Shown here piece by piece: positions 1 to 64,000 of a stretch of DNA of 64,000 nucleotides. Position numbers and translations under genes: made by a program. Source of the stretch: Maricaulaceae bacterium (GTDB lineage Bacteria > Pseudomonadota > Alphaproteobacteria > Caulobacterales > Maricaulaceae); contig JAHCJP010000005.1 of NCBI GenBank assembly GCA_026126205.1, positions 51,001 through 115,000 on the forward strand, written 5' to 3'. Positions within the stretch are counted from its first letter, which is position 1. Each line of letters starts with the position of its first letter. The notes under the pieces were generated by a model, which made no database searches, had not been told where the DNA came from, and was given only the letters and a program-made list of their open reading frames with translations.

Positions 1-49
1 CTTTGGTCCAGCGTTCGACCAGGGCGCGGATTTCGGTTTCGATGCTCAT
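1..49 (-). CDS. SnoaL/DUF4440-like protein, N-terminal fragment
   Basis: An ATG at 49 is preceded by a strong ribosome binding site (AGGAGG at 55-60 on the minus strand). It opens a frame that leaves the window at base 1. The 16 visible residues (MSIETEIRALVERWTK) look like the first helix of SnoaL-like or YybH-type small alpha+beta barrel proteins. Only this fragment can be seen, so the family call is weak. It follows the DUF1428 genes on the same strand and may be the last gene of the MarR-headed operon. Confidence 0.45.
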   Translation of the reverse strand, partial: MSIETEIRALVERWTK

Positions 50-58
50 GCGCGCCTC

Positions 59-406
59 CTAGGCGTCCAAAATGGTCCGGAAGCCGCCATAGATCATGCG
101 CATGCCGTCGAACGGCATGCCGTCCATCTTCATGCGCGGGTCCTCCATCACTTTCTTCATTCCGGCGTCACGGGCCTCCTTCGACGGCCATTCGATCCAC
201 GAAAACACCACCACCTCGCCGTCCTTGGCGTGCACGGCGCCGTAGAAATCGTTGACCTTGCCTTTCGGCACGTCGTCGCCCCAGCACTCGACCATGCGGG
301 TGGCGCCATGCTCCTTGAACACCGGCGCGCCGTCGCGGGCCATTTTCAGATAGGCGTCCTTGTTCTGCGCCGGCACGGCGAGAACGAAACCATCCACGTA
401 AGACAT
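59..406 (-). CDS. DUF1428 family protein (downstream copy)
   Basis: A 115-residue protein starting MSYVDGFVLAVPAQN and ending GGFRTILDA, typical of the small YbaA-like DUF1428 family (dimeric ferredoxin-like fold, unknown function). The family hallmarks MVECWGDD and FSWIEWPSKEARD are present. The start is the ATG at 406, with purine-rich GGGAGGAAA just upstream; the longer open frame runs through the neighbouring gene and is not coding. It is a tandem paralogue of the gene at 454-801, with the same length and near-identical termini. Both probably belong to the operon that begins with the MarR gene. No substrate can be inferred. Confidence 0.9.
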   Translation of the reverse strand: MSYVDGFVLAVPAQNKDAYLKMARDGAPVFKEHGATRMVECWGDDVPKGKVNDFYGAVHAKDGEVVVFSWIEWPSKEARDAGMKKVMEDPRMKMDGMPFDGMRMIYGGFRTILDA

Positions 407-453
407 CTGTTTCCTCCCTTGGTTGTTTCGGGGGCGGTCAGTCCGCCCCCTTG

Positions 454-801
454 CTAGGCGTCCAGGATTGTCCGGAAGCCGCCGAAGATCATGCGCGCGC
501 CGTCGAACGGCACGCCGCCCGGCGGCGACGGCATCTCGTCCGTCACCTTCTGCATCCCGGAATCGCGAACCTCCTTCGACGGCCACTCGATCCAGGCGAA
601 CACCACCACCTCGCCGTCCCTGGCATGCACGGCGGTGTAGAAGTCGTTGAGCTTGCCTTTGGGCACGTCGTCGCCCCAGCATTCGACAACGCGCGTTGCG
701 CCGTGCTTCCTGAACACCGGTGCCACGGTGGAGGCCATGTCCAGGAACGCCTCCCTGTTCTGCGCCGGAACGGCGAAAGCAAAACCATCCACATATGACA
801 T
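454..801 (-). CDS. DUF1428 family protein (upstream copy)
   Basis: A 115-residue DUF1428 protein (MSYVDGFAFAVPAQNREAF...). It shares the VECWGDDVPKGK and FxWIEWPSKE blocks with the copy at 59-406, and both end GGFRTILDA. The two diverge most in the segment before PFDG, where this copy reads MPSPPGGV. A 47-base gap separates them, and the AT-rich, purine-rich stretches ahead of both starts are similar, so whole-gene tandem duplication is likely. The function of the family is unknown. The surrounding GST and hydrolase genes make a detoxification or stress role plausible, but that is inference. Confidence 0.9.
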   Translation of the reverse strand: MSYVDGFAFAVPAQNREAFLDMASTVAPVFRKHGATRVVECWGDDVPKGKLNDFYTAVHARDGEVVVFAWIEWPSKEVRDSGMQKVTDEMPSPPGGVPFDGARMIFGGFRTILDA

Positions 802-833
802 CTGTTTTTCTCCCTTGCGGTCTGACGGGGGCG

Positions 834-1475
834 TCAGGCCGCCGCCACGTGGGCGGCCATGTGGCCGGCGAGTGCGCGGGCGAAGGCCGGGCGCGCCTCG
901 CAGCGGGCCAGATACGGCCCCAGCACCGCATGCCCGGTCACAAGCTCCGTATGCCGCGGAATGCGCAGCACCGTGGCCATCATCAGGTCGCCGGCGGTGA
1001 AGCGGTCCTCCAGCCAGTCGCGCCCCTCAAGCCGCGCGGCGAGCTGGCCCAGCCGCGCCTTCAGGCGCTCCTCCGCCGCCGGGCGGCGCAGCTTCGCCCA
1101 TTCCTCGCCGGCGTTGAACAGGTCGATCTCGGTCAGCGGCTGGATGAAGGGCTCGACGCTGTTCAGCGCCGCGAACACCCAGGCCGCGGCGCGGGCGCGC
1201 CCCGCCGCATCGGCGGGCAGCAGCGCCTCGGATTTTCCGGCGACATGCAGCACGATGGCGCCGCTCTCGAACAGGGTCAGATCCCCGTCCTGCAGCACCG
1301 GCACCTGCCCGAACGGCTGCAGCGCCACATGCTCCGCCGCCTTGTGCTCGCCCGGCGCCAGCAGGCGGGTTTCGTAAGCGATCCCCGCTTCCTCCAGCGC
1401 CCAGCGCGCGCGCAAATCGCGCACCAGCCCCTGCGCGAAGGGCGGCACGTTCTTCAGCGTGATCAGCGTGATCAT
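834..1475 (-). CDS. glutathione S-transferase-like protein
   Basis: A 213-residue soluble protein. The N-terminal thioredoxin-like half contains FGQVPVLQDGDLTLFESGAI, the cis-Pro (VPVL) and ES glutathione-binding motif of GSTs. The C-terminal half is the helical GST domain. GSTs conjugate or isomerise electrophiles with glutathione; the substrate here cannot be told. The ATG at 1475 lies 3 bases after the stop of the serine hydrolase gene, so the two are very probably cotranscribed under the upstream MarR regulator. Confidence 0.85.
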   Translation of the reverse strand: MITLITLKNVPPFAQGLVRDLRARWALEEAGIAYETRLLAPGEHKAAEHVALQPFGQVPVLQDGDLTLFESGAIVLHVAGKSEALLPADAAGRARAAAWVFAALNSVEPFIQPLTEIDLFNAGEEWAKLRRPAAEERLKARLGQLAARLEGRDWLEDRFTAGDLMMATVLRIPRHTELVTGHAVLGPYLARCEARPAFARALAGHMAAHVAAA

Positions 1476-1478
1476 GGT

Positions 1479-2795
1479 TCAGTCCTCCCGTGCGGCGGCG
1501 AAGGCGTGGCGCAGGAACTCCTCCGCCATCGCGGTGTCGTCCGCCCCGCCCATCATCTTGTTGGTGAACAGCAGCGCGACCGAATCCGTGGCGGGGTCGC
1601 ACCAGAACGCGGTTCCGAACCCGCCCCACCAGCCGAAACGCCCGGCGGGGGTCAGCGCGTCGTCCGCCACCGTCACGGCCACGCCGAGGCCCCAGCCATG
1701 GACATCCCAGAAATCTTCCGGGAACCAGGGCGAGGCGGCCTTCTGCTGCGCCGTGATCTGGTCGGTCAGCATTTCGGCGACGAGGGCTGCGGACAGCAGG
1801 CGGCGGCCGCCATGAACGCCGCCGTTCAGCAGCATGCGGCCGAAGGCGTGGAAATCGCCCACGGTCGACACCTGGCCGCCGCCGCCGGCCTCGAACGGCG
1901 GCGGTTCGGCGAAGCTGGCGCCGGACGACGCCGTCCACGGCGCATAGGCGCCGGTTTCCGGGTCGCGCCAGTAGAGGCTGGCCAGCCGCTGCGCCGGGGC
2001 GTGAAAGCCGGTGTCCGCCATGCCCAGCGGTTCGAAAATCCGTTGGCGCTGGAACGCGCCGAGGCTCATGCCGCTGGCGCGGGCGACCAGCACGCCGGCC
2101 ACGTCGAGACCATTGTGATACAGCCAGCGTTCGCCGGGATGATCGATCAGCGGCAGTTCGCCGATGCGGCGCATGTACTCGTCCGCGCTTGCCGTGAACA
2201 GGCGCGGGCCGGGGGCGACCCCCAGCTCCGCCATTCGCCGCATCACGGCGGAGTCCATGGCCGGGCCGGGCGCGAAGCCGAGGCCGAAACGCATGGTCAG
2301 CAGGTCGCGCAGGCTCACCGGCCGCGCCGCCGCTACGGTGTCGTTCAGGCCGCTGTCCGGCGCGCGCAGCACGCGGCGGTCCGCCAGTTCCGGCAGCCAG
2401 CGGTCGACCGGCCCGTCCAGGTCCAGCACCCCGTCATCGACCAGCATCAGCGCCGCAACCGCCGTCACCGGCTTGCCGATCGAGGCGACGGCGAACACCG
2501 TCTCCGGCGTTACCGGCGCGCCGCTGTCCAGGTCCCGCACCCCGCCGGCATGGACGTGAACCCCGGCGCCGCGCGCGGCCAGCGCCACGAACCCCGGCGT
2601 TTCGCCGCCGGCCAGGCGCGCGTCCAGCGCCGCGTCCAGCGCGTCATAACGGGCCGGGCGCCAGGTCACCGCCGCCGGTTCGCCGGGGCCGCACGCGACC
2701 GGCAGCAAGGCCGCCGCCCCCGCGCCGGCCAGCAGGTCTCTGCGTGAAATATTTCCCTGTCCCAGCCCAGCCACGGACTGTCTGCTCACTGCCAT
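1479..2795 (-). CDS. class C beta-lactamase-like serine hydrolase, exported
   Basis: A 438-residue penicillin-binding/beta-lactamase-fold (Pfam Beta-lactamase) protein. The N-terminus carries a twin-arginine-like signal (SRRDLLAGAGAAALL) followed by PVACG, which could be a lipobox, so export by Tat with possible lipidation is likely. The active-site SxxK is ASIGKPVTA, and the YxN motif is YHN in LYHNGLDVAG. Such proteins act as esterases, D-aminopeptidases or carboxypeptidases more often than as true beta-lactamases, and the substrate is unknown. It sits between the MarR gene (29-base gap) and the GST gene (3-base gap), consistent with one operon. Confidence 0.85.
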   Translation of the reverse strand: MAVSRQSVAGLGQGNISRRDLLAGAGAAALLPVACGPGEPAAVTWRPARYDALDAALDARLAGGETPGFVALAARGAGVHVHAGGVRDLDSGAPVTPETVFAVASIGKPVTAVAALMLVDDGVLDLDGPVDRWLPELADRRVLRAPDSGLNDTVAAARPVSLRDLLTMRFGLGFAPGPAMDSAVMRRMAELGVAPGPRLFTASADEYMRRIGELPLIDHPGERWLYHNGLDVAGVLVARASGMSLGAFQRQRIFEPLGMADTGFHAPAQRLASLYWRDPETGAYAPWTASSGASFAEPPPFEAGGGGQVSTVGDFHAFGRMLLNGGVHGGRRLLSAALVAEMLTDQITAQQKAASPWFPEDFWDVHGWGLGVAVTVADDALTPAGRFGWWGGFGTAFWCDPATDSVALLFTNKMMGGADDTAMAEEFLRHAFAAARED

Positions 2796-2824
2796 CCTCC
2801 CCTTCGGCCCTTCGGCCTTTCTGG

Positions 2825-3250
2825 TTACGCCGCCTTCGCCCAGGCCAGGGCGCGCAGGCTGTCGGCGGTTTCACCGCCCATCGATTCCAGGATCGTCGAT
2901 TGCGTCTTGCGCCAGGACAGGAAGGCGGCGTTCAGCGCCTCGCGCCCCTTGCCCGTCACTTCGGCGATGCGTTCGCGCGCGTCCTTTCCGCGCCGGATCT
3001 CCAGCAGGCCGCGCTGCTCCAGCACCGCGAGATTGCGGGTCATGGTGGTGCGGTCGGCGCTGAGGATCGCGGCCAGTTCGCCGGTCGTTTTCGGGCCGGC
3101 CAGCGTCAGCACCGCCAGCGCCGAAAACTGCGTCGAGCGCAGGCCGTGCGGGCGCAGGGCGCGGTCGAAATCGCGCGTGATCCGCCGCGCCGCCCGCCGC
3201 GAGGCGAGGCACAGACAGCCCTTGGTTTCGATCAGGCCCGGATTGAACAT
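2825..3250 (-). CDS. MarR family transcriptional regulator
   Basis: A 141-residue winged-helix regulator: the helix-turn-helix region KTTGELAAILSADRTTMTRNLAVLEQRGLLE is followed by the wing (RRGKDARER). MarR proteins are dimeric repressors released by small phenolic or oxidant ligands. The ATG at 3250 was chosen because a TTG start at 3286 would place the coding sequence across a perfect 16-base palindrome (3257-3272) that looks like the operator. There is no clear Shine-Dalgarno, so the message may be nearly leaderless. It heads a co-oriented run of hydrolase, GST and DUF1428 genes, which it probably controls together with itself. Confidence 0.88.
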   Translation of the reverse strand: MFNPGLIETKGCLCLASRRAARRITRDFDRALRPHGLRSTQFSALAVLTLAGPKTTGELAAILSADRTTMTRNLAVLEQRGLLEIRRGKDARERIAEVTGKGREALNAAFLSWRKTQSTILESMGGETADSLRALAWAKAA

Positions 3251-3256
3251 GCTATT

Positions 3257-3272
3257 ACGTGTATATACACGT
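3257..3272. promoter_or_regulatory. palindromic operator upstream of MarR gene
   Basis: ACGTGTATATACACGT is a perfect 16-base palindrome ending 7 bases before the MarR start codon. Length, symmetry and position match MarR-family operators that overlap their own promoter. The AT-rich centre could contribute to a -10 element. Confidence 0.6.
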
Positions 3273-3373
3273 TTCACTGGTGTCAATGCGCGGAGAGGGG
3301 AGAGGGGATTCGTTAGGCGCAGAGCAGCCGGAAGGGCGGGGAGGGGATCAGGAATCGGAGGCGGGCGGCCAGA

Positions 3374-3655
3374 TCACCCTTGCTGCACCAGTTCGATCTT
3401 CAGCTTCGCGCCCGTCGCCTCGGCATAGCGGCGCAGAGTGGCGAGGGAGGGGGACACATGACCCCCCTCCAGCCGCGCCACCGCGGACTGGGTGGTGCCG
3501 AGGCGTTTCGCCAGCTCGGCCTGTGTTAGCCGGGCCTGCGTCCGCGCCCGCACCAGCGCCTCGATGACGGCGTATTCGGCGTCGGCCTGCGCATACTCGG
3601 CGCGGAAGGCCGGATCGGCCATCAGCCGGGCTTTCAGGTCTTTCAGACGGGTCAT
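3374..3655 (-). CDS. higA: XRE-family antitoxin (HigA-like)
   Basis: A 93-residue protein with an N-terminal helical region and a C-terminal Cro/C1 helix-turn-helix (LTQAELAKRLGTTQSAVARLEGG) ending KLKIELVQQG, the usual layout of HigA antitoxins. These bind and neutralise the partner RelE-fold toxin and repress the operon. The ATG at 3655 overlaps the toxin stop codon by 4 bases (ATGA), so translation is coupled. Toxin before antitoxin is the characteristic higBA order. The start is fixed by the overlap; longer frames upstream run through the toxin gene. Confidence 0.88.
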   Translation of the reverse strand: MTRLKDLKARLMADPAFRAEYAQADAEYAVIEALVRARTQARLTQAELAKRLGTTQSAVARLEGGHVSPSLATLRRYAEATGAKLKIELVQQG

Positions 3656-3975
3656 GGCTTCACCTGTTTCATGCGTTCGCGGGCGATGGCCAGCGCGCGC
3701 GGCGGGGTTTTCTGCGTTTTCTTGGCGAAGACGTGCAGGACCACGACGCGGCGGCCCGAGGCGGTGACGTATATCCCCCGCGCGGCGCCGCCCGGCGCCT
3801 TGGCCCGCAACTCCCACAGCTTGCCTTCCAGATGTTTGACATGCGGTTCGCGCAAGGCCTGCAGGCCGAGAGTCTCCACCATTTCCATCAGGCGCACCAG
3901 CCGCGCCTGCAGGGCGGGCGGCAGGGCCGCGAGCTCGTCTTCGGCGGCGTCCAGCAGTTCGACCGTCCATCGCAC
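3652..3975 (-). CDS. higB: HigB-like RelE-fold toxin
   Basis: A 107-residue protein (MRWTVELLDAAEDELAALP...) of the phage-derived Gp49/HigB family. It includes LGLQALREPHVKHLEGKLWELR and the strand region ARGIYVTASGRRVVVLHVFAKKTQKTPP, where basic residues cut ribosome-bound mRNA in the family. The GTG at 3975 gives the family-typical N-terminus; a TTG at 3999 would add eight residues and cover a palindrome. The gene is coupled to higA by a 4-base overlap. It lies directly upstream of, and divergent from, the GTA remnant. Confidence 0.82.
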   Translation of the reverse strand: MRWTVELLDAAEDELAALPPALQARLVRLMEMVETLGLQALREPHVKHLEGKLWELRAKAPGGAARGIYVTASGRRVVVLHVFAKKTQKTPPRALAIARERMKQVKP

Positions 3976-3977
3976 AG

Positions 3978-3991
3978 ACGCTATATAGCGT
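3978..3991. promoter_or_regulatory. palindrome at higBA promoter
   Basis: ACGCTATATAGCGT is a perfect 14-base palindrome immediately upstream of the GTG start of higB. HigA-type antitoxins autorepress by binding palindromes in this position, and the TATATA centre may double as a -10 region. Confidence 0.55.
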
Positions 3992-4027
3992 ATCCGCAAT
4001 TACTCGGCAAGGGATGCAGCCCCATCC

Positions 4028-4072
4028 GTGGACAAGCCGCCGCCTGTCCACGCCGCGCGGGAAATATTCCCG
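4028..4072. promoter_or_regulatory. two inverted repeats ahead of the GTA remnant
   Basis: The divergent region between higB and the first GTA gene contains GTGGACA-N10-TGTCCAC (4028-4051) and CGGGAA-ATA-TTCCCG (4058-4072). They could be regulator sites for the GTA genes or a hairpin-forming leader. No known GTA regulator motif was recognised. Confidence 0.3.
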
Positions 4073-4145
4073 TGACCGGGCGGGGGGTTGCGCGAAAGCC
4101 GCCGCGAACGGTCCGGGGGAGACATCGGCCGGGCTATTGTCAGGC

Positions 4146-4694
4146 ATGGTCGAAAAAACCGCCCCCGAGCCGGCCGCCGAGCCGGCCCCCGATCCGGCCG
4201 CGGACCCGCCGGCCGCCAGGCCCCGCAAACGCGACCGCGCCGAATGGACGGTGCTGGAGAACGCCCGGCTGGCCGGAGAGACGCCGCGGTCCATCGCCGC
4301 CCGCACCGGCCTGAAGCCCAACTATGTCGTGCAGAAGCTGTGGCTGCTCGGCAATGAATCCCCCGCGCGGCGCAGGGCGCGGCTGGCGCTGTTGCGCCGC
4401 CGCCAGCTCGCCCGCGCCGAAACCGAACTGGCCGAAGGCGACGCCGACACGGCGGCGCGCATCGCCCGCGCCATCGTGGCGCTGACCGCGGCGGGCAAAA
4501 GCCTGGAGGAGTTCATGAAACCCGATGACGCCGAAACCAGACACACCCGGAGCGCCGAACCCGCCGGACGGGTCAGCCTCGAGGAATTGCGCGCCGAAGT
4601 GGAGCGCCGCTACCTTGGCCGCCACGAACGCCGAAGCATGCCGGACGGCGATCCGGGAGATGGACCGGGAGGCGCTGAACCGGGCGCTGGCTGA
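4146..4694 (+). CDS. GTA g1-like protein, probable small terminase subunit
   Basis: A 182-residue protein with a Pro/Ala-rich N-terminus, then a helix-turn-helix-like segment (RAEWTVLENARLAGETPRSI, followed by AARTGLKPNYVV) and Arg-rich helices. The C-terminus is polar and Gly/Pro-rich. It sits immediately upstream of and overlaps the large terminase gene, the position of ORF g1 in Rhodobacter-type GTA clusters, whose product acts as small terminase. The ATG at 4146 is chosen because the residues before it in the open frame look non-coding. Assignment rests mainly on position and the DNA-binding motif. Confidence 0.65.
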   Translation: MVEKTAPEPAAEPAPDPAADPPAARPRKRDRAEWTVLENARLAGETPRSIAARTGLKPNYVVQKLWLLGNESPARRRARLALLRRRQLARAETELAEGDADTAARIARAIVALTAAGKSLEEFMKPDDAETRHTRSAEPAGRVSLEELRAEVERRYLGRHERRSMPDGDPGDGPGGAEPGAG

Positions 4695-6012
4695 CTGGTG
4701 GCTAGCGGACGGCGCCCGCGACGAACAGAAACCGCCGGACGGCGACTGGCGCGTCTGGCTGTTCATGGGCGGGCGCGGCGCCGGCAAGACCCGCGCCGGG
4801 GCCGAATGGGTGCTGCAGCAGGTGCGCGCCGGGCGGCGGCGCATCGCGCTGGCCGGGCAGACGCTCAGCGACGTGCGCGAGGTGATGGTGGAGGGGCCTT
4901 CGGGTCTCGCCCGCATCGCGCCGCCCGCCGAACGCCCGCGTTACGAGCCGTCGCGCCGCCGGCTGGTGTTTCCCTGCGGGGCGGAGGGGTTCGCCTTTTC
5001 CGGCGAGGATCCCGACAGCCTGCGCGGGCCGCAGTTCGACGCCGCCTGGGCCGATGAATTCGCCGCCTGGGCGCGGCCGCAGGCGGCGCTGGACATGCTG
5101 CGCATGGGTCTGCGCCTCGGCCCCGATCCGCGGCTGATGGTCACCACCACGCCGCGCCCGGTCGCGGCGCTGAAACGGCTGGCGCAGGCGGAGGGAACTG
5201 TCACCACCCGCTCGGCCATGGACCGCAATGCGAAGCACCTCGCCCCCGGCTTTCTGGGCGCCATGCGCGCCGCCTATGGCGGTTCGCTGCTGGCGCGGCA
5301 GGAGCTGGAGGGGCTGCTGATCGACGATCCGCCCGGCGCGCTGTGGACGCGGGCGATGATCGAGGCCGCCTTCGACCCCGCCCCGCCGGGGCTGGCGGAT
5401 TTTGCGCGCATCGTCATCGCCGTCGACCCGCCGGCCGGCGCCGGGGCGGGCGCCGCCGAATGCGGCATCGTCGCCGCCGGGGCGCTGGGCGAGGGCGCGG
5501 GCCGCCGCGCCTGGCTGCTGGCCGATCTCAGCTTCGGCCCCGCCGCGCCGGGCGACTGGGCCGCCGCCGTGGGCCGCGCCTATCGGGAATTCCAGGCCGG
5601 CCGCGTGATCGCAGAGGCCAACCAGGGCGGCGAAATGGTCGCCGCCGTGTTGCGCGCCGCGGCGCCGGACCTGCCGGTGAAACTGGTGCGCGCATCGCGC
5701 GGCAAGGCGGCGCGGGCCGAACCGGTCGCCGCGCTTTACTCCGCCGGGCGCGTGCGCCACGCCGCGCGCTTCGCGGCGCTGGAAGACCAGCTCTGTTCGC
5801 TGGGCGCGGACCGGGCGTTTACGGGGCGGGGCGGGGGTGGATTTGGCTCTGGTGGTTTTGGAGATGGTTCAGGCTTTGGAGGCGGCTTTGGCTCTGGTTT
5901 CGGCTCTGGCGGGGCGGGCAGCCCCGACCGCGCCGACGCCGCCGTCTGGGCGCTGACCGAACTGCTGATCCCCGCGCAACCGCCCCTGAACCCGCGTATC
6001 CGATTGTTATGA
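4660..6012 (+). CDS. GTA/phage large terminase subunit (TerL)
   Basis: About 450 residues, the DNA-packaging ATPase-nuclease of a GTA capsid. Walker A is FMGGRGAGKTRAGAEW, Walker B is AAWADEFAAW, and the C-terminal RNase H-like nuclease includes IVIAVDPPAG and the acidic PDRADAAVWALTELL. The ATG at 4660 (MDREALNRALADWWL) follows a purine-rich GGGAG; this overlaps g1 by 35 bases. An odd Gly/Phe/Ser-rich stretch of about 30 residues (bases about 5825-5925) interrupts the nuclease domain just before the last conserved Asp. The gene is intact despite decay further downstream in the cluster. Confidence 0.9.
   Translation: MDREALNRALADWWLADGARDEQKPPDGDWRVWLFMGGRGAGKTRAGAEWVLQQVRAGRRRIALAGQTLSDVREVMVEGPSGLARIAPPAERPRYEPSRRRLVFPCGAEGFAFSGEDPDSLRGPQFDAAWADEFAAWARPQAALDMLRMGLRLGPDPRLMVTTTPRPVAALKRLAQAEGTVTTRSAMDRNAKHLAPGFLGAMRAAYGGSLLARQELEGLLIDDPPGALWTRAMIEAAFDPAPPGLADFARIVIAVDPPAGAGAGAAECGIVAAGALGEGAGRRAWLLADLSFGPAAPGDWAAAVGRAYREFQAGRVIAEANQGGEMVAAVLRAAAPDLPVKLVRASRGKAARAEPVAALYSAGRVRHAARFAALEDQLCSLGADRAFTGRGGGGFGSGGFGDGSGFGGGFGSGFGSGGAGSPDRADAAVWALTELLIPAQPPLNPRIRLL
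5825..5925 (+). repeat. Gly-rich low-complexity insert within terL
   Basis: Repeated GGxFGSG-type units (ggc-ttt-ggc-tct and ggt/gga variants) form a low-complexity tract between EDQLCSLGADRAFTGRG and SPDRADAAVW. The T-ending and A-ending glycine codons differ from the surrounding GC-rich codon use, suggesting recent repeat expansion. See the corresponding finding. Confidence 0.75.
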
Positions 6013-6019
6013 GGCAACC

Positions 6020-7174
6020 ATGCTCGACGCCCTTTCGAAATTCTTCGCCCGCGAGACCAAGGCGAGCGCGGCCAAGCGCCTGATCGCGCTTTCCCTCGGC
6101 CGCCAGCCGGTGTGGACGCCGCGCGAGTTTTCGGCCCTGGCCCGCGAGGGTTACGCCCGCAACGCCGTCGCCCATCGCTGTGTGAAGCTGATCGCCGAGG
6201 CGGCGGCGGCCGCGCCGCTGGTTCCCCTGCGCGGCGGCCGGGCGCGCGACGGCGACGCGGCGGCGGCGCTGCTGGCCGCGCCGAACCCGGACCAGTCGGG
6301 CGCCGAGCTGCTGGAATGCCATTACGGCTATCTGCAGGTGGCGGGAAACGCCTATCTGGAGCTGGCCGAGATCGGCGGCGAACCGCGCGAGCTTTACGCC
6401 CTGCGCCCGGACCGGATGAAAGTGATCCCCGGCGCGCGCGGCTGGCCCGACGGCTGGGAATATTCGGTGGGCGGGCGCACGGCGCATTTCGCGCGCGACC
6501 GCGCCTCGGGCCGCAGCCCGGTTCTGCACATGCGCCTGTTTCACCCCGCCGACGATCATTACGGCATGAGCCCGCTGCAGGCCGCGGCGCAGGCCGTGGA
6601 CGTGCACAATGCCGGCGGCGCCTGGGCCAAGGCGCTGCTCGACAACGCCGCCCGCCCGTCCGGCGCGCTGGTGTTCGCCGCCCGCGAGGGCGAGGGGCGG
6701 CTGACCGAGGATCAATACCGGCGCCTGAAGGAAGAGCTGACCGAACAGCATGCCGGCGCCGCCAACGCCGGCCGGCCGCTGGTGCTGGAAGGCGGGCTGG
6801 ACTGGAAGCCGATGGCGATGAGCCCGGCGGAGATGGATTTCATCGCCGCGCGGCGCGAGGCGGCGCGCGAGATCGCGCTCGCCTTCGGCGTGCCGCCGAT
6901 GCTGCTCGGCCTGCCGGGCGACAACACCTATTCGAACTACCGGGAGGCCAACCAGGCCCTGTGGCGCCTCGCCGTGCTGCCGCTGGCGCGCAAGACGGCC
7001 CGCGCGCTCACCGCCTGGCTGCGCCCCTGGCTGGGCCGCGATCTGGAGATCACCGTGGATGAAGAGGCCGTGCCGGCCCTGTCGGAAGAGCGCGCCGCGC
7101 GCTGGGCCCGCATCGGCGCGGCGGGCTTCCTCAGCGACGAGGAAAAACGCGCCCTGCTGGGGGTGCGGGCATGA
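6020..7174 (+). CDS. GTA HK97-type portal protein
   Basis: 384 residues, the length of alphaproteobacterial GTA portals. The portal forms the dodecameric ring at the capsid vertex through which DNA enters. Recognisable family blocks are NAVAHRCVKLIAEAAAA near the N-terminus, NPDQSGAELLE, the FHPADDHYGMSPLQAA region and GVPPMLLGLPGDNTYSNYRE. The ATG at 6020 lies 7 bases after the terL stop with GAGGCAACC ahead. The frame is complete; its stop overlaps the next gene. Confidence 0.92.
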   Translation: MLDALSKFFARETKASAAKRLIALSLGRQPVWTPREFSALAREGYARNAVAHRCVKLIAEAAAAAPLVPLRGGRARDGDAAAALLAAPNPDQSGAELLECHYGYLQVAGNAYLELAEIGGEPRELYALRPDRMKVIPGARGWPDGWEYSVGGRTAHFARDRASGRSPVLHMRLFHPADDHYGMSPLQAAAQAVDVHNAGGAWAKALLDNAARPSGALVFAAREGEGRLTEDQYRRLKEELTEQHAGAANAGRPLVLEGGLDWKPMAMSPAEMDFIAARREAAREIALAFGVPPMLLGLPGDNTYSNYREANQALWRLAVLPLARKTARALTAWLRPWLGRDLEITVDEEAVPALSEERAARWARIGAAGFLSDEEKRALLGVRA

Positions 7175-7431
7175 GACCGCAGGGCGGACCGCAAAACCGC
7201 TGGCGGCTGGACCGCACGGTGACGCTGGGCGTGGTGCTGACGCTGGCCGCGCAGACGGCGGGGGCCCTGCTGTGGGCCGGCGCCGCCTCGGCGCGGCTCG
7301 ATCAGCTCGAGGCGCGGGCCGAGGCCGGGGCGACGGTCAATGAACGCCTGGCGCGGCTGGAGGAGCAGATCGCCCAGTCCCGCGCCAGCCTCGACCGCAT
7401 CGAACGCCGGCTGGACGAGCGGCGGGAGTGA
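7171..7431 (+). CDS. GTA g3.5-like small membrane/coiled-coil protein
   Basis: An 86-residue protein. A basic N-terminus and one membrane segment (about residues 17-38, VTLGVVLTLAAQTAGALLWAG) are followed by a coiled coil (about 41-86) rich in Ala, Glu and Arg. A small protein of this kind lies between portal and protease in many GTA clusters (g3.5); its role is not established. The ATG overlaps the portal stop by 4 bases (ATGA), showing translational coupling. Confidence 0.75.
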   Translation: MRPQGGPQNRWRLDRTVTLGVVLTLAAQTAGALLWAGAASARLDQLEARAEAGATVNERLARLEEQIAQSRASLDRIERRLDERRE

Positions 7432-7510
7432 CGTAGTTCATCCTCCCCCTTGATGGGGTTTGAGGACGGGAAGGCGCCATCATTGCGCTCTTCCTGCATC
7501 GTCCTTCCAA

Positions 7511-7695
7511 CACCCCTTCCGCCCGCTTCGCGGGCACCTTCCCCATCGAGGGGAAGGAGGAAGCTTGCTTTACCGGCGCAACAAACCTTTCGCCGTTTTC
7601 GCCGCGTGGACTGACGAAGCGCCGCAAGACGACGCATACGCCCTCCTTCCCCTCGATGGGGAAGGTGGCCGAACCTAGTGAGGCCGGAAGGGGTG
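7511..7695. repeat. nested palindromic repeat element inside the GTA operon
   Basis: This lies in the 344-base gap without a gene between g3.5 and the protease. Two perfect 26-base inverted copies (7535-7560 and 7642-7667, core CTTCCCCATCGAGGGGAAGG) flank about 80 bases. An outer 11-base pair, CACCCCTTCCG/CGGAAGGGGTG (7511-7521, 7685-7695), encloses them. Each 26-mer is itself partly palindromic. It resembles the intergenic REP/MITE-like repeats common in alphaproteobacterial genomes and has probably been inserted. No convincing protein is encoded. Confidence 0.75.
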
Positions 7696-7775
7696 ATCGA
7701 CGCCGGCAGCGAAGAACAGGCGCGTTGATGGCGCGCCAGCCGGCCAGCGGCCCCCGAACACCAAAGGACCCACCC

Positions 7776-8270
7776 ATGCCTGAAACCCTGACCCGGCCCC
7801 GCCTTGCGACGGGGGCCGACGCCGCGCGCGCGCCGTTTTTGCGGATCGAGGGCTATGCCAGCCTGTTCGACGCGCCGGACATGAATGGCGACATCGTGCG
7901 CCCCGGCGCGTTCGCCAAAAGCCTGCAGGAACGCGGCGCGGCGGGGCTGCGCATGCTGTTCCAGCACGCCGCCGACGAACCGGTGGGCGTGTGGGACGAG
8001 GCGCGCGAAACCGCCGCCGGGCTTTACGTGAAGGGCCGGGTGCTGCGCGCCGGGCCGCGCGGGCGGGCGGCGGCCGACCTGATCGCCGCCGGCGCCGTCG
8101 ACGGCCTGTCGATCGGCTTTCGCGTCATCGGCCAGCGCCCGCTTCCCGGCGGCGGGCGAGAGCTGCGCGAGCTGGAGCTGTGGGAGGTGAGCATCGTCAC
8201 CTTCCCGATGCTGGCCGGCGCGCGCCTGAGAGTGGCCCAGGATGGCCGGTCGGGGCGGTGGGCGGTGTGA
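7776..8270 (+). CDS. GTA HK97-family prohead protease
   Basis: 164 residues (family usually 150-200). The prohead protease removes the capsid delta domain during GTA maturation. Family motifs: FDAPDMNGDIVRPGAF near the N-terminus, the catalytic His in MLFQHAADEPVGVW, and the catalytic Ser in VDGLSIGFRV, followed by LWEVSIVTFPML. The ATG at 7776 gives the typical short basic leader before LRIEGYASLFD. The frame is intact although its capsid substrate gene, over 2.3 kb away, is truncated. Confidence 0.9.
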   Translation: MPETLTRPRLATGADAARAPFLRIEGYASLFDAPDMNGDIVRPGAFAKSLQERGAAGLRMLFQHAADEPVGVWDEARETAAGLYVKGRVLRAGPRGRAAADLIAAGAVDGLSIGFRVIGQRPLPGGGRELRELELWEVSIVTFPMLAGARLRVAQDGRSGRWAV

Positions 8271-8281
8271 CGGCGGAAAAT

Positions 8282-8773
8282 TCAGTCTTCCAGAGCCGGC
8301 TGCGCTCCGAAGCGGGCTTCGCCCGCGCGCCGGGCGTCGTCGAGGCTTTGCCCCGCGACCGGGACAAGAAACGCATCCGGGAGGGGCGCATCGGCGGGGC
8401 AGCGGCCAGGCGCGGCATTCCAGTGCGGCGTCGCGTTGAAGCCCCCCTGTGCGTTGCGCCTGAACAGCCAGCGGCCCCGGCCGGCCCCGGGCCGGAAATA
8501 CGTATGCTGAACGGTCAGCACCGTGACCGGGCCGGGTTCAAGATCGCCCCAGTGCACCTGCCGTATGTCCAGGTCCACGATCCACGGCCAGCTCATGACG
8601 ATGCAGTCGCCGCAATCATAGGGGATGGTCGGCGTCTGGCGGAGGATGCGGACGGTCGCCTCAGCGTCGAAACATGCCGGCGCCTGCGCCAGGGCGGCAG
8701 ACCCCGAGGCGGCGCCGGCCAGGGTCACCGACAGCAAGCATATGGAAAAGAGCGCGGGGCGGCGGCGCGTCAT
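8282..8773 (-). CDS. secreted protein of unknown function
   Basis: 163 residues with a clear signal peptide (MTRRRPALFSICLLSVTLAG, cleavage probably after ALAQA). The mature part has three N-terminal Cys (PACFD and YDCGDC), which could form disulfides, and a later Cys in GRCP; it is Trp-rich (SWPWIVDLDIRQVHWGD). I do not recognise a family. The start at 8773 precedes the signal peptide; a longer frame adds only 18 poor residues. It is convergent with the GTA protease gene and part of the two-gene antisense block that splits the GTA cluster. Confidence 0.7.
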   Translation of the reverse strand: MTRRRPALFSICLLSVTLAGAASGSAALAQAPACFDAEATVRILRQTPTIPYDCGDCIVMSWPWIVDLDIRQVHWGDLEPGPVTVLTVQHTYFRPGAGRGRWLFRRNAQGGFNATPHWNAAPGRCPADAPLPDAFLVPVAGQSLDDARRAGEARFGAQPALED

Positions 8774-8852
8774 AGGCGCCAGATAACACTGTTTTCCCGC
8801 CCGCCGCCAACCGCGCCTGCGCGTCATCGCGGACGCGCAGGCGGCGTGAGGA

Positions 8853-10511
8853 TCAGTCCGCCTGCTGCTGGCCGTAGGCGATAATGCCGAAGAACTGGGT
8901 GGCCAGGATCAGGCGCATCAGGTGCCGCTCGGCCTCGCTCGACGGCGTGAACATGGCGAAGCCCGTGTATTCCCCGGCCAGCTCGCACTGCGTCAGCACG
9001 ATCTCGGCGGCGAGGAAGGCGGCGATCAGATATGTCTGCAGCAACTGGCCCTGCACGGTGCAGGATTCACCGCCCAGCGACATCGACCCGCTGAGATTGG
9101 CGCCCAGCAGTGTCAGCATGCCGATCTGCTGTTGCGCCACGGGGTCGAACATCATGTAGGCGCCGTCCAGCGTCATGGCGAGCGTGGCGTAGAAATACGC
9201 CGCCATCATCGCCCCGCGCACCTGCAGCCGCGAGTCGCGGAAATACATCGGCGCGTCGGTTTGCGCGCCCGTGCCGTCGAACTGGCCGAACATGCCGGTC
9301 CCGGGTTCGTAGCGCATGGTGAAGGGGCCGGAGGGGCCGGTGCGGCCGTCCGGCGTGGTCAGGAAGCTGAGCTCGCCGCCGAACACCGGGCCGTTCTGGC
9401 CCTCCGGGTTGAAGGTCCCGTCCAGCCGGAACACCTGCGAGAAGCTGGGGAAGTCGTCGATCGCCTCCACCCAGCCGAGCGCGGTTCCGTCCGGCGCCAC
9501 GAACAGTTCGCCGTCGCCCTGGAAATTACCCGTGGGGTCGTTGATCAGGTCGCGGATGCGGAAACGGTAATAGCCCTCTCCGGTGACGGCGGCGTCGCCC
9601 GGCGCCGGGGCCTCGGCCGCCTGGCTGGTGATGGAGCGCCGGGTTCCGTCGCTCAGCAGCGGCGCGTCGGGGCCGGAAGCGTCGTTCGACGGCGCGTCGG
9701 CGAACACCGCGCGCACCCGCACCACGTCGGGCAGCAGCGGCACGCCGCCGCTGGCCGGGGCGCGGGCGAACACGCCGAAGGTGCGCACCTCGCCCTCGTC
9801 GAAGTCAATGTCGACGAAGGCGCTGCGTCCGCCGATGCAGACGCTGCTGGAGTCGGTTTCGCAGATCTCCAGCTCCATCAACCCCCCATAGCCGGGAATT
9901 TCCGGCCAGATGCGGATGGTGGAGCCGCCATGCGCGGACGGCCTGTCGGGGGCTGGCCCGGCATCGACCCAGGTGGCGGCGATGGTCATCACGCCCGCCG
10001 CGCCGGGCGAGCCGACGCGGATCACCCCGTCGCCGGACGGGGTCAGGGAGACGGTGATGATGTCCGGGATCACGGCGTCATTGCTGGCCACGAGCAGCAG
10101 GTCGTTGACGTCCGGATGGCCGGGCGCGAACACGCCGCCGTCGCAGACATAGGCCAGCTGGACCCGGCCTTCATAGGCGGCGCTTGGCGTGACGCCGACG
10201 ACGAAATTCTGCGACGCGCCGGCGGCGATGTCCGCCGGCGTGTCCGGGGTTCCGGTCAGGTTCAGGTTCGAATCCGCGGTCTGGTAGGTCAGCGACACCG
10301 GCGCCTGGTTGAACGAGCTGAGGTCGACCCGGCAGTTCGCGGCCGTAGCGTCGCCCGAGTTGGTGATCACCGCGAAGAAGGTGGCCGGCTCATTGACCGG
10401 GACCGAGCGGGCGTTCGGCAACGCCGAGGCCTGCAGCGACGGTTGCGCCAGCGCCGGCGCGGCCGTCAGGGCGCATGCGGCCAGCGCCGCCATGACTGAA
10501 TACAGACGCAT
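8853..10511 (-). CDS. large secreted protein of unknown function
   Basis: 552 residues. A signal peptide (MRLYSVMAALAACALTAAPA, cut after ALAQ) is followed by an immunoglobulin-like segment of the DUF11/CARDB kind (NEPATFFAVITNSGDATAANC). A beta-rich middle has paired Cys (CETDSSSVCIGG). The hydrophobic C-terminal third (about residues 440-545) contains EIVLTQCELAGEYTGFAMF. The GGGGGAGG ribosome binding site lies 5 bases before the ATG at 10511. Export and probably a surface role are inferred; no catalytic motif is visible. It is antisense to, and placed between, GTA protease and capsid. Confidence 0.7.
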   Translation of the reverse strand: MRLYSVMAALAACALTAAPALAQPSLQASALPNARSVPVNEPATFFAVITNSGDATAANCRVDLSSFNQAPVSLTYQTADSNLNLTGTPDTPADIAAGASQNFVVGVTPSAAYEGRVQLAYVCDGGVFAPGHPDVNDLLLVASNDAVIPDIITVSLTPSGDGVIRVGSPGAAGVMTIAATWVDAGPAPDRPSAHGGSTIRIWPEIPGYGGLMELEICETDSSSVCIGGRSAFVDIDFDEGEVRTFGVFARAPASGGVPLLPDVVRVRAVFADAPSNDASGPDAPLLSDGTRRSITSQAAEAPAPGDAAVTGEGYYRFRIRDLINDPTGNFQGDGELFVAPDGTALGWVEAIDDFPSFSQVFRLDGTFNPEGQNGPVFGGELSFLTTPDGRTGPSGPFTMRYEPGTGMFGQFDGTGAQTDAPMYFRDSRLQVRGAMMAAYFYATLAMTLDGAYMMFDPVAQQQIGMLTLLGANLSGSMSLGGESCTVQGQLLQTYLIAAFLAAEIVLTQCELAGEYTGFAMFTPSSEAERHLMRLILATQFFGIIAYGQQQAD

Positions 10512-10613
10512 CGAAACCTCCCCCAATCCAGAGGTTGAAAAGTTAACACGGAATCCCGCCGGGCGGAACGGTGGAAAATTCGCCTTTGTTTTCAATCCGC
10601 AAAGAGGAAGCCA

Positions 10614-11015
10614 ATGACGACTGAAACCAAGATGAAAACGCCGTCGGCGGAGACGCGGGCGGCGCTGGGCGAGGTGCTGTGCGCTTTCGAGGCCTTCAAG
10701 GAGGCCAATGACCGCCGCCTTTCCGAGATCGAGAAGAAGGCCGGGGCCGACCCGCTGACCGAAGACAAGCTGGGCCGCATCGACGCCGCCCTGTCCGGGC
10801 ATCAGCAGGCGCTGGACCGCCTGTTGCTGGATGCGCGCCGCCCCGGCCTGGAAAGCCCGGCAGCGCGCGAGGCGAAATCGGCCTGGGCGCGCTATATGCG
10901 CGCCGGAGACGCCGCGGCGCTGGCCGAGGTGAAATCGCTGTCCCCTTTGGCCGGGGCTGGCGGGCTGGTGCGTTTGATACATAAGGCCGCTCCGAACCCG
11001 CTCTCGCGGTGCTGA
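10614..11015 (+). pseudogene. GTA major capsid protein, truncated (N-terminal delta domain only)
   Basis: 133 codons remain. The first about 110 residues match the delta domain and N-arm of GTA HK97-type capsid proteins: LGEVLCAFEAFKEANDRR, coiled-coil helices, RIDAALSGHQQALDRLLLDA, then SAWARYMRAGDAAALAEVKS. After LSP the frame turns to unrelated residues (GGLVRLIHKAAPNPLSRC) and stops. A GTA capsid is about 400 residues, so the whole HK97 shell domain is missing. The downstream sequence continues as the end of g15 in another frame. The product cannot form a capsid. Confidence 0.85.
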
Positions 11016-11650
11016 ACGGCGCCAATGCGCTGGCCGTGGAAGGCCCGCAGGGGTGGGAGATCATCCAGTTCCTCGAAGCGGCTCTGACCGGCCCCGGCGA
11101 ATACGCGCTTTCCGGCCTGCTGCGCGGCCAGGCGGGGAGCGAGGCGGACGAAACCGCCCCCGCCGGGGCGCACGTCGCGGTGCTGAACCCGGCGCTGATC
11201 CCCCTGCCGCTGGGCGGGCATGAGCGCGCCGCGCCGTTGCGCGCCGCCGCCGTGGCGGTCACGCGGCCGCCCTGGCATGACGGGGCGCGGCGCAAGGATT
11301 TCGTCTATGACGGCGCCGATCTGCGCCCGCTGGCCCCGGCGCATCTGCGCGCCCGGCGCGGGGCGGAAGGCGTGGCGATTTCATGGATCCGCCGCAGCCG
11401 CACTGGCGGCGACGACTGGGCGGCGGCTGAGATCGCGCTGGGCGAGGCGTTCGAGCGTTACCGGCTGGAACTGCTGGACGGTGATGCGGTGATCCACGCC
11501 GCCGAGACCGCCGAACCGCATTTCCTGCTCACCCCGGCGCTGGAGAGCGCCCTTTACGGCGGGCAGGCGCAAAGCCTGTCTGTGCGTGTGGCGCAGATAT
11601 CCGACCGCTATGGCCCCGGTCGCGCCGCGCACCGCGTCCTCCCCCTCTGA
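10985..11650 (+). pseudogene. GTA g15 tail/host-specificity protein, C-terminal remnant
   Basis: About 220 codons open from a TAA at 10982. They translate as ALAVLNGANALAVEG, then EIIQFLEAALTGPGEYALSG LLRGQAGSE and so on to RVAQISDRYGPG and RVLPL. This is the characteristic C-terminal end of the roughly 1,300-residue GTA g15 (megatron) tail-tip protein. No credible start codon with a ribosome site exists; a GTG at 11009 is merely inside the family sequence. About 1,000 residues of g15 and all genes between capsid and g15 are absent, so this is the distal edge of a deletion. Confidence 0.82.
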
Positions 11651-11719
11651 TCCCCCCTTTGCGAAAGCCGCCGAACCCGCCTAGATGAACGCGCGTGCGT
11701 TGCGCGGGTCCGACAGGCG

Positions 11720-12601
11720 ATGATGGCCGATCCCTATGTCACCCTTGGCGTGAAGAAGACCGCCACCGCGGAGGAGATCCGCCGCGCCTATCGCAAGCTG
11801 GCGAAAGACCTGCACCCTGACGCCCGCCCCGGCGACAAGGCCGCCGAGGAGCGCTTCAAGCGCGTCAGCCAGGCGTTTCGCCTGCTTTCCGATCCCGACC
11901 GGCGCGCCCGGTTCGACCGCGGCGAGATCGACGCCGACGGCAATGAACGCCCGGTGTTCCATCACCGCCAGCCCGGCCGCCGCCCCGGCCCCGACGGACG
12001 CTATGAGGATCTGGGCGACATCTTCTCCGACCTGTTTGCGGACATGGGCCAGCGCGGCCGCCGCGCCCGTCCCCGCAAGGGGCCGGACATCCGCGCCGTG
12101 CTGACGCTGGATTTCATCGAGGCCGCGCGCGGCGGGGCCAAGCGCGTCACCTTGCCCGGCGGGCGAACGGTGGAGTTGAAGGTGCCGCCGGGCGTGACGG
12201 ACGGGCAGGTGCTGCGCCTGGCCGGGCAGGGCGCGGCCGGTGGTTCCGGCGCTGCGCCGGGCGATCTGCTGGCCGAAGTACGCGTCGCGCCGCACAAACG
12301 GTTTTCTCGCGAAGGCGCCGACGTGCGGCTGGACCTGCCGGTGTCGTTGAAAGAGGCGGTGTTCGGGGCCAAGGTGCGCGCGCCGACCATTGAAGGTCCG
12401 GTGGATGTTCGCATTCCCCCCGGCTCCAATTCCGGCGTATTGTTGCGTCTGCGCGGCAGGGGAATTGCAGGGCCGGACGGCCGGCGCGGCGACCAGATCA
12501 TCCGCCTGGTCGTGGACCTTCCGGCCGATGACGTCGGCCTGCGCGCCGCGCTGGACAGTTGGGAGCCGCCGAAGGGATACGATCCGCGAAAGGGAATGTA
12601 G
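11720..12601 (+). CDS. DnaJ-like (CbpA-type) co-chaperone
   Basis: 293 residues. The J domain occupies about residues 4-68 with the Hsp70-activating motif in KDLHPDARPG. A Gly/Arg-rich linker (about 75-115) follows, and then a DnaJ C-terminal substrate-binding domain (PDIRAVLTLDFIEAARGG onward) with VPPGVTDGQVLRLAGQG. No cysteine-rich zinc module is present, so it is a type II (CbpA-like) J protein. Two adjacent ATGs (11720, 11723) are possible. It stands alone immediately downstream of the GTA remnant, a common place for the cluster boundary. Confidence 0.88.
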   Translation: MMADPYVTLGVKKTATAEEIRRAYRKLAKDLHPDARPGDKAAEERFKRVSQAFRLLSDPDRRARFDRGEIDADGNERPVFHHRQPGRRPGPDGRYEDLGDIFSDLFADMGQRGRRARPRKGPDIRAVLTLDFIEAARGGAKRVTLPGGRTVELKVPPGVTDGQVLRLAGQGAAGGSGAAPGDLLAEVRVAPHKRFSREGADVRLDLPVSLKEAVFGAKVRAPTIEGPVDVRIPPGSNSGVLLRLRGRGIAGPDGRRGDQIIRLVVDLPADDVGLRAALDSWEPPKGYDPRKGM

Positions 12602-12613
12602 CCTGACCGCAGC

Positions 12614-12632
12614 GTTCAGGGACGGTTCAGGG
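12614..12632 (+). promoter_or_regulatory. tandem GTTCAGGG direct repeat, probable regulator box
   Basis: GTTCAGGG occurs at 12614 and again at 12625, a spacing of exactly 11 bases (one helical turn), 26 bases before the PepSY gene. This is the usual geometry of OmpR/PhoP-type response-regulator sites, and the operon it precedes encodes such a regulator. Autoregulation is inferred. Confidence 0.5.
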
Positions 12633-12657
12633 CCCGGACGCGAATATCCGCCTCAAG

Positions 12658-13032
12658 ATGCGCAAGAGCATTCTCCTCCTGGCCCTCGCAGGCCTCCTCC
12701 TCGGCGCCGCCCCGGCCGCCGCGCAGTCGCCTGTCCAGACGGCGGGGGAGGAGCTGACTCTGGTCGCCAGCCTGCAGCGCCCGCGCCCCTCGGACATGCG
12801 CGGCGGTTATTCCGCCGACGAGGCGCGCGACGCCCGCCGCTCCGGCGACGTGCTGCCCGCCGTGCAGGTGATCCGCGAGGTGCGGATGCGTTACCCCGGC
12901 TCGGAAGTGCTGGACGCGCGGCTGATGGGGGGCGCGCAGCCGCAGTATGTTGTTCGCATCCTCGCCCGTGATGGCCAGCGCCGCGATGTCTATGTCGATG
13001 CGCGCACTGGCCGAATCCTGTACGAACGCTGA
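12658..13032 (+). CDS. secreted PepSY-domain protein
   Basis: 124 residues: a signal peptide (MRKSILLLALAGLLLGAAPA, cut after AAAQ), a polar region, then a PepSY-like domain (LPAVQVIREVRMRYPGSEVL, ending DVYVDARTGRILYER). PepSY proteins are thought to inhibit or sense periplasmic proteases, or to act as sensor inputs. It is followed after 13 bases by the response regulator and its kinase, a PepSY-regulator-kinase order seen in many proteobacteria. It may be a periplasmic input to that system; this is inference. Confidence 0.8.
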   Translation: MRKSILLLALAGLLLGAAPAAAQSPVQTAGEELTLVASLQRPRPSDMRGGYSADEARDARRSGDVLPAVQVIREVRMRYPGSEVLDARLMGGAQPQYVVRILARDGQRRDVYVDARTGRILYER

Positions 13033-13045
13033 GGGAGACCGCTGC

Positions 13046-13720
13046 ATGCGCGCGCTCGTTATCGAAGACAACGAAGACCTGAACCGCCAGCTCAGCCGGG
13101 CGCTGACCGACGCCGGCTACGCCGTCGACTCGGCGCTGGATGGCGAGGAAGGCCACTATCTCGGCGAGACAGAGCCCTATGACGTCATCGTGCTGGACCT
13201 TGGCCTGCCGAAACTGGACGGGGTGTCAGTGCTGGAACGCTGGCGGCGCGAGAACATCGCCACACCGGTGCTGATCCTGACCGCCCGTGACCGCTGGAGC
13301 GAGAAGGTGGCGGGGTTCGACGCCGGCGCCGACGACTATCTGACCAAGCCCTTCCATACCGAGGAGCTTCTGGCCCGACTGCGCGCGCTCACCCGCCGCG
13401 CCGCCGGCCACGCCACCGCCACCATCGAATGCGGCGGCCTCAGCGTCGATACGCGCGGCGCTCGCGTGTTCATCGAAGGCGCGCCGGTGAAGGTGACCAG
13501 CCACGAGTTCCGCATGCTCAGCTACATGGCCCACCATCAGGACCGGGTCATCTCGCGCTCGGAACTGGTGGAGCACATCTACGACCAGGACTTCGACCGC
13601 GACTCCAACACGATCGAGGTGTTCATCGGACGCCTGCGCAAAAAGATCGGCCAGGACCGGATCGAGACCGTGCGCGGGCTGGGCTACCGGCTGGTCGACC
13701 CTAACAGCCGCGCGGCGTGA
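13046..13720 (+). CDS. OmpR/PhoB-family response regulator
   Basis: 224 residues. The receiver domain (1-115) has the acidic pair in VIEDNED, the phosphorylatable Asp in VIVLDLGLPKLDG and the Lys in DDYLTKPF. The C-terminal winged helix (about 125-220) includes SHEFRMLSYMAHHQDRVISR and RVIxxRSELVEHIY-type sequence ending GLGYRLVDP. The ATG at 13046 follows GAGGGAGACC. The stop overlaps the kinase start by 4 bases (GTGA), so the pair is coupled. The tandem box at 12614 is its probable target. Confidence 0.93.
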   Translation: MRALVIEDNEDLNRQLSRALTDAGYAVDSALDGEEGHYLGETEPYDVIVLDLGLPKLDGVSVLERWRRENIATPVLILTARDRWSEKVAGFDAGADDYLTKPFHTEELLARLRALTRRAAGHATATIECGGLSVDTRGARVFIEGAPVKVTSHEFRMLSYMAHHQDRVISRSELVEHIYDQDFDRDSNTIEVFIGRLRKKIGQDRIETVRGLGYRLVDPNSRAA

Positions 13721-15108
13721 CGCGGCGTTCATCCTCACTTGTCCTTCGCCTCGTCGCGGGGGCGGCGGTTTGGACCGTCGCCCTGCTTATCGCTGGCGCG
13801 GTGGCGTTGACCGCGCTTTATCGCGACGCCGTGCTGCGCACCCTCGACGACCGGCTTGAAAGCGTGGTGACGGCGCTGGTCGCCGGAGCGGAGATCGACG
13901 CCGATGGCGAACTTGATCTGATCCGGGCGCCCTCCGACCCGCGCTATGACCAGGTGTTCTCCGGCCGTTACTGGCAATTGAGCGAACTGCGAACCAATCC
14001 CGACGGCAAACAGGTCGCCGAGGCGTTATTGCGCTCGCGCTCGCTCTGGGACGAAACGCTGGAGCCGCCGTCCCCGGTGCTGGATGCGGCGCTGGAGCAG
14101 CCTGGCGCCCTGTTTTCGGCGGAGGCCACCGGCCCGGACGATGAGCCGTTGCGCTTGAGGGTGCAGGCCGTGAGGCTGTCCGGCCACGATACGCTGCTGA
14201 TGGTGATCGCCGCCGAGGACCGGCGTCCCGCCGATCGCGACGTTCGGCGCTTCGGGTTTATCGCGGCGGCGATGTTCTTCGTCTTCGCCGCGGCGTTGGC
14301 GGCGGGGGTGATCTTCCAGGTGCGCATTGGTCTGGCGCCGTTATTTCGTATGCGAAAATCTGTAGCTGAAGTGCGAGAGGGGCGCGCCGAACGCCTGGAG
14401 GACGACTATCCGGCCGAACTACACCCGCTCGCTACGGAGCTCAATTCGCTGCTGGACCACTCCCGCGAGGTGGTGGAGCGGGCGCGCACCCATGTCGGCA
14501 ATCTGGCGCACGCGCTGAAAACACCGATCGCCGTACTGGTCAATGAAAGCCGGTCGCAGACGGGAGAACTTGCGGAGCTGGTCGGACGGCAGGCCGACGT
14601 GATGGCGCGTCAGGTGGACCACCATCTGCGTCGCGCGCGCGCCGCAGCGCACGCCAAGGCGGTGGGCGCACGCACCGACGCCGCCCAGGTTCTGTCCGAT
14701 CTCTCTCGAACCCTGCAGCGCATTTACGCCAAGCGTGATGTGACGGTCGAAGTCGAGTGCCCGCCGGAGCTGCTGTTCCGTGGCGAGACGCAGGACTTCG
14801 AAGAGATGGCCGGCAATCTGATGGACAATGCGTGCAAGTGGGCCGGCTCCATGGTGCGCGTGACCGCGAGACGCGAGGGCGCGGTGCTGACCGTTGACGT
14901 CGATGACGACGGCCCAGGCATGGACCAGGACGCCATTGCGCTGGCCCTGCGCCGTGGGGTGCGGCTCGACGAGCAGGCGCCGGGCGCCGGCCTCGGCCTG
15001 TCGATTGTTGATGATCTCGCCCGCGCCTATGAAGGTGATCTCGTGCTCGGCCGTTCCGCGCTTGGCGGGCTTCATGCGCGGCTGATCCTGCCGGCGGCGG
15101 GAAGCTGA
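13717..15108 (+). CDS. sensor histidine kinase (PhoQ-like architecture)
   Basis: 463 residues. Membrane segments at about 10-32 and 168-192 bracket a periplasmic sensor of about 135 residues. They are followed by a HAMP linker, a dimerisation/phosphoacceptor helix with the H box HALKTPIAV, and an ATPase domain with the N box NLMDNACKWA, G1 DDDGPGMD and G2 GAGLGLSIV. HALKTP in place of HELRTP is typical of PhoQ-type kinases. Its GTG start overlaps the regulator stop. The stimulus is unknown; divalent cation or envelope stress is plausible given the PepSY partner. Confidence 0.92.
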   Translation: MTRRSSSLVLRLVAGAAVWTVALLIAGAVALTALYRDAVLRTLDDRLESVVTALVAGAEIDADGELDLIRAPSDPRYDQVFSGRYWQLSELRTNPDGKQVAEALLRSRSLWDETLEPPSPVLDAALEQPGALFSAEATGPDDEPLRLRVQAVRLSGHDTLLMVIAAEDRRPADRDVRRFGFIAAAMFFVFAAALAAGVIFQVRIGLAPLFRMRKSVAEVREGRAERLEDDYPAELHPLATELNSLLDHSREVVERARTHVGNLAHALKTPIAVLVNESRSQTGELAELVGRQADVMARQVDHHLRRARAAAHAKAVGARTDAAQVLSDLSRTLQRIYAKRDVTVEVECPPELLFRGETQDFEEMAGNLMDNACKWAGSMVRVTARREGAVLTVDVDDDGPGMDQDAIALALRRGVRLDEQAPGAGLGLSIVDDLARAYEGDLVLGRSALGGLHARLILPAAGS

Positions 15109-15130
15109 GACACGCGGGACAATAAACCCC

Positions 15131-15151
15131 TATTAACCGCGCCAGTTAATA
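15131..15151. promoter_or_regulatory. interrupted palindrome upstream of the helical protein gene
   Basis: TATTAAC-N7-GTTAATA has perfect 7-base arms centred 40 bases before the ATG at 15181. It contains TTAA half-sites reminiscent of the CtrA motif, but the spacing between them is nine, not seven, so a CtrA assignment is not supported. It is probably an operator for an unidentified factor. Confidence 0.35.
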
Positions 15152-15180
15152 ATGCCGGCCGGAAAACAGGCCGTGTGCGT

Positions 15181-16512
15181 ATGAACAAGCTGACACCAGA
15201 CAAGAGCCGGCGGCTGACGCAGTTCTGGTCAGGCCTGCCCGCGCCTGTCCGTGCAAAAGTTCTCTCCGCCGCAGAGACCGCAGCGGGAGTGGATGCCCAG
15301 GCCAGGTCGGTTCGCGATATTCTGGCCATGCTGGATGCGGCCTGCGCGCCCGATCCTGAAACGGCGACGAAACAGGCGCTGTTTGCGCCGCTGGCGCCGC
15401 TGACGGCGGCGGAAGGCGCCGCCCCGCCGTCGCTCGGGCGGTTCAGCTACGCCCTGCTGGATGGAATCTGGACATGGCTCGAAAGCGAGGGCCATGCGGA
15501 CGCGGCCCGGGCGATACACGCCGATGATGGCGACTGGACCGAATTGCGTGTCGCTGTGGGAGAGGCGCTGGCCGTCTACGCCGGCCGCGCGAGCGGCGAT
15601 GCGAAACTGGCGGCGCGCCTGACCCAGGAATGGGGAAAGGATGCGCCACGGCGCATGGCCGATGCGGCGGCGATGCTGCGCCATGCCGCTGCGCTTGAAG
15701 ATGCGCTGACGACGTTTCCGGCTGAGATCAAGGAATTCGAACCCGAGATGGTCAGCCGCGTCCGTGACGAATACGAGACGCTGGCCGAAGGTTCGGAGGA
15801 AGCTGCGCTGTGGCTGTTGGTGTTGGTCATGGGCCGCCTCAAGAAGCCTTGGCAGATATTCCGCGCCGTGGAGAAGATCGGCCGCCGCGGCGACGACCTG
15901 GTGGTCTCCAAGACCGACCTCGCCGCTATTGGCGATCTGGTGCTGGAGGACGCAGCGTTTTTCGTCGCCAGCTTCGCCGCGCCGCTGGAAAATCCGGAAC
16001 AGGCGCGGAAAGCAGCGGAAGGCTTGCAGCGCTATGTCGCGCTGACCGTAGGCATGACGCGTGAATTCGGCGTGCGAAAGGACGGGCGGTGGGGAAAGAT
16101 GCTGTTCGCCCTTCGCAACCAGGCCTCGTCACAGATGGAGAAGGCGCTCGCCAGCGTCGACAAGGCGCTGGCCGCATCGCTTCCCGAAACGGGTCGCGGC
16201 GGAGCATTGCGCATGCCTCCGCAAGAAGTGCGCGATCGCGCTGAGGCGCGACTGATCTTCCTTGCCGCTACACGTGAGCTCGCTTCGCTCGCTGCCGTGT
16301 CTGGCCCGTGCAAGAAGGCCGAAGAGGCCGCTTCCGAGCGTCTGAACGCCGCCGCGACAGGTCTGCTGGATGAATACCGCGCCGCCGGGCCTGAGCAGCG
16401 CGCCGGTCTGGAAGCGGCGCTGGACCTGGTCGCCCGCCTGACCGAGGCGATGGGCGAGGCCGAGGCCGCTTCGCTGGTCCGCCGCCGCGTCGCCGCCGCC
16501 CACGCGGCCTGA
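15181..16512 (+). CDS. conserved helical protein of unknown function
   Basis: 443 residues, almost entirely Ala/Leu/Glu-rich helices with no signal peptide or membrane segment, so presumably cytoplasmic. Recognisable blocks are LTPDKSRRLTQFWSGLPAPV at the N-terminus and WLLVLVMGRLKKPWQIFRAV near the middle. I recognise no catalytic motif or named family, although proteins of this kind recur in stalked alphaproteobacteria. The ATG at 15181 is preferred over a GTG two codons earlier. A palindrome lies about 30 bases upstream, suggesting its own promoter. Confidence 0.75.
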   Translation: MNKLTPDKSRRLTQFWSGLPAPVRAKVLSAAETAAGVDAQARSVRDILAMLDAACAPDPETATKQALFAPLAPLTAAEGAAPPSLGRFSYALLDGIWTWLESEGHADAARAIHADDGDWTELRVAVGEALAVYAGRASGDAKLAARLTQEWGKDAPRRMADAAAMLRHAAALEDALTTFPAEIKEFEPEMVSRVRDEYETLAEGSEEAALWLLVLVMGRLKKPWQIFRAVEKIGRRGDDLVVSKTDLAAIGDLVLEDAAFFVASFAAPLENPEQARKAAEGLQRYVALTVGMTREFGVRKDGRWGKMLFALRNQASSQMEKALASVDKALAASLPETGRGGALRMPPQEVRDRAEARLIFLAATRELASLAAVSGPCKKAEEAASERLNAAATGLLDEYRAAGPEQRAGLEAALDLVARLTEAMGEAEAASLVRRRVAAAHAA

Positions 16513-16593
16513 CAGATCCTGCCTCGCGGCCTGTCGCCGCATTCGCATCCCCCCGCCTTGATCCCGGCGCCGCCGCGCCGTAAGTCCGCGGCC

Positions 16594-17244
16594 ATGGCCC
16601 GGCCCGTTCCCGAAACCGTTTCCGTTGCCGCGCATCGCGAAGGCGCGCGCCTGCATTACCCCAGCGCCGGCCGCAACAAGGGGCCTATCGCGGAGGTGCT
16701 GCTGCCCGTGTTGCCGACGGGCGCGCGGGTATTGGAGATCAGCTCCGGCTCCGGCGAACATGGCGCGCACCTGTGCGCACTTCGCACGGACATCACCTGG
16801 ACGCCCAGCGACCCCGGCGCGCGCGAGCGCGAAAGCCAGGCCGCTTACGCCGGAGACTGCGGCGGACGGATGCGCCCGCCGCTGGACATCGATGTGATGC
16901 AGGACGACTGGTGGACGCGCGCCCCGGCCTTCGGCGCGCTGGTCTGCATCAACGTCATTCACATCTCCCCCTGGCGGGCGGCGGAAGGATTGGCTGTAGG
17001 CGCTGGCGCCAGCCTGTCGCCGAACGGGGTTCTCTATCTCTACGGCCCGTATCTGGAGGGTGAGGCCACAGCCCCCTCCAATCTCGCCTTCGACGCCGAT
17101 CTGAAAGCCCGCAACCCTGAATGGGGCGTAAGGCCGCTGGCGGACGTCGTCGCGCTGATGGCGGACCATGGCCTGGCGCTGGAACGCCGGGTTCCCATGC
17201 CCGCCAACAATCTCTCCCTGATATTCCGGAAAGTCGCGCCATGA
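16594..17244 (+). CDS. DUF938 SAM-dependent methyltransferase-like protein
   Basis: 216 residues of the DUF938 family. The SAM-binding glycine loop is VLEISSGSGEHGAHLC, followed by the acceptor region (SDPGAR). Family-specific blocks are INVIHISPW and the C-terminal NLAFDADLKARNPEWGVR with PANNLSLIFRK. The biological substrate of DUF938 is not established. The ATG at 16594 matches the family start. The stop lies just after the ccmI ATG, a 4-base overlap, so it is cotranscribed with the cytochrome c maturation genes. Confidence 0.88.
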   Translation: MARPVPETVSVAAHREGARLHYPSAGRNKGPIAEVLLPVLPTGARVLEISSGSGEHGAHLCALRTDITWTPSDPGARERESQAAYAGDCGGRMRPPLDIDVMQDDWWTRAPAFGALVCINVIHISPWRAAEGLAVGAGASLSPNGVLYLYGPYLEGEATAPSNLAFDADLKARNPEWGVRPLADVVALMADHGLALERRVPMPANNLSLIFRKVAP

Positions 17245-18179
17245 TCGCGCTCGGCGTTCTCGCTGCGATCGCCGCTTTCGTGGCGGCGTTCCTGGTCACC
17301 TGGCCTTTGCTGGGCGGCAAGCGGCGATGGCTGGCGCCGGCGGCCGCCGTGTTCGCCGCTGGACTTGCGTTCGCTGTCTACGCCATTGGCGCGCGGCCTG
17401 ATCTGCCCGGCCTGCCCTATGACCGCGCGTCGGCGCAACGCGCCGAGGCCGATCCGATGGCGCTGACCCGCGGCGAGCGTATCCTGCGCCTGCAGGACAT
17501 GATCCGAGCGGGCGGCGCCGACGCGCAGGCCTTCAATCTGCTCGGCCGTGAGCTGGCGCGGGCGGGCCGTGACCTGGAGGCCGTCTCCGCCTTCGAACAA
17601 GCGCTGCACCTGTCCCCGGATGCTCGCATCTATTCCGACTTCGCCCAGACGCTGATCAACCTCAACGAGGGGCGCGTCACCGCCGAAGCCCGAAGCGCTT
17701 TCGAAGAGGCGGCGCGGCTGGACCCCTCGCTGCCGGAGCCGTCATTCTTCCTCGGTCTGGGCGCATATCAGGACGGTGACCGGGACGAGGCGGCGCGGCT
17801 GTGGCTGTTGACGCTCGCCGGGCTGGCGGCTGACGATCCGTTCAGCGCCGTCATCGCCGGGCGCGCGGCGGACCTGCTGTCCCGGCCACAGGCGGATCCG
17901 GCGCTGGTGGCAGAGCTGGCCGACAGCCCGGACATGACGCCGGACCAGCGTATCGCCCTTATGGTCGAGGGATTGGAGCGGCGTTTGTCGTTTGCTCCGG
18001 ACGATCTGTCAGGCTGGCTGACGCTGGCGCGGGTGAAAGCGGCGCTGGGGGATGATGCGGCGGCGCGCGCCGCGCTGGGCGAAGCGCGCGTGCGGTTCGG
18101 CGCCGAACCGGGAGCGCAGGCGCTGCTGGCCGCGGCGGAAGGCGCGCTGCTTGACGAAGAGGCGGACGAAGAAAGATGA
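17241..18179 (+). CDS. ccmI: cytochrome c maturation protein CcmI (CycH)
   Basis: 312 residues. Two N-terminal membrane helices (about 2-24 and 30-48) are followed by a periplasmic TPR-rich part (for example DAQAFNLLGRELARAGRDLE and DPSLPEPSFFLGLGAYQDGD). CcmI chaperones apocytochrome c and delivers it to the CcmF/CcmH haem-ligation complex. It begins an overlapping run ccmI-ccmE-ccmF-ccmH, equivalent to cycHJKL of rhizobia. The loop between the two helices is short compared with classical CcmI, so this is a compact version. Confidence 0.88.
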   Translation: MIALGVLAAIAAFVAAFLVTWPLLGGKRRWLAPAAAVFAAGLAFAVYAIGARPDLPGLPYDRASAQRAEADPMALTRGERILRLQDMIRAGGADAQAFNLLGRELARAGRDLEAVSAFEQALHLSPDARIYSDFAQTLINLNEGRVTAEARSAFEEAARLDPSLPEPSFFLGLGAYQDGDRDEAARLWLLTLAGLAADDPFSAVIAGRAADLLSRPQADPALVAELADSPDMTPDQRIALMVEGLERRLSFAPDDLSGWLTLARVKAALGDDAAARAALGEARVRFGAEPGAQALLAAAEGALLDEEADEER

Positions 18180-18643
18180 GAAAGCGCAATCAACGCCTGT
18201 GGATGATCGGCGGGGCCGGGCTGGTGCTGATCGCCGCCGTCGCGCTTTCGCTGGTCGCGCTGCGCGATGCGGTGGTGTTTTTCTATTCGCCTTCTGAGGT
18301 TGCTGCGAACCCGCCGGCGGCGGGCGAGCGCGTGCGCGTCGGCGGCCTGGTGGTCGACGGCTCGGTGGTCCGCGTCGGAGAGGGCGGGGCGCGGTTCAGC
18401 GTCACAGACGGCGCAGCGGACATCCATATCGTTTATGACGGGACGCTGCCGGACCTGTTCCGCGAAGGTCAGGGCGTGGTCGCCGAAGGCGCCTTCGGCG
18501 ATGACGGCGTGTTCGGCGCCTACACGGTTCTGGCCCGGCATGACGAGAATTACATGCCGCCCGAGGTGGCGGCCGCCCTGCGCGCCACCGGCCACTGGCG
18601 CGAAGACGATGATGACGGCCAGCCCTACGGTAATCGCAGATGA
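18176..18643 (+). CDS. ccmE: haem chaperone CcmE (CycJ)
   Basis: 155 residues. An N-terminal anchor (MRKRNQRLWMIGGAGLVLIA) is followed by an OB-fold periplasmic domain ending with the haem-binding motif LARHDENYMPPEV, whose His covalently binds haem during transfer to apocytochrome c. The Tyr of the HDENYMP motif is also present. The acidic/polar tail (HWREDDDDGQPYGNRR) is usual. The gene overlaps ccmI and ccmF by 4 bases each, giving tight translational coupling. Confidence 0.95.
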   Translation: MRKRNQRLWMIGGAGLVLIAAVALSLVALRDAVVFFYSPSEVAANPPAAGERVRVGGLVVDGSVVRVGEGGARFSVTDGAADIHIVYDGTLPDLFREGQGVVAEGAFGDDGVFGAYTVLARHDENYMPPEVAAALRATGHWREDDDDGQPYGNRR

Positions 18644-20568
18644 TCGCGGAGCTGGGCAGGTTCCTGATCGCCCTGGCGCTCGCCCTGTCGGCGGCGCAGA
18701 TGCTGTTCGCCTGGGCCGGCGCCAGGGATCCGGGCGGCGCCTTCGCGCGCGCCGGCGCCCGCGCGGCGCATGCGGCGCTGGCGGCGCTGGTCGTGGCCTT
18801 CGCGCTGCTGACCGTGCTGTTCCTGCAGTCGGATTTTTCGGTGGCCTATGTCGCCGCCAATTCACATGTCGACAAGCCGCTGTTCTACATGATCACTGGC
18901 GTCTGGGGCGGGCATGAGGGCTCGATGCTGCTCTGGTGCCTGCTGCTGACCGCCGTCGGGGCCGGACTGGCGAAGTTCGGGCCGCGCGGCGACCCGGCGC
19001 TGCGTGTCCGCGCGGTTTCCGTGCAGGGCGCCTTGCAGTTGATGTTCCTCGCCTTTCTGGCGCTGGCCTCCAATCCGTTCGACCGGCTGGACCCGGCGGC
19101 GCTGGAGGGGTCGGGCCTCAATCCGATCCTGCAGGACCCGGCCCTGGCCATCCATCCACCGATGCTTTTCCTAGGCTATGTCGGTCTTTCGGGCGTGTAT
19201 TCGCTGGCGATGGCCGGGCTGATCGAAGGCCGCAAGGGCCAGCCGCTGGGCGCGGCGATGCGGCCATGGGCGCTGGGCGCGTGGACGGCGCTTACCGCCG
19301 GCATCGCGCTGGGGTCATGGTGGGCGTATTACGAGCTGGGCTGGGGCGGCTGGTGGTTCTGGGACCCGGTCGAGAACGCCAGTTTCATGCCCTGGCTGAT
19401 GGCCACGGCGCTGATTCATTCCGCCATCGCCAGCGACCGCATGGGCGCCTTTCCGGGCTGGACCACGCTGCTGGCGTTGCTGGCCTTCACCCTGTCGGCG
19501 CTGGGGGCGTTTCTTGTGCGGTCTGGCGTTCTCACCTCGGTTCACGCCTTCGCGCTCGACCCGGAACGCGGTCTGTGGCTGCTGGCGATCCTGATCGTCA
19601 TCGCCGGGGCGGGGCTGGCGCTGTTCGCGCTGCGCGCGCACCGGCTGGGCGCGGGTCAGGGCTTCTCCCCCACCAGCCGCGAGGCCTTCATCGGCGCCAA
19701 CAACCTGCTGCTGGCCGCCGCCGCCGGCGTGGTGTTCACGGGCACGCTGTATCCGCTGTTCGTGGATGCGTTGGGCGGGCGTCCGGTTTCGGTCGGCGCG
19801 CCGTATTTCGACGCCACTGCGACGCCGATTCTGGCCTTCGCCCTGGTCTTGATGCCTTTTGCGCCTTTCATGGCCTGGGCGAAGGGCGGCCTCCGCAAGG
19901 CGGCGACGCCCTTGCGCGCGGCGGGATTAATCCTGCCGGCGGCGATCGCCGGGTTGACGGCGCTGGCCCTCGGCGCGCCGCCGCTGGCGGCGCTGGGCGC
20001 CGCGATCGGCGCCTGGGCGGTGGCGGGTGCGGGGCTGGATATCGCCCGGTGGTCCGGCGCGGTCGGGCTTGGCCCGAAACTGGCGCTGGCCGGCCGGGCG
20101 ATGGCCCATGCTGGCGTCGGCTTCATCGCGCTGGGTGCGGCTTCTGACGCCAGCTGGCCTTATGAGCGCATGGCGATTCTGGCGCCCGGCGAGTCCATGA
20201 CCGCCCACGGCCGCGTGCTGACCATGCAGCGCATCATGCGCGCCGACGGCCCGAATTACATGTCGGACCTGGCCGAGATCGCGGTGACCCGCGACGGTCG
20301 GGCGCAAGGCGTGCTGCGGCCCGAGCGCCGCTACTATCCCGCCGCCGACCAGACTACGCGCGAGGTGGCGATCCGGACCGGGCTGGCCGGCGATCTCTAT
20401 GTCGCGCTGGGCGAACCGCGGCAGCGCGACGATGGCGCTTTCGCCTTCGAGGTGCGCGCCGCCTTCAACCCGCTGATCTGGATGCTGGGTTTCGGCGCGG
20501 CGCTGGTGACGCTGGGCGGGCTGGCGGCGTTGTCAGCGCGCGGCGTTGAACGCAGGAGACCGGGATGA
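18640..20568 (+). CDS. ccmF: haem lyase subunit CcmF (CycK)
   Basis: 642 residues with about 14-15 membrane helices. The WWD haem-binding domain is seen as GWGGWWFWDPVENASFMPWL; conserved His residues lie in GGHEGSMLLWC and in HPPMLFLGYVG. CcmF joins haem from CcmE to apocytochrome c at the periplasmic face, with CcmH and CcmI. It overlaps ccmE and ccmH by 4 bases each. Length is in the normal range (about 630-660). Confidence 0.96.
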   Translation: MIAELGRFLIALALALSAAQMLFAWAGARDPGGAFARAGARAAHAALAALVVAFALLTVLFLQSDFSVAYVAANSHVDKPLFYMITGVWGGHEGSMLLWCLLLTAVGAGLAKFGPRGDPALRVRAVSVQGALQLMFLAFLALASNPFDRLDPAALEGSGLNPILQDPALAIHPPMLFLGYVGLSGVYSLAMAGLIEGRKGQPLGAAMRPWALGAWTALTAGIALGSWWAYYELGWGGWWFWDPVENASFMPWLMATALIHSAIASDRMGAFPGWTTLLALLAFTLSALGAFLVRSGVLTSVHAFALDPERGLWLLAILIVIAGAGLALFALRAHRLGAGQGFSPTSREAFIGANNLLLAAAAGVVFTGTLYPLFVDALGGRPVSVGAPYFDATATPILAFALVLMPFAPFMAWAKGGLRKAATPLRAAGLILPAAIAGLTALALGAPPLAALGAAIGAWAVAGAGLDIARWSGAVGLGPKLALAGRAMAHAGVGFIALGAASDASWPYERMAILAPGESMTAHGRVLTMQRIMRADGPNYMSDLAEIAVTRDGRAQGVLRPERRYYPAADQTTREVAIRTGLAGDLYVALGEPRQRDDGAFAFEVRAAFNPLIWMLGFGAALVTLGGLAALSARGVERRRPG

Positions 20569-20936
20569 TCGCGACCCTGCTTTCGGCCCTGGTGCTGGTC
20601 CAGGCGCAGGCCTTGCCCCCGGAGGACGAGGCCCGCGCGCTGGAATTAATGCGTGAGATCCGCTGCGTGGTCTGCGCCGGCCAGTCGATCGCCGATTCCG
20701 AGGTGGCGCTGGCCCAGGACATGCGCGCTTTCGTGCGCGCCCGCGTCGCCGACGGCGCTTCCGCCGCTGAGGTGCGCGAGGCCCTGTCGGTGCGCTATGG
20801 CGACGAGGTGCTGCTGCGCCCGCCATTTACGGCGCGCACCCTGCCGCTGTGGCTGGCGCCGCTGGTGATCCTCGCCCTCGGCGGTTTGTTGCTGGCGGGC
20901 GCCGCCCGGCGTCCGTCCCGGCGGCGCCGGACTTGA
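20565..20936 (+). CDS. ccmH: apocytochrome c thiol reductase CcmH (CycL)
   Basis: 123 residues: signal/anchor, the redox motif in REIRCVVCAGQSIADSEVAL (family CxxC), and one C-terminal membrane helix (LPLWLAPLVILALGGLLLAG). It keeps the haem-binding cysteines of apocytochrome c reduced. It is the last gene of the ccmIEFH unit. No ccmG (DsbE-type thioredoxin) lies between ccmF and ccmH or next to them, unlike many other proteobacteria, so that function must be encoded elsewhere. Confidence 0.94.
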   Translation: MIATLLSALVLVQAQALPPEDEARALELMREIRCVVCAGQSIADSEVALAQDMRAFVRARVADGASAAEVREALSVRYGDEVLLRPPFTARTLPLWLAPLVILALGGLLLAGAARRPSRRRRT

Positions 20937-20962
20937 ATGGCGATCATCAAAAGGCCAACTTT

Positions 20963-20977
20963 GTAATGAAACCGTAA
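20963..20977 (+). promoter_or_regulatory. GTAA direct repeat upstream of degP (CpxR-like box)
   Basis: GTAAT-N6-GTAAG: two GTAA half-sites start at 20963 and 20974, 11 bases apart. This resembles CpxR-type boxes (paired GTAAA) that control degP in enterobacteria. An OmpR-family regulator is encoded two genes downstream (22874). Function is inferred from geometry alone. Confidence 0.35.
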
Positions 20978-21057
20978 GGTTCGCGCCATTCCGCCGACAG
21001 GCGTCGGCGGGCAGAGAAGGCGTGAGAGCCGCCTGAACCCGAAGGGAAGACAGACAC

Positions 21058-22584
21058 ATGCCGCAAAGCAACGCCATCCGCCGCCTTCGCCGCTTTGGCG
21101 GGGCTTCCATCCTGGCTCTTTCCATTTTCACCGCTGGCGCGATGCTGGCTCCGTCGATGAGCGCGGGCGCCCAGCAGGTGCAGCCGCCTTACGCCTTCCA
21201 GGCGCCGAACGGCGCGCCGATGTCCTTCGCCGATTTGATCGAGCGCGTCAGCCCGGCGGTGGTGTCGATCAACGCCCGCGTCCAGGCGCCGTCAATGGCG
21301 CCCGGCCAGACGCCTCCGGGGTTCGAGGGCCTGCCGCCGCAGTTCCGTGAATGGCTGGAGCGCGAATTCGGCGGTCCCGGCGCGCCGCAGCCGCGCGAGG
21401 GGCGTTCGCTCGGTTCCGGTTTCTTCATTTCGGCCGACGGCCATATCGTCACCAACAACCACGTCATCGAGAACGCCACCGAGATCACCGTCGCCCTGTC
21501 GGACGAGCGCGAGTTTCCCGCGCGCATCATCGGCCGCGACCCGCTGACCGATCTCGCAGTGCTGAAGGTCGATTCCGACACCGCCTTCCCCTTCGTGCGG
21601 CTGGATCCGAACCCGCGCATCCGCGTCGGCGACTGGGTGGTGGCCGTGGGCAATCCCTTCGGCCTCGGGGGCACGGCCACGGCCGGCATCGTGTCGGCTA
21701 CGGGCCGCGAACTGCGCCGGGTCTCGTCGCAAAATCCCTTCATCCAGATCGACGCGCCGATCAACCGCGGCAATTCCGGCGGCCCGGCTTTCGACCTGAA
21801 CGGCAACGTCATCGGCGTGAACTCGGCGATCTTCTCGCCTTCGGGGGGCAATGTCGGTATCGGCTTCGCCATCCCGTCCGAGGTGGCGGCGCCGATCGTG
21901 GCCCAGATCATCGAACGCGGCCGAGTCTCGCGCGGCTGGCTGGGCGTCACCATCCAGGACATTGACGAGGATATCGCCGAGAGCCTGGGGCTCAGCAACC
22001 GGCGCGGGGCGCTGGTCAGCGCCGTGGTCAATGACAGCCCGGCCGCTTCCGGCGGGTTGCAGCGTGGCGACGTGGTGCTGCGCATGAACGACCGCGAGGT
22101 GAGCGATTCCACCGACCTGACCCGCCGCATCGGCGCGACGCCGCAGGGCGAGCAGGTGCAGTTCCGCGTGCTGCGCGACGGGCGCGAGCGCACGCTGCGC
22201 GTGACGCTGGGCGAACGGCCCGACGAGGAAGCGCTGACGGCGCTGACTACCGGCCAGCCCGAAGCTGCGCCGCCCCCCGGCGAGGCGCGCTTCTTCGGCA
22301 TGAGCCTGACGACGCTGGATGAACCGGCCGCCCGCCGCGCCGGTCTGCAGCCGGGCGCGACCGGGCTCCTGATCTCCGCCGTCGACGCCGACAGCGAGGC
22401 GGCCCGCAAGGGGCTGCGCCCCGGCCAGGTGATCGTCGAGGCCGGCGGCCGCGCCGTCACCACCGCCGAAGCCTTCCGCCAGGCGGTGGAGCAGGCGCGC
22501 CGCGACGGGCGCAGCGCCATCCTGGTGCTGGTGCAGCAGGGCGGCGGACAGGCTTATGTGGCGCTTCAGCTCGATCAGGGCTGA
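21058..22584 (+). CDS. degP: periplasmic serine protease DegP/HtrA
   Basis: 508 residues. A signal peptide (cut near SAGAQQ) precedes a trypsin-like domain with the catalytic triad: His in HIVTNNHVIENATE, Asp in DPLTDLAVLKV and Ser in NRGNSGGPAFD. Two PDZ domains follow (about 290-380 and 405-500; GWLGVTIQDI starts the first). DegP degrades or chaperones misfolded envelope proteins. It lies 121 bases downstream of ccmH with possible regulator half-sites between, followed by a two-component pair and glnE, an order also found in rhizobia. Confidence 0.95.
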   Translation: MPQSNAIRRLRRFGGASILALSIFTAGAMLAPSMSAGAQQVQPPYAFQAPNGAPMSFADLIERVSPAVVSINARVQAPSMAPGQTPPGFEGLPPQFREWLEREFGGPGAPQPREGRSLGSGFFISADGHIVTNNHVIENATEITVALSDEREFPARIIGRDPLTDLAVLKVDSDTAFPFVRLDPNPRIRVGDWVVAVGNPFGLGGTATAGIVSATGRELRRVSSQNPFIQIDAPINRGNSGGPAFDLNGNVIGVNSAIFSPSGGNVGIGFAIPSEVAAPIVAQIIERGRVSRGWLGVTIQDIDEDIAESLGLSNRRGALVSAVVNDSPAASGGLQRGDVVLRMNDREVSDSTDLTRRIGATPQGEQVQFRVLRDGRERTLRVTLGERPDEEALTALTTGQPEAAPPPGEARFFGMSLTTLDEPAARRAGLQPGATGLLISAVDADSEAARKGLRPGQVIVEAGGRAVTTAEAFRQAVEQARRDGRSAILVLVQQGGGQAYVALQLDQG

Positions 22585-22873
22585 ACAGTCCAGGCTCTGT
22601 GGACAGTTAGCACGAGAGCCGCGATGGGAGCGAAAATGACCGGATGGAAGGAAAGACGCGAAGAGCGTATCGGGAATACGGGCGAGCGGCTTGACGCGCC
22701 GGCCGGCCATTTTCGCCCCACCCCGCCGGGGCGCGCCGTATTCGCCCGCCCGGGGCGTCGATCCGCTTGGACGATGTCCCCGCATCGCCCTGCGCGCCTC
22801 TCCTGCCGGACCGGGCGAATCCGGCGGCGTCGCGGCCGCGCGGTAACTGGCCACAGAGCCTAGCGAGGGACAA

Positions 22874-23545
22874 ATGCGCATTCTGATTATCGAGGATGAC
22901 CGCGAGGCGGCGAATTACATCCGCAAGGGCCTGCGCGAATCCGGCCATGTGGTCGATCACGCCGCCGACGGCGAGGAGGGGCTGGGCATGGCCCGCGCCG
23001 CCGAATACGACGTGCTGGTCGTCGACCGGATGCTGCCCAAGATGGACGGGCTGAAGGTGATCGAGACCCTGCGGGGCGAGGAGCACCGCACCCCGGTTCT
23101 GGTGCTGTCGGCGCTTGGCGAGGTGGATCATCGCGTCGAGGGCCTGAAGGCCGGCGGCGACGACTATCTGGTGAAGCCCTACGCCTTCGCCGAACTGCTG
23201 GCGCGGGTCGAGGCGCTGGCCCGGCGCCGTGATCCGGAGGCGGTGCGCACCCGCCTCGTCGTCGGCGACCTGGAGATGGATCTTCTGGCCCGCACCGTCA
23301 GCCGCAGCGGCGACGAGATCATCCTGCAGCCGCGGGAGTTTCGCCTGCTGGAGTTCCTGATGAAGCATTCCGGGCAGGTGGTGACCCGCACCATGCTGCT
23401 TGAGAAGGTCTGGGACTATCACTTTGACCCCCAGACCAATGTCATCGACGTCCACATATCGCGCCTGCGCACCAAGATCGACAAGCCGTTCGCCAAGACG
23501 ATGCTGCACACCGTGCGCGGCGCGGGCTACCGGCTGCAGGCCTGA
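22874..23545 (+). CDS. OmpR-family response regulator downstream of degP
   Basis: 223 residues. The receiver carries the acidic residues in IIEDDREA, the phosphoacceptor Asp in YDVLVVDRMLPKMDG and the Lys in DDYLVKPYAFAE. The winged helix (about 128-220) includes LQPREFRLLEFLMKHSGQVV and ends VRGAGYRLQA. The 289-base gap after degP has no convincing gene. The kinase follows after 15 bases. Placement beside degP suggests an envelope-stress circuit controlling the protease; this is inference from gene order. Confidence 0.93.
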   Translation: MRILIIEDDREAANYIRKGLRESGHVVDHAADGEEGLGMARAAEYDVLVVDRMLPKMDGLKVIETLRGEEHRTPVLVLSALGEVDHRVEGLKAGGDDYLVKPYAFAELLARVEALARRRDPEAVRTRLVVGDLEMDLLARTVSRSGDEIILQPREFRLLEFLMKHSGQVVTRTMLLEKVWDYHFDPQTNVIDVHISRLRTKIDKPFAKTMLHTVRGAGYRLQA

Positions 23546-23560
23546 TCCGGGGGCGCCGCG

Positions 23561-24988
23561 GTGAGCGAACAACTCCGCCGCGGCGGCCTGGCCTTTCTTC
23601 GCACCACCGCCTTCCGGCAGACATTGCTGTCGGCGGCGTTATTCGCTTTCTCCAGCCTGCTCATCCTCGCCTTCGTCTACGCCTTCTCGGTGGGGGCCTC
23701 GGTGCGCCGGGCGGACGCCGCGGTGCTGGAGGAGATAGAGGCGGTGCAGGCGCGCCTGCGCGCCGGCGGGGTAGAGGCCGCCAACCGTTACGTCCTGCAG
23801 CGCACCACCGCCGGGGCGGGCGATTATCTCTATCTGCTGGTGCACCCCGCCGGGCGGCGCATGTCCGGCAATCTGTCCGCCCTGCCGGCGGTTCAGCCTG
23901 ACGGTGAGGGCCGGATCGAGTTTCAGTACGGCCGCCCCGTCGCCGATGGCGCAGAGACCGGCAGCGACACGCGCCGCGCCCGCGGGCGCGTCATCGAACT
24001 GCCGGGCGGCCACCGCCTGCTGGTCGGCGTCGATGTCGAGGAGGAGGAGCGGCTGGTCGCACGGCTGCTGAACGCGGTGCTGTTCGCCTCCGGCCTGGCG
24101 CTGGCGCTGGGCGTGGCGGCGGGCGCGCTGGTCAGCCGCCGTTTCGTCCGCCGTCTCGACACCATCAACGCGGTTGCGCGCGATGTGAAGGCGGGCGATC
24201 TGAAACATCGGGCGCCGCGCAATTATTCCGGTGACGAGCTGGACGAGCTGTCGGCGAATTTCAACGCCATGCTGGACCGGGTCGAGCAGTTGATGGCGCG
24301 GATGAAGACGGTGGGCGATTCCATCGCCCATGATTTGCGCTCGCCGCTGACCCGGATGCGCAACCGGCTGGAATCCGCCCTGCGCGAGGAAGGCGGGCTG
24401 AAGGCGCGCGAGGCGGCGCTGAACCAGGCCGTCAGCGACGCCGACGAACTGCTCGGCGTGTTCAACGCCGTGCTCAGCATCTCGCGCATCGAGGCGGGCG
24501 AACGCCGCGAAGTATTGCAGGAGATGGACCCCGCGCCGGTGACGGCTGACCTCGCCGAGCTATATGATCCGGTGTGCGAGGAGGCGGGGGTGGATTTCAG
24601 CTATGAGGCCGAGGCGGGCGCGAAAATCCTCGGCGACCGCGGCCTGCTCTCGCAGGCGCTGGCGAATCTGCTCGACAACGCCGTGAAATACACCCCGAAG
24701 GGCGGGGCGGTGGCGCTGCGCCTGCGCACCCGCGCCTCGGGCGAGGTGGAAATCTCGGTCACCGACACCGGCCCCGGCGTGCCCGAGGCCGACCGCGCCC
24801 GCATCACCCAGCGCTTCGTGCGGCTGGAGCAGTCTCGCACCCAGCCCGGCTCCGGCCTCGGTCTGTCGCTGGTGCAGGCGGTCGCCGACCTGCACGATGC
24901 GCGGCTGGAGCTGTCGGACGGCCCGGGCGTCGTCGACGGGCGCGGCCCTGGCCTGCGCGCGGCGCTGGTGTTCGCGAAGATGAAATGA
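23561..24988 (+). CDS. sensor histidine kinase paired with the 22874 regulator
   Basis: 475 residues with a GTG start. Membrane segments at about 22-45 and 168-190 flank a periplasmic sensor. HAMP (RRLDTINAVARDVKAGDLKH) precedes the H box DSIAHDLRSPLTRMRNRLE, the N box NLLDNAVKYTP, G1 VTDTGPGVPE and G2 GSGLGLSLV. HDLRSPL is typical of this alphaproteobacterial HK group. It probably phosphorylates the adjacent regulator. The signal is unknown. Confidence 0.93.
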   Translation: MSEQLRRGGLAFLRTTAFRQTLLSAALFAFSSLLILAFVYAFSVGASVRRADAAVLEEIEAVQARLRAGGVEAANRYVLQRTTAGAGDYLYLLVHPAGRRMSGNLSALPAVQPDGEGRIEFQYGRPVADGAETGSDTRRARGRVIELPGGHRLLVGVDVEEEERLVARLLNAVLFASGLALALGVAAGALVSRRFVRRLDTINAVARDVKAGDLKHRAPRNYSGDELDELSANFNAMLDRVEQLMARMKTVGDSIAHDLRSPLTRMRNRLESALREEGGLKAREAALNQAVSDADELLGVFNAVLSISRIEAGERREVLQEMDPAPVTADLAELYDPVCEEAGVDFSYEAEAGAKILGDRGLLSQALANLLDNAVKYTPKGGAVALRLRTRASGEVEISVTDTGPGVPEADRARITQRFVRLEQSRTQPGSGLGLSLVQAVADLHDARLELSDGPGVVDGRGPGLRAALVFAKMK

Positions 24989-24997
24989 TGCTTGGAC

Positions 24998-25552
24998 CTA
25001 GCTTGGGTCGTCGCTTTTCGGCGATGCGATTTTCGATAACCCGGCGTTCCGCAACCACCGAAACACAGGTCCCAGCCGAAATGCGCCGAGGAATAAAATC
25101 AGACCCGTCAACATTTGCACGGTAACGTACGCTGGTCTTGACCTAATAGGAGTTGGCGAAGCATCTGTATGGGCTTGTCTGGCGTTCTCGATTGCGGCGA
25201 TGATGTCAGGGATGGCGGCTGTCGCGCCGGAAACGAAGAAGTATAGCCCGATCAGCGACATGCCAATCATCAAGATCTGATCGCCGCTGATGTTTATCTT
25301 GAACTCGGCTCCCTGCGTGCGCGGCATGACCCAGCGCGCAAGCCGTGGAGCAGCAAACCAGAATAGTATAGATAGCGTTAGATGGCCAAACATGCTTATA
25401 GAATGCACTATAGCGTCAGTAACGCTAGGGGAATTTTGTGTGTCAATTAGGGCAAGCGGTATGTAAATACTTAAAATGTAAACGGCGTTGAATGCCAGAA
25501 CAAGGACGTAGAAGCGTATTAACGTGACGGCCAGAGCCTGAAGCGGAGTCAT
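24998..25552 (-). CDS. polytopic membrane protein of unknown function
   Basis: 184 residues with four predicted membrane segments (about 8-33, 45-68, 92-112 and 143-163). The two central loops contain FAAPRLARWVMPRTQGAEFK and ENARQAHTDASPTPIRS. The DNA is visibly AT-richer than both neighbours (many ATA, TTA and GTA codons on the coding strand). The gene runs against the flanking genes, breaking the otherwise conserved kinase-glnE adjacency, so it was probably acquired. No family is recognised. Confidence 0.72.
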   Translation of the reverse strand: MTPLQALAVTLIRFYVLVLAFNAVYILSIYIPLALIDTQNSPSVTDAIVHSISMFGHLTLSILFWFAAPRLARWVMPRTQGAEFKINISGDQILMIGMSLIGLYFFVSGATAAIPDIIAAIENARQAHTDASPTPIRSRPAYVTVQMLTGLILFLGAFRLGPVFRWLRNAGLSKIASPKSDDPS

Positions 25553-25664
25553 GGGCGGGTCTCCCTGTCAGCCGCGCGCCGGGCGCAGCCGCAGATTGAC
25601 CGCCGCCGCCGCGCCCGGCAAGCCGGAACTTGCCAGCACGGGCGGCGCGCGCCACGGTCGCGCC

Positions 25665-28583
25665 ATGCCGAAGCCCGTTCCGCAACGCCTGTCCGCCAGC
25701 CTGCCGGTCATCGCCGCCGCCCACGCGGCCGAGGCCCGCGCGCGCATCGGCGGCGCGGCCTGTGAAGGCTGGGGGCCGGCGGGGGCGGCGTTTCTGGACG
25801 CGGCCTTCTCCGCCGCGCCGTATCTGGCCCGCCTCGCCACGCGGCGGCCCGACACCCTGCGCGCCTGCGCCGAACAATCTCCCGAAGACATATGCGCCGC
25901 CGCCTGCGCCGCAGCGCGGGCCACAGGCGCCGCGGCTGAAAACGAAGCCGCGCTGTCCCGCGCCCTGCGCGAGACCAAGGCCGATTTACACCTGTGCGCG
26001 GCGCTGGCCGATCTTTCCGGCGCCTGGACGCTGGAACAGGCGACCGCCGCCATCAGCCGCTTCGCGGACGCCGCCGTTGCGGGCGCCCTGCACGGGCTCG
26101 CCCGGTTCGAGGCGGCGGCGGGGCGGCTCAATCCCCCCGATAATCCAGACAACCCGGTTCCCGGCCTGTTCGTGCTGGCGCTGGGCAAGCTGGGCGGGGA
26201 GGAACTGAACTATTCCAGCGACATCGACATCTGCCTGTTCTTCGATCCCGCGCGCCTGTCCCTGCCCGCAGGGCGGGAGCCGAAGCGCGACATGCCGCGT
26301 CTGGCCCAGGCCCTGGTCAAACTGCTGCACGAGCCGACGGAACATGGCTATGTCTTCCGCGCCGACTTGCGCCTGCGCCCCGACGCCTCGGCGACGCCGC
26401 CGGCGATGTCGGCCGACGCGGCCCTGAACTATTACGAGAGCCTGGGCCAGAACTGGGAGCGCGCGGCCTATGTGAAGGCGCGGCCCTGCGCCGGTGACGC
26501 GGAAGCGGCGCGGGACTTCCTGAGGGCGCTGGAACCCTTCGTCTGGCGCCGGTCGCTGGATTTCGCGGCGGTGGAGGACATCCGGGCGCTGGCCCGGCAG
26601 ATCCAGGCTGTCGGCCGCCGGGCCGAAATCCGCGCCGCCGGGCATGACCTGAAGCTCGGCCGCGGCGGCATCCGCGAGATCGAGTTCTACGCCCAGGTGC
26701 CGCAACTGGTGTTCGGCGGCCGCGACCCGTCGCTGCGCGCGCGGGGAACGCTGGCGGCGCTGGCGGCGCTTGCAAAGGCCGGCAAGACCGACCCCGGCGC
26801 CGCAGAGGCGCTGTCCGCCCGATACCGTTTCCTGCGCGGCGTCGAGCACCGCATCCAAATGCTGGAGGACGAGCCGACGCAGACCCTGCCCGCCGATGAC
26901 GGCGCCCGCGCCTGCGTGGCGGCGTTGTGCGGCGAGGCGGACCTCGCGGCTTTCGACGCGATGGTGCGCGAGGCGCTGCGCGAGGTGCATGGCTGGTTCT
27001 CCGACCAGTTCGCCGGGCCGGATACGCTCGCCTCCTCCGCCGGCAGCCTGGTGCTGACCGGTGTGGAGCCGACGCCGGATACCCTGCAGACCATCTCCCG
27101 ACTCGGTTTCGCTGAACCTGGCGCGGTGTGGGCGCGGCTGAACGGCTGGGCGGCGGGGCGTGCGCGCGCCGCGCGCAGCCCGCGGGCGCGCACGCTGCTG
27201 GCGATGCTGGCGCCGCGCCTGCTGGAGGCGATGGCCGCCACCGGCGACGCCGACGCCGCCTTCACGCGCTTTGCGGCGTTCTTTGAGGGGCTGCCGATGG
27301 GCGTGCAGCCGCTGGCGCTGCTGGTGAACGAGCCGCAACTGGCGGACGAGCTGGTGGCCATTCTGGGGCTGGCGCCGCGTCTGGCCGAGACTCTGGCCCG
27401 CCGCCCGGCGACGCTGGACGTGATGCTGGACGCGCGTTTCTCGCGCCCGCTGGCCGACGATCCGGCGGATGATATCGCCATGCGCATGGAGGCGCAGATG
27501 CAGGCCGCCGCCAGCCTGGAGGACGCGATGAACCGCGCCCGGCGGCTGGCGCGCGAGGAACGCTTCCGCATCGGGGCGCAGGTGCTGCGGCGCCGCGCGG
27601 ATTCCGGGCAGGCCGGCCAGGCGTTCGCGGACCTCGCCGATGCATCGGTGCGGGCGATGGCGGCCGCCGCTGTGTCGGCGTCCGAAGCCCGTTATGGCCC
27701 GCCGCCAGGGCGGTTTGCGGTCCTGGGTCTCGGCAAGCTGGGCGGGCGCGAGCTGGCCGCTGATTCCGATCTCGACCTGATGGTGGTGTACGAGCCAGAG
27801 GCGAATACGCCCGGCGCCGAAACCTGGTTCGCGCGCTTCACCCAGCGCCTGGTCAGCGCGCTGTCGGCCCCGACCGGGGAAGGCGAGCTCTACGAAGCCG
27901 ACATGCAGTTGCGCCCGTCCGGAAAGGCCGGGCCGGTGGCGGTGCGCCTGTCGAGTTTCGAGAGCTATTATGCTGAAGAAGCCTGGACGTGGGAGCGCAT
28001 GGCGCTGACCCGGCTGCGCGCCATTGCGGGCGACGCGGTGCTGGGCGCGCGCGTGGAGGCGGCGGCGCGGGCGGCGCTGACGCAACCGCGCGATGCGACC
28101 GCTATCCGCGCCGACGCGGCGGACATGCGCGCGCGATTACGGCGCGACCGTCCGGCGTCCGGCCCGTGGGATCTGAAGCTGCGCCAGGGCGGACTGACGG
28201 ACATCGAGTTCATCGCGCAGACCCTGATGCTGATCCATGCGCCGCAGGGGGCGGATGTGCTCCGCCCCGGCACGCTGGACGCGCTGGCGGCGCTGCATGA
28301 CGCCGGCGCGCTGAATAAGGACGAGGTGGAAACCCTGTCCCGGGCGGCGCGGCTGTATCTCGGGCTGTCGCAGCTGATCCGCACCGCGCATGGCTCGGGC
28401 TTCGACCCCGGCCATGCCGCGGCCGGTTTCGGGGCGCTGATCGCCGGGGTGGGCGGCTTCGCGGATTTCGCGGCGCTGGAGGCGGGGATCGACCGTCTCG
28501 CCGCTGAAGTCATGGCTTTGCTGGAGACGCATGTGGGGCGCGCCGCCGCGCCGGCGACGGAATCCGGCGCCTCGACCCGTTGA
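25665..28583 (+). CDS. glnE: glutamine synthetase adenylyltransferase/adenylyl-removing enzyme
   Basis: 972 residues, normal for GlnE. It modifies and demodifies glutamine synthetase in response to PII proteins, setting nitrogen assimilation. Two nucleotidyltransferase domains are visible: an N-terminal one with LGKLGGEELNYSSDIDICLF and KLGRGGIREIEFYAQ, and a C-terminal one with LGKLGGRELAADSDLDLMVV and LRQGGLTDIEFIAQ. All metal-binding acidic residues are kept. The ATG at 25665 is chosen over an earlier frame extension that overlaps the membrane gene start. Confidence 0.96.
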   Translation: MPKPVPQRLSASLPVIAAAHAAEARARIGGAACEGWGPAGAAFLDAAFSAAPYLARLATRRPDTLRACAEQSPEDICAAACAAARATGAAAENEAALSRALRETKADLHLCAALADLSGAWTLEQATAAISRFADAAVAGALHGLARFEAAAGRLNPPDNPDNPVPGLFVLALGKLGGEELNYSSDIDICLFFDPARLSLPAGREPKRDMPRLAQALVKLLHEPTEHGYVFRADLRLRPDASATPPAMSADAALNYYESLGQNWERAAYVKARPCAGDAEAARDFLRALEPFVWRRSLDFAAVEDIRALARQIQAVGRRAEIRAAGHDLKLGRGGIREIEFYAQVPQLVFGGRDPSLRARGTLAALAALAKAGKTDPGAAEALSARYRFLRGVEHRIQMLEDEPTQTLPADDGARACVAALCGEADLAAFDAMVREALREVHGWFSDQFAGPDTLASSAGSLVLTGVEPTPDTLQTISRLGFAEPGAVWARLNGWAAGRARAARSPRARTLLAMLAPRLLEAMAATGDADAAFTRFAAFFEGLPMGVQPLALLVNEPQLADELVAILGLAPRLAETLARRPATLDVMLDARFSRPLADDPADDIAMRMEAQMQAAASLEDAMNRARRLAREERFRIGAQVLRRRADSGQAGQAFADLADASVRAMAAAAVSASEARYGPPPGRFAVLGLGKLGGRELAADSDLDLMVVYEPEANTPGAETWFARFTQRLVSALSAPTGEGELYEADMQLRPSGKAGPVAVRLSSFESYYAEEAWTWERMALTRLRAIAGDAVLGARVEAAARAALTQPRDATAIRADAADMRARLRRDRPASGPWDLKLRQGGLTDIEFIAQTLMLIHAPQGADVLRPGTLDALAALHDAGALNKDEVETLSRAARLYLGLSQLIRTAHGSGFDPGHAAAGFGALIAGVGGFADFAALEAGIDRLAAEVMALLETHVGRAAAPATESGASTR

Positions 28584-28618
28584 AAGGGCAGCGAGGACGT
28601 AAAACGGAGACTGTCCCC

Positions 28619-29263
28619 ATGAAAAAACTGATCCTTTTGGCCAGCGCTGCTGGCATGCTGGCCGCGACCGGCGCGGCCGCGGCCGAGGCCCAGCGCGGCC
28701 CTGGCCACCATGGCCAGGCCATGCGAGCCCATTCACTGGGCATGTTCCTGCGCGCCGCCGCCGACGAGAACGGCCAGGTGACGCGGGCGAGCTTCGACGC
28801 CCTGCGCGGCGAGGTGTTCGACTGGATGGACCGCAACGGTGACGGCTATCTGGACTACCAGGACCGCTCGCCCGTGCATCTTCGCCTTCGCGCCCGTTAT
28901 GAGGCGATGAGCGAGGAGGAGCGCGCTGAACGCCGCGAGGCGATGCAGGCTCGCATGCAGGAGTGGCGTGAACGCCGTGAGGCCGCGAGCGAGGACGGCG
29001 ACCGTCCGCGCCGGGGCATGCGTCGCGGCCCGCGCGCCGAGGGCGCCGAGGGTGACGCCCGCCGTCAGCGCTGGGCCGAACGCCGCGAATCCGGCGAGCC
29101 GGTTCGCATCTCTCGCGCGGCGTTTATTGAGGCCGGCGGACAAATTTTCGAACGCCTGGACGCCAATGATGACGACGTGATCAGCCGCGAGGAGGCCCAG
29201 GCCGCTTTCGCCGGCGCGCGCGAGCGCCGGGGACGCGGTCATCGCGGCGGCCCGCGCCGCTGA
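28619..29263 (+). CDS. secreted EF-hand protein
   Basis: 214 residues: a signal peptide (cut after AAAAEA), two EF-hand loops (DRNGDGYLDYQD and DANDDDVISREE) with correctly placed acidic ligands, and between them an Arg/Glu-rich helical segment typical of periplasmic metal- or stress-linked proteins. The likely ligand is Ca2+, but the Arg/His-rich ends (GHHGQ and RGRGHRGGPRR) may bind other metals. It is followed by an inverted repeat and then the sigma-factor operon, so it may be part of the same stress response. Confidence 0.85.
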   Translation: MKKLILLASAAGMLAATGAAAAEAQRGPGHHGQAMRAHSLGMFLRAAADENGQVTRASFDALRGEVFDWMDRNGDGYLDYQDRSPVHLRLRARYEAMSEEERAERREAMQARMQEWRERREAASEDGDRPRRGMRRGPRAEGAEGDARRQRWAERRESGEPVRISRAAFIEAGGQIFERLDANDDDVISREEAQAAFAGARERRGRGHRGGPRR

Positions 29264-29270
29264 TGCTTTG

Positions 29271-29304
29271 CGCCGCCGGTTTCGGCGTGCTGAAATCGGC
29301 GGCG
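29271..29304 (+). other. inverted repeat between EF-hand gene and ECF sigma gene
   Basis: CGCCGCCGGTTT (29271-29282) pairs with AAATCGGCGGCG (29293-29304) through 12 positions with one G-U and a 10-base loop. No T tract follows, so it is not a classical intrinsic terminator. It could be a processing or attenuation hairpin. Confidence 0.4.
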
Positions 29305-29337
29305 TGATGACCAGCGCAGGAGCGGGCGGCGGACGGC

Positions 29338-29961
29338 ATGGCGCGAAACGACAGCCACACCGGCGCCGCCCGCGCTGCGGGACTTCAGGCGGACGCGGAG
29401 CTGATGGCCCGGATCGCCGAGGGCGATTCCGCCGCCATCGCCGCGCTAATGGAGCGGGCGCTGCCGCGCGTGTTGGGCCTGGCCCGGCGCATGCTGGGCG
29501 ATCCCGTGGAGGCCGAAGACGTGGCGCAGGAGACATTCGAACGGACCTGGCGGGTGGCGGATCGCTGGCGCCCCGGAGAGGCGAGAATCGAGACCTGGAT
29601 GAGTCGAATCGCGATCAACCTGTGCCATGACCGGCTGCGCCGGCGCCGCGAGACGCCGGTGGCGTCGCCGCCCGAGCGGGCGGATGCTGCGCCCCGTTCC
29701 GACAATGTGATAGCGGCCGGACAAGCGTCGGCGCGGGTGATCGAGGCGCTGTCGGAATTGCCGGAGCGGCAACGCACGGCGATCGAACTGTGCCACTTTC
29801 AGGAGATGGGCAATATAGAGGCTGCGGATATGCTGGATATTAGCGTTGAAGCACTGGAATCGCTGTTGGCGCGCGGCCGGCGGAAACTGCGCGAATTGCT
29901 GGCCGCTGAGGCGCCGGAGCTGATTGGCGATCTCGCCGCTCCCGCGCAAAGCGAGGGGTGA
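29338..29961 (+). CDS. ECF-family RNA polymerase sigma factor
   Basis: 207 residues. Region 2 (about 40-105) contains LARRMLGDPVEAEDVAQETF and ERTWRVADRW, recognising the -10. Region 4 (about 135-190) has LPERQRTAIELCHFQEMGNI and AADMLDISVEALESLLARGR. No long C-terminal extension is present. It overlaps the next gene by 4 bases (GTGA), which encodes a probable single-pass anti-sigma protein, so activity is probably regulated by sequestration at the membrane. Confidence 0.93.
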   Translation: MARNDSHTGAARAAGLQADAELMARIAEGDSAAIAALMERALPRVLGLARRMLGDPVEAEDVAQETFERTWRVADRWRPGEARIETWMSRIAINLCHDRLRRRRETPVASPPERADAAPRSDNVIAAGQASARVIEALSELPERQRTAIELCHFQEMGNIEAADMLDISVEALESLLARGRRKLRELLAAEAPELIGDLAAPAQSEG

Positions 29962-30371
29962 AGGATATGGACCTGCAACGCTTTGAGATGCTGGCCGAAG
30001 CCTGGGGCGCCGATCTGGCGCGCTGGCCGCAGCCTGAACGCGACGCTGCAGAGGTCTTCGCCGGGATGCATCCCGATGTGGCGCGACGTGTGCTGGCGCA
30101 GGCCGGAACACTGGATGCGGCGCTGGATGCTGCCCGCGATGTTCAAGCCGGCGACCTGCTGGCGGCGCGCATCCGGCGCGCGGCCCCGAAACCGGCGCGC
30201 ACGCTGGTCTGGCGCGGGGCGATGGCTGCGTCGCTGGCGCTGGCTGTGGGTCTGGGCGCGGGTTATGCAGGCGCCGCTGCGGCGGCGTCCGATGTAGACA
30301 GCGCCTATTTCACCGGCGTGTTCGGCGACCTTGACGCTGACTGGGCCGAATGGACGGAGAACGGCGCATGA
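29958..30371 (+). CDS. probable single-pass anti-sigma protein
   Basis: 137 residues: a cytoplasmic N-terminal part with LQRFEMLAEAWGADLARWPQ, the type of helical motif seen in small alphaproteobacterial anti-sigma-like proteins, then one membrane segment at about 93-113 (MAASLALAVGLGAGYAGAAA) and a short acidic periplasmic tail (DLDADWAEW). The GTG start overlaps the sigma stop; an ATG three codons later is possible. Position, topology and coupling support the anti-sigma role; no zinc motif is seen. Confidence 0.72.
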   Translation: MKDMDLQRFEMLAEAWGADLARWPQPERDAAEVFAGMHPDVARRVLAQAGTLDAALDAARDVQAGDLLAARIRRAAPKPARTLVWRGAMAASLALAVGLGAGYAGAAAAASDVDSAYFTGVFGDLDADWAEWTENGA

Positions 30372-30877
30372 GCCGCGCAACCCCATGGATCGCCGCACTG
30401 GTGATTTCGGTTCTGGCGAACGGAGTGCTGTTGGGCTTCGTCCTGCACCGCGGCCTGTCTCAGCAAACTGTCGAACCGCCGCCGCAAGAAATGCGCACGA
30501 TCATCCGCGGCGGTTTCAGCATGATGCATTTCATGCGCAGCCTGCCGGAAGAGGCGCGCGAACGGGCGCGTGAGCGCATGCGCGCGGAATGGCCGCGCCT
30601 GCGCGCGCTCGGCGGCGAGATTCGCGAGGCGCAGGCCGGCGCCGAAGCGGCGCTGCGCGCCGAACCGTTTGAACCGGACACCGCCCGCGCGGCGATGACC
30701 GAGTTGCGTCAAGCGCGCGAGGCGATGGAGACGGCGGTGGAGGCGCTGGTGCTCGACATGATTGCCGAGCTTCCTCCGGAGCAGCGGGCGCGAGCGCTGG
30801 AGCAGGGGCGTCACGGCCCGCACCGCCGCGGGGGCGGGCCGCGCGGGCATGGAGGCGGGCCGCCGGAAAGGCGCTGA
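30368..30877 (+). CDS. periplasmic CnrX/CpxP-like heavy-metal sensor family protein
   Basis: 169 residues. An N-terminal membrane anchor (about 7-27) is followed by a long helical hairpin rich in Glu, Arg and Ala (FMRSLPEEARERARERMRAE, then LRQAREAMETAVEALVLDMI) and a His/Gly/Arg tail. The fold resembles the CnrX/CpxP/Spy group (DUF/heavy-metal-sensor), which partners an anti-sigma factor. ATG overlaps the previous stop (ATGA). With the upstream sigma and anti-sigma this forms a three-gene sensing module. Confidence 0.78.
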   Translation: MSRATPWIAALVISVLANGVLLGFVLHRGLSQQTVEPPPQEMRTIIRGGFSMMHFMRSLPEEARERARERMRAEWPRLRALGGEIREAQAGAEAALRAEPFEPDTARAAMTELRQAREAMETAVEALVLDMIAELPPEQRARALEQGRHGPHRRGGGPRGHGGGPPERR

Positions 30878-30888
30878 GCCCACGAAGT

Positions 30889-33543
30889 TCAGGCCGCGTT
30901 CTCGGCTTCTCCGGTCAGCTCCATATCCTCGAGCGGCGGCGGGTCGGCGGCGAACTCCTCACCTTCCGCTTCCAGCACCTCTTCCTCACCGGATTTCGGC
31001 GGCTTCGCGCCGTTATGAGGCAACAGCACCGATACGGTGGTGCCCACGCCCAGCTCGCTCTCTATCTTCAGTTCGCCGCCATGTAGTTCGACCAGCGATT
31101 TCGACAGGGCGAGACCGAGGCCAGACCCCTGATGGGTTTTCGAGTGCTGGCTCTCGATCTGTTCGAAGGGCCGGCCGAGGCGGGGCAAGTCCTCCTGCGC
31201 AATGCCGATGCCGGTGTCGGCGACCTGGATCACCACCCCGTCGCGGGCGCGGAAGCCGCGCATCACCACCAGGCCGTCATTGGGCGTGAACTTTACGGCG
31301 TTGGACATCAGGTTGAGCAGGATCTGCTTCAGCGCGCGCGGATCGACCTCGATATCTGGCAGGTCCTCCACCTCCTGGCGCAGGCGGATAGCCTTCTCTT
31401 CCGCCCGGCCGCGCACCAGGCGGACGCACTGGTCGATGATGTCGTTGGGCCGGGTGGGCTCGATCTGCAGCTGCATCTTGCCAGCCTCGATCTTCGACAT
31501 GTCCAGGATGTCGTTGATCAGCGCCAGCAGCAATTGCCCCGAATTGTGGATGTCCTTGACGTATTCGACATAGCGCGGGTCGCCCAGCGGCCCGAACATC
31601 TCGCGCAGCATGATCTCGGAAAAGCCGTTGACGGCGTTCAGCGGCGTACGCAGTTCATGGCTCATATTGGCCAGGAACTCGCTCTTCGACCGGTTGGCTT
31701 CCTCGGCGCGGATCTTCTCCTCGGCGTATTTCTTCGCCAGCTCCGAGATGCGGGCCTGGCTCTTGCGCACGTCCTCGACAGTGCGGCGCAAGGCGCTTTC
31801 GCTGTCCTTCAGCTGCGCTTCCTGCATCTTCAGCGCCGTAATGTCGGCGCCGACGCTGACCAGGCCGCCATCGGCGGTCGGGCGCTCCGAATAGTGCAGC
31901 CACCGGCCGTCGGCCAGTTCGATCTCGTAGGTTTCCGGGTTCTGGTCGGCGCCATGCACGGCGCGGATGGCGCGCGCTGCGGCGGTCTCCACCTCGGCGT
32001 AGCTGAGGCCAGGGCGCAGGGCGCTGGCCGAGAAGTCGAACAGGTCGCGAAACTTGCGGTTCCACAGCACCAGACGCTGGCGCGAGTCCCACAGCACAAA
32101 GGATTCCGACATCGATTCAAGCGCTGCGCGCAGGCGTGATTCCGCCGCCGCGACCCGCGCCTGGGCGCCCTTGCGTTCGGTGATGTCGATGGCGACGCCG
32201 ACGATGCGGCCGCTGGCCTCGCCGTCAGCTCCGCTCCAGGGCCGGCCGCGCATGTGCAGCCATACCGGCAGACCGGACGCCTGAACTTCCACATCGATAT
32301 CCTCTATCCGCGCCGCGCTGCGGATCGCCGAACGCAGGCGCTCGCGTCCGTCGTCGCCGAACAGGGTGAGGAAATCCTGAGCAGGCATCACCGCAGCGCC
32401 TTCACGCCCCAGCATGCGGGCCAGGGAGTCGGTGACGAACACTTCGTCGGTCTTGCTGTTCCAGTCCCAGACCCCGCAGCGGGCGCCCTCGATGGCCAGG
32501 CGGAAGCGCTGTTCGGAATCTCCCAGCGCCACGCGCGCCGCCTTCAGCCGGTCCATCTGCATCAGCAGCACGGCGCTGAGCCCGACGGCGACGAAGAAGG
32601 GGGCGAGGAACATCAGCCCATAGAAAATCAGCGTCCGCCGCCAGTTGCCCTCGTCGATGCGCGGGGCGCTGATCAGGAAAGTCTGCAGCCCGCCAGCCGG
32701 AATCGGCGCCGCGGCGAAGATCACCGGCTCTCCATCCAGCTGACCGCCGGAGACGGCGCCGCCTCGCGCCAGTCCGCGCACGTCCGCCGCCGTCAGTCCA
32801 AACCGCGCAGCCAGCATCTCTGCCGTCATCCGCGTCGACGGGGCGGGGCGCATGGCCAGCGGCCGGCCTTCGGCGTCGGCCAGCGCCACGATGCGGCCTT
32901 CACCCCATTCCGGAAGGATCGCCGCCGGGTCCAGCCGCGCCACGAATGCGCCCACGGCGCCATCGGCCAGCGGCGCCGGCGTGGCGGCGTAAAGGGCGGC
33001 GGCCTCGCGCCCGGCGGGCGCCAGGACGAAGAACCCGCCAGGTGCGCGCAAAGCGCGGTCCGCGGCGTCGCGCAGCCGCGCCTCGTCAGCCTCGGGCGCC
33101 GGCTCCTCGTCCGGCGTCAGCAGCGGATAATCCGGCAACAGCAGAGCCGCCTCCGCGATCAGGGGCGAGGTCTCAAGCGCCGCCAGCCGCACCCGGGCCG
33201 AGGCCGCAAGCTGTTCCGGCTCCGGCGAGAGCGCGCGCAGGTCCGCCCCCGCGAAAGCGAGCGCGCCAAGCGCTTCGGCCAGCCGTCCGCCGGCGCGTTC
33301 CGCCAGAAAGGCCGCTTCGCGGGCCTGCGAGCGCTCGGCCTCGGCGTGCACCTCCTGGCGTTCCTGCTGCAGCTTGACGCCGATGACGCCGCCAAACGCG
33401 GCCGTGAACACGATGACGGCGACGAAAATCCACAAAATGCCGGCGCGCGTCGCGGACGCGGACGACGCGCCGTCGTCACGCGGCTTGCGGCCCTTCGCCC
33501 GTTTCCGGCCTTTGGCGTGTTGCGCCGGATCGCCCCGAATCAT
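30889..33543 (-). CDS. PAS-containing membrane sensor histidine kinase (PleC/DivJ-like)
   Basis: 884 residues: a basic cytoplasmic N-terminus, a membrane helix at about 35-57, a periplasmic sensor (about 60-310), a second helix (about 316-342), two PAS domains (about 350-470 and 475-590), a coiled coil, then the kinase core. The H box is FLANMSHELRTPLNAVNGFS and the following EIMLREMFGPLGD is the characteristic PleC/DivJ sequence. N box NLMSNAVKFTPN and G2 GSGLGLALS are present, with an acidic tail. It could be PleC, a cell-fate kinase acting on DivK; the paralogue cannot be fixed here. Confidence 0.9.
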   Translation of the reverse strand: MIRGDPAQHAKGRKRAKGRKPRDDGASSASATRAGILWIFVAVIVFTAAFGGVIGVKLQQERQEVHAEAERSQAREAAFLAERAGGRLAEALGALAFAGADLRALSPEPEQLAASARVRLAALETSPLIAEAALLLPDYPLLTPDEEPAPEADEARLRDAADRALRAPGGFFVLAPAGREAAALYAATPAPLADGAVGAFVARLDPAAILPEWGEGRIVALADAEGRPLAMRPAPSTRMTAEMLAARFGLTAADVRGLARGGAVSGGQLDGEPVIFAAAPIPAGGLQTFLISAPRIDEGNWRRTLIFYGLMFLAPFFVAVGLSAVLLMQMDRLKAARVALGDSEQRFRLAIEGARCGVWDWNSKTDEVFVTDSLARMLGREGAAVMPAQDFLTLFGDDGRERLRSAIRSAARIEDIDVEVQASGLPVWLHMRGRPWSGADGEASGRIVGVAIDITERKGAQARVAAAESRLRAALESMSESFVLWDSRQRLVLWNRKFRDLFDFSASALRPGLSYAEVETAAARAIRAVHGADQNPETYEIELADGRWLHYSERPTADGGLVSVGADITALKMQEAQLKDSESALRRTVEDVRKSQARISELAKKYAEEKIRAEEANRSKSEFLANMSHELRTPLNAVNGFSEIMLREMFGPLGDPRYVEYVKDIHNSGQLLLALINDILDMSKIEAGKMQLQIEPTRPNDIIDQCVRLVRGRAEEKAIRLRQEVEDLPDIEVDPRALKQILLNLMSNAVKFTPNDGLVVMRGFRARDGVVIQVADTGIGIAQEDLPRLGRPFEQIESQHSKTHQGSGLGLALSKSLVELHGGELKIESELGVGTTVSVLLPHNGAKPPKSGEEEVLEAEGEEFAADPPPLEDMELTGEAENAA

Positions 33544-33600
33544 CCGCCAAAGGTATGGCGACAGGCATGGAGATGTCGACTGCCGGGAGGCGCGCCGGGA

Positions 33601-34116
33601 TCAGGCTGCGTCGGCTTCGCTTGCAGCGCCGTCGTCGTCGGAACGCCGCTTCGGCCCCTTGTACTTGTCGGAGTCGTGCCGGCGCCGGTCCGGGCCGAAA
33701 TAAACCTTTGTGCGCACGAAGGGGCGGGGGTGGTCGACCACCGCCGCTATCTTGCGGAACAGGTCGCGCGCCGTGACCGGCTTGCAGCAGAATTCCGTCG
33801 CCCCGGAGTCGCGCGCCGCAAGCACCCGCCGGCGCTCGGAATAGGCGCTCAGCATGATGATGGGCAGCAGGGGGTTGGGCATGTCGTCGGAGCGCAGCTT
33901 GCGCACCAGCTCAAGCCCGTCCATCGGCTCCATCTGGTAATCGGCGATGATGATGTCGAGCGGCTCGGTCTGGGCGATGTGCAGCGCGTCGGGCCCCCCT
34001 TGCGCCTCGAAAATGTTCACGACGCCAAACCCGTTCAGGATCGTGCGCACGATTTTCAGCATGTGCGGGTTGTCGTCGACGACGAGGATGCGAAGGTTTT
34101 GCATCGTGGCTGGCAT
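33601..34116 (-). CDS. CheY-like receiver protein
   Basis: 171 residues. One receiver domain (about 8-125): acidic pair in VVDDNPHM, phosphoacceptor Asp in DIIIADYQMEPMDG, Thr/Ser in IIMLSAYSE, Lys in CCKPVTARD. The C-terminal tail YFGPDRRRHDSDKYKGPKRR is basic and has no DNA-binding or enzymatic domain, so it probably acts by protein contact. It is on the same strand 57 bases upstream of the large kinase, its likely partner. An alternative ATG lies four codons in. Confidence 0.88.
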   Translation of the reverse strand: MPATMQNLRILVVDDNPHMLKIVRTILNGFGVVNIFEAQGGPDALHIAQTEPLDIIIADYQMEPMDGLELVRKLRSDDMPNPLLPIIMLSAYSERRRVLAARDSGATEFCCKPVTARDLFRKIAAVVDHPRPFVRTKVYFGPDRRRHDSDKYKGPKRRSDDDGAASEADAA

Positions 34117-34223
34117 CAGGGCGTCAATCCGTCAGGCGTTGTTCGTTGCGCGCATGACCGCCGCGGCCGCAGCCCCAGCGTTACCGTCGCCTTCACCCTA
34201 ATTTCGAAAACGTTATGAGGCGA

Positions 34224-34772
34224 TTAAGCCGCGCGGACGCCGGGGCGTTTTCCGCCATCCGGCTGCGCGCGCACTTCGCGCAGGATGTTTTTGGCCTTGC
34301 TGGCCAGTTCGCGGACGCCGAGGGGCAGGTCCGAGCCCTCGTCCGCCAGCCTGGCGAGGGATTCGGTCAGCTCCATAAATTCGGGCGCGCGCACGATCAG
34401 CCGCGCCTGGAACTCCAGCTTCGCCGGGTTGCGGTCGTACTCCGCCCCCGGCACGCGCCAGCCGCCCCAGTCCTGCTCGTCGGTGACCACCACCGGAAAT
34501 GTGCCGGGATAGGGATGATGGGCGCATTCGTCGGGTGTCTGCCACTTGTTCTTGGCCCGCATCAGGCGCCAGCGCCCGGCCTCGCCTTCATGCACGGCCT
34601 CGGCGGCCAGTTCGTCGGCAGTGAAATCGCGCCCCAGCCCGCAGTCATAGAACACCCGCACCGGCTCGCCGACATCCTTCACCCATTGCGGTTTCACCTG
34701 CTCGACGGCGGCCCAGACGCCGACAGGCTTCACGAACACCCGCTGGTGTTTCTGGAATACGGCTTTGGCCAT
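34224..34772 (-). CDS. conserved protein of unknown function
   Basis: 182 residues, soluble, without a signal peptide. Notable blocks are the N-terminal KHQRVFVKPVGVWAAVEQVK, a Trp-rich centre (WRLMRAKNKWQTPDEC and TDEQDWGGWRVPGAEYDRNP) and a helical, Lys/Arg-rich end. I recognise no catalytic motif. The frame is well defined by codon use and an ATG at 34772. It is on the same strand as the receiver/kinase genes, with a 107-base gap, so cotranscription is uncertain. Confidence 0.72.
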   Translation of the reverse strand: MAKAVFQKHQRVFVKPVGVWAAVEQVKPQWVKDVGEPVRVFYDCGLGRDFTADELAAEAVHEGEAGRWRLMRAKNKWQTPDECAHHPYPGTFPVVVTDEQDWGGWRVPGAEYDRNPAKLEFQARLIVRAPEFMELTESLARLADEGSDLPLGVRELASKAKNILREVRAQPDGGKRPGVRAA

Positions 34773-34875
34773 GACGCGCTCCTGTGCACGCTGAACTCTC
34801 TCATAGCCGCCTTAGAACGGAGTAAACGCGCGCGCAGCATTTGAAGCTTTCCCCGCGCCGGGCTATCTGACGCCG

Positions 34876-35867
<992 letters not shown>

Positions 35868-35868
<1 letters not shown>

Positions 35869-36695
35869 TGGAGCTGAACGGCGACCTGCTGATCATGCTG
35901 GCCGCGATGCTGGCGGCCGGGGCTCTGGCCGGGCTGACCGCCGGGCTGTTCGGCATTGGCGGCGGCATCGTGATGGTGCCGGCGCTGTATTTCGCCTTCG
36001 GCGTGCTGGGCTATGGCGACGGGCCGCGCATGCATGTGGCGGTGGGCACGTCGCTGGCGGTGATCATCGTCACCTCCATCCGCTCGGTCATGGCGCACGC
36101 CAGGCGCGGCGCGGTGGACTTTGCAATCATCAAGGCCTGGGCGCCGTGGATCGTGCTCGGCGCGCTGCTGGGCGCGGCGATCGCCGGCTTCATCCCGGGC
36201 CGGGGCCTGACCGGGTTTTTCGGCGCCATGATGATCCTGCTGTCCCTGCAATTCTTCTTCGGACGGCCGGACTGGAAACTGGCGGACGAGATGCCGCGCG
36301 GCGCGGCGCGCGCCGGGCTGGGCGGTCTGATCGGCGTGCTGTCGGCGCTGATGGGCATTGGCGGCGGCGTGATCGGCGTGACGCTGATGACGCTGACCGG
36401 GCGGCCGATCCACCGCGCCGTCGCCACGGCGGCGGGGTTCGGCGTCGCCATCGGCCTGCCGGGCGCGATCGGTTTCGTGATCTCGGGGTGGAGCGTGGCG
36501 GACCGCCCGCCGCTGTCGCTGGGTTATGTCAATCTCGCCGGGTTCGCGGCGTTGGCCGCCTGCGCGGTGCTGGTGGCGCCGCTGGGCGCGCGGCTCGCCC
36601 ACGCCCTGCCGGCGGCGCAGCTTCGCCGCGCCTTCGCCGTCGGCCTGTCGGTTATGGGGGTGATGCTGGTCAGGGAGGCCTTGATCGGCGCCTAG
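35868..36695 (+). CDS. TSUP (TauE/SafE) family membrane transporter
   Basis: 275 residues with about eight membrane segments and two internal repeats, each starting with a glycine-rich motif (GLFGIGGGIVMVPAL and LMGIGGGVIGVTLMTLTG). TSUP proteins move sulfite, sulfoacetate or related organosulfur anions; the substrate here is not determinable. It is translationally coupled to dusA but with no functional link known. Convergent overlap of 4 bases with the small membrane gene downstream. Confidence 0.9.
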
Positions 36696-36958
36696 CGCAC
36701 CCCGAAACTGTAGATCAGAATGGCGAGGCCGGTGATCACCAGCCCCCAGAACAGCAGCATGCCGAGCGCCTTGCCCGGCTGCGCTTTCCAGAAGGCGACC
36801 AGGCCGCCGCCCCACAACGCCAGCAGCATCAGCAGATAGACCAACCGCGTTCCTTCCACGCCGCCGCCGGCCATCTGCGTGATCCACGGACCAAGCAGCC
36901 AGACAATGCCGACCGTGACCAGCACGGCGCCGGCGATAATCCACAGCATGCGGTTCAT
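36692..36958 (-). CDS. small three-helix membrane protein
   Basis: 88 residues with three hydrophobic segments (about 5-25, 38-57 and 64-85). The last one (KALGMLLFWGLVITGLAILI YSFG) resembles the membrane anchor that precedes the protease domain in TIGR02281-type aspartic proteases, but the frame stops right there. It could be an orphaned anchor or an unrelated small protein. The ATG overlaps the DUF1289 stop by 4 bases, so the two are cotranscribed. Confidence 0.7.
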   Translation of the reverse strand: MNRMLWIIAGAVLVTVGIVWLLGPWITQMAGGGVEGTRLVYLLMLLALWGGGLVAFWKAQPGKALGMLLFWGLVITGLAILIYSFGVR

Positions 36959-37164
36959 GCGCGCGCCTCCCTTTGCGCCCTGTAGGCTTCGGCCCGGCCC
37001 GGCAGGTCCAGGCCGATGGCCGCGCGCTCGGCGTCGGAATACGCCGTCCAGCGCGCCAGCTCCTCCAGGGTGCGGAAACAGCCGACGCAGACCCCTTCGG
37101 CAGGGTCGACGAAGCACACCTTCACGCAGGGGCTCCAGATCGCTTTGACGGGTCCGGCGGTCAT
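36955..37164 (-). CDS. DUF1289 family protein
   Basis: 69 residues. The four-cysteine signature of DUF1289 is complete: SPCVKVCFVDPAEGVCVGCF followed by RTLEELARW. The cysteines probably bind a metal; the family function is unknown. The ATG at 37164 (MTAGPVKAIWSPC) gives the typical short N-terminus; a longer frame adds an Arg-rich stretch that is unlikely. It is coupled to the small membrane protein gene downstream. Confidence 0.88.
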   Translation of the reverse strand: MTAGPVKAIWSPCVKVCFVDPAEGVCVGCFRTLEELARWTAYSDAERAAIGLDLPGRAEAYRAQREARA

Positions 37165-37271
37165 CGGCGGCAAGGTAAGGGCGCCGCGCCGCCTGCGCAA
37201 AGCCCGCCGCTTCCCAAGCGTTCGCGAACCTGCATAGTGCGGCGACGGACCAGCCGCACAGGGGAGGGGGC

Positions 37272-38561
37272 ATGGAGGATGTCTGGCTGCACGGGCGAAG
37301 CCTGCTCGGCATATTCGCCTTCATCGCCTTCGCCTGGGTTCTGGGGCCGCGCAAGTCGGTCCCCTTCCGGCTGATCCTGTTCGCGGTGGCGCTGCAGTTC
37401 CTGATCGCCTGGGCGCTGTACACCGTGCCCGTGACCCGCGCCTTCCTCGCCTCGCTGACCGGCGTGGTGGAGGCGCTGCAGGCCGCGACGACGGAGGGGG
37501 CCAGCTTCGTTTTCGGCTATCTGGGCGGCGGGCCGATCCCCTTCGTGGTTGATCCGGAACGCCAGAATTTCCTGTTCGTGTTCGCCTTCCAGGCCCTGCC
37601 GATGCTGATCGTGCTGTCGGCGCTGTCGGCGCTGCTGTGGCGCTGGCGGGTGCTGGAATTCATCGTGCGCGGCTTCGCATACTTGTTCCGGCGGGCGTTG
37701 AATCTCTCCGGCGCCGCCAGCCTGGGCGCCGCGGCCAACATCTTCCTCGGCATGACCGAATCGCCGGTGCTGATCCGCCCGCGCCTGCCGCAGATGAGCC
37801 GCGCCGACCTCTTCCTGATCATGACCGTCGGTTTCTCAACCGTCGCCGGATCGGTGATGGCGGTCTATGCGGCGCAGCTCGGAGGCGTCATTGACGGCGT
37901 GGCCGGACACATCCTCACCGCGTCTCTCATTTCCGTTCCCGCCGCCGTGCTGTTCGCGCGGCTGATGCTGCCGCCGGAGAGCGAGATCCCGGCGCCGGAC
38001 CGGCCCGATGATGAGAAGATTCCCACCACCATCTACCACTCCTCCATGGACGCGCTGACCACCGGCGTCGCCGACGGCGTGCGCCTGTTCATCAATGTCG
38101 TGGCCATGCTGCTGGTGTTCACCTCGCTGGTGGCGCTGGTCAACATCATGCTGGGCGCGGCGCCGGACCTGAACGGCGCGCCGCTGAGCGTCGAACGCGT
38201 GCTCGGCTGGGTGTTCGCGCCCTTCGTCTGGCTGGCCGGGGTGCCCTGGGCCGAATCGCAGACGGCGGGGTCGCTGATGGGCCTGAAGACGGCGCTGAAC
38301 GAGATTTACGCCTATGACGCGCTGGCGCGCGCGGGCGAGGATCTGGCGCCGCGCACGCGGCTGATCATGGCCTATGCGCTGTGCGGCTTCGCCAATTTCT
38401 CCAGCGTCGGCATCCTGATCGGCGGGCTGGTGGCCATCGCCCCGTCGCGGCGGACCGACATTCTGGAGCTGGCGCCGCGGGCGCTGATCTCCGGCACGCT
38501 GGCCACGCTGTCGACCGGCGCGGTGATCGGCGCCCTGCCGGGCGGGGTGTTCGGGCTTTAG
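37272..38561 (+). CDS. NupC/CNT-family nucleoside transporter
   Basis: 429 residues with about ten membrane helices. CNT signatures are present: AANIFLGMTESPVLIRPRLP (the GxxESP motif), FSTVAGSVMAVY, and NFSSVGILIGGLVAIAP. These cation-coupled transporters take up nucleosides. ATG at 37272 follows a GGGGAGGGGG ribosome site. It overlaps the convergent acyltransferase gene by 4 bases at the stop codons. Confidence 0.9.
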   Translation: MEDVWLHGRSLLGIFAFIAFAWVLGPRKSVPFRLILFAVALQFLIAWALYTVPVTRAFLASLTGVVEALQAATTEGASFVFGYLGGGPIPFVVDPERQNFLFVFAFQALPMLIVLSALSALLWRWRVLEFIVRGFAYLFRRALNLSGAASLGAAANIFLGMTESPVLIRPRLPQMSRADLFLIMTVGFSTVAGSVMAVYAAQLGGVIDGVAGHILTASLISVPAAVLFARLMLPPESEIPAPDRPDDEKIPTTIYHSSMDALTTGVADGVRLFINVVAMLLVFTSLVALVNIMLGAAPDLNGAPLSVERVLGWVFAPFVWLAGVPWAESQTAGSLMGLKTALNEIYAYDALARAGEDLAPRTRLIMAYALCGFANFSSVGILIGGLVAIAPSRRTDILELAPRALISGTLATLSTGAVIGALPGGVFGL

Positions 38562-39310
38562 TCGCCCCGTCTGGGAAACAGTTTCGAGCGCAGCCAGCCG
38601 AAGGTGGAATTGCCCTTCAGCGCCTGGCGGTAGGCCGCTTCCATGAATTTCGTCAGGCCGGGAACGTCGCCCAGCAGGTCCAGCCGCGTCTTCATCGGCG
38701 CCGCGGGGTCCAGCATTTTCACCACCTTCGCCGGGCAGCCGGCCACCACGGCCCAGGGCGGCACGTCCCTGACCACCACGGCGCGGGCGGCGGCGACGGC
38801 GTGATCGCCGATGGTCACGCCCTTGCCGACGAACACGCCATCGCCCAGCCAGACATTGTTTCCGATCCGCACCGGTTTCGCCGCCGGGGCGGGGTCGACG
38901 CGGTCGTAAAGCCCGTGCCAGTCGCAGTCGGTGATGGTGACGCGGGCCGCGAACAGGCAGGCGTCGCCAACCGTGATCTCCTCCGCCGCCATCAGCCGCA
39001 CGCCGCCGGCCAGGAACACCGCGTCGCCCAGCGTGATGCGCCCCTGTTTCTCGTGCGGGGACCAGACGGTCAGCCGCACCGGCGCGTCGCGGCTGGCCAC
39101 CATGTGCAGCGCCTTGCCGGCGGCGATGTTCGGCCCGAACACCTCGACATGCCAGGGGCGGACGATCTTGGCGTTCTCTCCCAGCGCCTCGAAATGCGGC
39201 GCCAGCCAGGTGCGCGCCCACCAGTTCTCGTACCGCTCCCACAGCGCGTGCATCCAGTAGGGTCGGTGGTCGCGGCGCATGCGAGGGAATCCTTTCCGGC
39301 GGGCGGCCAT
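38558..39310 (-). CDS. left-handed beta-helix acyltransferase
   Basis: 250 residues. A hexapeptide-repeat domain (about 85-205) contains ITVGDACLFAARVTITDCDW HGLY, VRIGNNVWLGDGVFVGKGVT and PPWAVVAGCPAKVVK, the hallmark of maltose/colanic-acid-type O-acetyltransferases. The N-terminal helical part (YWMHALWERYENWWARTWLA) is Trp-rich. It probably acetylates a sugar or polysaccharide unit; the acceptor is unknown. An internal ATG at 39280 is an alternative start. Confidence 0.88.
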   Translation of the reverse strand: MAARRKGFPRMRRDHRPYWMHALWERYENWWARTWLAPHFEALGENAKIVRPWHVEVFGPNIAAGKALHMVASRDAPVRLTVWSPHEKQGRITLGDAVFLAGGVRLMAAEEITVGDACLFAARVTITDCDWHGLYDRVDPAPAAKPVRIGNNVWLGDGVFVGKGVTIGDHAVAAARAVVVRDVPPWAVVAGCPAKVVKMLDPAAPMKTRLDLLGDVPGLTKFMEAAYRQALKGNSTFGWLRSKLFPRRGD

Positions 39311-39327
39311 GCTATGCCAGCGCCGCC

Positions 39328-39912
39328 ATGGGCGAAACGCTGGAAAGCCTGCTCCGCGACATCCGCGCCTGCCGGGCGTGCGAGGGACTCATTCCCGAAC
39401 CGCGACCGGTGGTGCGCGCATCTGCGAAGGTAAGCCTTTTGATAACCGGACAGGCGCCGGGGGTGCGTGTTCACGACAGTGGAACACCATTTTCAGACCC
39501 TTCTGGGGACCGTTTAAGGGAATGGATGGGGGTGGATATGGAAACCTTCTACGACGAATCCCGCATCGCCATCGCCCCCATGGGTTTCTGCTTTCCGGGG
39601 CTGGACGCGAAAGGCGGCGACCGGCCGCCGCGGCGGGAATGCGCGCCCTTGTGGCGGGAGCGGCTTATTTCGCAGCTGCCGCATGTGAAATTGACATTGC
39701 TTGTAGGCACTTACGCCCAGCGCTGGCATCTGGGAGCGCGGGCGCAGCGTAACCTGACCGAGACAGTTCGCGCCTGGCGCGAGTATGGACCCCAATTCAT
39801 TCCACTACCGCATCCGTCATGGCGCAATAACGCATGGTCACGTGCAAATCCGTGGTTTATGAGCGAAATTATTCCAATGTTGCAGCGCCGCATAAAAAAT
39901 CTGCTCACCTGA
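39328..39912 (+). CDS. uracil-DNA glycosylase family protein (Fe-S type)
   Basis: 194 residues. Four cysteines at positions 15, 18, 88 and 105 give the C-x2-C...C-x16-C spacing of iron-sulfur uracil-DNA glycosylases of families 4/5. Motif A is TGQAPGVRVHDSGTPFSDPS and motif B is LPHPSWRNN (His-Pro-Ser). It excises uracil from DNA or belongs to the closely related uncharacterised subgroup. The last third has more A and T codons than its neighbours. It stands alone between acyltransferase and leucine dehydrogenase genes. Confidence 0.88.
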   Translation: MGETLESLLRDIRACRACEGLIPEPRPVVRASAKVSLLITGQAPGVRVHDSGTPFSDPSGDRLREWMGVDMETFYDESRIAIAPMGFCFPGLDAKGGDRPPRRECAPLWRERLISQLPHVKLTLLVGTYAQRWHLGARAQRNLTETVRAWREYGPQFIPLPHPSWRNNAWSRANPWFMSEIIPMLQRRIKNLLT

Positions 39913-40003
39913 GCGGCGGCATCTTCTTGTCTCGACCGGCCCGAGCGGCTATTCCCACGGCGCGAATTTTCCGCGCGAAATCCGCGCCTTCGAAGGACCG
40001 ATC

Positions 40004-41068
40004 ATGAGTGTTTTCGAACACCCGTCATTCGACAACCACGAGAAAGTCCTCTTCGCCACCGACGACGCCACCGGCCTTAAAGCCATAATCGGCGTGCACT
40101 CCACCGCCCGCGGTCCCGCCGTCGGCGGCTGCCGGTTCTGGAGTTACGAGAATTCCGAGGCGGCCCTGAACGACGCCCTGCGTCTCTCGCAGGGCATGAG
40201 CTACAAGAATGTCATGGCCGACTTGCCGATCGGCGGCGGCAAGAGCGTGATCATGAAACCGGCGGGGGCCTTCGACCGCGACGCCCTGTTCACCGCCTTC
40301 GGCCGCGCCGTCGACACGCTGGGCGGCGCCTACATCACCGCAGAGGACGTCGGGGTCAGCCCGGCCGACATGGTCAGCGTGCGCAAGTCGACGAAGTTCG
40401 TCACCGGCCTACCGGAGGGCGAGGCGGCGTCAGGGGACCCGTCGCCGGTCACGGCCGAGGGCGTGTTCCGCGGCATCAAGGTGAGCGCCGAGCGCGCCTT
40501 CGGGTCGCGGGACCTGTCCGGGAAGCGTATCGCCGTGCAGGGCGCCGCGGGTCATGTGGGCGCCTATCTGTGCCGCCACCTCTCCGAAGCGGGGGCGGAA
40601 CTGATCATCACCGACATCAATGAGCCGGGCCTGTGCAAGCTGGAGGCCGAGCTGGGCGCGACGGTCGTGGCGCCAGACGCCATATACGATCAGCAGGCGG
40701 ATATTTTCGCGCCTTGCGCGCTCGGTTCGATCATCAAGGCCGACACCATCGGCCGCCTGAAGGTGAAGGTGGTGGCGGGCGCGGCGAACAATCAGCTGGC
40801 CACCCGCGACATGGGCGCCGAACTGCAAAAGCGTGGCATCCTGTACGCGCCGGACTACGTCATCAACGCCGGCGGCATCATCAATGTGATGGGCGAGATT
40901 TCCGGCGATTTCGATCCGAAATGGGTGCAGGGCAAGCTGGACGGTCTGGAGAAGACCCTGGGCGAGATCCTGGACCGCGCCGAGAGCGAGGGACGCCCCT
41001 CCAATCTCGTCGCTGACGACATCGCTCGCGCCCGCCTTGAGAATGCCCGGGCGCAGAAGGCCGCCTGA
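40004..41068 (+). CDS. leucine/Glu-Leu-Phe-Val dehydrogenase
   Basis: 354 residues, cytoplasmic NAD-dependent oxidative deamination of branched-chain amino acids (family length about 350-365). The dimerisation/catalytic domain includes the Lys motif DLPIGGGKSVIMKP and the Asp in TAEDVGVS; the Rossmann fold has AVQGAAGHVGAYLCRHL. GAANNQL and INAGGIINVMGEI are family-specific. Leu versus Val or Phe preference cannot be assigned from sequence alone. Confidence 0.92.
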   Translation: MSVFEHPSFDNHEKVLFATDDATGLKAIIGVHSTARGPAVGGCRFWSYENSEAALNDALRLSQGMSYKNVMADLPIGGGKSVIMKPAGAFDRDALFTAFGRAVDTLGGAYITAEDVGVSPADMVSVRKSTKFVTGLPEGEAASGDPSPVTAEGVFRGIKVSAERAFGSRDLSGKRIAVQGAAGHVGAYLCRHLSEAGAELIITDINEPGLCKLEAELGATVVAPDAIYDQQADIFAPCALGSIIKADTIGRLKVKVVAGAANNQLATRDMGAELQKRGILYAPDYVINAGGIINVMGEISGDFDPKWVQGKLDGLEKTLGEILDRAESEGRPSNLVADDIARARLENARAQKAA

Positions 41069-41074
41069 GGCTTC

Positions 41075-42124
41075 CTAGATCGCCCCGTCCGCCACGACCC
41101 GCGCGAAGGCGGGGTCGATGGCGGCTGTCGCGCCGCTTCCCGGCTCCAGCGCCGCGGTCAGCGGCGCGCTGGCCCGCCACAGGCTGCCGTCCGCGGTCTC
41201 AATCGTCACCGCCGCCCAGGCGCCTTGCGGACGGCGGCTGACGACGCGGACGGAAACCCCGTCCCCGGTGTTCAGCCGGATCCCTTCCGGCCGGATCAGC
41301 GCCACGGCGTGACTGTCATCGCCGATGCCATCCGCGGGCAGATCCCCAAGCGGGGTAGGCATGAACCCCGTCTTCACAAGACCGCGGAAAGACTCGACAT
41401 CACCGGTCAGGCGGGCGGCGATCTCGCAGGAAGGGCTCAGGTACACCGTGTCCGGCGGGCCGGACTGGATGATCCGTCCGGCGGCCATCAGGGCGAGGTC
41501 GTCGGCCACGGCCATCGCCTCCTCGGTGTCGTGTGTGACCACCAGTATGGCGGCGTTCGAGGCGCGCAGGGTTTTGAGCGCCTGTTCGCGCATCGAGGCC
41601 CGCAGGCGTCTGTCGAGGCCCGAGAACGGCTCGTCCATCAGCACGATATCCGGCCCGGGAGCGAGGGCGCGGGCCAGCGCCACGCGCTGCTGCTCGCCGC
41701 CCGACAGCTCATGCGGATAGGCGTGGGCGAGGGCGCCCATCTCCAGATCCGCCAGCAGCTTCAGCGCGTGTTCGCGCCGTTCCGGACGCGGCAGGGCGTT
41801 CAGGCCGAAGGCGACATTGTCCAGGGCCGTGAGGTGCGGGAACAGGGCGAAGTCCTGGAACACCACGCCGACGCGGCGTTTCTCCGGCGCGATGTGCTTG
41901 TCAGGGCCGCTCCACATCTCGCCAGCATGACGGATCTCGCCGCCGTCCAGCCGTTCCAGCCCGGCTATGGCGCGCAGCAGGGTGGACTTGCCGCTGCCCG
42001 ATGGACCCAGAAGCACCGTCACTCGTCCACAATACAGGTCAAGATCCGCGCCGCGCAGGGCCGCCCTGTCGCCGTTGAACATGCGGCAGGCGCCGCGGAC
42101 GGTCAGCACGGGCGCGGCGGTCAT
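41075..42124 (-). CDS. iron(III) ABC transporter ATP-binding protein
   Basis: 349 residues. Walker A is LLGPSGSGKSTLLRAIAG, the signature is HELSGGEQQRVALARALAPG, and Walker B is IVLMDEPFSGLD with the switch His in VVTHDTEEA. The C-terminal regulatory domain (about 245-349, TOBE-like) carries VALIRPEGIRL. It energises the neighbouring permease. Its ATG overlaps the permease stop by 4 bases. The three genes form an FbpABC-type unit. Confidence 0.92.
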   Translation of the reverse strand: MTAAPVLTVRGACRMFNGDRAALRGADLDLYCGRVTVLLGPSGSGKSTLLRAIAGLERLDGGEIRHAGEMWSGPDKHIAPEKRRVGVVFQDFALFPHLTALDNVAFGLNALPRPERREHALKLLADLEMGALAHAYPHELSGGEQQRVALARALAPGPDIVLMDEPFSGLDRRLRASMREQALKTLRASNAAILVVTHDTEEAMAVADDLALMAAGRIIQSGPPDTVYLSPSCEIAARLTGDVESFRGLVKTGFMPTPLGDLPADGIGDDSHAVALIRPEGIRLNTGDGVSVRVVSRRPQGAWAAVTIETADGSLWRASAPLTAALEPGSGATAAIDPAFARVVADGAI

Positions 42125-43791
42125 GACAACGTCCTTGCCACAGGTTCGCGGGCGATGCGCCGCGCCACCCAGATCATCGGACCCAGCGCCGCCAGCGCCA
42201 GCAGCACCGACGGCGCCGCCGCCTGTCCCAGGCGTTCGTCATGGGCGTAGTTGTGGGCGATCACGGCCAGGGTGTCGAAATTGAACGGGCGCAAGATCAT
42301 AGTGGCGGGAAGTTCCTTGATCACCTCCACAAACACCAATAACGCCGCTGTCGCCACTCCGCCCGACACCAGCGGCCAGTGCACGCGCGCGCTGACCTCC
42401 GTCGGGCCTGCGCCCAGCGTCCGCGCCGCGCCGTCCAGCGCAGGGGTGACACGCTGCAGCGCGCTTTCGCACGGGCCGATAGCGGCGGCGGCGAAGCGGG
42501 ACAGATAAGCGAATATCAGCGCGCCGATCCCGCCGGTCAACAGGATCGGGAAATGCGTGAAGCCTAACCCGGACCAGAGTTGGTCCAGCCAGCCCTGCAT
42601 CGCAGCGAGAATCGCGATCACGCCGACGGCGGCCACCGCGCCGGGAGCGGCGTAGCCTAGTCCCGCGGCCCGCGCCGCGAACACCGCGAACGGCCTGCCA
42701 GACCGCAGGGCGTAGGCCGCGCCAAGCCCCAGCACGGCGGCGAGCACCGCCGCCAGGCCCGCCAGGGTGACGGAGTTCAGGAAGGCCTGGCCCAGCCCCT
42801 GCGCGACCGGCGCATGCAGGGCCAGCCAACCTAGGCGGGCGAGCGGTATGGCGAATCCCAGCAGCAGCGGCGTCACGCAAACGCCGATCGCGGCCAGCGC
42901 CAGCCAGCCCGTCAGGCGCACGCGGCGGGCCGGCCTGCGGCGGCCCGAGGCTGAAGAGGCGCGCGCCCGCCGGCGCTGCATGCGTTCCGCCCCGAACACC
43001 AACAGCACGATGAACACCAGCAGCAGGGCGAGACGCGCCGCGTCGGCCACCGATCCTGCGCCGCTCCACGCCCGCACCACGCCGGCGGTCAGCGTCGGCG
43101 CGCCGAGGTGCGCCACCGCGCCGTAATCAGCCAGCGCCTCCATCACCACCAGCGCCAGACCGGCGGCGATCGCCGGGCGCGCCAGCGGCAGGGCGGCGCG
43201 GCGGAAGGCGCTGACCGGGCCATGGCCCAGGGTGCGCGCGGCGTCATAGGCGTCGGCGGACTGGCCCGCGAAGGCGTCCCGCGCCAGCAGGTAGACATAG
43301 GGATAGAAGGTGAAACTGAATACGAAACCGGCCCCCACAGGGCCGCGCACCACCGGGACGAGGCTGGTCCACCCGTCCGCACTGGCCTCGCGCAGGAAAC
43401 CCTGCACGGGTCCGGCGGTCTGGGTGATGTCCAGCCAGGCGTAGGCGGCGACATAGGCGGGAACCGCCAGTGGCAGCACCAGCGCCCACTCGAAGATCTT
43501 ACGGCCGGGAAAGTCGCAGCGCGCGACGATCCAGGCCGAGACAGCGCCGCCCGCCCCTGCACAAGCCGCCGCCACCAGGGCGACGATCAGCGTGTTCCAC
43601 AGATAGACGGGCAGGCGCGTGCCCGCGATGTGGGTGAGATAACCGCCGCTCCAGTCGCCAAAGGCGGCCACTGCCGCTACGGCGAACAGCGGCGTGGCGG
43701 CGATCAGCGCCGCCGCCGCCGCAAAAGGCGCGGGATCAAGGCCGGATAACCGGCCCCGCTCCCGCGCGGGAGCGGACGCAGTCAGGGCCAT
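42121..43791 (-). CDS. iron(III) ABC transporter permease (FbpB type)
   Basis: 556 residues, two fused permease halves with about 12 membrane helices. Each half has an EAA-like loop: AYDAARTLGHGPVSAFRRAA in the first and LDGAARTLGAGPTEVSARVH in the second, which contact the ATPase. Start ATG at 43791 lies inside the end of the binding-protein gene (10-base overlap). Together the genes import ferric iron (or possibly another trivalent or divalent metal). Confidence 0.92.
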   Translation of the reverse strand: MALTASAPARERGRLSGLDPAPFAAAAALIAATPLFAVAAVAAFGDWSGGYLTHIAGTRLPVYLWNTLIVALVAAACAGAGGAVSAWIVARCDFPGRKIFEWALVLPLAVPAYVAAYAWLDITQTAGPVQGFLREASADGWTSLVPVVRGPVGAGFVFSFTFYPYVYLLARDAFAGQSADAYDAARTLGHGPVSAFRRAALPLARPAIAAGLALVVMEALADYGAVAHLGAPTLTAGVVRAWSGAGSVADAARLALLLVFIVLLVFGAERMQRRRARASSASGRRRPARRVRLTGWLALAAIGVCVTPLLLGFAIPLARLGWLALHAPVAQGLGQAFLNSVTLAGLAAVLAAVLGLGAAYALRSGRPFAVFAARAAGLGYAAPGAVAAVGVIAILAAMQGWLDQLWSGLGFTHFPILLTGGIGALIFAYLSRFAAAAIGPCESALQRVTPALDGAARTLGAGPTEVSARVHWPLVSGGVATAALLVFVEVIKELPATMILRPFNFDTLAVIAHNYAHDERLGQAAAPSVLLALAALGPMIWVARRIAREPVARTLS

Positions 43792-44816
43792 CCGGCGCGG
43801 TCGAATATGCGCTGCGCGGTTTCTGCGCGCTCGCCGAGGCGCGCGACGTTCATTTCATCCTCACGGAAGCCGCCCAGTGCGGCGAGCGGTTCATTGCTCC
43901 ACGTTACGGTTTCGAGGACCGGGTATTCGCTGGTCAGCTCGGCGAAAGCGCGCTGGGCGTCCTCGGTGAAAAGGAAGGCGATGAAGGCGCGGGCGGCCTC
44001 CGGGTTCGGCGCGTTTGCGGCGACGCCGGCGCCGGAAATGTTCACATGGGTTCCCTCGCCATCCTGATCCGGGAAGATCAACCCCACTGATGCTGCGACG
44101 GCGCGATCCGCCGCTTCCGCCGAGTTGGCGAGGCGGGCCAGATAATAATGGTTCACCAGAGCGACGTCGCATTCACCGGCGGCGACGGCGCGGATCTGGT
44201 CGGTGTCGCCGCCCTGCGGCGGGCGGGCGAGATTGTTCGCCACCCCGCGCGCCCAGGCTTCGGCGGCCTCCTCGCCCATACGCTCGACCAACGCCGCCAG
44301 CAGCGACTGGTTATAGACGTTGGACGAGCTGCGGACGCACACCCGGCCGGCCCAACGCGGATCGGCGAGATCGGCGTAGTTGGCTATCTGCGATGCGTCG
44401 GCGCGCTCGCGGCTGTAGACGATCACCCGCGCACGCTTGGCGAAGCCGACCCAGTAACCATCGGTGTCGCGGAGATGCTCCGGAACGCCTGGTGCGATCA
44501 CGCCGTAATGCTCCTGCGCGAACAGCCCCGCCGCCTGCGCCCGGTAAAGCCGTCCGGCGTCTACGGTGACGATGACATCCGCCGGGCTGCGCGCGCCATC
44601 GGCGCGGATACGCTCAATCATAAGATCGCCATCGGCTTCGATCAGATTGACGCGGATGCCCGTCGCCTCGGTGAAAGCTGCGTAGACATAGCGGTCGGAG
44701 TCGTAGTGGCGGGCGGAATAGACGTTGACCACGTCCGGACCGCCGCCCGGCTGACCACAGGCGGTTGCGGCCGCGGCGGCGAATGCGACCAGTATGGAAA
44801 GTGCGCGCGTGCGCAT
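43782..44816 (-). CDS. iron(III) ABC transporter substrate-binding lipoprotein
   Basis: 344 residues. A signal peptide with lipobox-like AATAC suggests lipidation. FutA/FbpA features: VVNVYSARHYDSDRYVY at the start of the mature protein and NHYYLARLANS, whose adjacent tyrosines coordinate Fe3+ in the family. It captures ferric iron in the periplasm for the following permease and ATPase. No Fur-type box was identified in the short region toward the tRNA gene. Confidence 0.92.
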   Translation of the reverse strand: MRTRALSILVAFAAAAATACGQPGGGPDVVNVYSARHYDSDRYVYAAFTEATGIRVNLIEADGDLMIERIRADGARSPADVIVTVDAGRLYRAQAAGLFAQEHYGVIAPGVPEHLRDTDGYWVGFAKRARVIVYSRERADASQIANYADLADPRWAGRVCVRSSSNVYNQSLLAALVERMGEEAAEAWARGVANNLARPPQGGDTDQIRAVAAGECDVALVNHYYLARLANSAEAADRAVAASVGLIFPDQDGEGTHVNISGAGVAANAPNPEAARAFIAFLFTEDAQRAFAELTSEYPVLETVTWSNEPLAALGGFREDEMNVARLGERAETAQRIFDRAGWP

Positions 44817-44942
44817 TGCTTTCTCCTGAAGAGACTAGGCTTGCGATGCCATTTTTGAGAACGCTTCGCAAGTGCAGTCGCCAGCGGCGTGCTGTCGCGC
44901 CTGTGCCGCAGAGGCGCGAGCAAACAGCAAATGGAAGGAGAG

Positions 44943-45017
44943 TGGTGGGCGATGCTGGGATTGAACCAGCGACCTCCTCGGTGTGAACGAGGCGCTCTCC
45001 CGCTGAGCTAATCGCCC
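44943..45017 (-). tRNA. tRNA-Val (anticodon CAC)
   Basis: On the minus strand the 5' acceptor GGGCGAT pairs with ATCGCCC at the 3' end. The D arm is AGCTCAGCGGGAGAGC, the anticodon stem CCTCG/CGAGG encloses TTCACAC (anticodon CAC), and the T arm is CTGGTTCAATCCCAG. A single A discriminator and encoded CCA (44943-44945) complete 75 bases. It reads GTG valine codons. Confidence 0.95.
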
Positions 45018-45254
45018 GGGAATGAAGGGCGGTGCTATACGGGCCGCCCGCAGACCGGTCAAGCGTGCGGGCAGCGCCCTTTTCCGCCTGGTGCGGCGAG
45101 ATGACGCACCGCCATGGTGTCGTCATAGTCGCCGCGCATATGTATCAGCCGTCCGGTTCAGGTTCCGCCTTGGCGGCGCCTGGCCGGTTTTCCGGGGGAG
45201 CGGACTGTAACGCGTACGGCTGAAGCCAAGCTTCGCCGGAACGGAGGCTTGTTG

Positions 45255-45473
45255 ATGAATAACGATTTCTGCACGCCGGAGGGCGCACGCCGCCTGAAAG
45301 CCCGTATTGAGGCCTTCTGGGCCGAGCGCGGCTACAACGTGACGATCGATCTGGTGGATGCCGGCTTCATGCCGGCCATGCGTTCGGCCCGCACTGACGT
45401 GCGCTCGGACATGGTCAACGGCCTGCCCCGCCGTCCGGCCAACGACGCCGGGCCGGAGCGCCGCAGCGCCTAA
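45255..45473 (+). CDS. small conserved protein of unknown function
   Basis: 72 residues, soluble. The sequence ARIEAFWAERGYNVTIDLVD AGF followed by SARTDVRSDMVNGLPRR is a pattern recurring in small proteins of alphaproteobacteria, without known function. The start is the ATG at 45255; two TTG codons directly precede it. GGAGG lies upstream at 45244-45248 region. It ends 4 bases into the convergent gph gene. I infer a genuine gene from codon use and the conserved core. Confidence 0.7.
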   Translation: MNNDFCTPEGARRLKARIEAFWAERGYNVTIDLVDAGFMPAMRSARTDVRSDMVNGLPRRPANDAGPERRSA

Positions 45474-46150
45474 GCGCCGCCGCGCCACAGCGCGACCAGC
45501 GCGCCGGGCAATTCCCTGAAGTCATCGAGAACCCTGTCGGCGCCCAGCGCGCCGGCGGGGGTTTCGCTGTATCCGTGCGTCAGCACCACGACGGGCGCCG
45601 CCGCCGCCTTCGCGGCCAGCACGTCGGGCGCCGAATCGCCCACCATCGCCATGCGCGCGGGCGCTTCGCCCCAGGCGGCGAGCAGATGCGCGGGATCGGG
45701 CTTTTTGGCCGGGGCGCGCTCCGGCCCCACCACCCGCTCGAACCGGTCGATCACGCGCAGTTCGGTCAGCAGCAGGTCGGCCAGCTCCGACGGCTTGTTG
45801 GTGCAGACTGACAGCCGCGCGCCGCCGGCGCGCAATTCATCCAGCGTTTCCAGGACGCCCGGGAACAGGCGGCTGTTGTCCGCGATGCCGCCGCGGTAGG
45901 CCTCGATAAAGCGGGCGACGAGGTCATCCGTCCGCGCCGCCTCCAGCACGCGGCCCTGCCGCGCATAGGCGCGCTCGATCAGCACCCGCGCACCGCGCCC
46001 CACCAGCATGCGCAGATCGGCCAGAGGCACGGGCGCGAGGCCGTCCGACGCCGTCGCGACGTTCAGCGCGCGGATAAGGTCCGGCGCGGTGTCGGCCAGC
46101 GTGCCGTCGAGATCGAAAGCGATGGCGGCGTTTCGGAAATATTCCGACAT
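45470..46150 (-). CDS. gph: phosphoglycolate phosphatase-like HAD hydrolase
   Basis: 226 residues. HAD motifs: I = AIAFDLDGTLADTAPDL (nucleophile and acid/base Asp), II = LSVCTNKPS, III = APAKKPDPAHL, IV = MVGDSAPDVLAAKA. The cap insertion after motif I matches subfamily IA Gph proteins, which remove 2-phosphoglycolate from DNA repair or metabolism. Start ATG at 46150; a TTG one codon earlier is unlikely. It is divergent from glmU, 96 bases away. Confidence 0.88.
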   Translation of the reverse strand: MSEYFRNAAIAFDLDGTLADTAPDLIRALNVATASDGLAPVPLADLRMLVGRGARVLIERAYARQGRVLEAARTDDLVARFIEAYRGGIADNSRLFPGVLETLDELRAGGARLSVCTNKPSELADLLLTELRVIDRFERVVGPERAPAKKPDPAHLLAAWGEAPARMAMVGDSAPDVLAAKAAAAPVVVLTHGYSETPAGALGADRVLDDFRELPGALVALWRGGA

Positions 46151-46246
46151 CAATCCTGACGTCCTTTAATCGCGCGCGGTGGTCGCGAATCCACGCGCTT
46201 TCGGCTATAGCGCCTTTCATATTCCGTGGCAGGGAGAATCGCAGAC

Positions 46247-47611
46247 ATGGCCAGCCCCCGCGCCGCCGTCATTCTCGCCGCCGGGCAGGGAACGCGGATG
46301 AAATCGGCTTTGCCGAAGCCGCTGCACAAGGTTGGCGGCAAGGCGATGCTGGACTGGAGCATTGATCTGGCGCGGGCGGCGGGCGTGGAGAGGGTGATCG
46401 TTATCCACGGTCCGCAGGGCGCGGAAGTCGCCGCCGCGGCGCAGGCCAGGGGATGCGAAACCGCCTTGCAGGACAAGGCGCTGGGCACCGCCCACGCCGT
46501 CGGCTGCGCGAAGCAGAAGCTGGCCGGGTATTCCGGCGAGTTGATCGTGCTCTACGCCGACACCCCCCTGATCCAAACCGATACAATCATCAATGTTTTC
46601 AAGGCTTTGGAGGGTGGCGCCGGCGTGGCGGTGCTGGGGTTCGAGGCCGCCGAGCCCGGCGGTTACGGCCGCCTTATCGTCAATGAAAACAACGAGTTGC
46701 AGCGCATCGTCGAGGCCGCCGACGCCAGCGCCGACGAAAAGGCCGTCCGCCTGGTCAATTCCGGGGTCCTGGCCGCGGATAGCGCGCTGCTTTTCCGCCT
46801 GATCGGAGCGGTGAAAAACGACAACGCAAAGGGCGAGTATTACCTGACCGACGTGGTGGCTCTGGCGCGGGCGGAGGGCGAAAAAGCCGTTGTCGTGCAA
46901 GGCGATGAGGCCGAGATGCTGGGCGTTAACGACCGCGCCGATCTCGCCCGCGCCGAGGCCGCCTTCCAGGCCCGCAAGCGCGAAGAAATCCTGCGCAATG
47001 GCGCGACGATGACCGCCCCCGAAACGGTGTTTTTCAGCCATGACACAAAGGTGTCGTCTGGGGTTACCTTCGAACCCTTCACAGTCATGCTTGAAGGGGT
47101 CTTCATTGGCGCTAACGCGCATATACGTTCATTTTCCCATCTCGAGGGCGCGACGATCGAGGCCGGCGCCGTGATCGGACCCTACGCCCGGCTGCGTCCC
47201 GGCGCCGAGATCGGACCCGGCGCCCGGGTGGGCAATTTCGTCGAGGTGAAGAAGGCGCGTCTTGGCGAAGGCGCCAAGGCGAACCATCTGAGTTATATCG
47301 GCGACGCCGAGGTCGGGCCGGGCGCCAATATCGGCGCGGGCACGATCACCTGCAATTACGACGGCTTCGACAAGCATGTCACGGTGATCGGCGCCGGCGC
47401 CTTCATCGGGTCGAACACGGCGCTGGTCGCCCCGGTGACGGTCGGCGCGGGGGCGATGACCGGGTCGGGCGCGACGATCACGCACGACGTGCCGGACGAC
47501 GCGCTGGCCGTCGCCCGCGCGCCGCAGGTGAACAAGGACGGCTGGGCGAAGAAATTCCGCGCCCTGAAAGCCGCGAAGAAGACCGCGAAAAACAACAAGA
47601 CCAAGGAGTAG
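46247..47611 (+). CDS. glmU: bifunctional GlcNAc-1-phosphate uridyltransferase/GlcN-1-P acetyltransferase
   Basis: 454 residues, normal GlmU. The N-terminal pyrophosphorylase has LAAGQGTRMKSALPKPLHKV and the C-terminal left-handed beta-helix has the hexapeptide turns with NFVEVKKARLGEGAKANHLS YIGD and GAGTITCNYDGFDKH. It makes UDP-GlcNAc for peptidoglycan, LPS and polysaccharide. ATG at 46247 gives the family start (MASPRAAVILAAGQG); an upstream GTG extension is not supported. It is followed after 4 bases by the aldehyde dehydrogenase gene. Confidence 0.96.
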   Translation: MASPRAAVILAAGQGTRMKSALPKPLHKVGGKAMLDWSIDLARAAGVERVIVIHGPQGAEVAAAAQARGCETALQDKALGTAHAVGCAKQKLAGYSGELIVLYADTPLIQTDTIINVFKALEGGAGVAVLGFEAAEPGGYGRLIVNENNELQRIVEAADASADEKAVRLVNSGVLAADSALLFRLIGAVKNDNAKGEYYLTDVVALARAEGEKAVVVQGDEAEMLGVNDRADLARAEAAFQARKREEILRNGATMTAPETVFFSHDTKVSSGVTFEPFTVMLEGVFIGANAHIRSFSHLEGATIEAGAVIGPYARLRPGAEIGPGARVGNFVEVKKARLGEGAKANHLSYIGDAEVGPGANIGAGTITCNYDGFDKHVTVIGAGAFIGSNTALVAPVTVGAGAMTGSGATITHDVPDDALAVARAPQVNKDGWAKKFRALKAAKKTAKNNKTKE

Positions 47612-47615
47612 GCCG

Positions 47616-49106
47616 ATGAACGCCCCGGAACGCGCCCCCGTCAACCCGCTGGAGCGGTTGAAGGACAAGGGCCTGCTGAAAACCCAGAGCTTCATCGGCG
47701 GCGGCTGGGCGGCGGGCGGCGCGCGCTTCGCCGTCGCCAATCCGGCGACGCGGCAGGTGATCGCGGAGGTCGACGATGTCGGCGCCGCGGGCGCCAAGGC
47801 CGCCGTCGCCGCCGCGCACCAGGCGTTCCAGACCTGGCGCAAGACCAGCCCGTTCGAGCGCGCGAAAGTCCTGAAAGCCTGGCACGCGCTGATCATGGAG
47901 AACGTCCATGACCTGGCGGTGCTGGTCACGGCCGAGATGGGCAAGCCCTTCCGCGAGGCGCAGGGCGAGGTGGTCTATGGCGCCGGCTTCGTCGACTGGT
48001 CGGCGGAAGAGGCGAAACGCATTCACGGCGAAACCCTGCCCACCCCGTTTCCGGGTAGCCGCGGATGGACGATCCGCCAGCCGGTGGGCGTGGTCGCCTG
48101 CATCACGCCGTGGAATTTCCCGATGGCGATGGTGACGCGCAAATGCGCCCCGGCGCTGGCCGCCGGCTGCACCATGGTGCTGAAACCGGCGCCGGAAACG
48201 CCGCTGTCGGCGCTGGCGCTGGCCGAACTGGCGAAACGCGCCGGCGTGCCGGACGGGGTGTTCAACGTCGTCTGCGGCGAGGCGGAAGCCATCGGCCCGG
48301 TGCTCACCGGGTCGGACGAAGTGCGGATGATCGGCTTCACCGGCTCCACGGAAGTCGGCAAGATCCTGATGCGTCAGGCGGCGGACGGGGTGAAACGCGT
48401 GGCGCTGGAACTCGGCGGCAACGCGCCGTTCATCGTCATGGACGATGCGGATGTCGAGGCCGCGGCGGCGGGCGTGGTGGCGTCGAAATTCCGCGTTTCG
48501 GGCCAGACCTGCGTTTCCGCCAACCGCGTGATCGCGCAAGAAAAAGTGGCGGACAGGCTGGTCGAGGCGCTGGCCGAGAAGGTCAAGGCGCTGAAACCCG
48601 GCGATGGCTTCGCCGAAGGGGTCGACATCGGCCCGCTGATCCATGACGAGGCGGTGGCCCGCGTCGATGCGCTGGTGCGCGGCGCGAAGGACGCCGGGGC
48701 GAAAATCCTCGCCGGCGGCCGGCGGCTGGACGATCTCGGCGGCGCCTTCTACGCCCCGACGCTGGTCGAGGGCGGGGGCTATGACCTTGACCTGGCCTGT
48801 TTCGAGATTTTCGGCCCCGTCGCCTCGGTCTACCGGGCCAGGGACGAGGCGGAGATCATCGCCCGCGCCAATGACACGCCCTATGGCCTCGCCGCCTATG
48901 TCTACACGCAGGACATCGGCCGCGTGCACCGGCTTTCAGAGGCGCTGGACTTCGGCATGGTCGGCGTCAACGCGCCGATGGTCGGCTCTCCCTCCACGCC
49001 GTTCGGCGGCGTGAAACAGTCCGGCATCGGGCGCGAGGGCGGCAAATGGGGCGTCGAGGAATTCACCGAGCTGAAATACGTGCTGCTCGGCGGGGTGGAG
49101 GGGTGA
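47616..49106 (+). CDS. NAD(P)-dependent aldehyde dehydrogenase, succinate-semialdehyde type
   Basis: 496 residues. ALDH hallmarks: catalytic Glu in [17 protein letters not shown], catalytic Cys in [13 protein letters not shown], cofactor loop [11 protein letters not shown] and the end [20 protein letters not shown]. Overall it resembles GabD (succinate-semialdehyde dehydrogenase), which converts a GABA-derived aldehyde to succinate. No other GABA genes are nearby, so the substrate is tentative. Start ATG at 47616 is 4 bases downstream of glmU. Confidence 0.9.
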
Positions 49107-49131
49107 TCGCCCCGGCGCGGGAGCGCGCGGC

Positions 49132-49833
49132 GTGAGCGCCGCCGCCCAGAAGGCGCGCGCCGCCGCCGCGGCGCTGGACTATGTCGAAACCGGGATGACG
49201 CTGGGGCTCGGCTCCGGCTCCACGGCGGAAATTTTCGTCCGCCTGCTGGGCCAGCGGGTCAAACAGGGCCTCGCCGTCCGGGGCATCCCCACCTCGCAGG
49301 CCACGGCCGATCTGGCGGCGGCCGAGGGCGTGCCGCTGATGCCGGTGGAGCAGGCCGATCGCATTCACCTGACCATCGACGGCGCCGACGAGGTCGACGG
49401 CCGTTTCCGCCTTATCAAGGGCGGCGGGGGGTGCCTGCTGCGTGAAAAGATCATCGCCCACGCGTCCGACCGCATGGTGGTGGTGGTGGACGAGACCAAG
49501 CTGGTCGGGCGCCTCGGCGCCTTTCCGCTGCCGGTGGAGGTGGATCCGTTCGGCTTCACCATCACCGCCAAGAAGGTGTTCGACGCCCTGCGCGCCGCGG
49601 GCGTCAAGCGCCCGGACGTGACCCTGCGCCGCCAGGGCGACGGCCCGGCCCCGTTCGTCACCGACGGCGGGCATTACATTCTCGATTGCGCCTGCGGCGA
49701 ACTGCCCGATCCCGAAGCCGCCGACCGGCATCTGAAAGCCATCCCCGGCATGGTCGAACACGGCCTGTTCCTCGGCCTCGCCCGCACCGTCATCGTCGGC
49801 GAAGACCACGGCGTGAAGGTGATGGAGCTTTAG
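49132..49833 (+). CDS. rpiA: ribose-5-phosphate isomerase A
   Basis: 233 residues. RpiA motifs: [38 protein letters not shown] with CLLREKI, and VEVDPFGF. It interconverts ribose-5-P and ribulose-5-P in the pentose phosphate pathway. The GTG start lies 25 bases after the aldehyde dehydrogenase stop, with GCGCGGC rather than a good ribosome site before it. It is the last host gene before the reverse-transcriptase island. Confidence 0.95.
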
Positions 49834-49860
49834 GGGGAGGGGACGGCTGACGTTCACGCT

Positions 49861-49888
49861 TTGATCTCAGAGCGTTTCGCGCTATAGA
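49861..49888 (+). promoter_or_regulatory. sigma-70-like promoter ahead of the RNA/RT locus
   Basis: TTGATC (49861) and TATAGA (49883) are separated by 16 bases, an acceptable -35/-10 pair. Transcription would start near 49895, immediately before the structured region. Identified by eye only. Confidence 0.35.
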
Positions 49889-49894
49889 TTCCCG

Positions 49895-50080
49895 GTTGAG
49901 TCGTTGATGCTGGTTTGCGGTATCGGCCAGATGGCTGCGTCGATCAGCATCGGCACAAGCGGAGCTTGGAGCTTCGCTTGGCGGGTTGAAGGTGTCGCAG
50001 GTAATAACCGGTCACCCGAACCCGGATGCAGCACCGTAGCCGGGGAAGAGCTTTGCCCATAGGCCCCACAGCTACGAAAT
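49895..50080 (+). ncRNA. candidate structured RNA upstream of reverse transcriptase
   Basis: Four consecutive hairpins can be drawn. (1) 49904-49913 pairs with 49944-49953 (core GATGCTG/CAGCATC). (2) CAAGCGGAGCT (49956-49966) pairs with AGCTTCGCTTG (49970-49980): 11 pairs, one G-U, 3-base loop. (3) CGGGTT (49982-49987) pairs with AACCCG (50019-50024), enclosing GGTG/CACC and GGT/ACC around AATA. (4) CGTAGC (50035-50040) pairs with GCTACG (50071-50076), enclosing GGGG/CCCC. The density of pairing directly upstream of a lone RT gene suggests a template or cofactor RNA, as in DRT-type systems or retrons. No known RNA family was recognised. Confidence 0.5.
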
Positions 50081-51342
50081 CATCTGATAAGGAATCCAAG
50101 CACGACCTTTATAAGCGTGTGCGTTCGATCGACGTGCTATTGGGTGCATGGCAAACCATACGCAGCAATGGCGAAACTTCGAGAAGCAGGAAAACACGCG
50201 AGGAGACGCGAAAATTTGGAGCGGAGTTACCAAAGAAGATTAATCAAATACAGCGACGACTTCGCAACCCTCCTTATCAGTTTGCGCAACAATACGGGGC
50301 TACGCCAGTAAAAAGAAAAGGGTCTGGAAAACGCCCTCTTGTTATCGCGCCAATCGAAGATCGCATTGTTCAAAGAGCGATATTAGATGCTTTACATGAG
50401 ATGCGCAGCAACAAAGCTATACAAAGTATTTTTGAAACCCCAGGATCTATTGGCGGGATTAGAGGGCGCGGAGTTGATAATGCAATAAAAATAATTCAAA
50501 AAGCTCATGAGGAAGATAGAGCAAAATATGTTGCAGGGTCGGACATTGCTGGGTTTTTTACAAAAATAAATCAACGCAGGGTGTGTGCATTTATTTCAAA
50601 TAATATACATGATGCTAAATTTTGCCACCTTTTTGAAAGCGCGTTACGCGTTGATTTAGAAAATGCTGATCTATTGAGCCATGAAGATGCGGCCTTGTTT
50701 CCATCTGGAGACATGGGTGTGGCACAGGGGTGCCCGTTATCGGCGCTTGCAGGCAATATAGAGCTTGGTGAGTTTGATCAGAAAATGAGCAAGGGAGATG
50801 TAATATGCATTAGATACATTGATGATTTCATTATAATTGGAAAATCTGAATCAGTAGTATCAAAATCTATGGATAAAGCAAAAAATTTACTATTAGAGCT
50901 TGGAATGAATGTATATGCTCCGGGCGACGGAACTGGTAAGGCGTTTTCGGGGCCAATTGAGGATGGGTACGAGTTTTTAGGGTATCAAGTTATACCTGAT
51001 TTTTACCCACCATCTGAAACGAATATAGTAAAATTACTGGATTCTGTTAAGAGTGAATATGGTAAAGGTCGGAATAATATACTTCGTTTTTTGAAAAAAG
51101 GTGGGAAACCCCCAATTCAACTTTATGCACAGACATTCGTTGCGGTTGATCAATTGGTGCGTGCATGGGCAGGATCGTTTAAAGCCTCGAAGTGCACTAA
51201 AACGGCGCTGTATATAGATGGTGAAATAAATAAGCTAACAAGTCATTTTATAAGTTTTTATATGCAAAAAACAAAAAATATTACGACAAGTAAAAAGAGA
51301 GAGGTTTTGGGTATTGGACTTGTTTCAAATCTTTTCTCGTGA
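50026..51342 (+). CDS. reverse transcriptase, lone (group II-like/UG-DRT type)
   Basis: 438 residues from the ATG at 50026. RT blocks: RT1 GSGKRPLVIAPIEDRIVQRA, RT2/3 GSIGGIRGRGVDNAIKIIQK and YVAGSDIAGFFTKI (first catalytic Asp), RT4 MGVAQGCPLSALAGNIELGE, RT5 CIRYIDDFIIIG (catalytic YxDD). A helical thumb follows (QLVRAWAGSFKAS and IDGEINKLTSHFISFYMQ). No maturase-type endonuclease, no integrase and no group II domain V downstream. The gene is strikingly AT-rich beside GC-rich neighbours, so it was acquired. A TTG at 50053 with GGGGAAGAG ahead is an alternative start that would leave the RNA hairpins mostly untranslated. Probable function: anti-phage cDNA synthesis; inferred from family and architecture. 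Confidence 0.88.
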   Translation: MQHRSRGRALPIGPTATKSSDKESKHDLYKRVRSIDVLLGAWQTIRSNGETSRSRKTREETRKFGAELPKKINQIQRRLRNPPYQFAQQYGATPVKRKGSGKRPLVIAPIEDRIVQRAILDALHEMRSNKAIQSIFETPGSIGGIRGRGVDNAIKIIQKAHEEDRAKYVAGSDIAGFFTKINQRRVCAFISNNIHDAKFCHLFESALRVDLENADLLSHEDAALFPSGDMGVAQGCPLSALAGNIELGEFDQKMSKGDVICIRYIDDFIIIGKSESVVSKSMDKAKNLLLELGMNVYAPGDGTGKAFSGPIEDGYEFLGYQVIPDFYPPSETNIVKLLDSVKSEYGKGRNNILRFLKKGGKPPIQLYAQTFVAVDQLVRAWAGSFKASKCTKTALYIDGEINKLTSHFISFYMQKTKNITTSKKREVLGIGLVSNLFS

Positions 51343-51404
51343 CTGTCTATAATAATTGCTCGCTGCTCCCCGGCCGACCCCCGGAAGGCGCGCCATTGAC
51401 GCGC

Positions 51405-51557
51405 CCACCCTCCCCCGGCGCGGGGAGGGTCACGAAGGGCGGCGGAGCCGTCCCGAGTGGGGTGGGGGGTGAGTGGCGCGGTCCTGAAATTCCGCCCACC
51501 CCGGCCCTCCGGGCTGGCGCCCGCAGGCCCGACCCTCCCCACGCCGGGGGAGGGTGG
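51405..51557. repeat. palindromic intergenic repeat, 27-base inverted arms
   Basis: 51405-51431 and 51531-51557 are inverted copies matching at 26 of 27 positions (core CACCCTCCCCCGGCG). Each arm is itself a near-palindrome of CCCTCCCC/GGGGAGGG. Such GC-rich elements are frequent in alphaproteobacterial intergenic DNA. It lies in the 615-base stretch without genes between the reverse transcriptase and gor. Confidence 0.7.
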
Positions 51558-51601
51558 GAAGCTTTTTTGAGGGCTGGGCGCTGAACAGCGCCTTCTGGAC
51601 T

Positions 51602-51725
51602 CCCTCGTCCTTCGTGGCTCTGCGCCTTCGGCGCATCGCACCTCAGGATGAGGGATAAGCTGAATCAACAAACCCCCTCATCCTGAGGAGTCCCGGCCGC
51701 CAGGCCGGGCCACGAAGGACGAGGG
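51602..51725. repeat. REP/MITE-like element, copy 1
   Basis: The 17-base ends CCCTCGTCCTTCGTGGC (51602-51618) and its exact inverse (51709-51725) enclose an inner inverted pair, CTCAGGATGAGGG and CCCTCATCCTGAG. Short hairpins (CGCCTTCGGCG and GGCCGCCAGGCC-type) lie between. A second copy is at 56349-56476. The rest of 51726-51957 shows no gene; the gor ribosome site AGGGGAC is just before 51958. Confidence 0.78.
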
Positions 51726-51957
51726 GGCCAGAGCGCGCATCGGTGATGCGCCCCGCCTTTCCCCGCATTGAGAGAGGGTAAGCGGCTGCGCCGGCAGCGA
51801 TGGCGGCCAAACTTATCCCCACCCCTTCAAACGGCCGTATAATGGCGGTCTGGCCAGGTTGCGCAGGCGGCGTTTGACGGCGGCGGGGCGAGGCCCCAAT
51901 TAAGCCGCTCAGACACCGGCGCCCAGCGCCGCCGGCCGCCGCGAGGGGACATGCGCC

Positions 51958-53349
51958 ATGCCGCAATACGACTATGACCTGTTCGTGATCGGCGCCGGTT
52001 CCGGCGGCGTGCGGGCCGCGCGGCTGGCCGCGCAGGCGGGCGCGCGCGTCGCGGTGGCCGAGGACGACCGCGCCGGGGGCACCTGCGTGGTGCGCGGCTG
52101 CATCCCGAAGAAATATTTCGTCTACGCCGCCGAGTTCGCCAAGAGCTTCGCCGAGGCGGCGCATTACGGCTGGCGGCTGTCGTCCGCGCCGCAATTCGAC
52201 TGGCCCACCCTGCGCGACGCCGTGCAGGCCGAGGTGACGCGCCTGTCCGGCATTTATGAAAGCGTGCTGGCGAACGCCGGGGCGGAGCTGATTTCCGAGC
52301 GCGCGTCGTTTGTGGACGCGCATACGCTGCGGCTGGCGCCGTCCGGGCGCACGGTGACGGCCAAACACGTCCTGATCGCCACGGGCGGAACGCCGTGGAC
52401 GCCGGATGATTTGCCGGGGCGGGAGCTGGCCCTGGTCTCCGACGACGCCTTCCTGTTCGACCGCCTGCCGGCGCGGCTGGTGATCGCCGGGGGCGGCTAT
52501 ATCGCCTGCGAGTTCGCGCAGGTGTTCGCCGGTCTCGGCGTGCAGGTGACGCAGGTGTATCGCGGCGACACGGTGCTGCGCGGCTTCGACGATGACATCC
52601 GCGCCGCGGCGCAGCAGGCGATTATCGAGTCCGGCGTGCGCCTGATCACCGGAACGGTGTTCGAGCGCATAGAGGGAACCGCGGACGGCGGCCGCCGGGT
52701 GAGGCTGAAAAACGGCGAGGTTCTTGAGGCCGACGCGGTGCTGATGGCCGTGGGGCGGCGGCCCAATGTCTCCGGCCTGGGGCTGGCGGCGGCGGGCGTG
52801 GACCAGACCCCCGGCGGCGCGGTGAAGGTGGACGCGTATTCGCGGACATCGGCGCCGCATATCTACGCCGTCGGCGACGTGACCGACCGGGTGAACCTGA
52901 CCCCGGTGGCGATCCGCGAGGCGATGGCGTTCGTGGAGACGGTGTTCGGCGCCGCGCCCGCCGCCTTCGACCACGCCGATGTCGCCAGCGCCGTGTTCAC
53001 CCAGCCGCCGGTCGGCGCCGTGGGCCTGACCGAGGCCGAGGCGCGGGAAAGGTACGGCGCGGTTGACATCTACAAGACCAGCTTCCGCCCCATGAAGGGC
53101 GTGCTGGCGCAATCGCCGCAGCGCAGCGTGATGAAGCTGGTGGTGAAGCCTGACGACGGCCGCGTGCTGGGCGTGCATGTTTTCGGCCCCGACGCGCCGG
53201 AGATGATCCAGCTCGCCGCCATCGCCGTGAAGGCGGGTCTCACCAAGGGACAATTCGACGCGGCATGCGCCGTGCACCCGACAGCGGCCGAAGAACTGGT
53301 TACAATGCGCGATAAATGGACGCCGCCGGAGATGAAGGCCGCCGAATGA
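51958..53349 (+). CDS. gor: glutathione-disulfide reductase
   Basis: 463 residues. FAD motif [20 protein letters not shown], redox disulfide in [17 protein letters not shown], nucleotide motif [20 protein letters not shown], and the C-terminal catalytic His in [14 protein letters not shown]. It regenerates reduced glutathione with NADPH and supports the GST-type enzyme seen elsewhere in the window. ATG at 51958 follows GAGGGGAC. Its stop overlaps the DAHP synthase start by 4 bases. Confidence 0.94.
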
Positions 53350-54728
53350 GCCTGAACAAGCCCGCCCCCTGGTCGCCCGCAAGCTGGCGCGGCAGACCCG
53401 CCCTGCAACTGCCGGATTATCCCGATCCGGCGGCGCTGGCGCGCGTCGAGGAGGAGCTGGCCGGGCGCCCGCCGCTGGTGTTCGCCGGCGAGGCGCGGCG
53501 GCTGAAGCGCCAGCTGGCCGAGGTGGCGGCCGGGCGCTCCTTCCTGCTGCAGGGGGGCGACTGCGCCGAGAGCTTCAAGGAATTCTCCGCCGACAATGTG
53601 CGCGACACCTTCCGCGTGCTGCTGCAGATGGCGGTGGTGCTGACCTTCGCCGCCTCCAAGCCGGTGGTGAAGGTGGGCCGCATCGCCGGCCAGTTCGCCA
53701 AGCCGCGCTCGGCCGATATCGAGACGCGGGGCGAGGTGTCCCTGCCCAGCTATCGCGGCGATTCCATCAACGGCATGGAGTTCGACATCGCCGCCCGCAC
53801 GCCGGATCCGCAGCGGCTGGTGCGCGCCTATGACCAGGCGGCCTCGGCGCTGAACCTGCTGCGCGCCTTCGCGTCGGGCGGTTTCGCGGACCTGCACAAT
53901 GTCCACCAGTGGACGCTGGAGTCGATCAAGGACAGCCCGGCGGCCGAACGCTACGCCGCGACGGCGGAGCGGATTTCAGAGGCGCTGGCCTTCATGCGCG
54001 CCTGCGGGGTGACGCCCGACGCCGCCCCCAGCCTGCAGGGGGTGGACTTCTACACCAGCCACGAGGCGCTGCACCTGCCCTTCGAACAGGCGCTGACCCG
54101 GCGCGATTCCGCCACCGGCGGCTGGTACGCCACCTCGGCGCACATGGTGTGGATCGGCGAGCGCACGCGGCAACTGGACGGCGCCCATGTCGAGTTCGCG
54201 CGCGGCGTGGCCAACCCGGTCGGTCTCAAGTGCGGCCCGGCGATGGCGCCCGACGAACTGCTGCGCCTGATCGACGCGCTGAACCCGGCCAACGAGCCGG
54301 GGCGGCTGGTGCTGATCGCGCGCATGGGGGCGGACAGGGTGGGCGAGCGCCTGCCGGCGCTGGCCCGCGCCGTGACGCGCGAGGGCAAGGCCGTGGTCTG
54401 GTCGTCGGACCCCATGCACGGCAACACCATGAAGGCCGGCAATGGCTACAAGACGCGCGATTTCGACCGCATCCTGAAGGAGCTGGAAGGCTTCATGGGC
54501 GCGCTGCGCGCCGAGGGCGCCTATCCCGGCGGCGTGCATTTCGAGATGACCGGCCGTGACGTGACCGAATGCGTCGGCGGCGCCCATGCGGTGACCGAGG
54601 CCGACCTGTCGTCGCGCTATCACACCCATTGCGACCCGCGCCTGAACGCCAGCCAGGCGCTGGACATGGCCTTCCGCATCGCCGAGGCGCTGAAAGCCGC
54701 CCGCAAGGGCGCCGAAGCGGCGGCGTAG
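53346..54728 (+). CDS. class II 3-deoxy-7-phosphoheptulonate (DAHP) synthase
   Basis: 460 residues, plant-like class II type. Condenses erythrose-4-P and PEP in the first step of the shikimate pathway. Family blocks: [19 protein letters not shown] at the N-terminus, [48 protein letters not shown], the metal/PEP site [20 protein letters not shown] and [23 protein letters not shown] at 53346 overlaps gor. No regulatory ACT or chorismate mutase domain is fused. Confidence 0.95.
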
Positions 54729-54735
54729 ATTCGCC

Positions 54736-55500
54736 CTACAGCACGTCCAGCATGCTCGCCACCAGCGGGTGGCGGACGATGTCGGTCTGGTCGAGGCGGA
54801 TCACCGCGATGTCCGGCACGGTCTCCAGCCGTTCCGAAATGGCGCTGAGGCCCGACAGTTCGGGCAGCAGGTCAGTCTGCGCCGGGTCGCCGGTGACCAC
54901 CATGGTCGAATGCCAGCCGAGACGGGTCAGCAGCATCTTCAACTGGCCATAGGTGCAGTTCTGGGCCTCGTCGACGACGACGAAGGCGTTGTTCAGCGTG
55001 CGCCCGCGCATGTATCCGATGGGGGCGATCTCGATCAGCCCCTCGGCCATGTAGGCCTTCAGCTTCTTGGGGCTGAGCCGGTCCGACAGCGCGTCGTAGA
55101 GCGGGCGCAGATAGGGGGCGAGCTTTTCCTCCATCGCGCCGGGCAGGAAGCCGATGCTCTCGCCCGCTTCCACCGCCGGGCGCGACAGCACGATGCGGCT
55201 GACCGCGCCCTTCTCCAGCGCCTCGACCGCCTTGGCGACGGCCAGATAGGTCTTGCCGGTGCCGGCCGGGCCGAGGGCGAGCACGAGATTATGGGCGTCG
55301 ATGGCGCCCATCAGCTTCGCCTGCCCGTCGGAGCGCGGTTTGACGTTTTTGACAAAGCTCTGGTCGCGCATGGGCTCGCGCGCGTCGGGGCTCCAGCCCG
55401 CGCCGGGGAACAGGGCTCTGACCTTCTGCTCCTCGTCGCGGTAGTGAGCGGCGTTGAACTCGCCGACGCTGTGACGGCGCTTCGCGGCGCGTTTGCCCAT
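54736..55500 (-). CDS. PhoH-like ATPase
   Basis: 254 residues. Walker A is ALGPAGTGKTYLAVAKAVEA, Walker B is AFVVVDEAQNCTYGQLKML, with SRPAVEAGESIGFLPGAMEE and MRGRTLNNAF specific to PhoH. These RNA-associated ATPases are linked to phosphate starvation and RNA processing. The ATG at 55500 begins MGKRAAKRRHS, the typical basic start; an in-frame extension to 55770 crosses an intrinsic terminator and is treated as a separate leader. The N-terminal PIN domain of PhoH2 is absent. Confidence 0.92.
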   Translation of the reverse strand: MGKRAAKRRHSVGEFNAAHYRDEEQKVRALFPGAGWSPDAREPMRDQSFVKNVKPRSDGQAKLMGAIDAHNLVLALGPAGTGKTYLAVAKAVEALEKGAVSRIVLSRPAVEAGESIGFLPGAMEEKLAPYLRPLYDALSDRLSPKKLKAYMAEGLIEIAPIGYMRGRTLNNAFVVVDEAQNCTYGQLKMLLTRLGWHSTMVVTGDPAQTDLLPELSGLSAISERLETVPDIAVIRLDQTDIVRHPLVASMLDVL

Positions 55501-55526
55501 GTTCAGACCCTCCGTTGGCTGTGAGA

Positions 55527-55558
55527 ACGAAAAACCCCCCGGCGGTCGCGCGGGGGGT
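55527..55558 (-). terminator. intrinsic terminator in the phoH leader
   Basis: On the minus strand CCCCCCG pairs with CGGGGGG across a 9-base loop and is followed by TTTTT. It lies only 27 bases upstream of the phoH ATG and within the leader region, so it can act as an attenuator or end a separate short transcript. See the finding. Confidence 0.75.
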
Positions 55559-55716
55559 GGTTCAGGCTCGGCTGTCGGCTCGATCCGGCGCGCGCGCTGC
55601 TGCGCTCTGCGCCTGATCCGGGGCTTGCTGCGTGTGCGTCTCGCACGGGGCTCGCCGCCTCCTTCGCCAACGCCGCGATGCGAGGGGCCGAAGCCTTCGA
55701 ATCGCGTCACCAGCAT
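55559..55716 (-). other. Arg-rich leader ORF reading toward phoH
   Basis: An ATG at 55716 opens [13 protein letters not shown], then an Arg-rich run ([20 protein letters not shown]). Past the terminator hairpin the frame continues in phase into phoH. A TACACT that could serve as -10 ends two bases before this ATG, so a GTG at 55710 could be a leaderless start. This may be a regulatory leader peptide rather than a PhoH N-terminus. The remainder of the 301-base gap to the carbonic anhydrase gene shows nothing else. Confidence 0.35.
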
Positions 55717-55802
55717 CAGTGTATGTGGTGAAGAAAGTCTTGCGAGCGGCTTTGCAGAAGCGTCACGCACATGCTTGTCTGCCGTGGCCGGAGGGACACG
55801 CC

Positions 55803-56333
55803 ATGCCGCTTTACGAACTGGACGGACACGCGCCGCAAACGCCGGGCGAGGGGGGATACTGGGTCGCGCCGGGCGCGCATGTGATGGGCCGGGTGATCCT
55901 GCGCAGGAACGCCAGCGTCTGGTATGGCGCCGTCATCCGCGGCGACATCGACACCATAGAGATCGGCGAGGATTCGAACGTGCAGGACGGATCGGTCCTG
56001 CATACCGACCACGGCTTTCCGATGACCATCGGGCGCGGCGTGACCATCGGCCATCAGGCGATGCTGCACGGCTGCACGGTGGGCGATTATTCGCTGATCG
56101 GCATCAAGGCGACGGTGCTGAACGGCGCGAAGATCGGCCGGGGCTGCATCATCGGCGCCCATGCGCTGATCACCGAGGGCAAGGAGATTCCGGACCATTC
56201 GATGGTCGTCGGCGCGCCGGGCCGCGTGATCAAGACGCTGGAGCCGGAGATGATCGAGCTGCTGAAGGCGTCCGCCGAACACTATGTCGGGAATTTCAAA
56301 CGCCACGCGGCGGGGCTGAAGGCGGTCGGGTGA
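55803..56333 (+). CDS. gamma-class carbonic anhydrase-like protein
   Basis: 176 residues, trimeric left-handed beta-helix. The zinc ligands are kept: [11 protein letters not shown] and [14 protein letters not shown]; hexapeptide turns such as [11 protein letters not shown] and [14 protein letters not shown] run through the protein. The family includes YrdA/CaiE-like proteins and true carbonic anhydrases, so activity is not certain. ATG at 55803 gives [12 protein letters not shown]. It is transcribed away from the phoH leader. Confidence 0.9.
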
Positions 56334-56348
56334 GCCGGGCTTCTGGAC

Positions 56349-56476
56349 CCCTCGTCCTTCGTGGCTCGCCGCTTGTGGCGGCGCGCACCTCAGGATGAGG
56401 GTGTTTGTTGATTCAATACCCTACCCCCTCATCCTGAGGAGTCCCGGCCGCTAGGCCGGGCCACGAAGGACGAGGG
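56349..56476. repeat. REP/MITE-like element, copy 2
   Basis: Same 17-base ends as copy 1 (CCCTCGTCCTTCGTGGC at 56349-56365, inverse at 56460-56476) and the same inner CTCAGGATGAGGG/CCCTCATCCTGAGG pair. It differs mainly in the small hairpin loops (CGCCGCTTGTGGCGGCG and GGCCGCTAGGCC). It fills the gap between the carbonic anhydrase and GYF-protein genes. Confidence 0.8.
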
Positions 56477-56519
56477 AATCCAGAGGGGTGATCCGCGCAG
56501 AGGGTGAAGGAAAGGGCGT

Positions 56520-57038
56520 CTAAAGCGCCTTGCCCCACAGGGCGCGCAGCGTCGCGTCGGCCTCACCGCCGAGGTTGAACCAGGCCGACTGGTCGCGGCT
56601 GGCGTCGATCACCATCAGGCGGTCGTCGCGGTCCAGCAGATGGCTCAGTTCGTTGCGCAGTTCTGAGGCGCTGGCGACGCCGCGCAGCAGCCAGACACCG
56701 GCGAACACCCGTTCGGCGTCGCCGAAATAGGACAGGGCGCGCTCGAATGCGGACAGGTCGCCGCCGGCGCTGTCGACGAAAATCACGAAATTCGCCGCCG
56801 GTCCCTGCGGCTCCGGTCGCGCACCGGGGCCGCGCCGGGCCTCCTCCAGCCAGGCCTGCAGCGCCTCGCAATCCCCGGCCGGCGCCCAGCCGTGTTCGCG
56901 GTGCGGGCTGACCAGCGAATGCGCGGCCACGCGGCCTTCGCCGATATAGGCGCGCATCTGGGCGGGCGTGTAGGGGCCGTAGACACGGCCATCCACCTTC
57001 ACGTGCCAGGATGAGGCGGATGCGTCATCGCGGGGCAT
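56520..57038 (-). CDS. GYF_2-domain protein
   Basis: 172 residues. The N-terminal GYF_2-like domain is SSWHVKVDGRVYGPYTPAQM followed by RAYIGEGRVAAHSLVSPHRE HGW (about residues 8-60), a fold that binds proline-rich peptides. The C-terminal half (NFVIFVDSAGGDLSAFERAL, LLRGVASASELRNELSHLLD and DRLMVIDASRDQSAWFNLGG) looks like a small alpha/beta domain without a recognised family. Soluble. ATG at 57038 is favoured; earlier ATGs add poor sequence. Confidence 0.8.
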   Translation of the reverse strand: MPRDDASASSWHVKVDGRVYGPYTPAQMRAYIGEGRVAAHSLVSPHREHGWAPAGDCEALQAWLEEARRGPGARPEPQGPAANFVIFVDSAGGDLSAFERALSYFGDAERVFAGVWLLRGVASASELRNELSHLLDRDDRLMVIDASRDQSAWFNLGGEADATLRALWGKAL

Positions 57039-57172
57039 GGCGAACTCTTTATGTCGCATAAACAGGGTCATCTCACCCGCATGGGGCAAGTTCCGGACCA
57101 CGAAACGGCATTATAGGGCGCGAGTGCGGCGAGACCATGACGGGCCGCAGCGCGCGGCGCCGCGGCAGGCCG

Positions 57173-57787
57173 TCAGGCGGCGCTCTGGTTCGTCTCCGGC
57201 GGGTCGAAATGCACCGCGAAGCCGTTTTCGAGAATCCGCGCCACCGTGCCGGTCATTTCACCCACCTGCACCCGTTCGCCGACGCGCGGACGCTCCAGGC
57301 AGGCGAAGGCGGCGCCGGTGATCGACACGTCGATCACGTCGGCCTTGATCACCACGCCATCGCGAAGACGGATGGCGGCGCGTCCCCGGCCGGGACGGCG
57401 CGGGGCGATGCGGTCCTCCTCCAGTCCCAGACGGGCCATGTTGTATTTCCAGGTGATGGCGTCGGCCAGCTTGTCGCGCTTGCGCTGCGGGGCGTTGAAG
57501 CTGACGGTTATCCAGTTGCCGCCGGACCGGCGCACCTCGCCCTCGATCCGGCCGAGACCCTCCAGCATCAGCACCACGCGCGTTCCCGCAACGGGCGGCG
57601 TTTTCGCCAGCAGCTTGGCGCCGCCGGGCGAGACATCAATCAGCTTGCAGCGCTGCTCGCCGCCGGCCGGTTCGAACATCCTCCCGGGCAGCGACAGGGG
57701 CACGCGCCGCCAGCGGCGGCGGTCCTCGGCCCCGCGCGCGGCGATGCGGATCTTGCGTTTGTCCAGACGGCCCGGTTCTTCGCTCAT
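57173..57787 (-). CDS. tandem PilZ-domain protein
   Basis: 204 residues with two PilZ-like domains. The first has the c-di-GMP motif RRRWRRVPLSLPGR (RxxxR) and LIDVSPGGAKLLAK (DxSxxG). The second (from GRAAIRLRDGVVIKADVIDV SITGAAF) keeps only part of the motif. It probably senses cyclic di-GMP, which governs motility, stalk and holdfast production in this group. It sits near a PAS protein and the hfa operon. ATG at 57787. Confidence 0.87.
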   Translation of the reverse strand: MSEEPGRLDKRKIRIAARGAEDRRRWRRVPLSLPGRMFEPAGGEQRCKLIDVSPGGAKLLAKTPPVAGTRVVLMLEGLGRIEGEVRRSGGNWITVSFNAPQRKRDKLADAITWKYNMARLGLEEDRIAPRRPGRGRAAIRLRDGVVIKADVIDVSITGAAFACLERPRVGERVQVGEMTGTVARILENGFAVHFDPPETNQSAA

Positions 57788-57866
57788 GCCCCGGCATGCT
57801 CCTCAACCGGGGGAGTCTGACGCGCTCTGGTTAAGAAATGGCTTGCGCTATGTGCAGGGTCTGTCG

Positions 57867-58424
57867 CTAGCGGTCGTTGGCGAAATCGTCCAGGTTCACG
57901 GGCGCATAAGGGGCGGGGACGGCCTTGCCAGGCTGGCGCAGCGCCGGCCGCGCCACGCACAGACGCTGGCGCACCAGAGGCCGGCCGCGCAGGGCGTCAA
58001 GACTGGTCACGGGCTGATAGAGACAAAGCAGACGGTCGGCGCGTCCGTCCGCCCCGCGCAGCGGCAGGAAAGCGACTTCGGCCGGCAGGGGCTGGCCGTC
58101 CAGCGTGAAGGCCTCGATCATCGCCGAGGCTGGCGCGGCGGCGGCATGCGCCCCTTCCAGCAGCGCCCTTACATGGTCGCGGTCATAGCCGGACCACAGG
58201 CTCAGGAAGTTCTGGTCGCGGAACTCGCGCCGGTAGAGCGCGCAAACTCCGGTGCCAGCCAGGCTGAACACATGATGGTCGGCGTCGACCCGGCGCAGGA
58301 TGAACAGATTGCGCAGCATCGCCGACAGGTCGCGCGGGGTGATGTCGCCGCGCGCCGGGGCGGGCGCCGCGCCGCGGCGCGATTCCCAATAGGCCAGCAA
58401 TGTCCGTGTGTTGGCGTGAATCAT
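57867..58424 (-). CDS. PAS-like (PAS_5/DUF1852-type) protein
   Basis: 185 residues. The region LLAYWESRRG followed by ITPRDLSAMLRNLFILRRVD and HHVFSLAGTGVCALYRREFR is the alphaproteobacterial PAS_5-type fold (Pfam PF07310), often a stand-alone sensor of unknown ligand. ATG at 58424 (MIHANTRTLLAYWE) is chosen because upstream residues look random. It is divergent from the secreted protein gene at 58614, with a 189-base gap containing no further gene. Confidence 0.82.
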   Translation of the reverse strand: MIHANTRTLLAYWESRRGAAPAPARGDITPRDLSAMLRNLFILRRVDADHHVFSLAGTGVCALYRREFRDQNFLSLWSGYDRDHVRALLEGAHAAAAPASAMIEAFTLDGQPLPAEVAFLPLRGADGRADRLLCLYQPVTSLDALRGRPLVRQRLCVARPALRQPGKAVPAPYAPVNLDDFANDR

Positions 58425-58613
58425 GATGTGCCCAGACCTCTTGCGTCCCGCAACGGGGCGTTGCGGCGCCCGGATCGCGTTCGACGGACGGCGCGGCTTC
58501 AAGTTCGGGGCCATTCGCCCGCCGGGCGAGGCGCGCCCCGGACTGAAACAATCAGACGGGGAAAAACGGCCCGCGCCTTGCACCGTCAGGGTCAGAATCG
58601 AAGGAGAGACATC

Positions 58614-59495
58614 ATGCGCGTCTCAACCCGGAACGTTTTGATGGCGTCGGCGGCCCTGGCGCTGTCGTTCGCGACCCCCGCCTTCGCGCCCGCGGCGCTG
58701 GCCGGCGGCGGACAGCATGGCGGCGGGGGCGGCGGCCATGGCGGTTGCACCCACAGCTGCGGCGGCGGCGGCCATTACGGACGCACCCCGCGCATCACCA
58801 TTCACGGGCCGCGCATCAATGTCGGCGTCAACGTCAACACCAATGTCAATGTCAATGTGAACGCCTCGGCCGTGGCCAACGCCAGCGCCGGGGCGGGGGC
58901 GGGCGCGCGCGCCGGCAGCGGCTCCACGGCCATCGCCATCGCTGGCGGCGGCGGGGGTTCGTTCGGCGCGCCGCCGGCGGCGACGATGATCTCCGGCCTC
59001 GATGTCGCGGGCATCGCCGCCTACGAACTGGTCGAGGAAGAGCGCAGCCGCTGGATCGAGGAATGGCGCGTCATCCGCGCCGTGTGCGTCGACGACCGCG
59101 GCAGCCCGCATCCCGCCTCGCGCCCCGACCCCAACGAGCGGGTGGACGCGCATTTCGACGGCGAGATCTTCCGCTGCATGGCCGGCACCTACATGCAGGC
59201 GACCATCGGCTGGCGCGAGGACGGCCGCGACCGCTGGGACGACGCCTGGACCATCGTATGCCAGCGCGGCGAGGCCCTGCGCCACGGCGCCGGCGGCCGC
59301 GTCTACTGCGCGCAGGAGACCGCCCAGCGCAACTGCAATGAACGCTCGCTGCTGCGGCTCTACGGTCCCGGCCTGCGCCTGGTGCATCTGCGGCGCGAGG
59401 AGCGCTACACCGAAACCGTTCGCCGCCGCACCGAATACCGCGAAACCCGCACGCTCACCCTGATGCTGGACGGCGGCGTCGGCGGCTATCGCTGA
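58614..59495 (+). CDS. secreted protein with Asn/Val repeat and conserved Cys domain
   Basis: 293 residues: a signal peptide (cut after ALAG), a Gly/His-rich segment (GGGQHGGGGGGHGGCTHSCG), an alternating VNVN tract (NVGVNVNTNVNVNVNASAVA) and an Ala/Gly linker. A conserved C-terminal domain (about 135-290) has VIRAVCVDDRGSPHPASRPD, DGEIFRCMAGTYMQ, IVCQRG, VYCAQE and NCNERSLLRLYGPG, with paired cysteines. The alternating tract could form beta or amyloid-like structure. No family name is known to me. It is close to hfaABD and ends at a strong terminator, so a surface or adhesin role is possible. Confidence 0.82.
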   Translation: MRVSTRNVLMASAALALSFATPAFAPAALAGGGQHGGGGGGHGGCTHSCGGGGHYGRTPRITIHGPRINVGVNVNTNVNVNVNASAVANASAGAGAGARAGSGSTAIAIAGGGGGSFGAPPAATMISGLDVAGIAAYELVEEERSRWIEEWRVIRAVCVDDRGSPHPASRPDPNERVDAHFDGEIFRCMAGTYMQATIGWREDGRDRWDDAWTIVCQRGEALRHGAGGRVYCAQETAQRNCNERSLLRLYGPGLRLVHLRREERYTETVRRRTEYRETRTLTLMLDGGVGGYR

Positions 59496-59574
59496 CGCCG
59501 GTCCGGCCGCCGGCCGCAAGGCTGGACGGCGGCGTCGCCGGCTCCCGCCGAACCGGACGCCCGCCCGAAGGCGC

Positions 59575-59601
59575 AAAGCCCCGGCCCGCCGCCGGGGCTT
59601 T
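59575..59601. terminator. intrinsic, probably bidirectional, terminator
   Basis: AAAGCCCCGG (59575-59584) pairs with CCGGGGCTTT (59592-59601) around a 7-base loop, with T-rich flank on the plus strand. It terminates the secreted-protein gene and the converging TSUP gene. Confidence 0.85.
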
Positions 59602-59631
59602 GTGTGTCTGGGAAACGACGGTGCGCCGCCT

Positions 59632-60663
59632 TCATGCCTGTCCGTTGCTGTGGCCCAGGCGGAACAGCCACAGGAAAAACCCGCACAACAGCGCCAGAAC
59701 CGCCAGGGTCGCCGCCAGCGTCCAGCCGGTCACGCCTTCCTTCACCAGCGTCCAGACAAGCTGCGCGACGCACAGGGTGGAGACGATCAGCAGCGTCGAG
59801 GCGCGGGGCAGGCGGTTGACGATCACAACCCCGAACGGCGCGCCCACGGCCACCACGGGCGCTGCGGCGAGCCAGTTGTGGAGCACCGCCGGGTCGATGG
59901 CGTAGACGGCGGGATTGACCTGGCCCAGGGCGATGTTGGAGGCGATGCCCACCAGCGAGGTGAAGGCCATCAGGATTACCGATGTGGGAATCGCGATCTT
60001 CAGGTCGGCCCGGTAGAACAGCACCATGGCGGTGTAGATCATCATGTCGATGCCGACGCCGGTCAGCGCCGCCACCACGCCTCCGGACAGCCCGATGGCG
60101 TAGCCGATGGGCGCGTCCAGCCGGTCATGCGGCTTGCGTGGCCCTTCGGGCGAGACGATCTCGCGCAGTTTCAGCCAGTGAATGATCCCGAAGCTGCCCC
60201 AGGTGATGGCGAACAGCAGCTTCACAGCCAGGTCCGGCGCGTGCGGGGCAACGAACGCCGCTCCCAGCGGCGTGCCGATCAGCGCCCCGATCAGCGCCGG
60301 GCGCAGCAGCGCCCAGTCGATCTTCCGCCGCGCGGCAAGGATGTAGATGCTGGCTGAAACCATGCCGACGGACTGCACGGCGAGGCCGAAATTCCGCCCC
60401 AGCGTCGCCGGCTGGTCGAACAGCAGCACCAGGACCGGGAAACCCACCGTGCCGCCGCCCATCGGCGTGGATCCGGCGAAATAGGACCCCGCCGCCATCG
60501 CCGCGGCGATCGGCCAGTGCGCCTGAACCGTCTCCCACCAGCCGCCGCCGAGGACAATGGCCAGCCAGAGCGAATAGAACAGCGCCAGCCACGCGAAGAA
60601 AGGCCAGACGCGCAAGACCGGATGCGCGCCTTGCGCGCGCCGCGCCGCAATCATGTCAGACAT
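59632..60663 (-). CDS. TSUP (TauE/SafE) family membrane transporter
   Basis: 343 residues with eight or nine membrane segments. Repeat motifs are GSTPMGGGTVGFPVLVLLF and GVVAALTGVGIDMMIYTAMV LFYR. A long cytoplasmic loop (LREIVSPEGPRKPHDRLDAP) divides the halves. It is larger than, and different from, the TSUP protein at 35868, so it belongs to another subgroup with unknown (sulfonate-like) substrate. The start at 60663 (MSDMIAARRAQG) is preferred over an upstream extension. It lies 120 bases downstream of hfaD on the same strand. Confidence 0.87.
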   Translation of the reverse strand: MSDMIAARRAQGAHPVLRVWPFFAWLALFYSLWLAIVLGGGWWETVQAHWPIAAAMAAGSYFAGSTPMGGGTVGFPVLVLLFDQPATLGRNFGLAVQSVGMVSASIYILAARRKIDWALLRPALIGALIGTPLGAAFVAPHAPDLAVKLLFAITWGSFGIIHWLKLREIVSPEGPRKPHDRLDAPIGYAIGLSGGVVAALTGVGIDMMIYTAMVLFYRADLKIAIPTSVILMAFTSLVGIASNIALGQVNPAVYAIDPAVLHNWLAAAPVVAVGAPFGVVIVNRLPRASTLLIVSTLCVAQLVWTLVKEGVTGWTLAATLAVLALLCGFFLWLFRLGHSNGQA

Positions 60664-60783
60664 GGGTGTTGGCGCCCCCGCCGCCGCTCCGCCGCAGGGG
60701 AACATGCCCGGCGCCGGGCCGGAATGTCCACTGGCAGGCGCGGTTGCGCGCGCCTGCCCGGGATTCACGATCCGTGTAGACTC

Positions 60784-62010
60784 TTACTGACCCGGCCGGC
60801 GCGCCACGAAGCTGGCCGAATTGCCGACGGCGGTGGCCGAACCGATGATCGAGCCGCCGTTCATCCGCGCCGTGGTGGTGGCGCTGACCGGACCGGAATT
60901 GGTCTGGTTGACGAAGGCGTTGGTGTTCACCGGGCATTCGGCGCAGACATAGCCGGTCTGGGCGTTGCCATAGGCCGTCGCCGACAGGATCGCCTCGCCG
61001 CCGGTGCCGGTCTCCAGCCGCGCCGTGGCGCTGACCGGGCCTTCGTTGACCTGGCCGACGCCCATATAGATGTCGGCGCCGATATTGTTCAGCATCGCGG
61101 AATTGCCGATCGCCTCGGCGGAGACGACGATGTCCTTGTCGTCGCTTTCGCCGCTCCACACGTCGGTGACGGCGGTGACCGCGCCGGTGTTGGTCTGCAC
61201 GCCCTGCATGTGGGCGTAGCCCCACTCATTGTCGATGGTGGCGAGATTGCCGGTCGCTTGGCTGGCGTAGAGGCCGGACATGGCGCCGCCGCCGGCCTCG
61301 ACCACGGTGGTGGCGGTGATGGCGCCGCGATTGGTCTGCTCCAGCATCATGTGGATGTCGCTCTCGGCGCCCGTGGCGGTGGCGGAGTTGCCCGCGGCCG
61401 CGGCGGCGACGGTGGCGTTCCAGGCCAGGCCGCCATCGGGGGCCAGCGCCATCGCCGTGGCGCTGACGTCGGCGCCGGAATCTTGGCGCAGCTCAAGCGC
61501 CGCCCAGCCTTCGCGGCTGTCGACCTCGACGGCGTTGGCGGCGGCGCTGGCGGCGGTGATCGACATCAGCGCGTAGCTGTCGACGCGCAGCAGCGCCATG
61601 GCGTCGACGGTGGAGCCGTCGGCGGCGGTCTGGCCGGCGCGCAGCGACAGGTCGCCCCCGGCGCCCGCCGTCAGGCTGTTGCCGAACGCTTCGGCGCTGG
61701 TGATCACCATGCCGTCGGCGGAATGGACATGCGTTTCGGCGCGTGCGGAGACGGCGCCGGAGAATTCCTGTTCGCTGTCAGCGACGTGATCGCCGCCGGC
61801 CAGCTCCATGGCGAAGGCGTTGGCCATGGCCGACGCCCCCAGCAGCACGGAATCGATCTGCTCAGCCTCAACCGACGCCTCGGCGGAAACCGCCGCGTTC
61901 AGCGCCGACTGACGGTTCTCGACCTCAGTCGTATCGTCCGCGAAGGACGCCGCGCAGATCACGGTCGCGGCTGTCATGGCCGCGATTGGCGTTTTGACGG
62001 GCCTGAACAT
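60784..62010 (-). CDS. hfaD: holdfast anchor protein HfaD
   Basis: 408 residues (C. crescentus HfaD is about 400). A signal peptide (MFRPVKTPIAAMTAATVICA, cut after ASFA) is followed by a repetitive beta-rich chain whose units contain GNSA and QTNxGxVxATT motifs (QTNRGAITATT, QTNTGAVTAVT, QVNEGPVSATA, QTNSGPVSATT). With HfaA it forms the outer-membrane-attached polymer that tethers holdfast polysaccharide. The ATG at 62010 lies 86 bases inside hfaB. Only two cysteines (YVCAECPV) occur outside the signal. Confidence 0.88.
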   Translation of the reverse strand: MFRPVKTPIAAMTAATVICAASFADDTTEVENRQSALNAAVSAEASVEAEQIDSVLLGASAMANAFAMELAGGDHVADSEQEFSGAVSARAETHVHSADGMVITSAEAFGNSLTAGAGGDLSLRAGQTAADGSTVDAMALLRVDSYALMSITAASAAANAVEVDSREGWAALELRQDSGADVSATAMALAPDGGLAWNATVAAAAAGNSATATGAESDIHMMLEQTNRGAITATTVVEAGGGAMSGLYASQATGNLATIDNEWGYAHMQGVQTNTGAVTAVTDVWSGESDDKDIVVSAEAIGNSAMLNNIGADIYMGVGQVNEGPVSATARLETGTGGEAILSATAYGNAQTGYVCAECPVNTNAFVNQTNSGPVSATTTARMNGGSIIGSATAVGNSASFVARRPGQ

Positions 62011-62935
62011 TGGTGGGCTCCAGTCCTGCGTTGGCAGCGGCGGCGACATTGACGCCGCCGGTGCGATTGGTGGGGCCGCCCAGCGGGTCGTTGAAGCGGC
62101 AGGCGGCGGCTGGCGCGACGCCGTAGAGATTGGCGCTGAATTCCAGCACTGCGCGTTCGATCACCGAGCGTACGGCCAGCTGCACCGGCTCCAGCGAGCG
62201 GCCGCCGGCGGACAGGTCGACCACCGCATCGCCGAAGAAGGCGAACACGCCGGCGCTGATCTCGCGGCCGATGATCTGCTTCTGGTAGGAGATGACGTCG
62301 ACCACCTCCATGGTGCGGCTGTTCACCAGCCGCAGGTCGACTCCGACATTCATCACGTACAGGCGCATGTTGAACAGGCCGGACGGGCTGGAGTCGACGC
62401 GGTCGCCGGCGAAGGCGTCCAGGCCTTGCGAGCGGATGTTGTAGTTCAGCTCGGTGATGCCGCCGATCAGGTGGAAATCGGACCCGGGGATGGAGCCGGC
62501 GTAGATCTGGCGGAAGCCGGCTTCCTCGGCCTCATCGCCGATCAGGCGGTTGTTGGCGTAGCGCATCTCCAGCTCCGACACCGAGGTGTCGAACCGCTCC
62601 ACCAGGTTCACGCCGGCCTTGGCGAAGGCGCTCATCGCCATCAGCGAGGCGCCCTGGGTGACGCGAGCGCCGCCTTCGGGCGCCACGGTTCCGGTGTAGT
62701 CGGCGATGCGGCCGACGGCGATGCGCGGCGGCGTGCGGCCCTGGCTGCGCGCGTAATTGCCGAGGCAGACCAGCGCGTCGGTATAGGGCGTCGGGTTCGC
62801 CGTCACTGGCGATCCGCCGATCGGACGCGCGTAATTACCGTCGCTGCGCGGCGTTTGCGACACGGCGCAGCCGGCCATGGCGAGCGCGGCGGCGGCGGCG
62901 GCGAGAAGGCGGCTGGTTTTGCGCATCTCAGTCAT
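61925..62935 (-). CDS. hfaB: holdfast anchor secretin-like lipoprotein HfaB (CsgG family)
   Basis: 336 residues. Lipobox LAMAGCAVSQ with Cys22 as likely lipidation site. The CsgG-like core includes RIAVGRIADYTG, VTQGASLMAMSAFAKAGVNL VERFDTS, FHLIGGITELNYNIRSQGLD and VDVISYQKQIIGREISAGVF. HfaB forms the outer-membrane channel that exports HfaA and HfaD, like CsgG for curli. Its start overlaps hfaA by 8 bases; its C-terminal end overlaps hfaD by 86. Confidence 0.93.
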   Translation of the reverse strand: MTEMRKTSRLLAAAAAALAMAGCAVSQTPRSDGNYARPIGGSPVTANPTPYTDALVCLGNYARSQGRTPPRIAVGRIADYTGTVAPEGGARVTQGASLMAMSAFAKAGVNLVERFDTSVSELEMRYANNRLIGDEAEEAGFRQIYAGSIPGSDFHLIGGITELNYNIRSQGLDAFAGDRVDSSPSGLFNMRLYVMNVGVDLRLVNSRTMEVVDVISYQKQIIGREISAGVFAFFGDAVVDLSAGGRSLEPVQLAVRSVIERAVLEFSANLYGVAPAAACRFNDPLGGPTNRTGGVNVAAAANAGLEPTNVQARQNANRGHDSRDRDLRGVLRGRYD

Positions 62936-63344
62936 TTCCGTTGGCGTTGGCGCCGGCGCCGCCGGCGGTGGCGGTGACAGTGCCGTTGTTGGTCTGGGTG
63001 GAGTTGACCACCACCGTGTTCCAGTTGCCCTGCACGACCACGTTCAGCTGGTTGCCGATCGCGGTGGCGCTGTTGCTGTTGAAGGCGCCGTTCTGGCTGT
63101 TGTGACTGGCGCCGACGCCGCTCATCTGCGCCTGCACGCCGGATCCGGTCTGGATGACGCCGTTCAGCACCACGCGGTTGTTGTTCGCGTCGCGGGTGCC
63201 GGCGCGGTAGGGCTGGCTCTGATCGCCCGGCTGCGTGCCCCAGGGACGTTCGAAATCGCCGGCGTTCTGGGCGGCGGCCGGCGCGCCCGTCAGGGCGGCG
63301 GCGGCGACGGCGGGAAGAAGGGCTTTCAAGCGCAGCGTCATCAT
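62928..63344 (-). CDS. hfaA: holdfast anchor protein HfaA
   Basis: 138 residues: a signal peptide (cut after APAAAQ), then a chain with N/Q/G-rich, curli-like sequence (GNQLNVVVQGNWNTVVVNST QTNNGTVTA). HfaA is a fibre-forming protein of the holdfast anchor complex secreted through HfaB. Start ATG at 63344 (a second ATG follows directly) with GAAGGATTAGG before it. A sigma-54-type promoter sequence lies about 40 bases upstream. It is the first gene of hfaABD. Confidence 0.9.
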   Translation of the reverse strand: MMTLRLKALLPAVAAAALTGAPAAAQNAGDFERPWGTQPGDQSQPYRAGTRDANNNRVVLNGVIQTGSGVQAQMSGVGASHNSQNGAFNSNSATAIGNQLNVVVQGNWNTVVVNSTQTNNGTVTATAGGAGANANGND

Positions 63345-63383
63345 CCTAATCCTTCTGCCTGAACAAGGCTTCGGGTCTCCGGC

Positions 63384-63399
63384 TGCAACGGCCATGCCA
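63384..63399 (-). promoter_or_regulatory. sigma-54 (RpoN) type promoter for hfaABD
   Basis: On the minus strand TGGCATGGCCGTTGCA matches the -24/-12 consensus TGGCAC-N5-TTGCA: GG and GC are separated by exactly ten bases. Transcription would start near 63373, leaving a leader of about 30 bases before the hfaA ATG. Confidence 0.65.
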
Positions 63400-63499
63400 G
63401 CGGGGGAACTGCGCGAAAGCCTTTCCCCTGCTGGGGGAAACGGGCGCCGCAGGCAGTGGTGACCGGGAATGCGCCACCGGCGCGAATGGAGATTCGCCC

Positions 63500-64000
63500 A
63501 TGACCGTGCCAAGCCGGGACGATTCTCAACCGCCGGGGGATTTCCGCCCGCCGCGGCAGCCGGTGTTCAACGCGCCGCCGGCGGTGCTGTGCCTGGCCGG
63601 GCTGATCGCGCTGGCCTATGCGGGCGAGCAGTTCCTGGTTCCCGTGCGCGCGATCCTGGTTCCGGCCGGGGCGCTGGTCACCGGCGGCGCGGCGGACTGG
63701 GAAAGCCCGCTGGGCGCATGGTCGCCCTGGCTTCTGCACGTATTCCTGCACGGCGGGCTGCTGCACCTGACGCTGAACGTGTTCGCGCTGACCGGTTTCG
63801 GCGCCGCGGCGGCGCGACCGTTCGGCCCCGGGCTGATGGGCGCGTTCGGTTTCACCGCCTTCTTTTTCGCGTGCGCGGCGCTGGGCGCGGCGGGACACGC
63901 GCTGACGCATCTGAACGAACCCACGGTCATGGTCGGCGCCTCCACCGCCATTTCCGGCTGCGTCGCGGCGGCGGGCTGGGCGATGGGCGGCTGGCGCGGC
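63500..64000 (+). CDS. rhomboid family intramembrane protease, N-terminal part
   Basis: 167 residues visible, running off the right edge. A proline-rich cytoplasmic start is followed by several membrane segments, with LHLTLNVFALTGFGAAAA matching the HxxxN/HLxxN rhomboid signature, and VGASTAISGCVAA carrying the nucleophile Ser (GAS in place of the common GASG). The catalytic His would lie in the missing part. ATG at 63500. It is divergent from hfaA with the sigma-54-like promoter between. Confidence 0.85.
   Translation, partial: MTVPSRDDSQPPGDFRPPRQPVFNAPPAVLCLAGLIALAYAGEQFLVPVRAILVPAGALVTGGAADWESPLGAWSPWLLHVFLHGGLLHLTLNVFALTGFGAAAARPFGPGLMGAFGFTAFFFACAALGAAGHALTHLNEPTVMVGASTAISGCVAAAGWAMGGWRG

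What the first reader, a model, noticed from the sequence alone, without database searches (positions are those of the whole stretch)
49895..51342. Lone AT-rich reverse transcriptase with a strongly structured upstream RNA
Seen: a complete RT (all catalytic Asp, including YIDD) with no maturase endonuclease, integrase or partner gene, in markedly AT-rich DNA between GC-rich rpiA and gor. Four consecutive hairpins, one with 11 pairs and a 3-base loop, sit directly upstream behind a plausible promoter. Known: DRT2- and DRT9-like anti-phage systems and retrons consist of an RT plus an upstream noncoding RNA that serves as template or cofactor. Inference: this locus is a minimal RT-ncRNA defence system. 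Its RT blocks (SDIAGFF, GVAQGCPLSALAGN) do not match a subtype I can name, so it may be a new or under-described group.
Basis: partly seen in the sequence, partly recalled or inferred. Interest (0 to 1): 0.82.

Follow-up and report, generated by a model that had tools for sequence, protein, structure and literature searches.

The report
Reverse transcriptase with repeat-flanked split gene
This gene belongs to a known family of bacterial reverse transcriptases (G2L4), and in many relatives a stretch just upstream occurs twice, nearly identical within each locus, around two halves of a small gene that the enzyme is predicted to join by copying RNA into repeated DNA; in this genome the stretch is found only once.

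Summary
The RT is real, intact and G2L4-like: YIDD, full-length match to the G2L4 crystal structures (E 3e-62), no intron RNA. The structured RNA upstream is real too (z about -4), but it overlaps a 51-codon ORF and ends in a hairpin over the RT's ribosome-binding site.
The surprise is in the relatives. In 20 distinct G2L4-like loci the same place holds two copies of a 103-161 nt repeat R, 94-100% identical within a locus but at most 37-88% identical to any other locus, 328-392 nt apart. A predicted promoter ends just before the first copy in 16 of 20. A hydrophobic N-terminal frame runs into the second R and stops soon after it; after the first R the same frame stays open for 40-117 codons. 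Joined head to tail (tandem or circular cDNA) the unit would encode one protein. Six distinct YADD-type RT loci share the layout with units divisible by 3 and one stop-free frame all round, as in DRT2's neo. Two G2L4-like RTs carry RNase H.
Inferred mechanism: strand transfer between repeats assembles the gene, perhaps for anti-phage defence. The window locus is a single-copy derivative or an assembly collapse. No function was tested.

The parts
49861..49888 (+). predicted promoter (TTGATC-N16-TATAGA), of the kind that stands before the first repeat copy in relatives
   Evidence: read from the sequence; scan score 9.6 for an overlapping pairing; inference
49901..50030 (+). single copy of the repeat R (ends approximate)
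   Evidence: aligned by eye with relatives; z -4.3 as RNA; no second copy in the own genome
49907..50062 (+). 51-codon ORF over R, ending inside the RT start region
   Evidence: frame 1 segment; counterparts in relatives
49956..49980 (+). hairpin, 11 pairs, 3-base loop
50036..50075 (+). hairpin that pairs the ribosome-binding site GGGG (50042-50045) with CCCC (50064-50067) and holds the TTG start in its loop
   Evidence: read; similar pairing in 12 relatives, with three lacking the outermost pair and one shifted
50053..51342 (+). G2L4-like reverse transcriptase, 429 aa from TTG (ORF from ATG 50026: 438 aa)
50815..50826 (+). YIDD active-site motif

Best explanation
The gene is an intact G2L4-type reverse transcriptase, and the structured stretch before it corresponds to one copy of a repeat that most relatives carry twice around a split small gene, which the enzyme is predicted to join by copying the repeat-flanked RNA into tandem or circular cDNA. 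Proposed steps: (1) a promoter just before the first R makes an RNA that starts at about R and runs R-middle-R into the RT gene (predicted); (2) the RT copies the second R, the middle and the first R up to the RNA's 5' end (inferred); (3) the cDNA end, complementary to R, anneals to the second R and synthesis goes on, like first-strand transfer in LTR elements, giving head-to-tail units of 328-392 nt (inferred; fits the strand annealing reported for G2L4 and the RNase H fused to two members); (4) each junction fuses start and hydrophobic segment, through R, to the 3' half that follows the first R, so that a complete small membrane protein can be made (frames shown, expression inferred); (5) the protein would act on the cell, perhaps as abortive anti-phage defence like DRT2's Neo (inferred). 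In the window one R and the middle are missing: a recombined remnant or a short-read assembly collapse.
For: RT identity. Repeat pair in 20 distinct G2L4-like loci (17 YIDD, 2 FIDD, 1 YVDD), plus L013 on two contigs that break at R. Within-locus identity 94.1-100%, median 99.2 (23 loci, three of them YADD), against 31.8-88.1% to the nearest other locus: the copies evolve together. Such a pair was found 0 times in 290,357 control bases at my cutoff (near miss told under evidence against). Promoter -10 box ends 4-16 nt before the first R in 16 of 20. Same frame open at least 40 codons after the first R in 20 of 20, other frames 7 of 40, 5.5 of 20 expected from shuffles; in 11 of the 20 only one frame was open across the second copy, so no choice was made. 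The most hydrophobic 17-mer spans the left edge of the second R in 17 of 20. R and middle are more structured than RT-gene pieces (p 8e-6 and 2.5e-4). RNase H on L038 and L062. Six distinct YADD loci: unit divisible by 3 and one stop-free frame all round in each; shuffles give a product of 9e-14.
Against: 5 loci, the window among them, have one copy (window, L010, L011, L018, L056), and the two YLDD relatives L020 and L021 have none. Coding signal is weak: pooled pN/pS 0.86, 0.74, 0.84 for left part, R and right part. L017 has no start codon in frame before R; 3 loci would start with TTG and 2 with GTG. In 9 of 20 loci I chose among open frames by homology or N-terminus. In the control flank of L026 one pair (97 nt, 93.8%, 288 apart) falls just under the 94% cutoff. 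The 80 nt after the second copy are not more structured than control (p 0.15). Loci are related, so products of P are not true probabilities. No RNA, cDNA or protein was measured.
Confidence: 0.48

Rival explanations
1. DNA-level switch: recombination or end joining between the two R copies cuts out a circle that carries the joined gene and leaves one R before the RT. G2L4's published annealing and end-joining activity would do or help it, and the single-copy loci are the after state.
For: L010, L011 and L018 look like left flank of copy one + R + right flank of copy two; G2L4 is reported to join ends by short homologies (PMC12337344). The halves join in the same frame as in the best explanation.
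Against: Does not explain why the predicted promoter sits right at the first R, why R and middle are structured as RNA, why RNase H is fused to two RTs, or why YADD-type units are divisible by 3 with an endless frame, which only matters for tandem copies.
Confidence: 0.2
2. Duplicated regulatory leader: R is a leader with a small ORF whose translation opens the hairpin over the RT start; the second copy upstream is a duplicate kept alike by ordinary gene conversion, and the RT works in double-strand-break repair as published.
For: ORF ends at or near the RT start and a hairpin covers the start site; published repair role (PMC12337344). Single-copy loci would be normal.
Against: Ordinary conversion need not keep the spacing at 328-392 nt in distant lineages, nor an open frame after the first copy, nor the endless frames of YADD loci.
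Confidence: 0.2
3. LTR-like mobile element: the R copies are terminal repeats of a retroelement that moves by cDNA.
For: R at both ends of the predicted RNA; RNase H in two members; an R with its left flank but no RT in the 3.1 kb held (L043); sporadic distribution.
Against: The RT gene lies outside the repeats; no integrase was seen in the unit; one such RT in the window's genome.
Confidence: 0.07

Closest known systems
G2L4 RT of Pseudomonas aeruginosa (PDB 9d5x, 9d4s; PMC12337344)
   Same: Full-length sequence match, YIDD, RT3a region about 8 residues longer than in GsI-IIC RT, no D or En domain
   Different: Plug arginines R190/R191 are Ser and His in the window. No repeat or template is mentioned in the passages I saw; the P. 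aeruginosa relative L039 has the repeat pair
DRT2 (neo; PMC12039810)
   Same: RT would turn an upstream RNA into tandem cDNA that assembles a gene absent from the chromosome as such; in YADD loci the unit is divisible by 3 and endless
   Different: RT is not DRT2 by NCBIfam (30 bits, cutoff 390); joining would use a long genomic direct repeat, not the short ACA motifs; in G2L4 loci the frame ends within one unit
DRT10 / UG17 (PMC12632851)
   Same: Best subtype model in PADLOC (110 bits); tandem-repeat cDNA from an RNA
   Different: DRT10 has a SLATT partner and short repeats (passages); none is next to the window RT
LTR retroelements
   Same: Direct repeat at both ends of the predicted RNA, RNase H in two members
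   Different: No integrase seen, RT outside the repeats

Membership tests
G2L4 RT | YIDD instead of YADD | tested here: met
   window YIDD; named as the group's distinctive mark in PMC4244168 (passages)
G2L4 RT | Full-length sequence similarity to the G2L4 enzyme | tested here: met
   E 3e-62, residues 19-425 of 429; next best chain E 4e-11
G2L4 RT | Extra residues in RT3a (plug) | tested here: met
   about 8 residues longer than GsI-IIC RT in the alignments
G2L4 RT | Plug salt bridges R190, R191 (described for relatives at 50% identity or more) | tested here: not met
   Ser and His in the window, D182 kept (numbering from PMC12337344); not a mark of the whole group, so I still file it as G2L4-like
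G2L4 RT | Dimer and end-joining activity | not testable with these tools
   needs protein
DRT2 | DRT2-family RT | tested here: not met
   NCBIfam Drt2 30.3 bits, cutoff 390
DRT2 | Tandem cDNA that forms a gene upon phage infection | not testable with these tools
   frames allow it; not measured
Group II intron RT/maturase | Intron RNA (domain V) and maturase cutoff | tested here: not met
   no Rfam match; TIGR04416 118.5 bits, cutoff 300
Retron | Retron RT family | tested here: not met
   St85 33 bits, cutoff 235; Ec67 24 bits, cutoff 450
DRT10 / UG17 | Adjacent SLATT protein | tested here: inconclusive
   only rpiA and gor stand next to the RT by ORF list; relatives' neighbours were sampled only
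Diversity-generating retroelement | Copies differing at template adenines | tested here: not met
   five pairs inspected differ at 0-2 places inside R; the two in L009 are adenines in one copy, the two in L015 are not both

The most novel reading that the evidence does not exclude
G2L4 and at least one further RT lineage form an unrecognised class of gene-assembling reverse transcriptases: each locus stores a small membrane-protein gene split and circularly permuted between two self-homogenising direct repeats, and LTR-like strand transfer on the repeat-ended RNA writes the working gene as tandem cDNA. The reported break repair by G2L4 would then be a side effect of its annealing chemistry.
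Probability: 0.4. Interest if true: 0.95.

Novelty: new variant of a known kind. Interest (0 to 1): 0.82.

Why it matters
If true, gene assembly by reverse transcription is not a speciality of DRT2 but recurs in other RT lineages with another joining device, a long direct repeat. It would give G2L4, so far described as a repair enzyme, a template and a product, and would turn many 'lone' RT genes into testable two-part systems. One capped search listed 1068 homologues at E 1e-20 or better among 7995 candidates scored; how many of them have the repeat is unknown.

Tried and rejected
Group II intron remnant: no intron RNA. Retron or a named DRT: NCBIfam scores far under cutoff. New RT group: rejected. 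DGR-like mutagenic copying: rejected, 0-2 differences inside R in five pairs. Hairpins as multicopy genomic repeats: no second copy in the own genome. Phage home: one IMG/VR contig, no phage record. Relatives of L027 and L039 in viral contigs: none. L056's 305-nt tandem array is unrelated to R. Covariation in R: not testable, R differs too much between loci. MAFFT misaligned the left arm of the start-site hairpin, so pairs were read by eye.

Rows left out of the counts: L066, L067 (broken RT, one R); L012, L014, L063 (contig starts in or near R); duplicates L054 (=L015), L058 (=L040), L060 (=L011), L068 (=L019), L069 (=L023), L052 (=L014); L042 counted with L013. L040 and L055 (and L058, L028-L033, L036) are not in the tree. 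L024-L036 are other RTs; of these L024, L026, L027 have the pair. Of 15 plasmid hits to the L027 RT I opened 6: 4 have the pair (L071 and L072 near-identical, L074, L076), 2 do not (L073; L075, beside insertion sequences).

Full report
What is in the window. The RT ORF runs 50026-51342 + in DNA of 37-47% GC between genes of about 70%. Of 29 aligned homologues, 10 start at the column of L-P-I-G-P, TTG 50053, so that is the likely start. The best PDB chains are the two G2L4 RTs (9d5x, 9d4s; E 3e-62), far ahead of a Cas6-RT-Cas1 chain (E 4e-11) and GsI-IIC RT. YIDD is called the distinctive feature of G2L4 in PMC4244168 (passages seen). Plug arginines R190/R191 of PMC12337344 (outline, abstract, first of five parts of the results and passages seen) are Ser and His here, D182 is kept. 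No Rfam family lies near.

The upstream RNA. 49895-50092 folds at -84.9 kcal/mol, z -3.7. It overlaps a 51-codon ORF, 49907-50062. The last hairpin, 50036-50075, pairs GGGG of the ribosome-binding site with CCCC inside the RT gene. Read, the same pairing can be drawn in 12 relatives. Its right arm is coding, so only the left arm tests it. The outermost pair is G-C in the window, C-G in six, G-U in two, absent in three (L011, L015, L018), and L017 has shifted arms. That is modest support.

The repeats. A near-identical direct repeat pair R turned up and then in many loci. Distinct G2L4-like loci: 20 with two copies (L009, L015, L016, L017, L019, L022, L023, L037, L038, L039, L040, L041, L053, L055, L057, L059, L061, L062, L064, L065); L013 with two copies over two contigs that break at R; 5 with one copy (window, L010, L011, L018, L056); 2 broken RT genes (L066, L067); 3 cut by a contig end (L012, L014, L063); 2 planctomycete YLDD relatives with none (L020, L021). 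Of the 20, 17 have YIDD, two FIDD (L038, L062), one YVDD (L040). R is 103-161 nt; start-to-start distance 328-392 nt. Copies are 94.1-100% identical within a locus (median 99.2 over 23 loci, three of them YADD), while the nearest other locus is 36.8-88.1% identical for the 20 and 31.8-44.7% for the three. The copies thus evolve together while the sequence drifts. At 70 nt, 94% and 250-420 nt apart, 290,357 control bases held no such pair; one pair in L026's flank (97 nt, 93.8%, 288 apart) misses the cutoff narrowly, and L056's tandem array was not in the control set.

Anatomy. (a) The best sigma-70-like promoter in the 90 nt before the first copy has its -10 box ending 4-16 nt before R in 16 of 20 G2L4-like loci and 0 of 3 YADD loci; scores as high occur in 6% of random windows of the same locus (median) (matrices from memory). 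So the RNA should begin at about R. (b) The frame that enters the second copy from the left stops 0-45 codons after it. Its start would be ATG in 14 loci, GTG in 2, TTG in 3; L017 has none. (c) After the first copy the same frame stays open 40-117 codons in 20 of 20 loci, against 7 of 40 for the other frames and 5.5 of 20 expected from shuffles. In 11 loci only one frame was open across the second copy and all 11 pass; in 9 I chose the frame by homology or N-terminus. (d) The most hydrophobic 17-mer of the joined frame reaches 1.6 or more in 21 of 23 loci (not L061, L026) and spans the left edge of the second R in 17 of 20 and 2 of 3; other frames reach as high in L041 and L059 and higher in L055. 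(e) Mean z of R -1.74 and of the middle -1.30 against -0.29 for RT-gene pieces (p 8e-6, 2.5e-4); 8 of 23 R have z of -2 or lower; the 80 nt after the second copy do not differ (p 0.15). (f) L038 and L062 RTs end in RNase H (PF00075, E 3e-22 and 6e-25), 2 of 10 RTs scanned. (g) Codon tests over 22 pairs give only a weak coding signal, pN/pS 0.86, 0.74 and 0.84 for left part, R and right part; third-position excess only in R (348/314/427).

A second lineage. Three YADD RTs outside the G2L4-like clade (clade support 100/99, long branches) have the same layout: L024, L026, L027. A plasmid search with the L027 RT gave 15 records; I opened 6, of which 4 have it. All their RTs are YADD; these four were not placed in the tree. 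In each of the 7 loci (6 distinct) the unit, 270-399 nt, is divisible by 3 and has one frame without stops all round. Shuffle probabilities run from 0.24 (L026) and 0.06 (L024) down to none of 5000 (L074); product 9e-14. DRT2's ccDNA is reported with the same two marks (PMC12039810, passages seen).

Mechanism. The reading I commit to is RNA-templated: RNA starts at R and runs past the second R, the RT passes from the first R to the second by annealing, and the tandem product makes the split gene whole. Shown: RT identity, repeats, concerted evolution, frames, RNA scores, RNase H. Predicted: promoter. Inferred: strand transfer, cDNA, protein, effect. A DNA-level excision circle would join the same halves and would explain single-copy loci; I hold it at 0.2.

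The window locus. Its left flank looks like that before a first copy (promoter, no hydrophobic start), its right flank like that after a second copy. The own genome has no other copy of R and no other such RT. L010, L011 and L018 have no separate middle piece in their genomes by a search with the L037 unit. Those three and the window come from draft assemblies; for L056 I do not know. Four loci from complete or one-contig records (L027, L038, L039, L041) have two copies, but so do drafts. A short-read assembler can lose such a loop, so I cannot tell deletion from collapse.

Distribution (own or centre genome included; E limits differ): 1 of 60 near relatives, 2 of 385 of the class, 1 of 43, 3 of 398 of the phylum, 8 of 396 of the order of Sphingomonas sp. 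Y57, 8 of 337 of the order of Ancylobacter sp. Lp-2, 1 of 341 of the order of Gilvimarinus gilvus. It is sporadic. Of 10 neighbour proteins from 8 loci, 4 match PADLOC models: type I restriction (L009), PDC-S24/Fic (L010), PDC-S31 (L017), PDC-M01B (L019). This is a small, hand-picked sample.

In print. Library searches for G2L4, group II intron-like RTs with noncoding RNA or end joining, concatemeric or direct-repeat RT systems and UG17 listed no title on such a cassette. In PMC13015716 the words repeat, operon, upstream, phage and defense do not occur. Most subscription papers are not in the library, so absence is not shown.

Noticed in passing
L038 1462-3162, L062 1423-3216: G2L4-like RTs (FIDD) fused to a C-terminal RNase H domain.
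   Followed up: partly
L043 about 1500-1640: In a Sphingopyxis genome an R with its left flank stands away from the RT contig; no RT motif in the 3.1 kb held; the right part runs into other sequence.
   Followed up: partly
L066, L067: G2L4-like RT genes that have lost their N-terminal part, with a single R left before them.
   Followed up: partly
L039 5000-12814: The P. aeruginosa RT lies between a tRNA-like stretch and an integrase gene, with recombinase, TIR-domain and inovirus-type genes: likely a genomic island.
   Followed up: no
L056 1-1115: A 305-nt intergenic tandem array upstream of the RT, unrelated to R.
   Followed up: partly
window 51360-51740: GC-rich palindromic intergenic sequence between the RT and gor.
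   Followed up: no
L023: A G2L4-like RT with the repeat pair in a Zixiibacteriota genome, although PMC4244168 described G2L4 as restricted to Proteobacteria.
   Followed up: no
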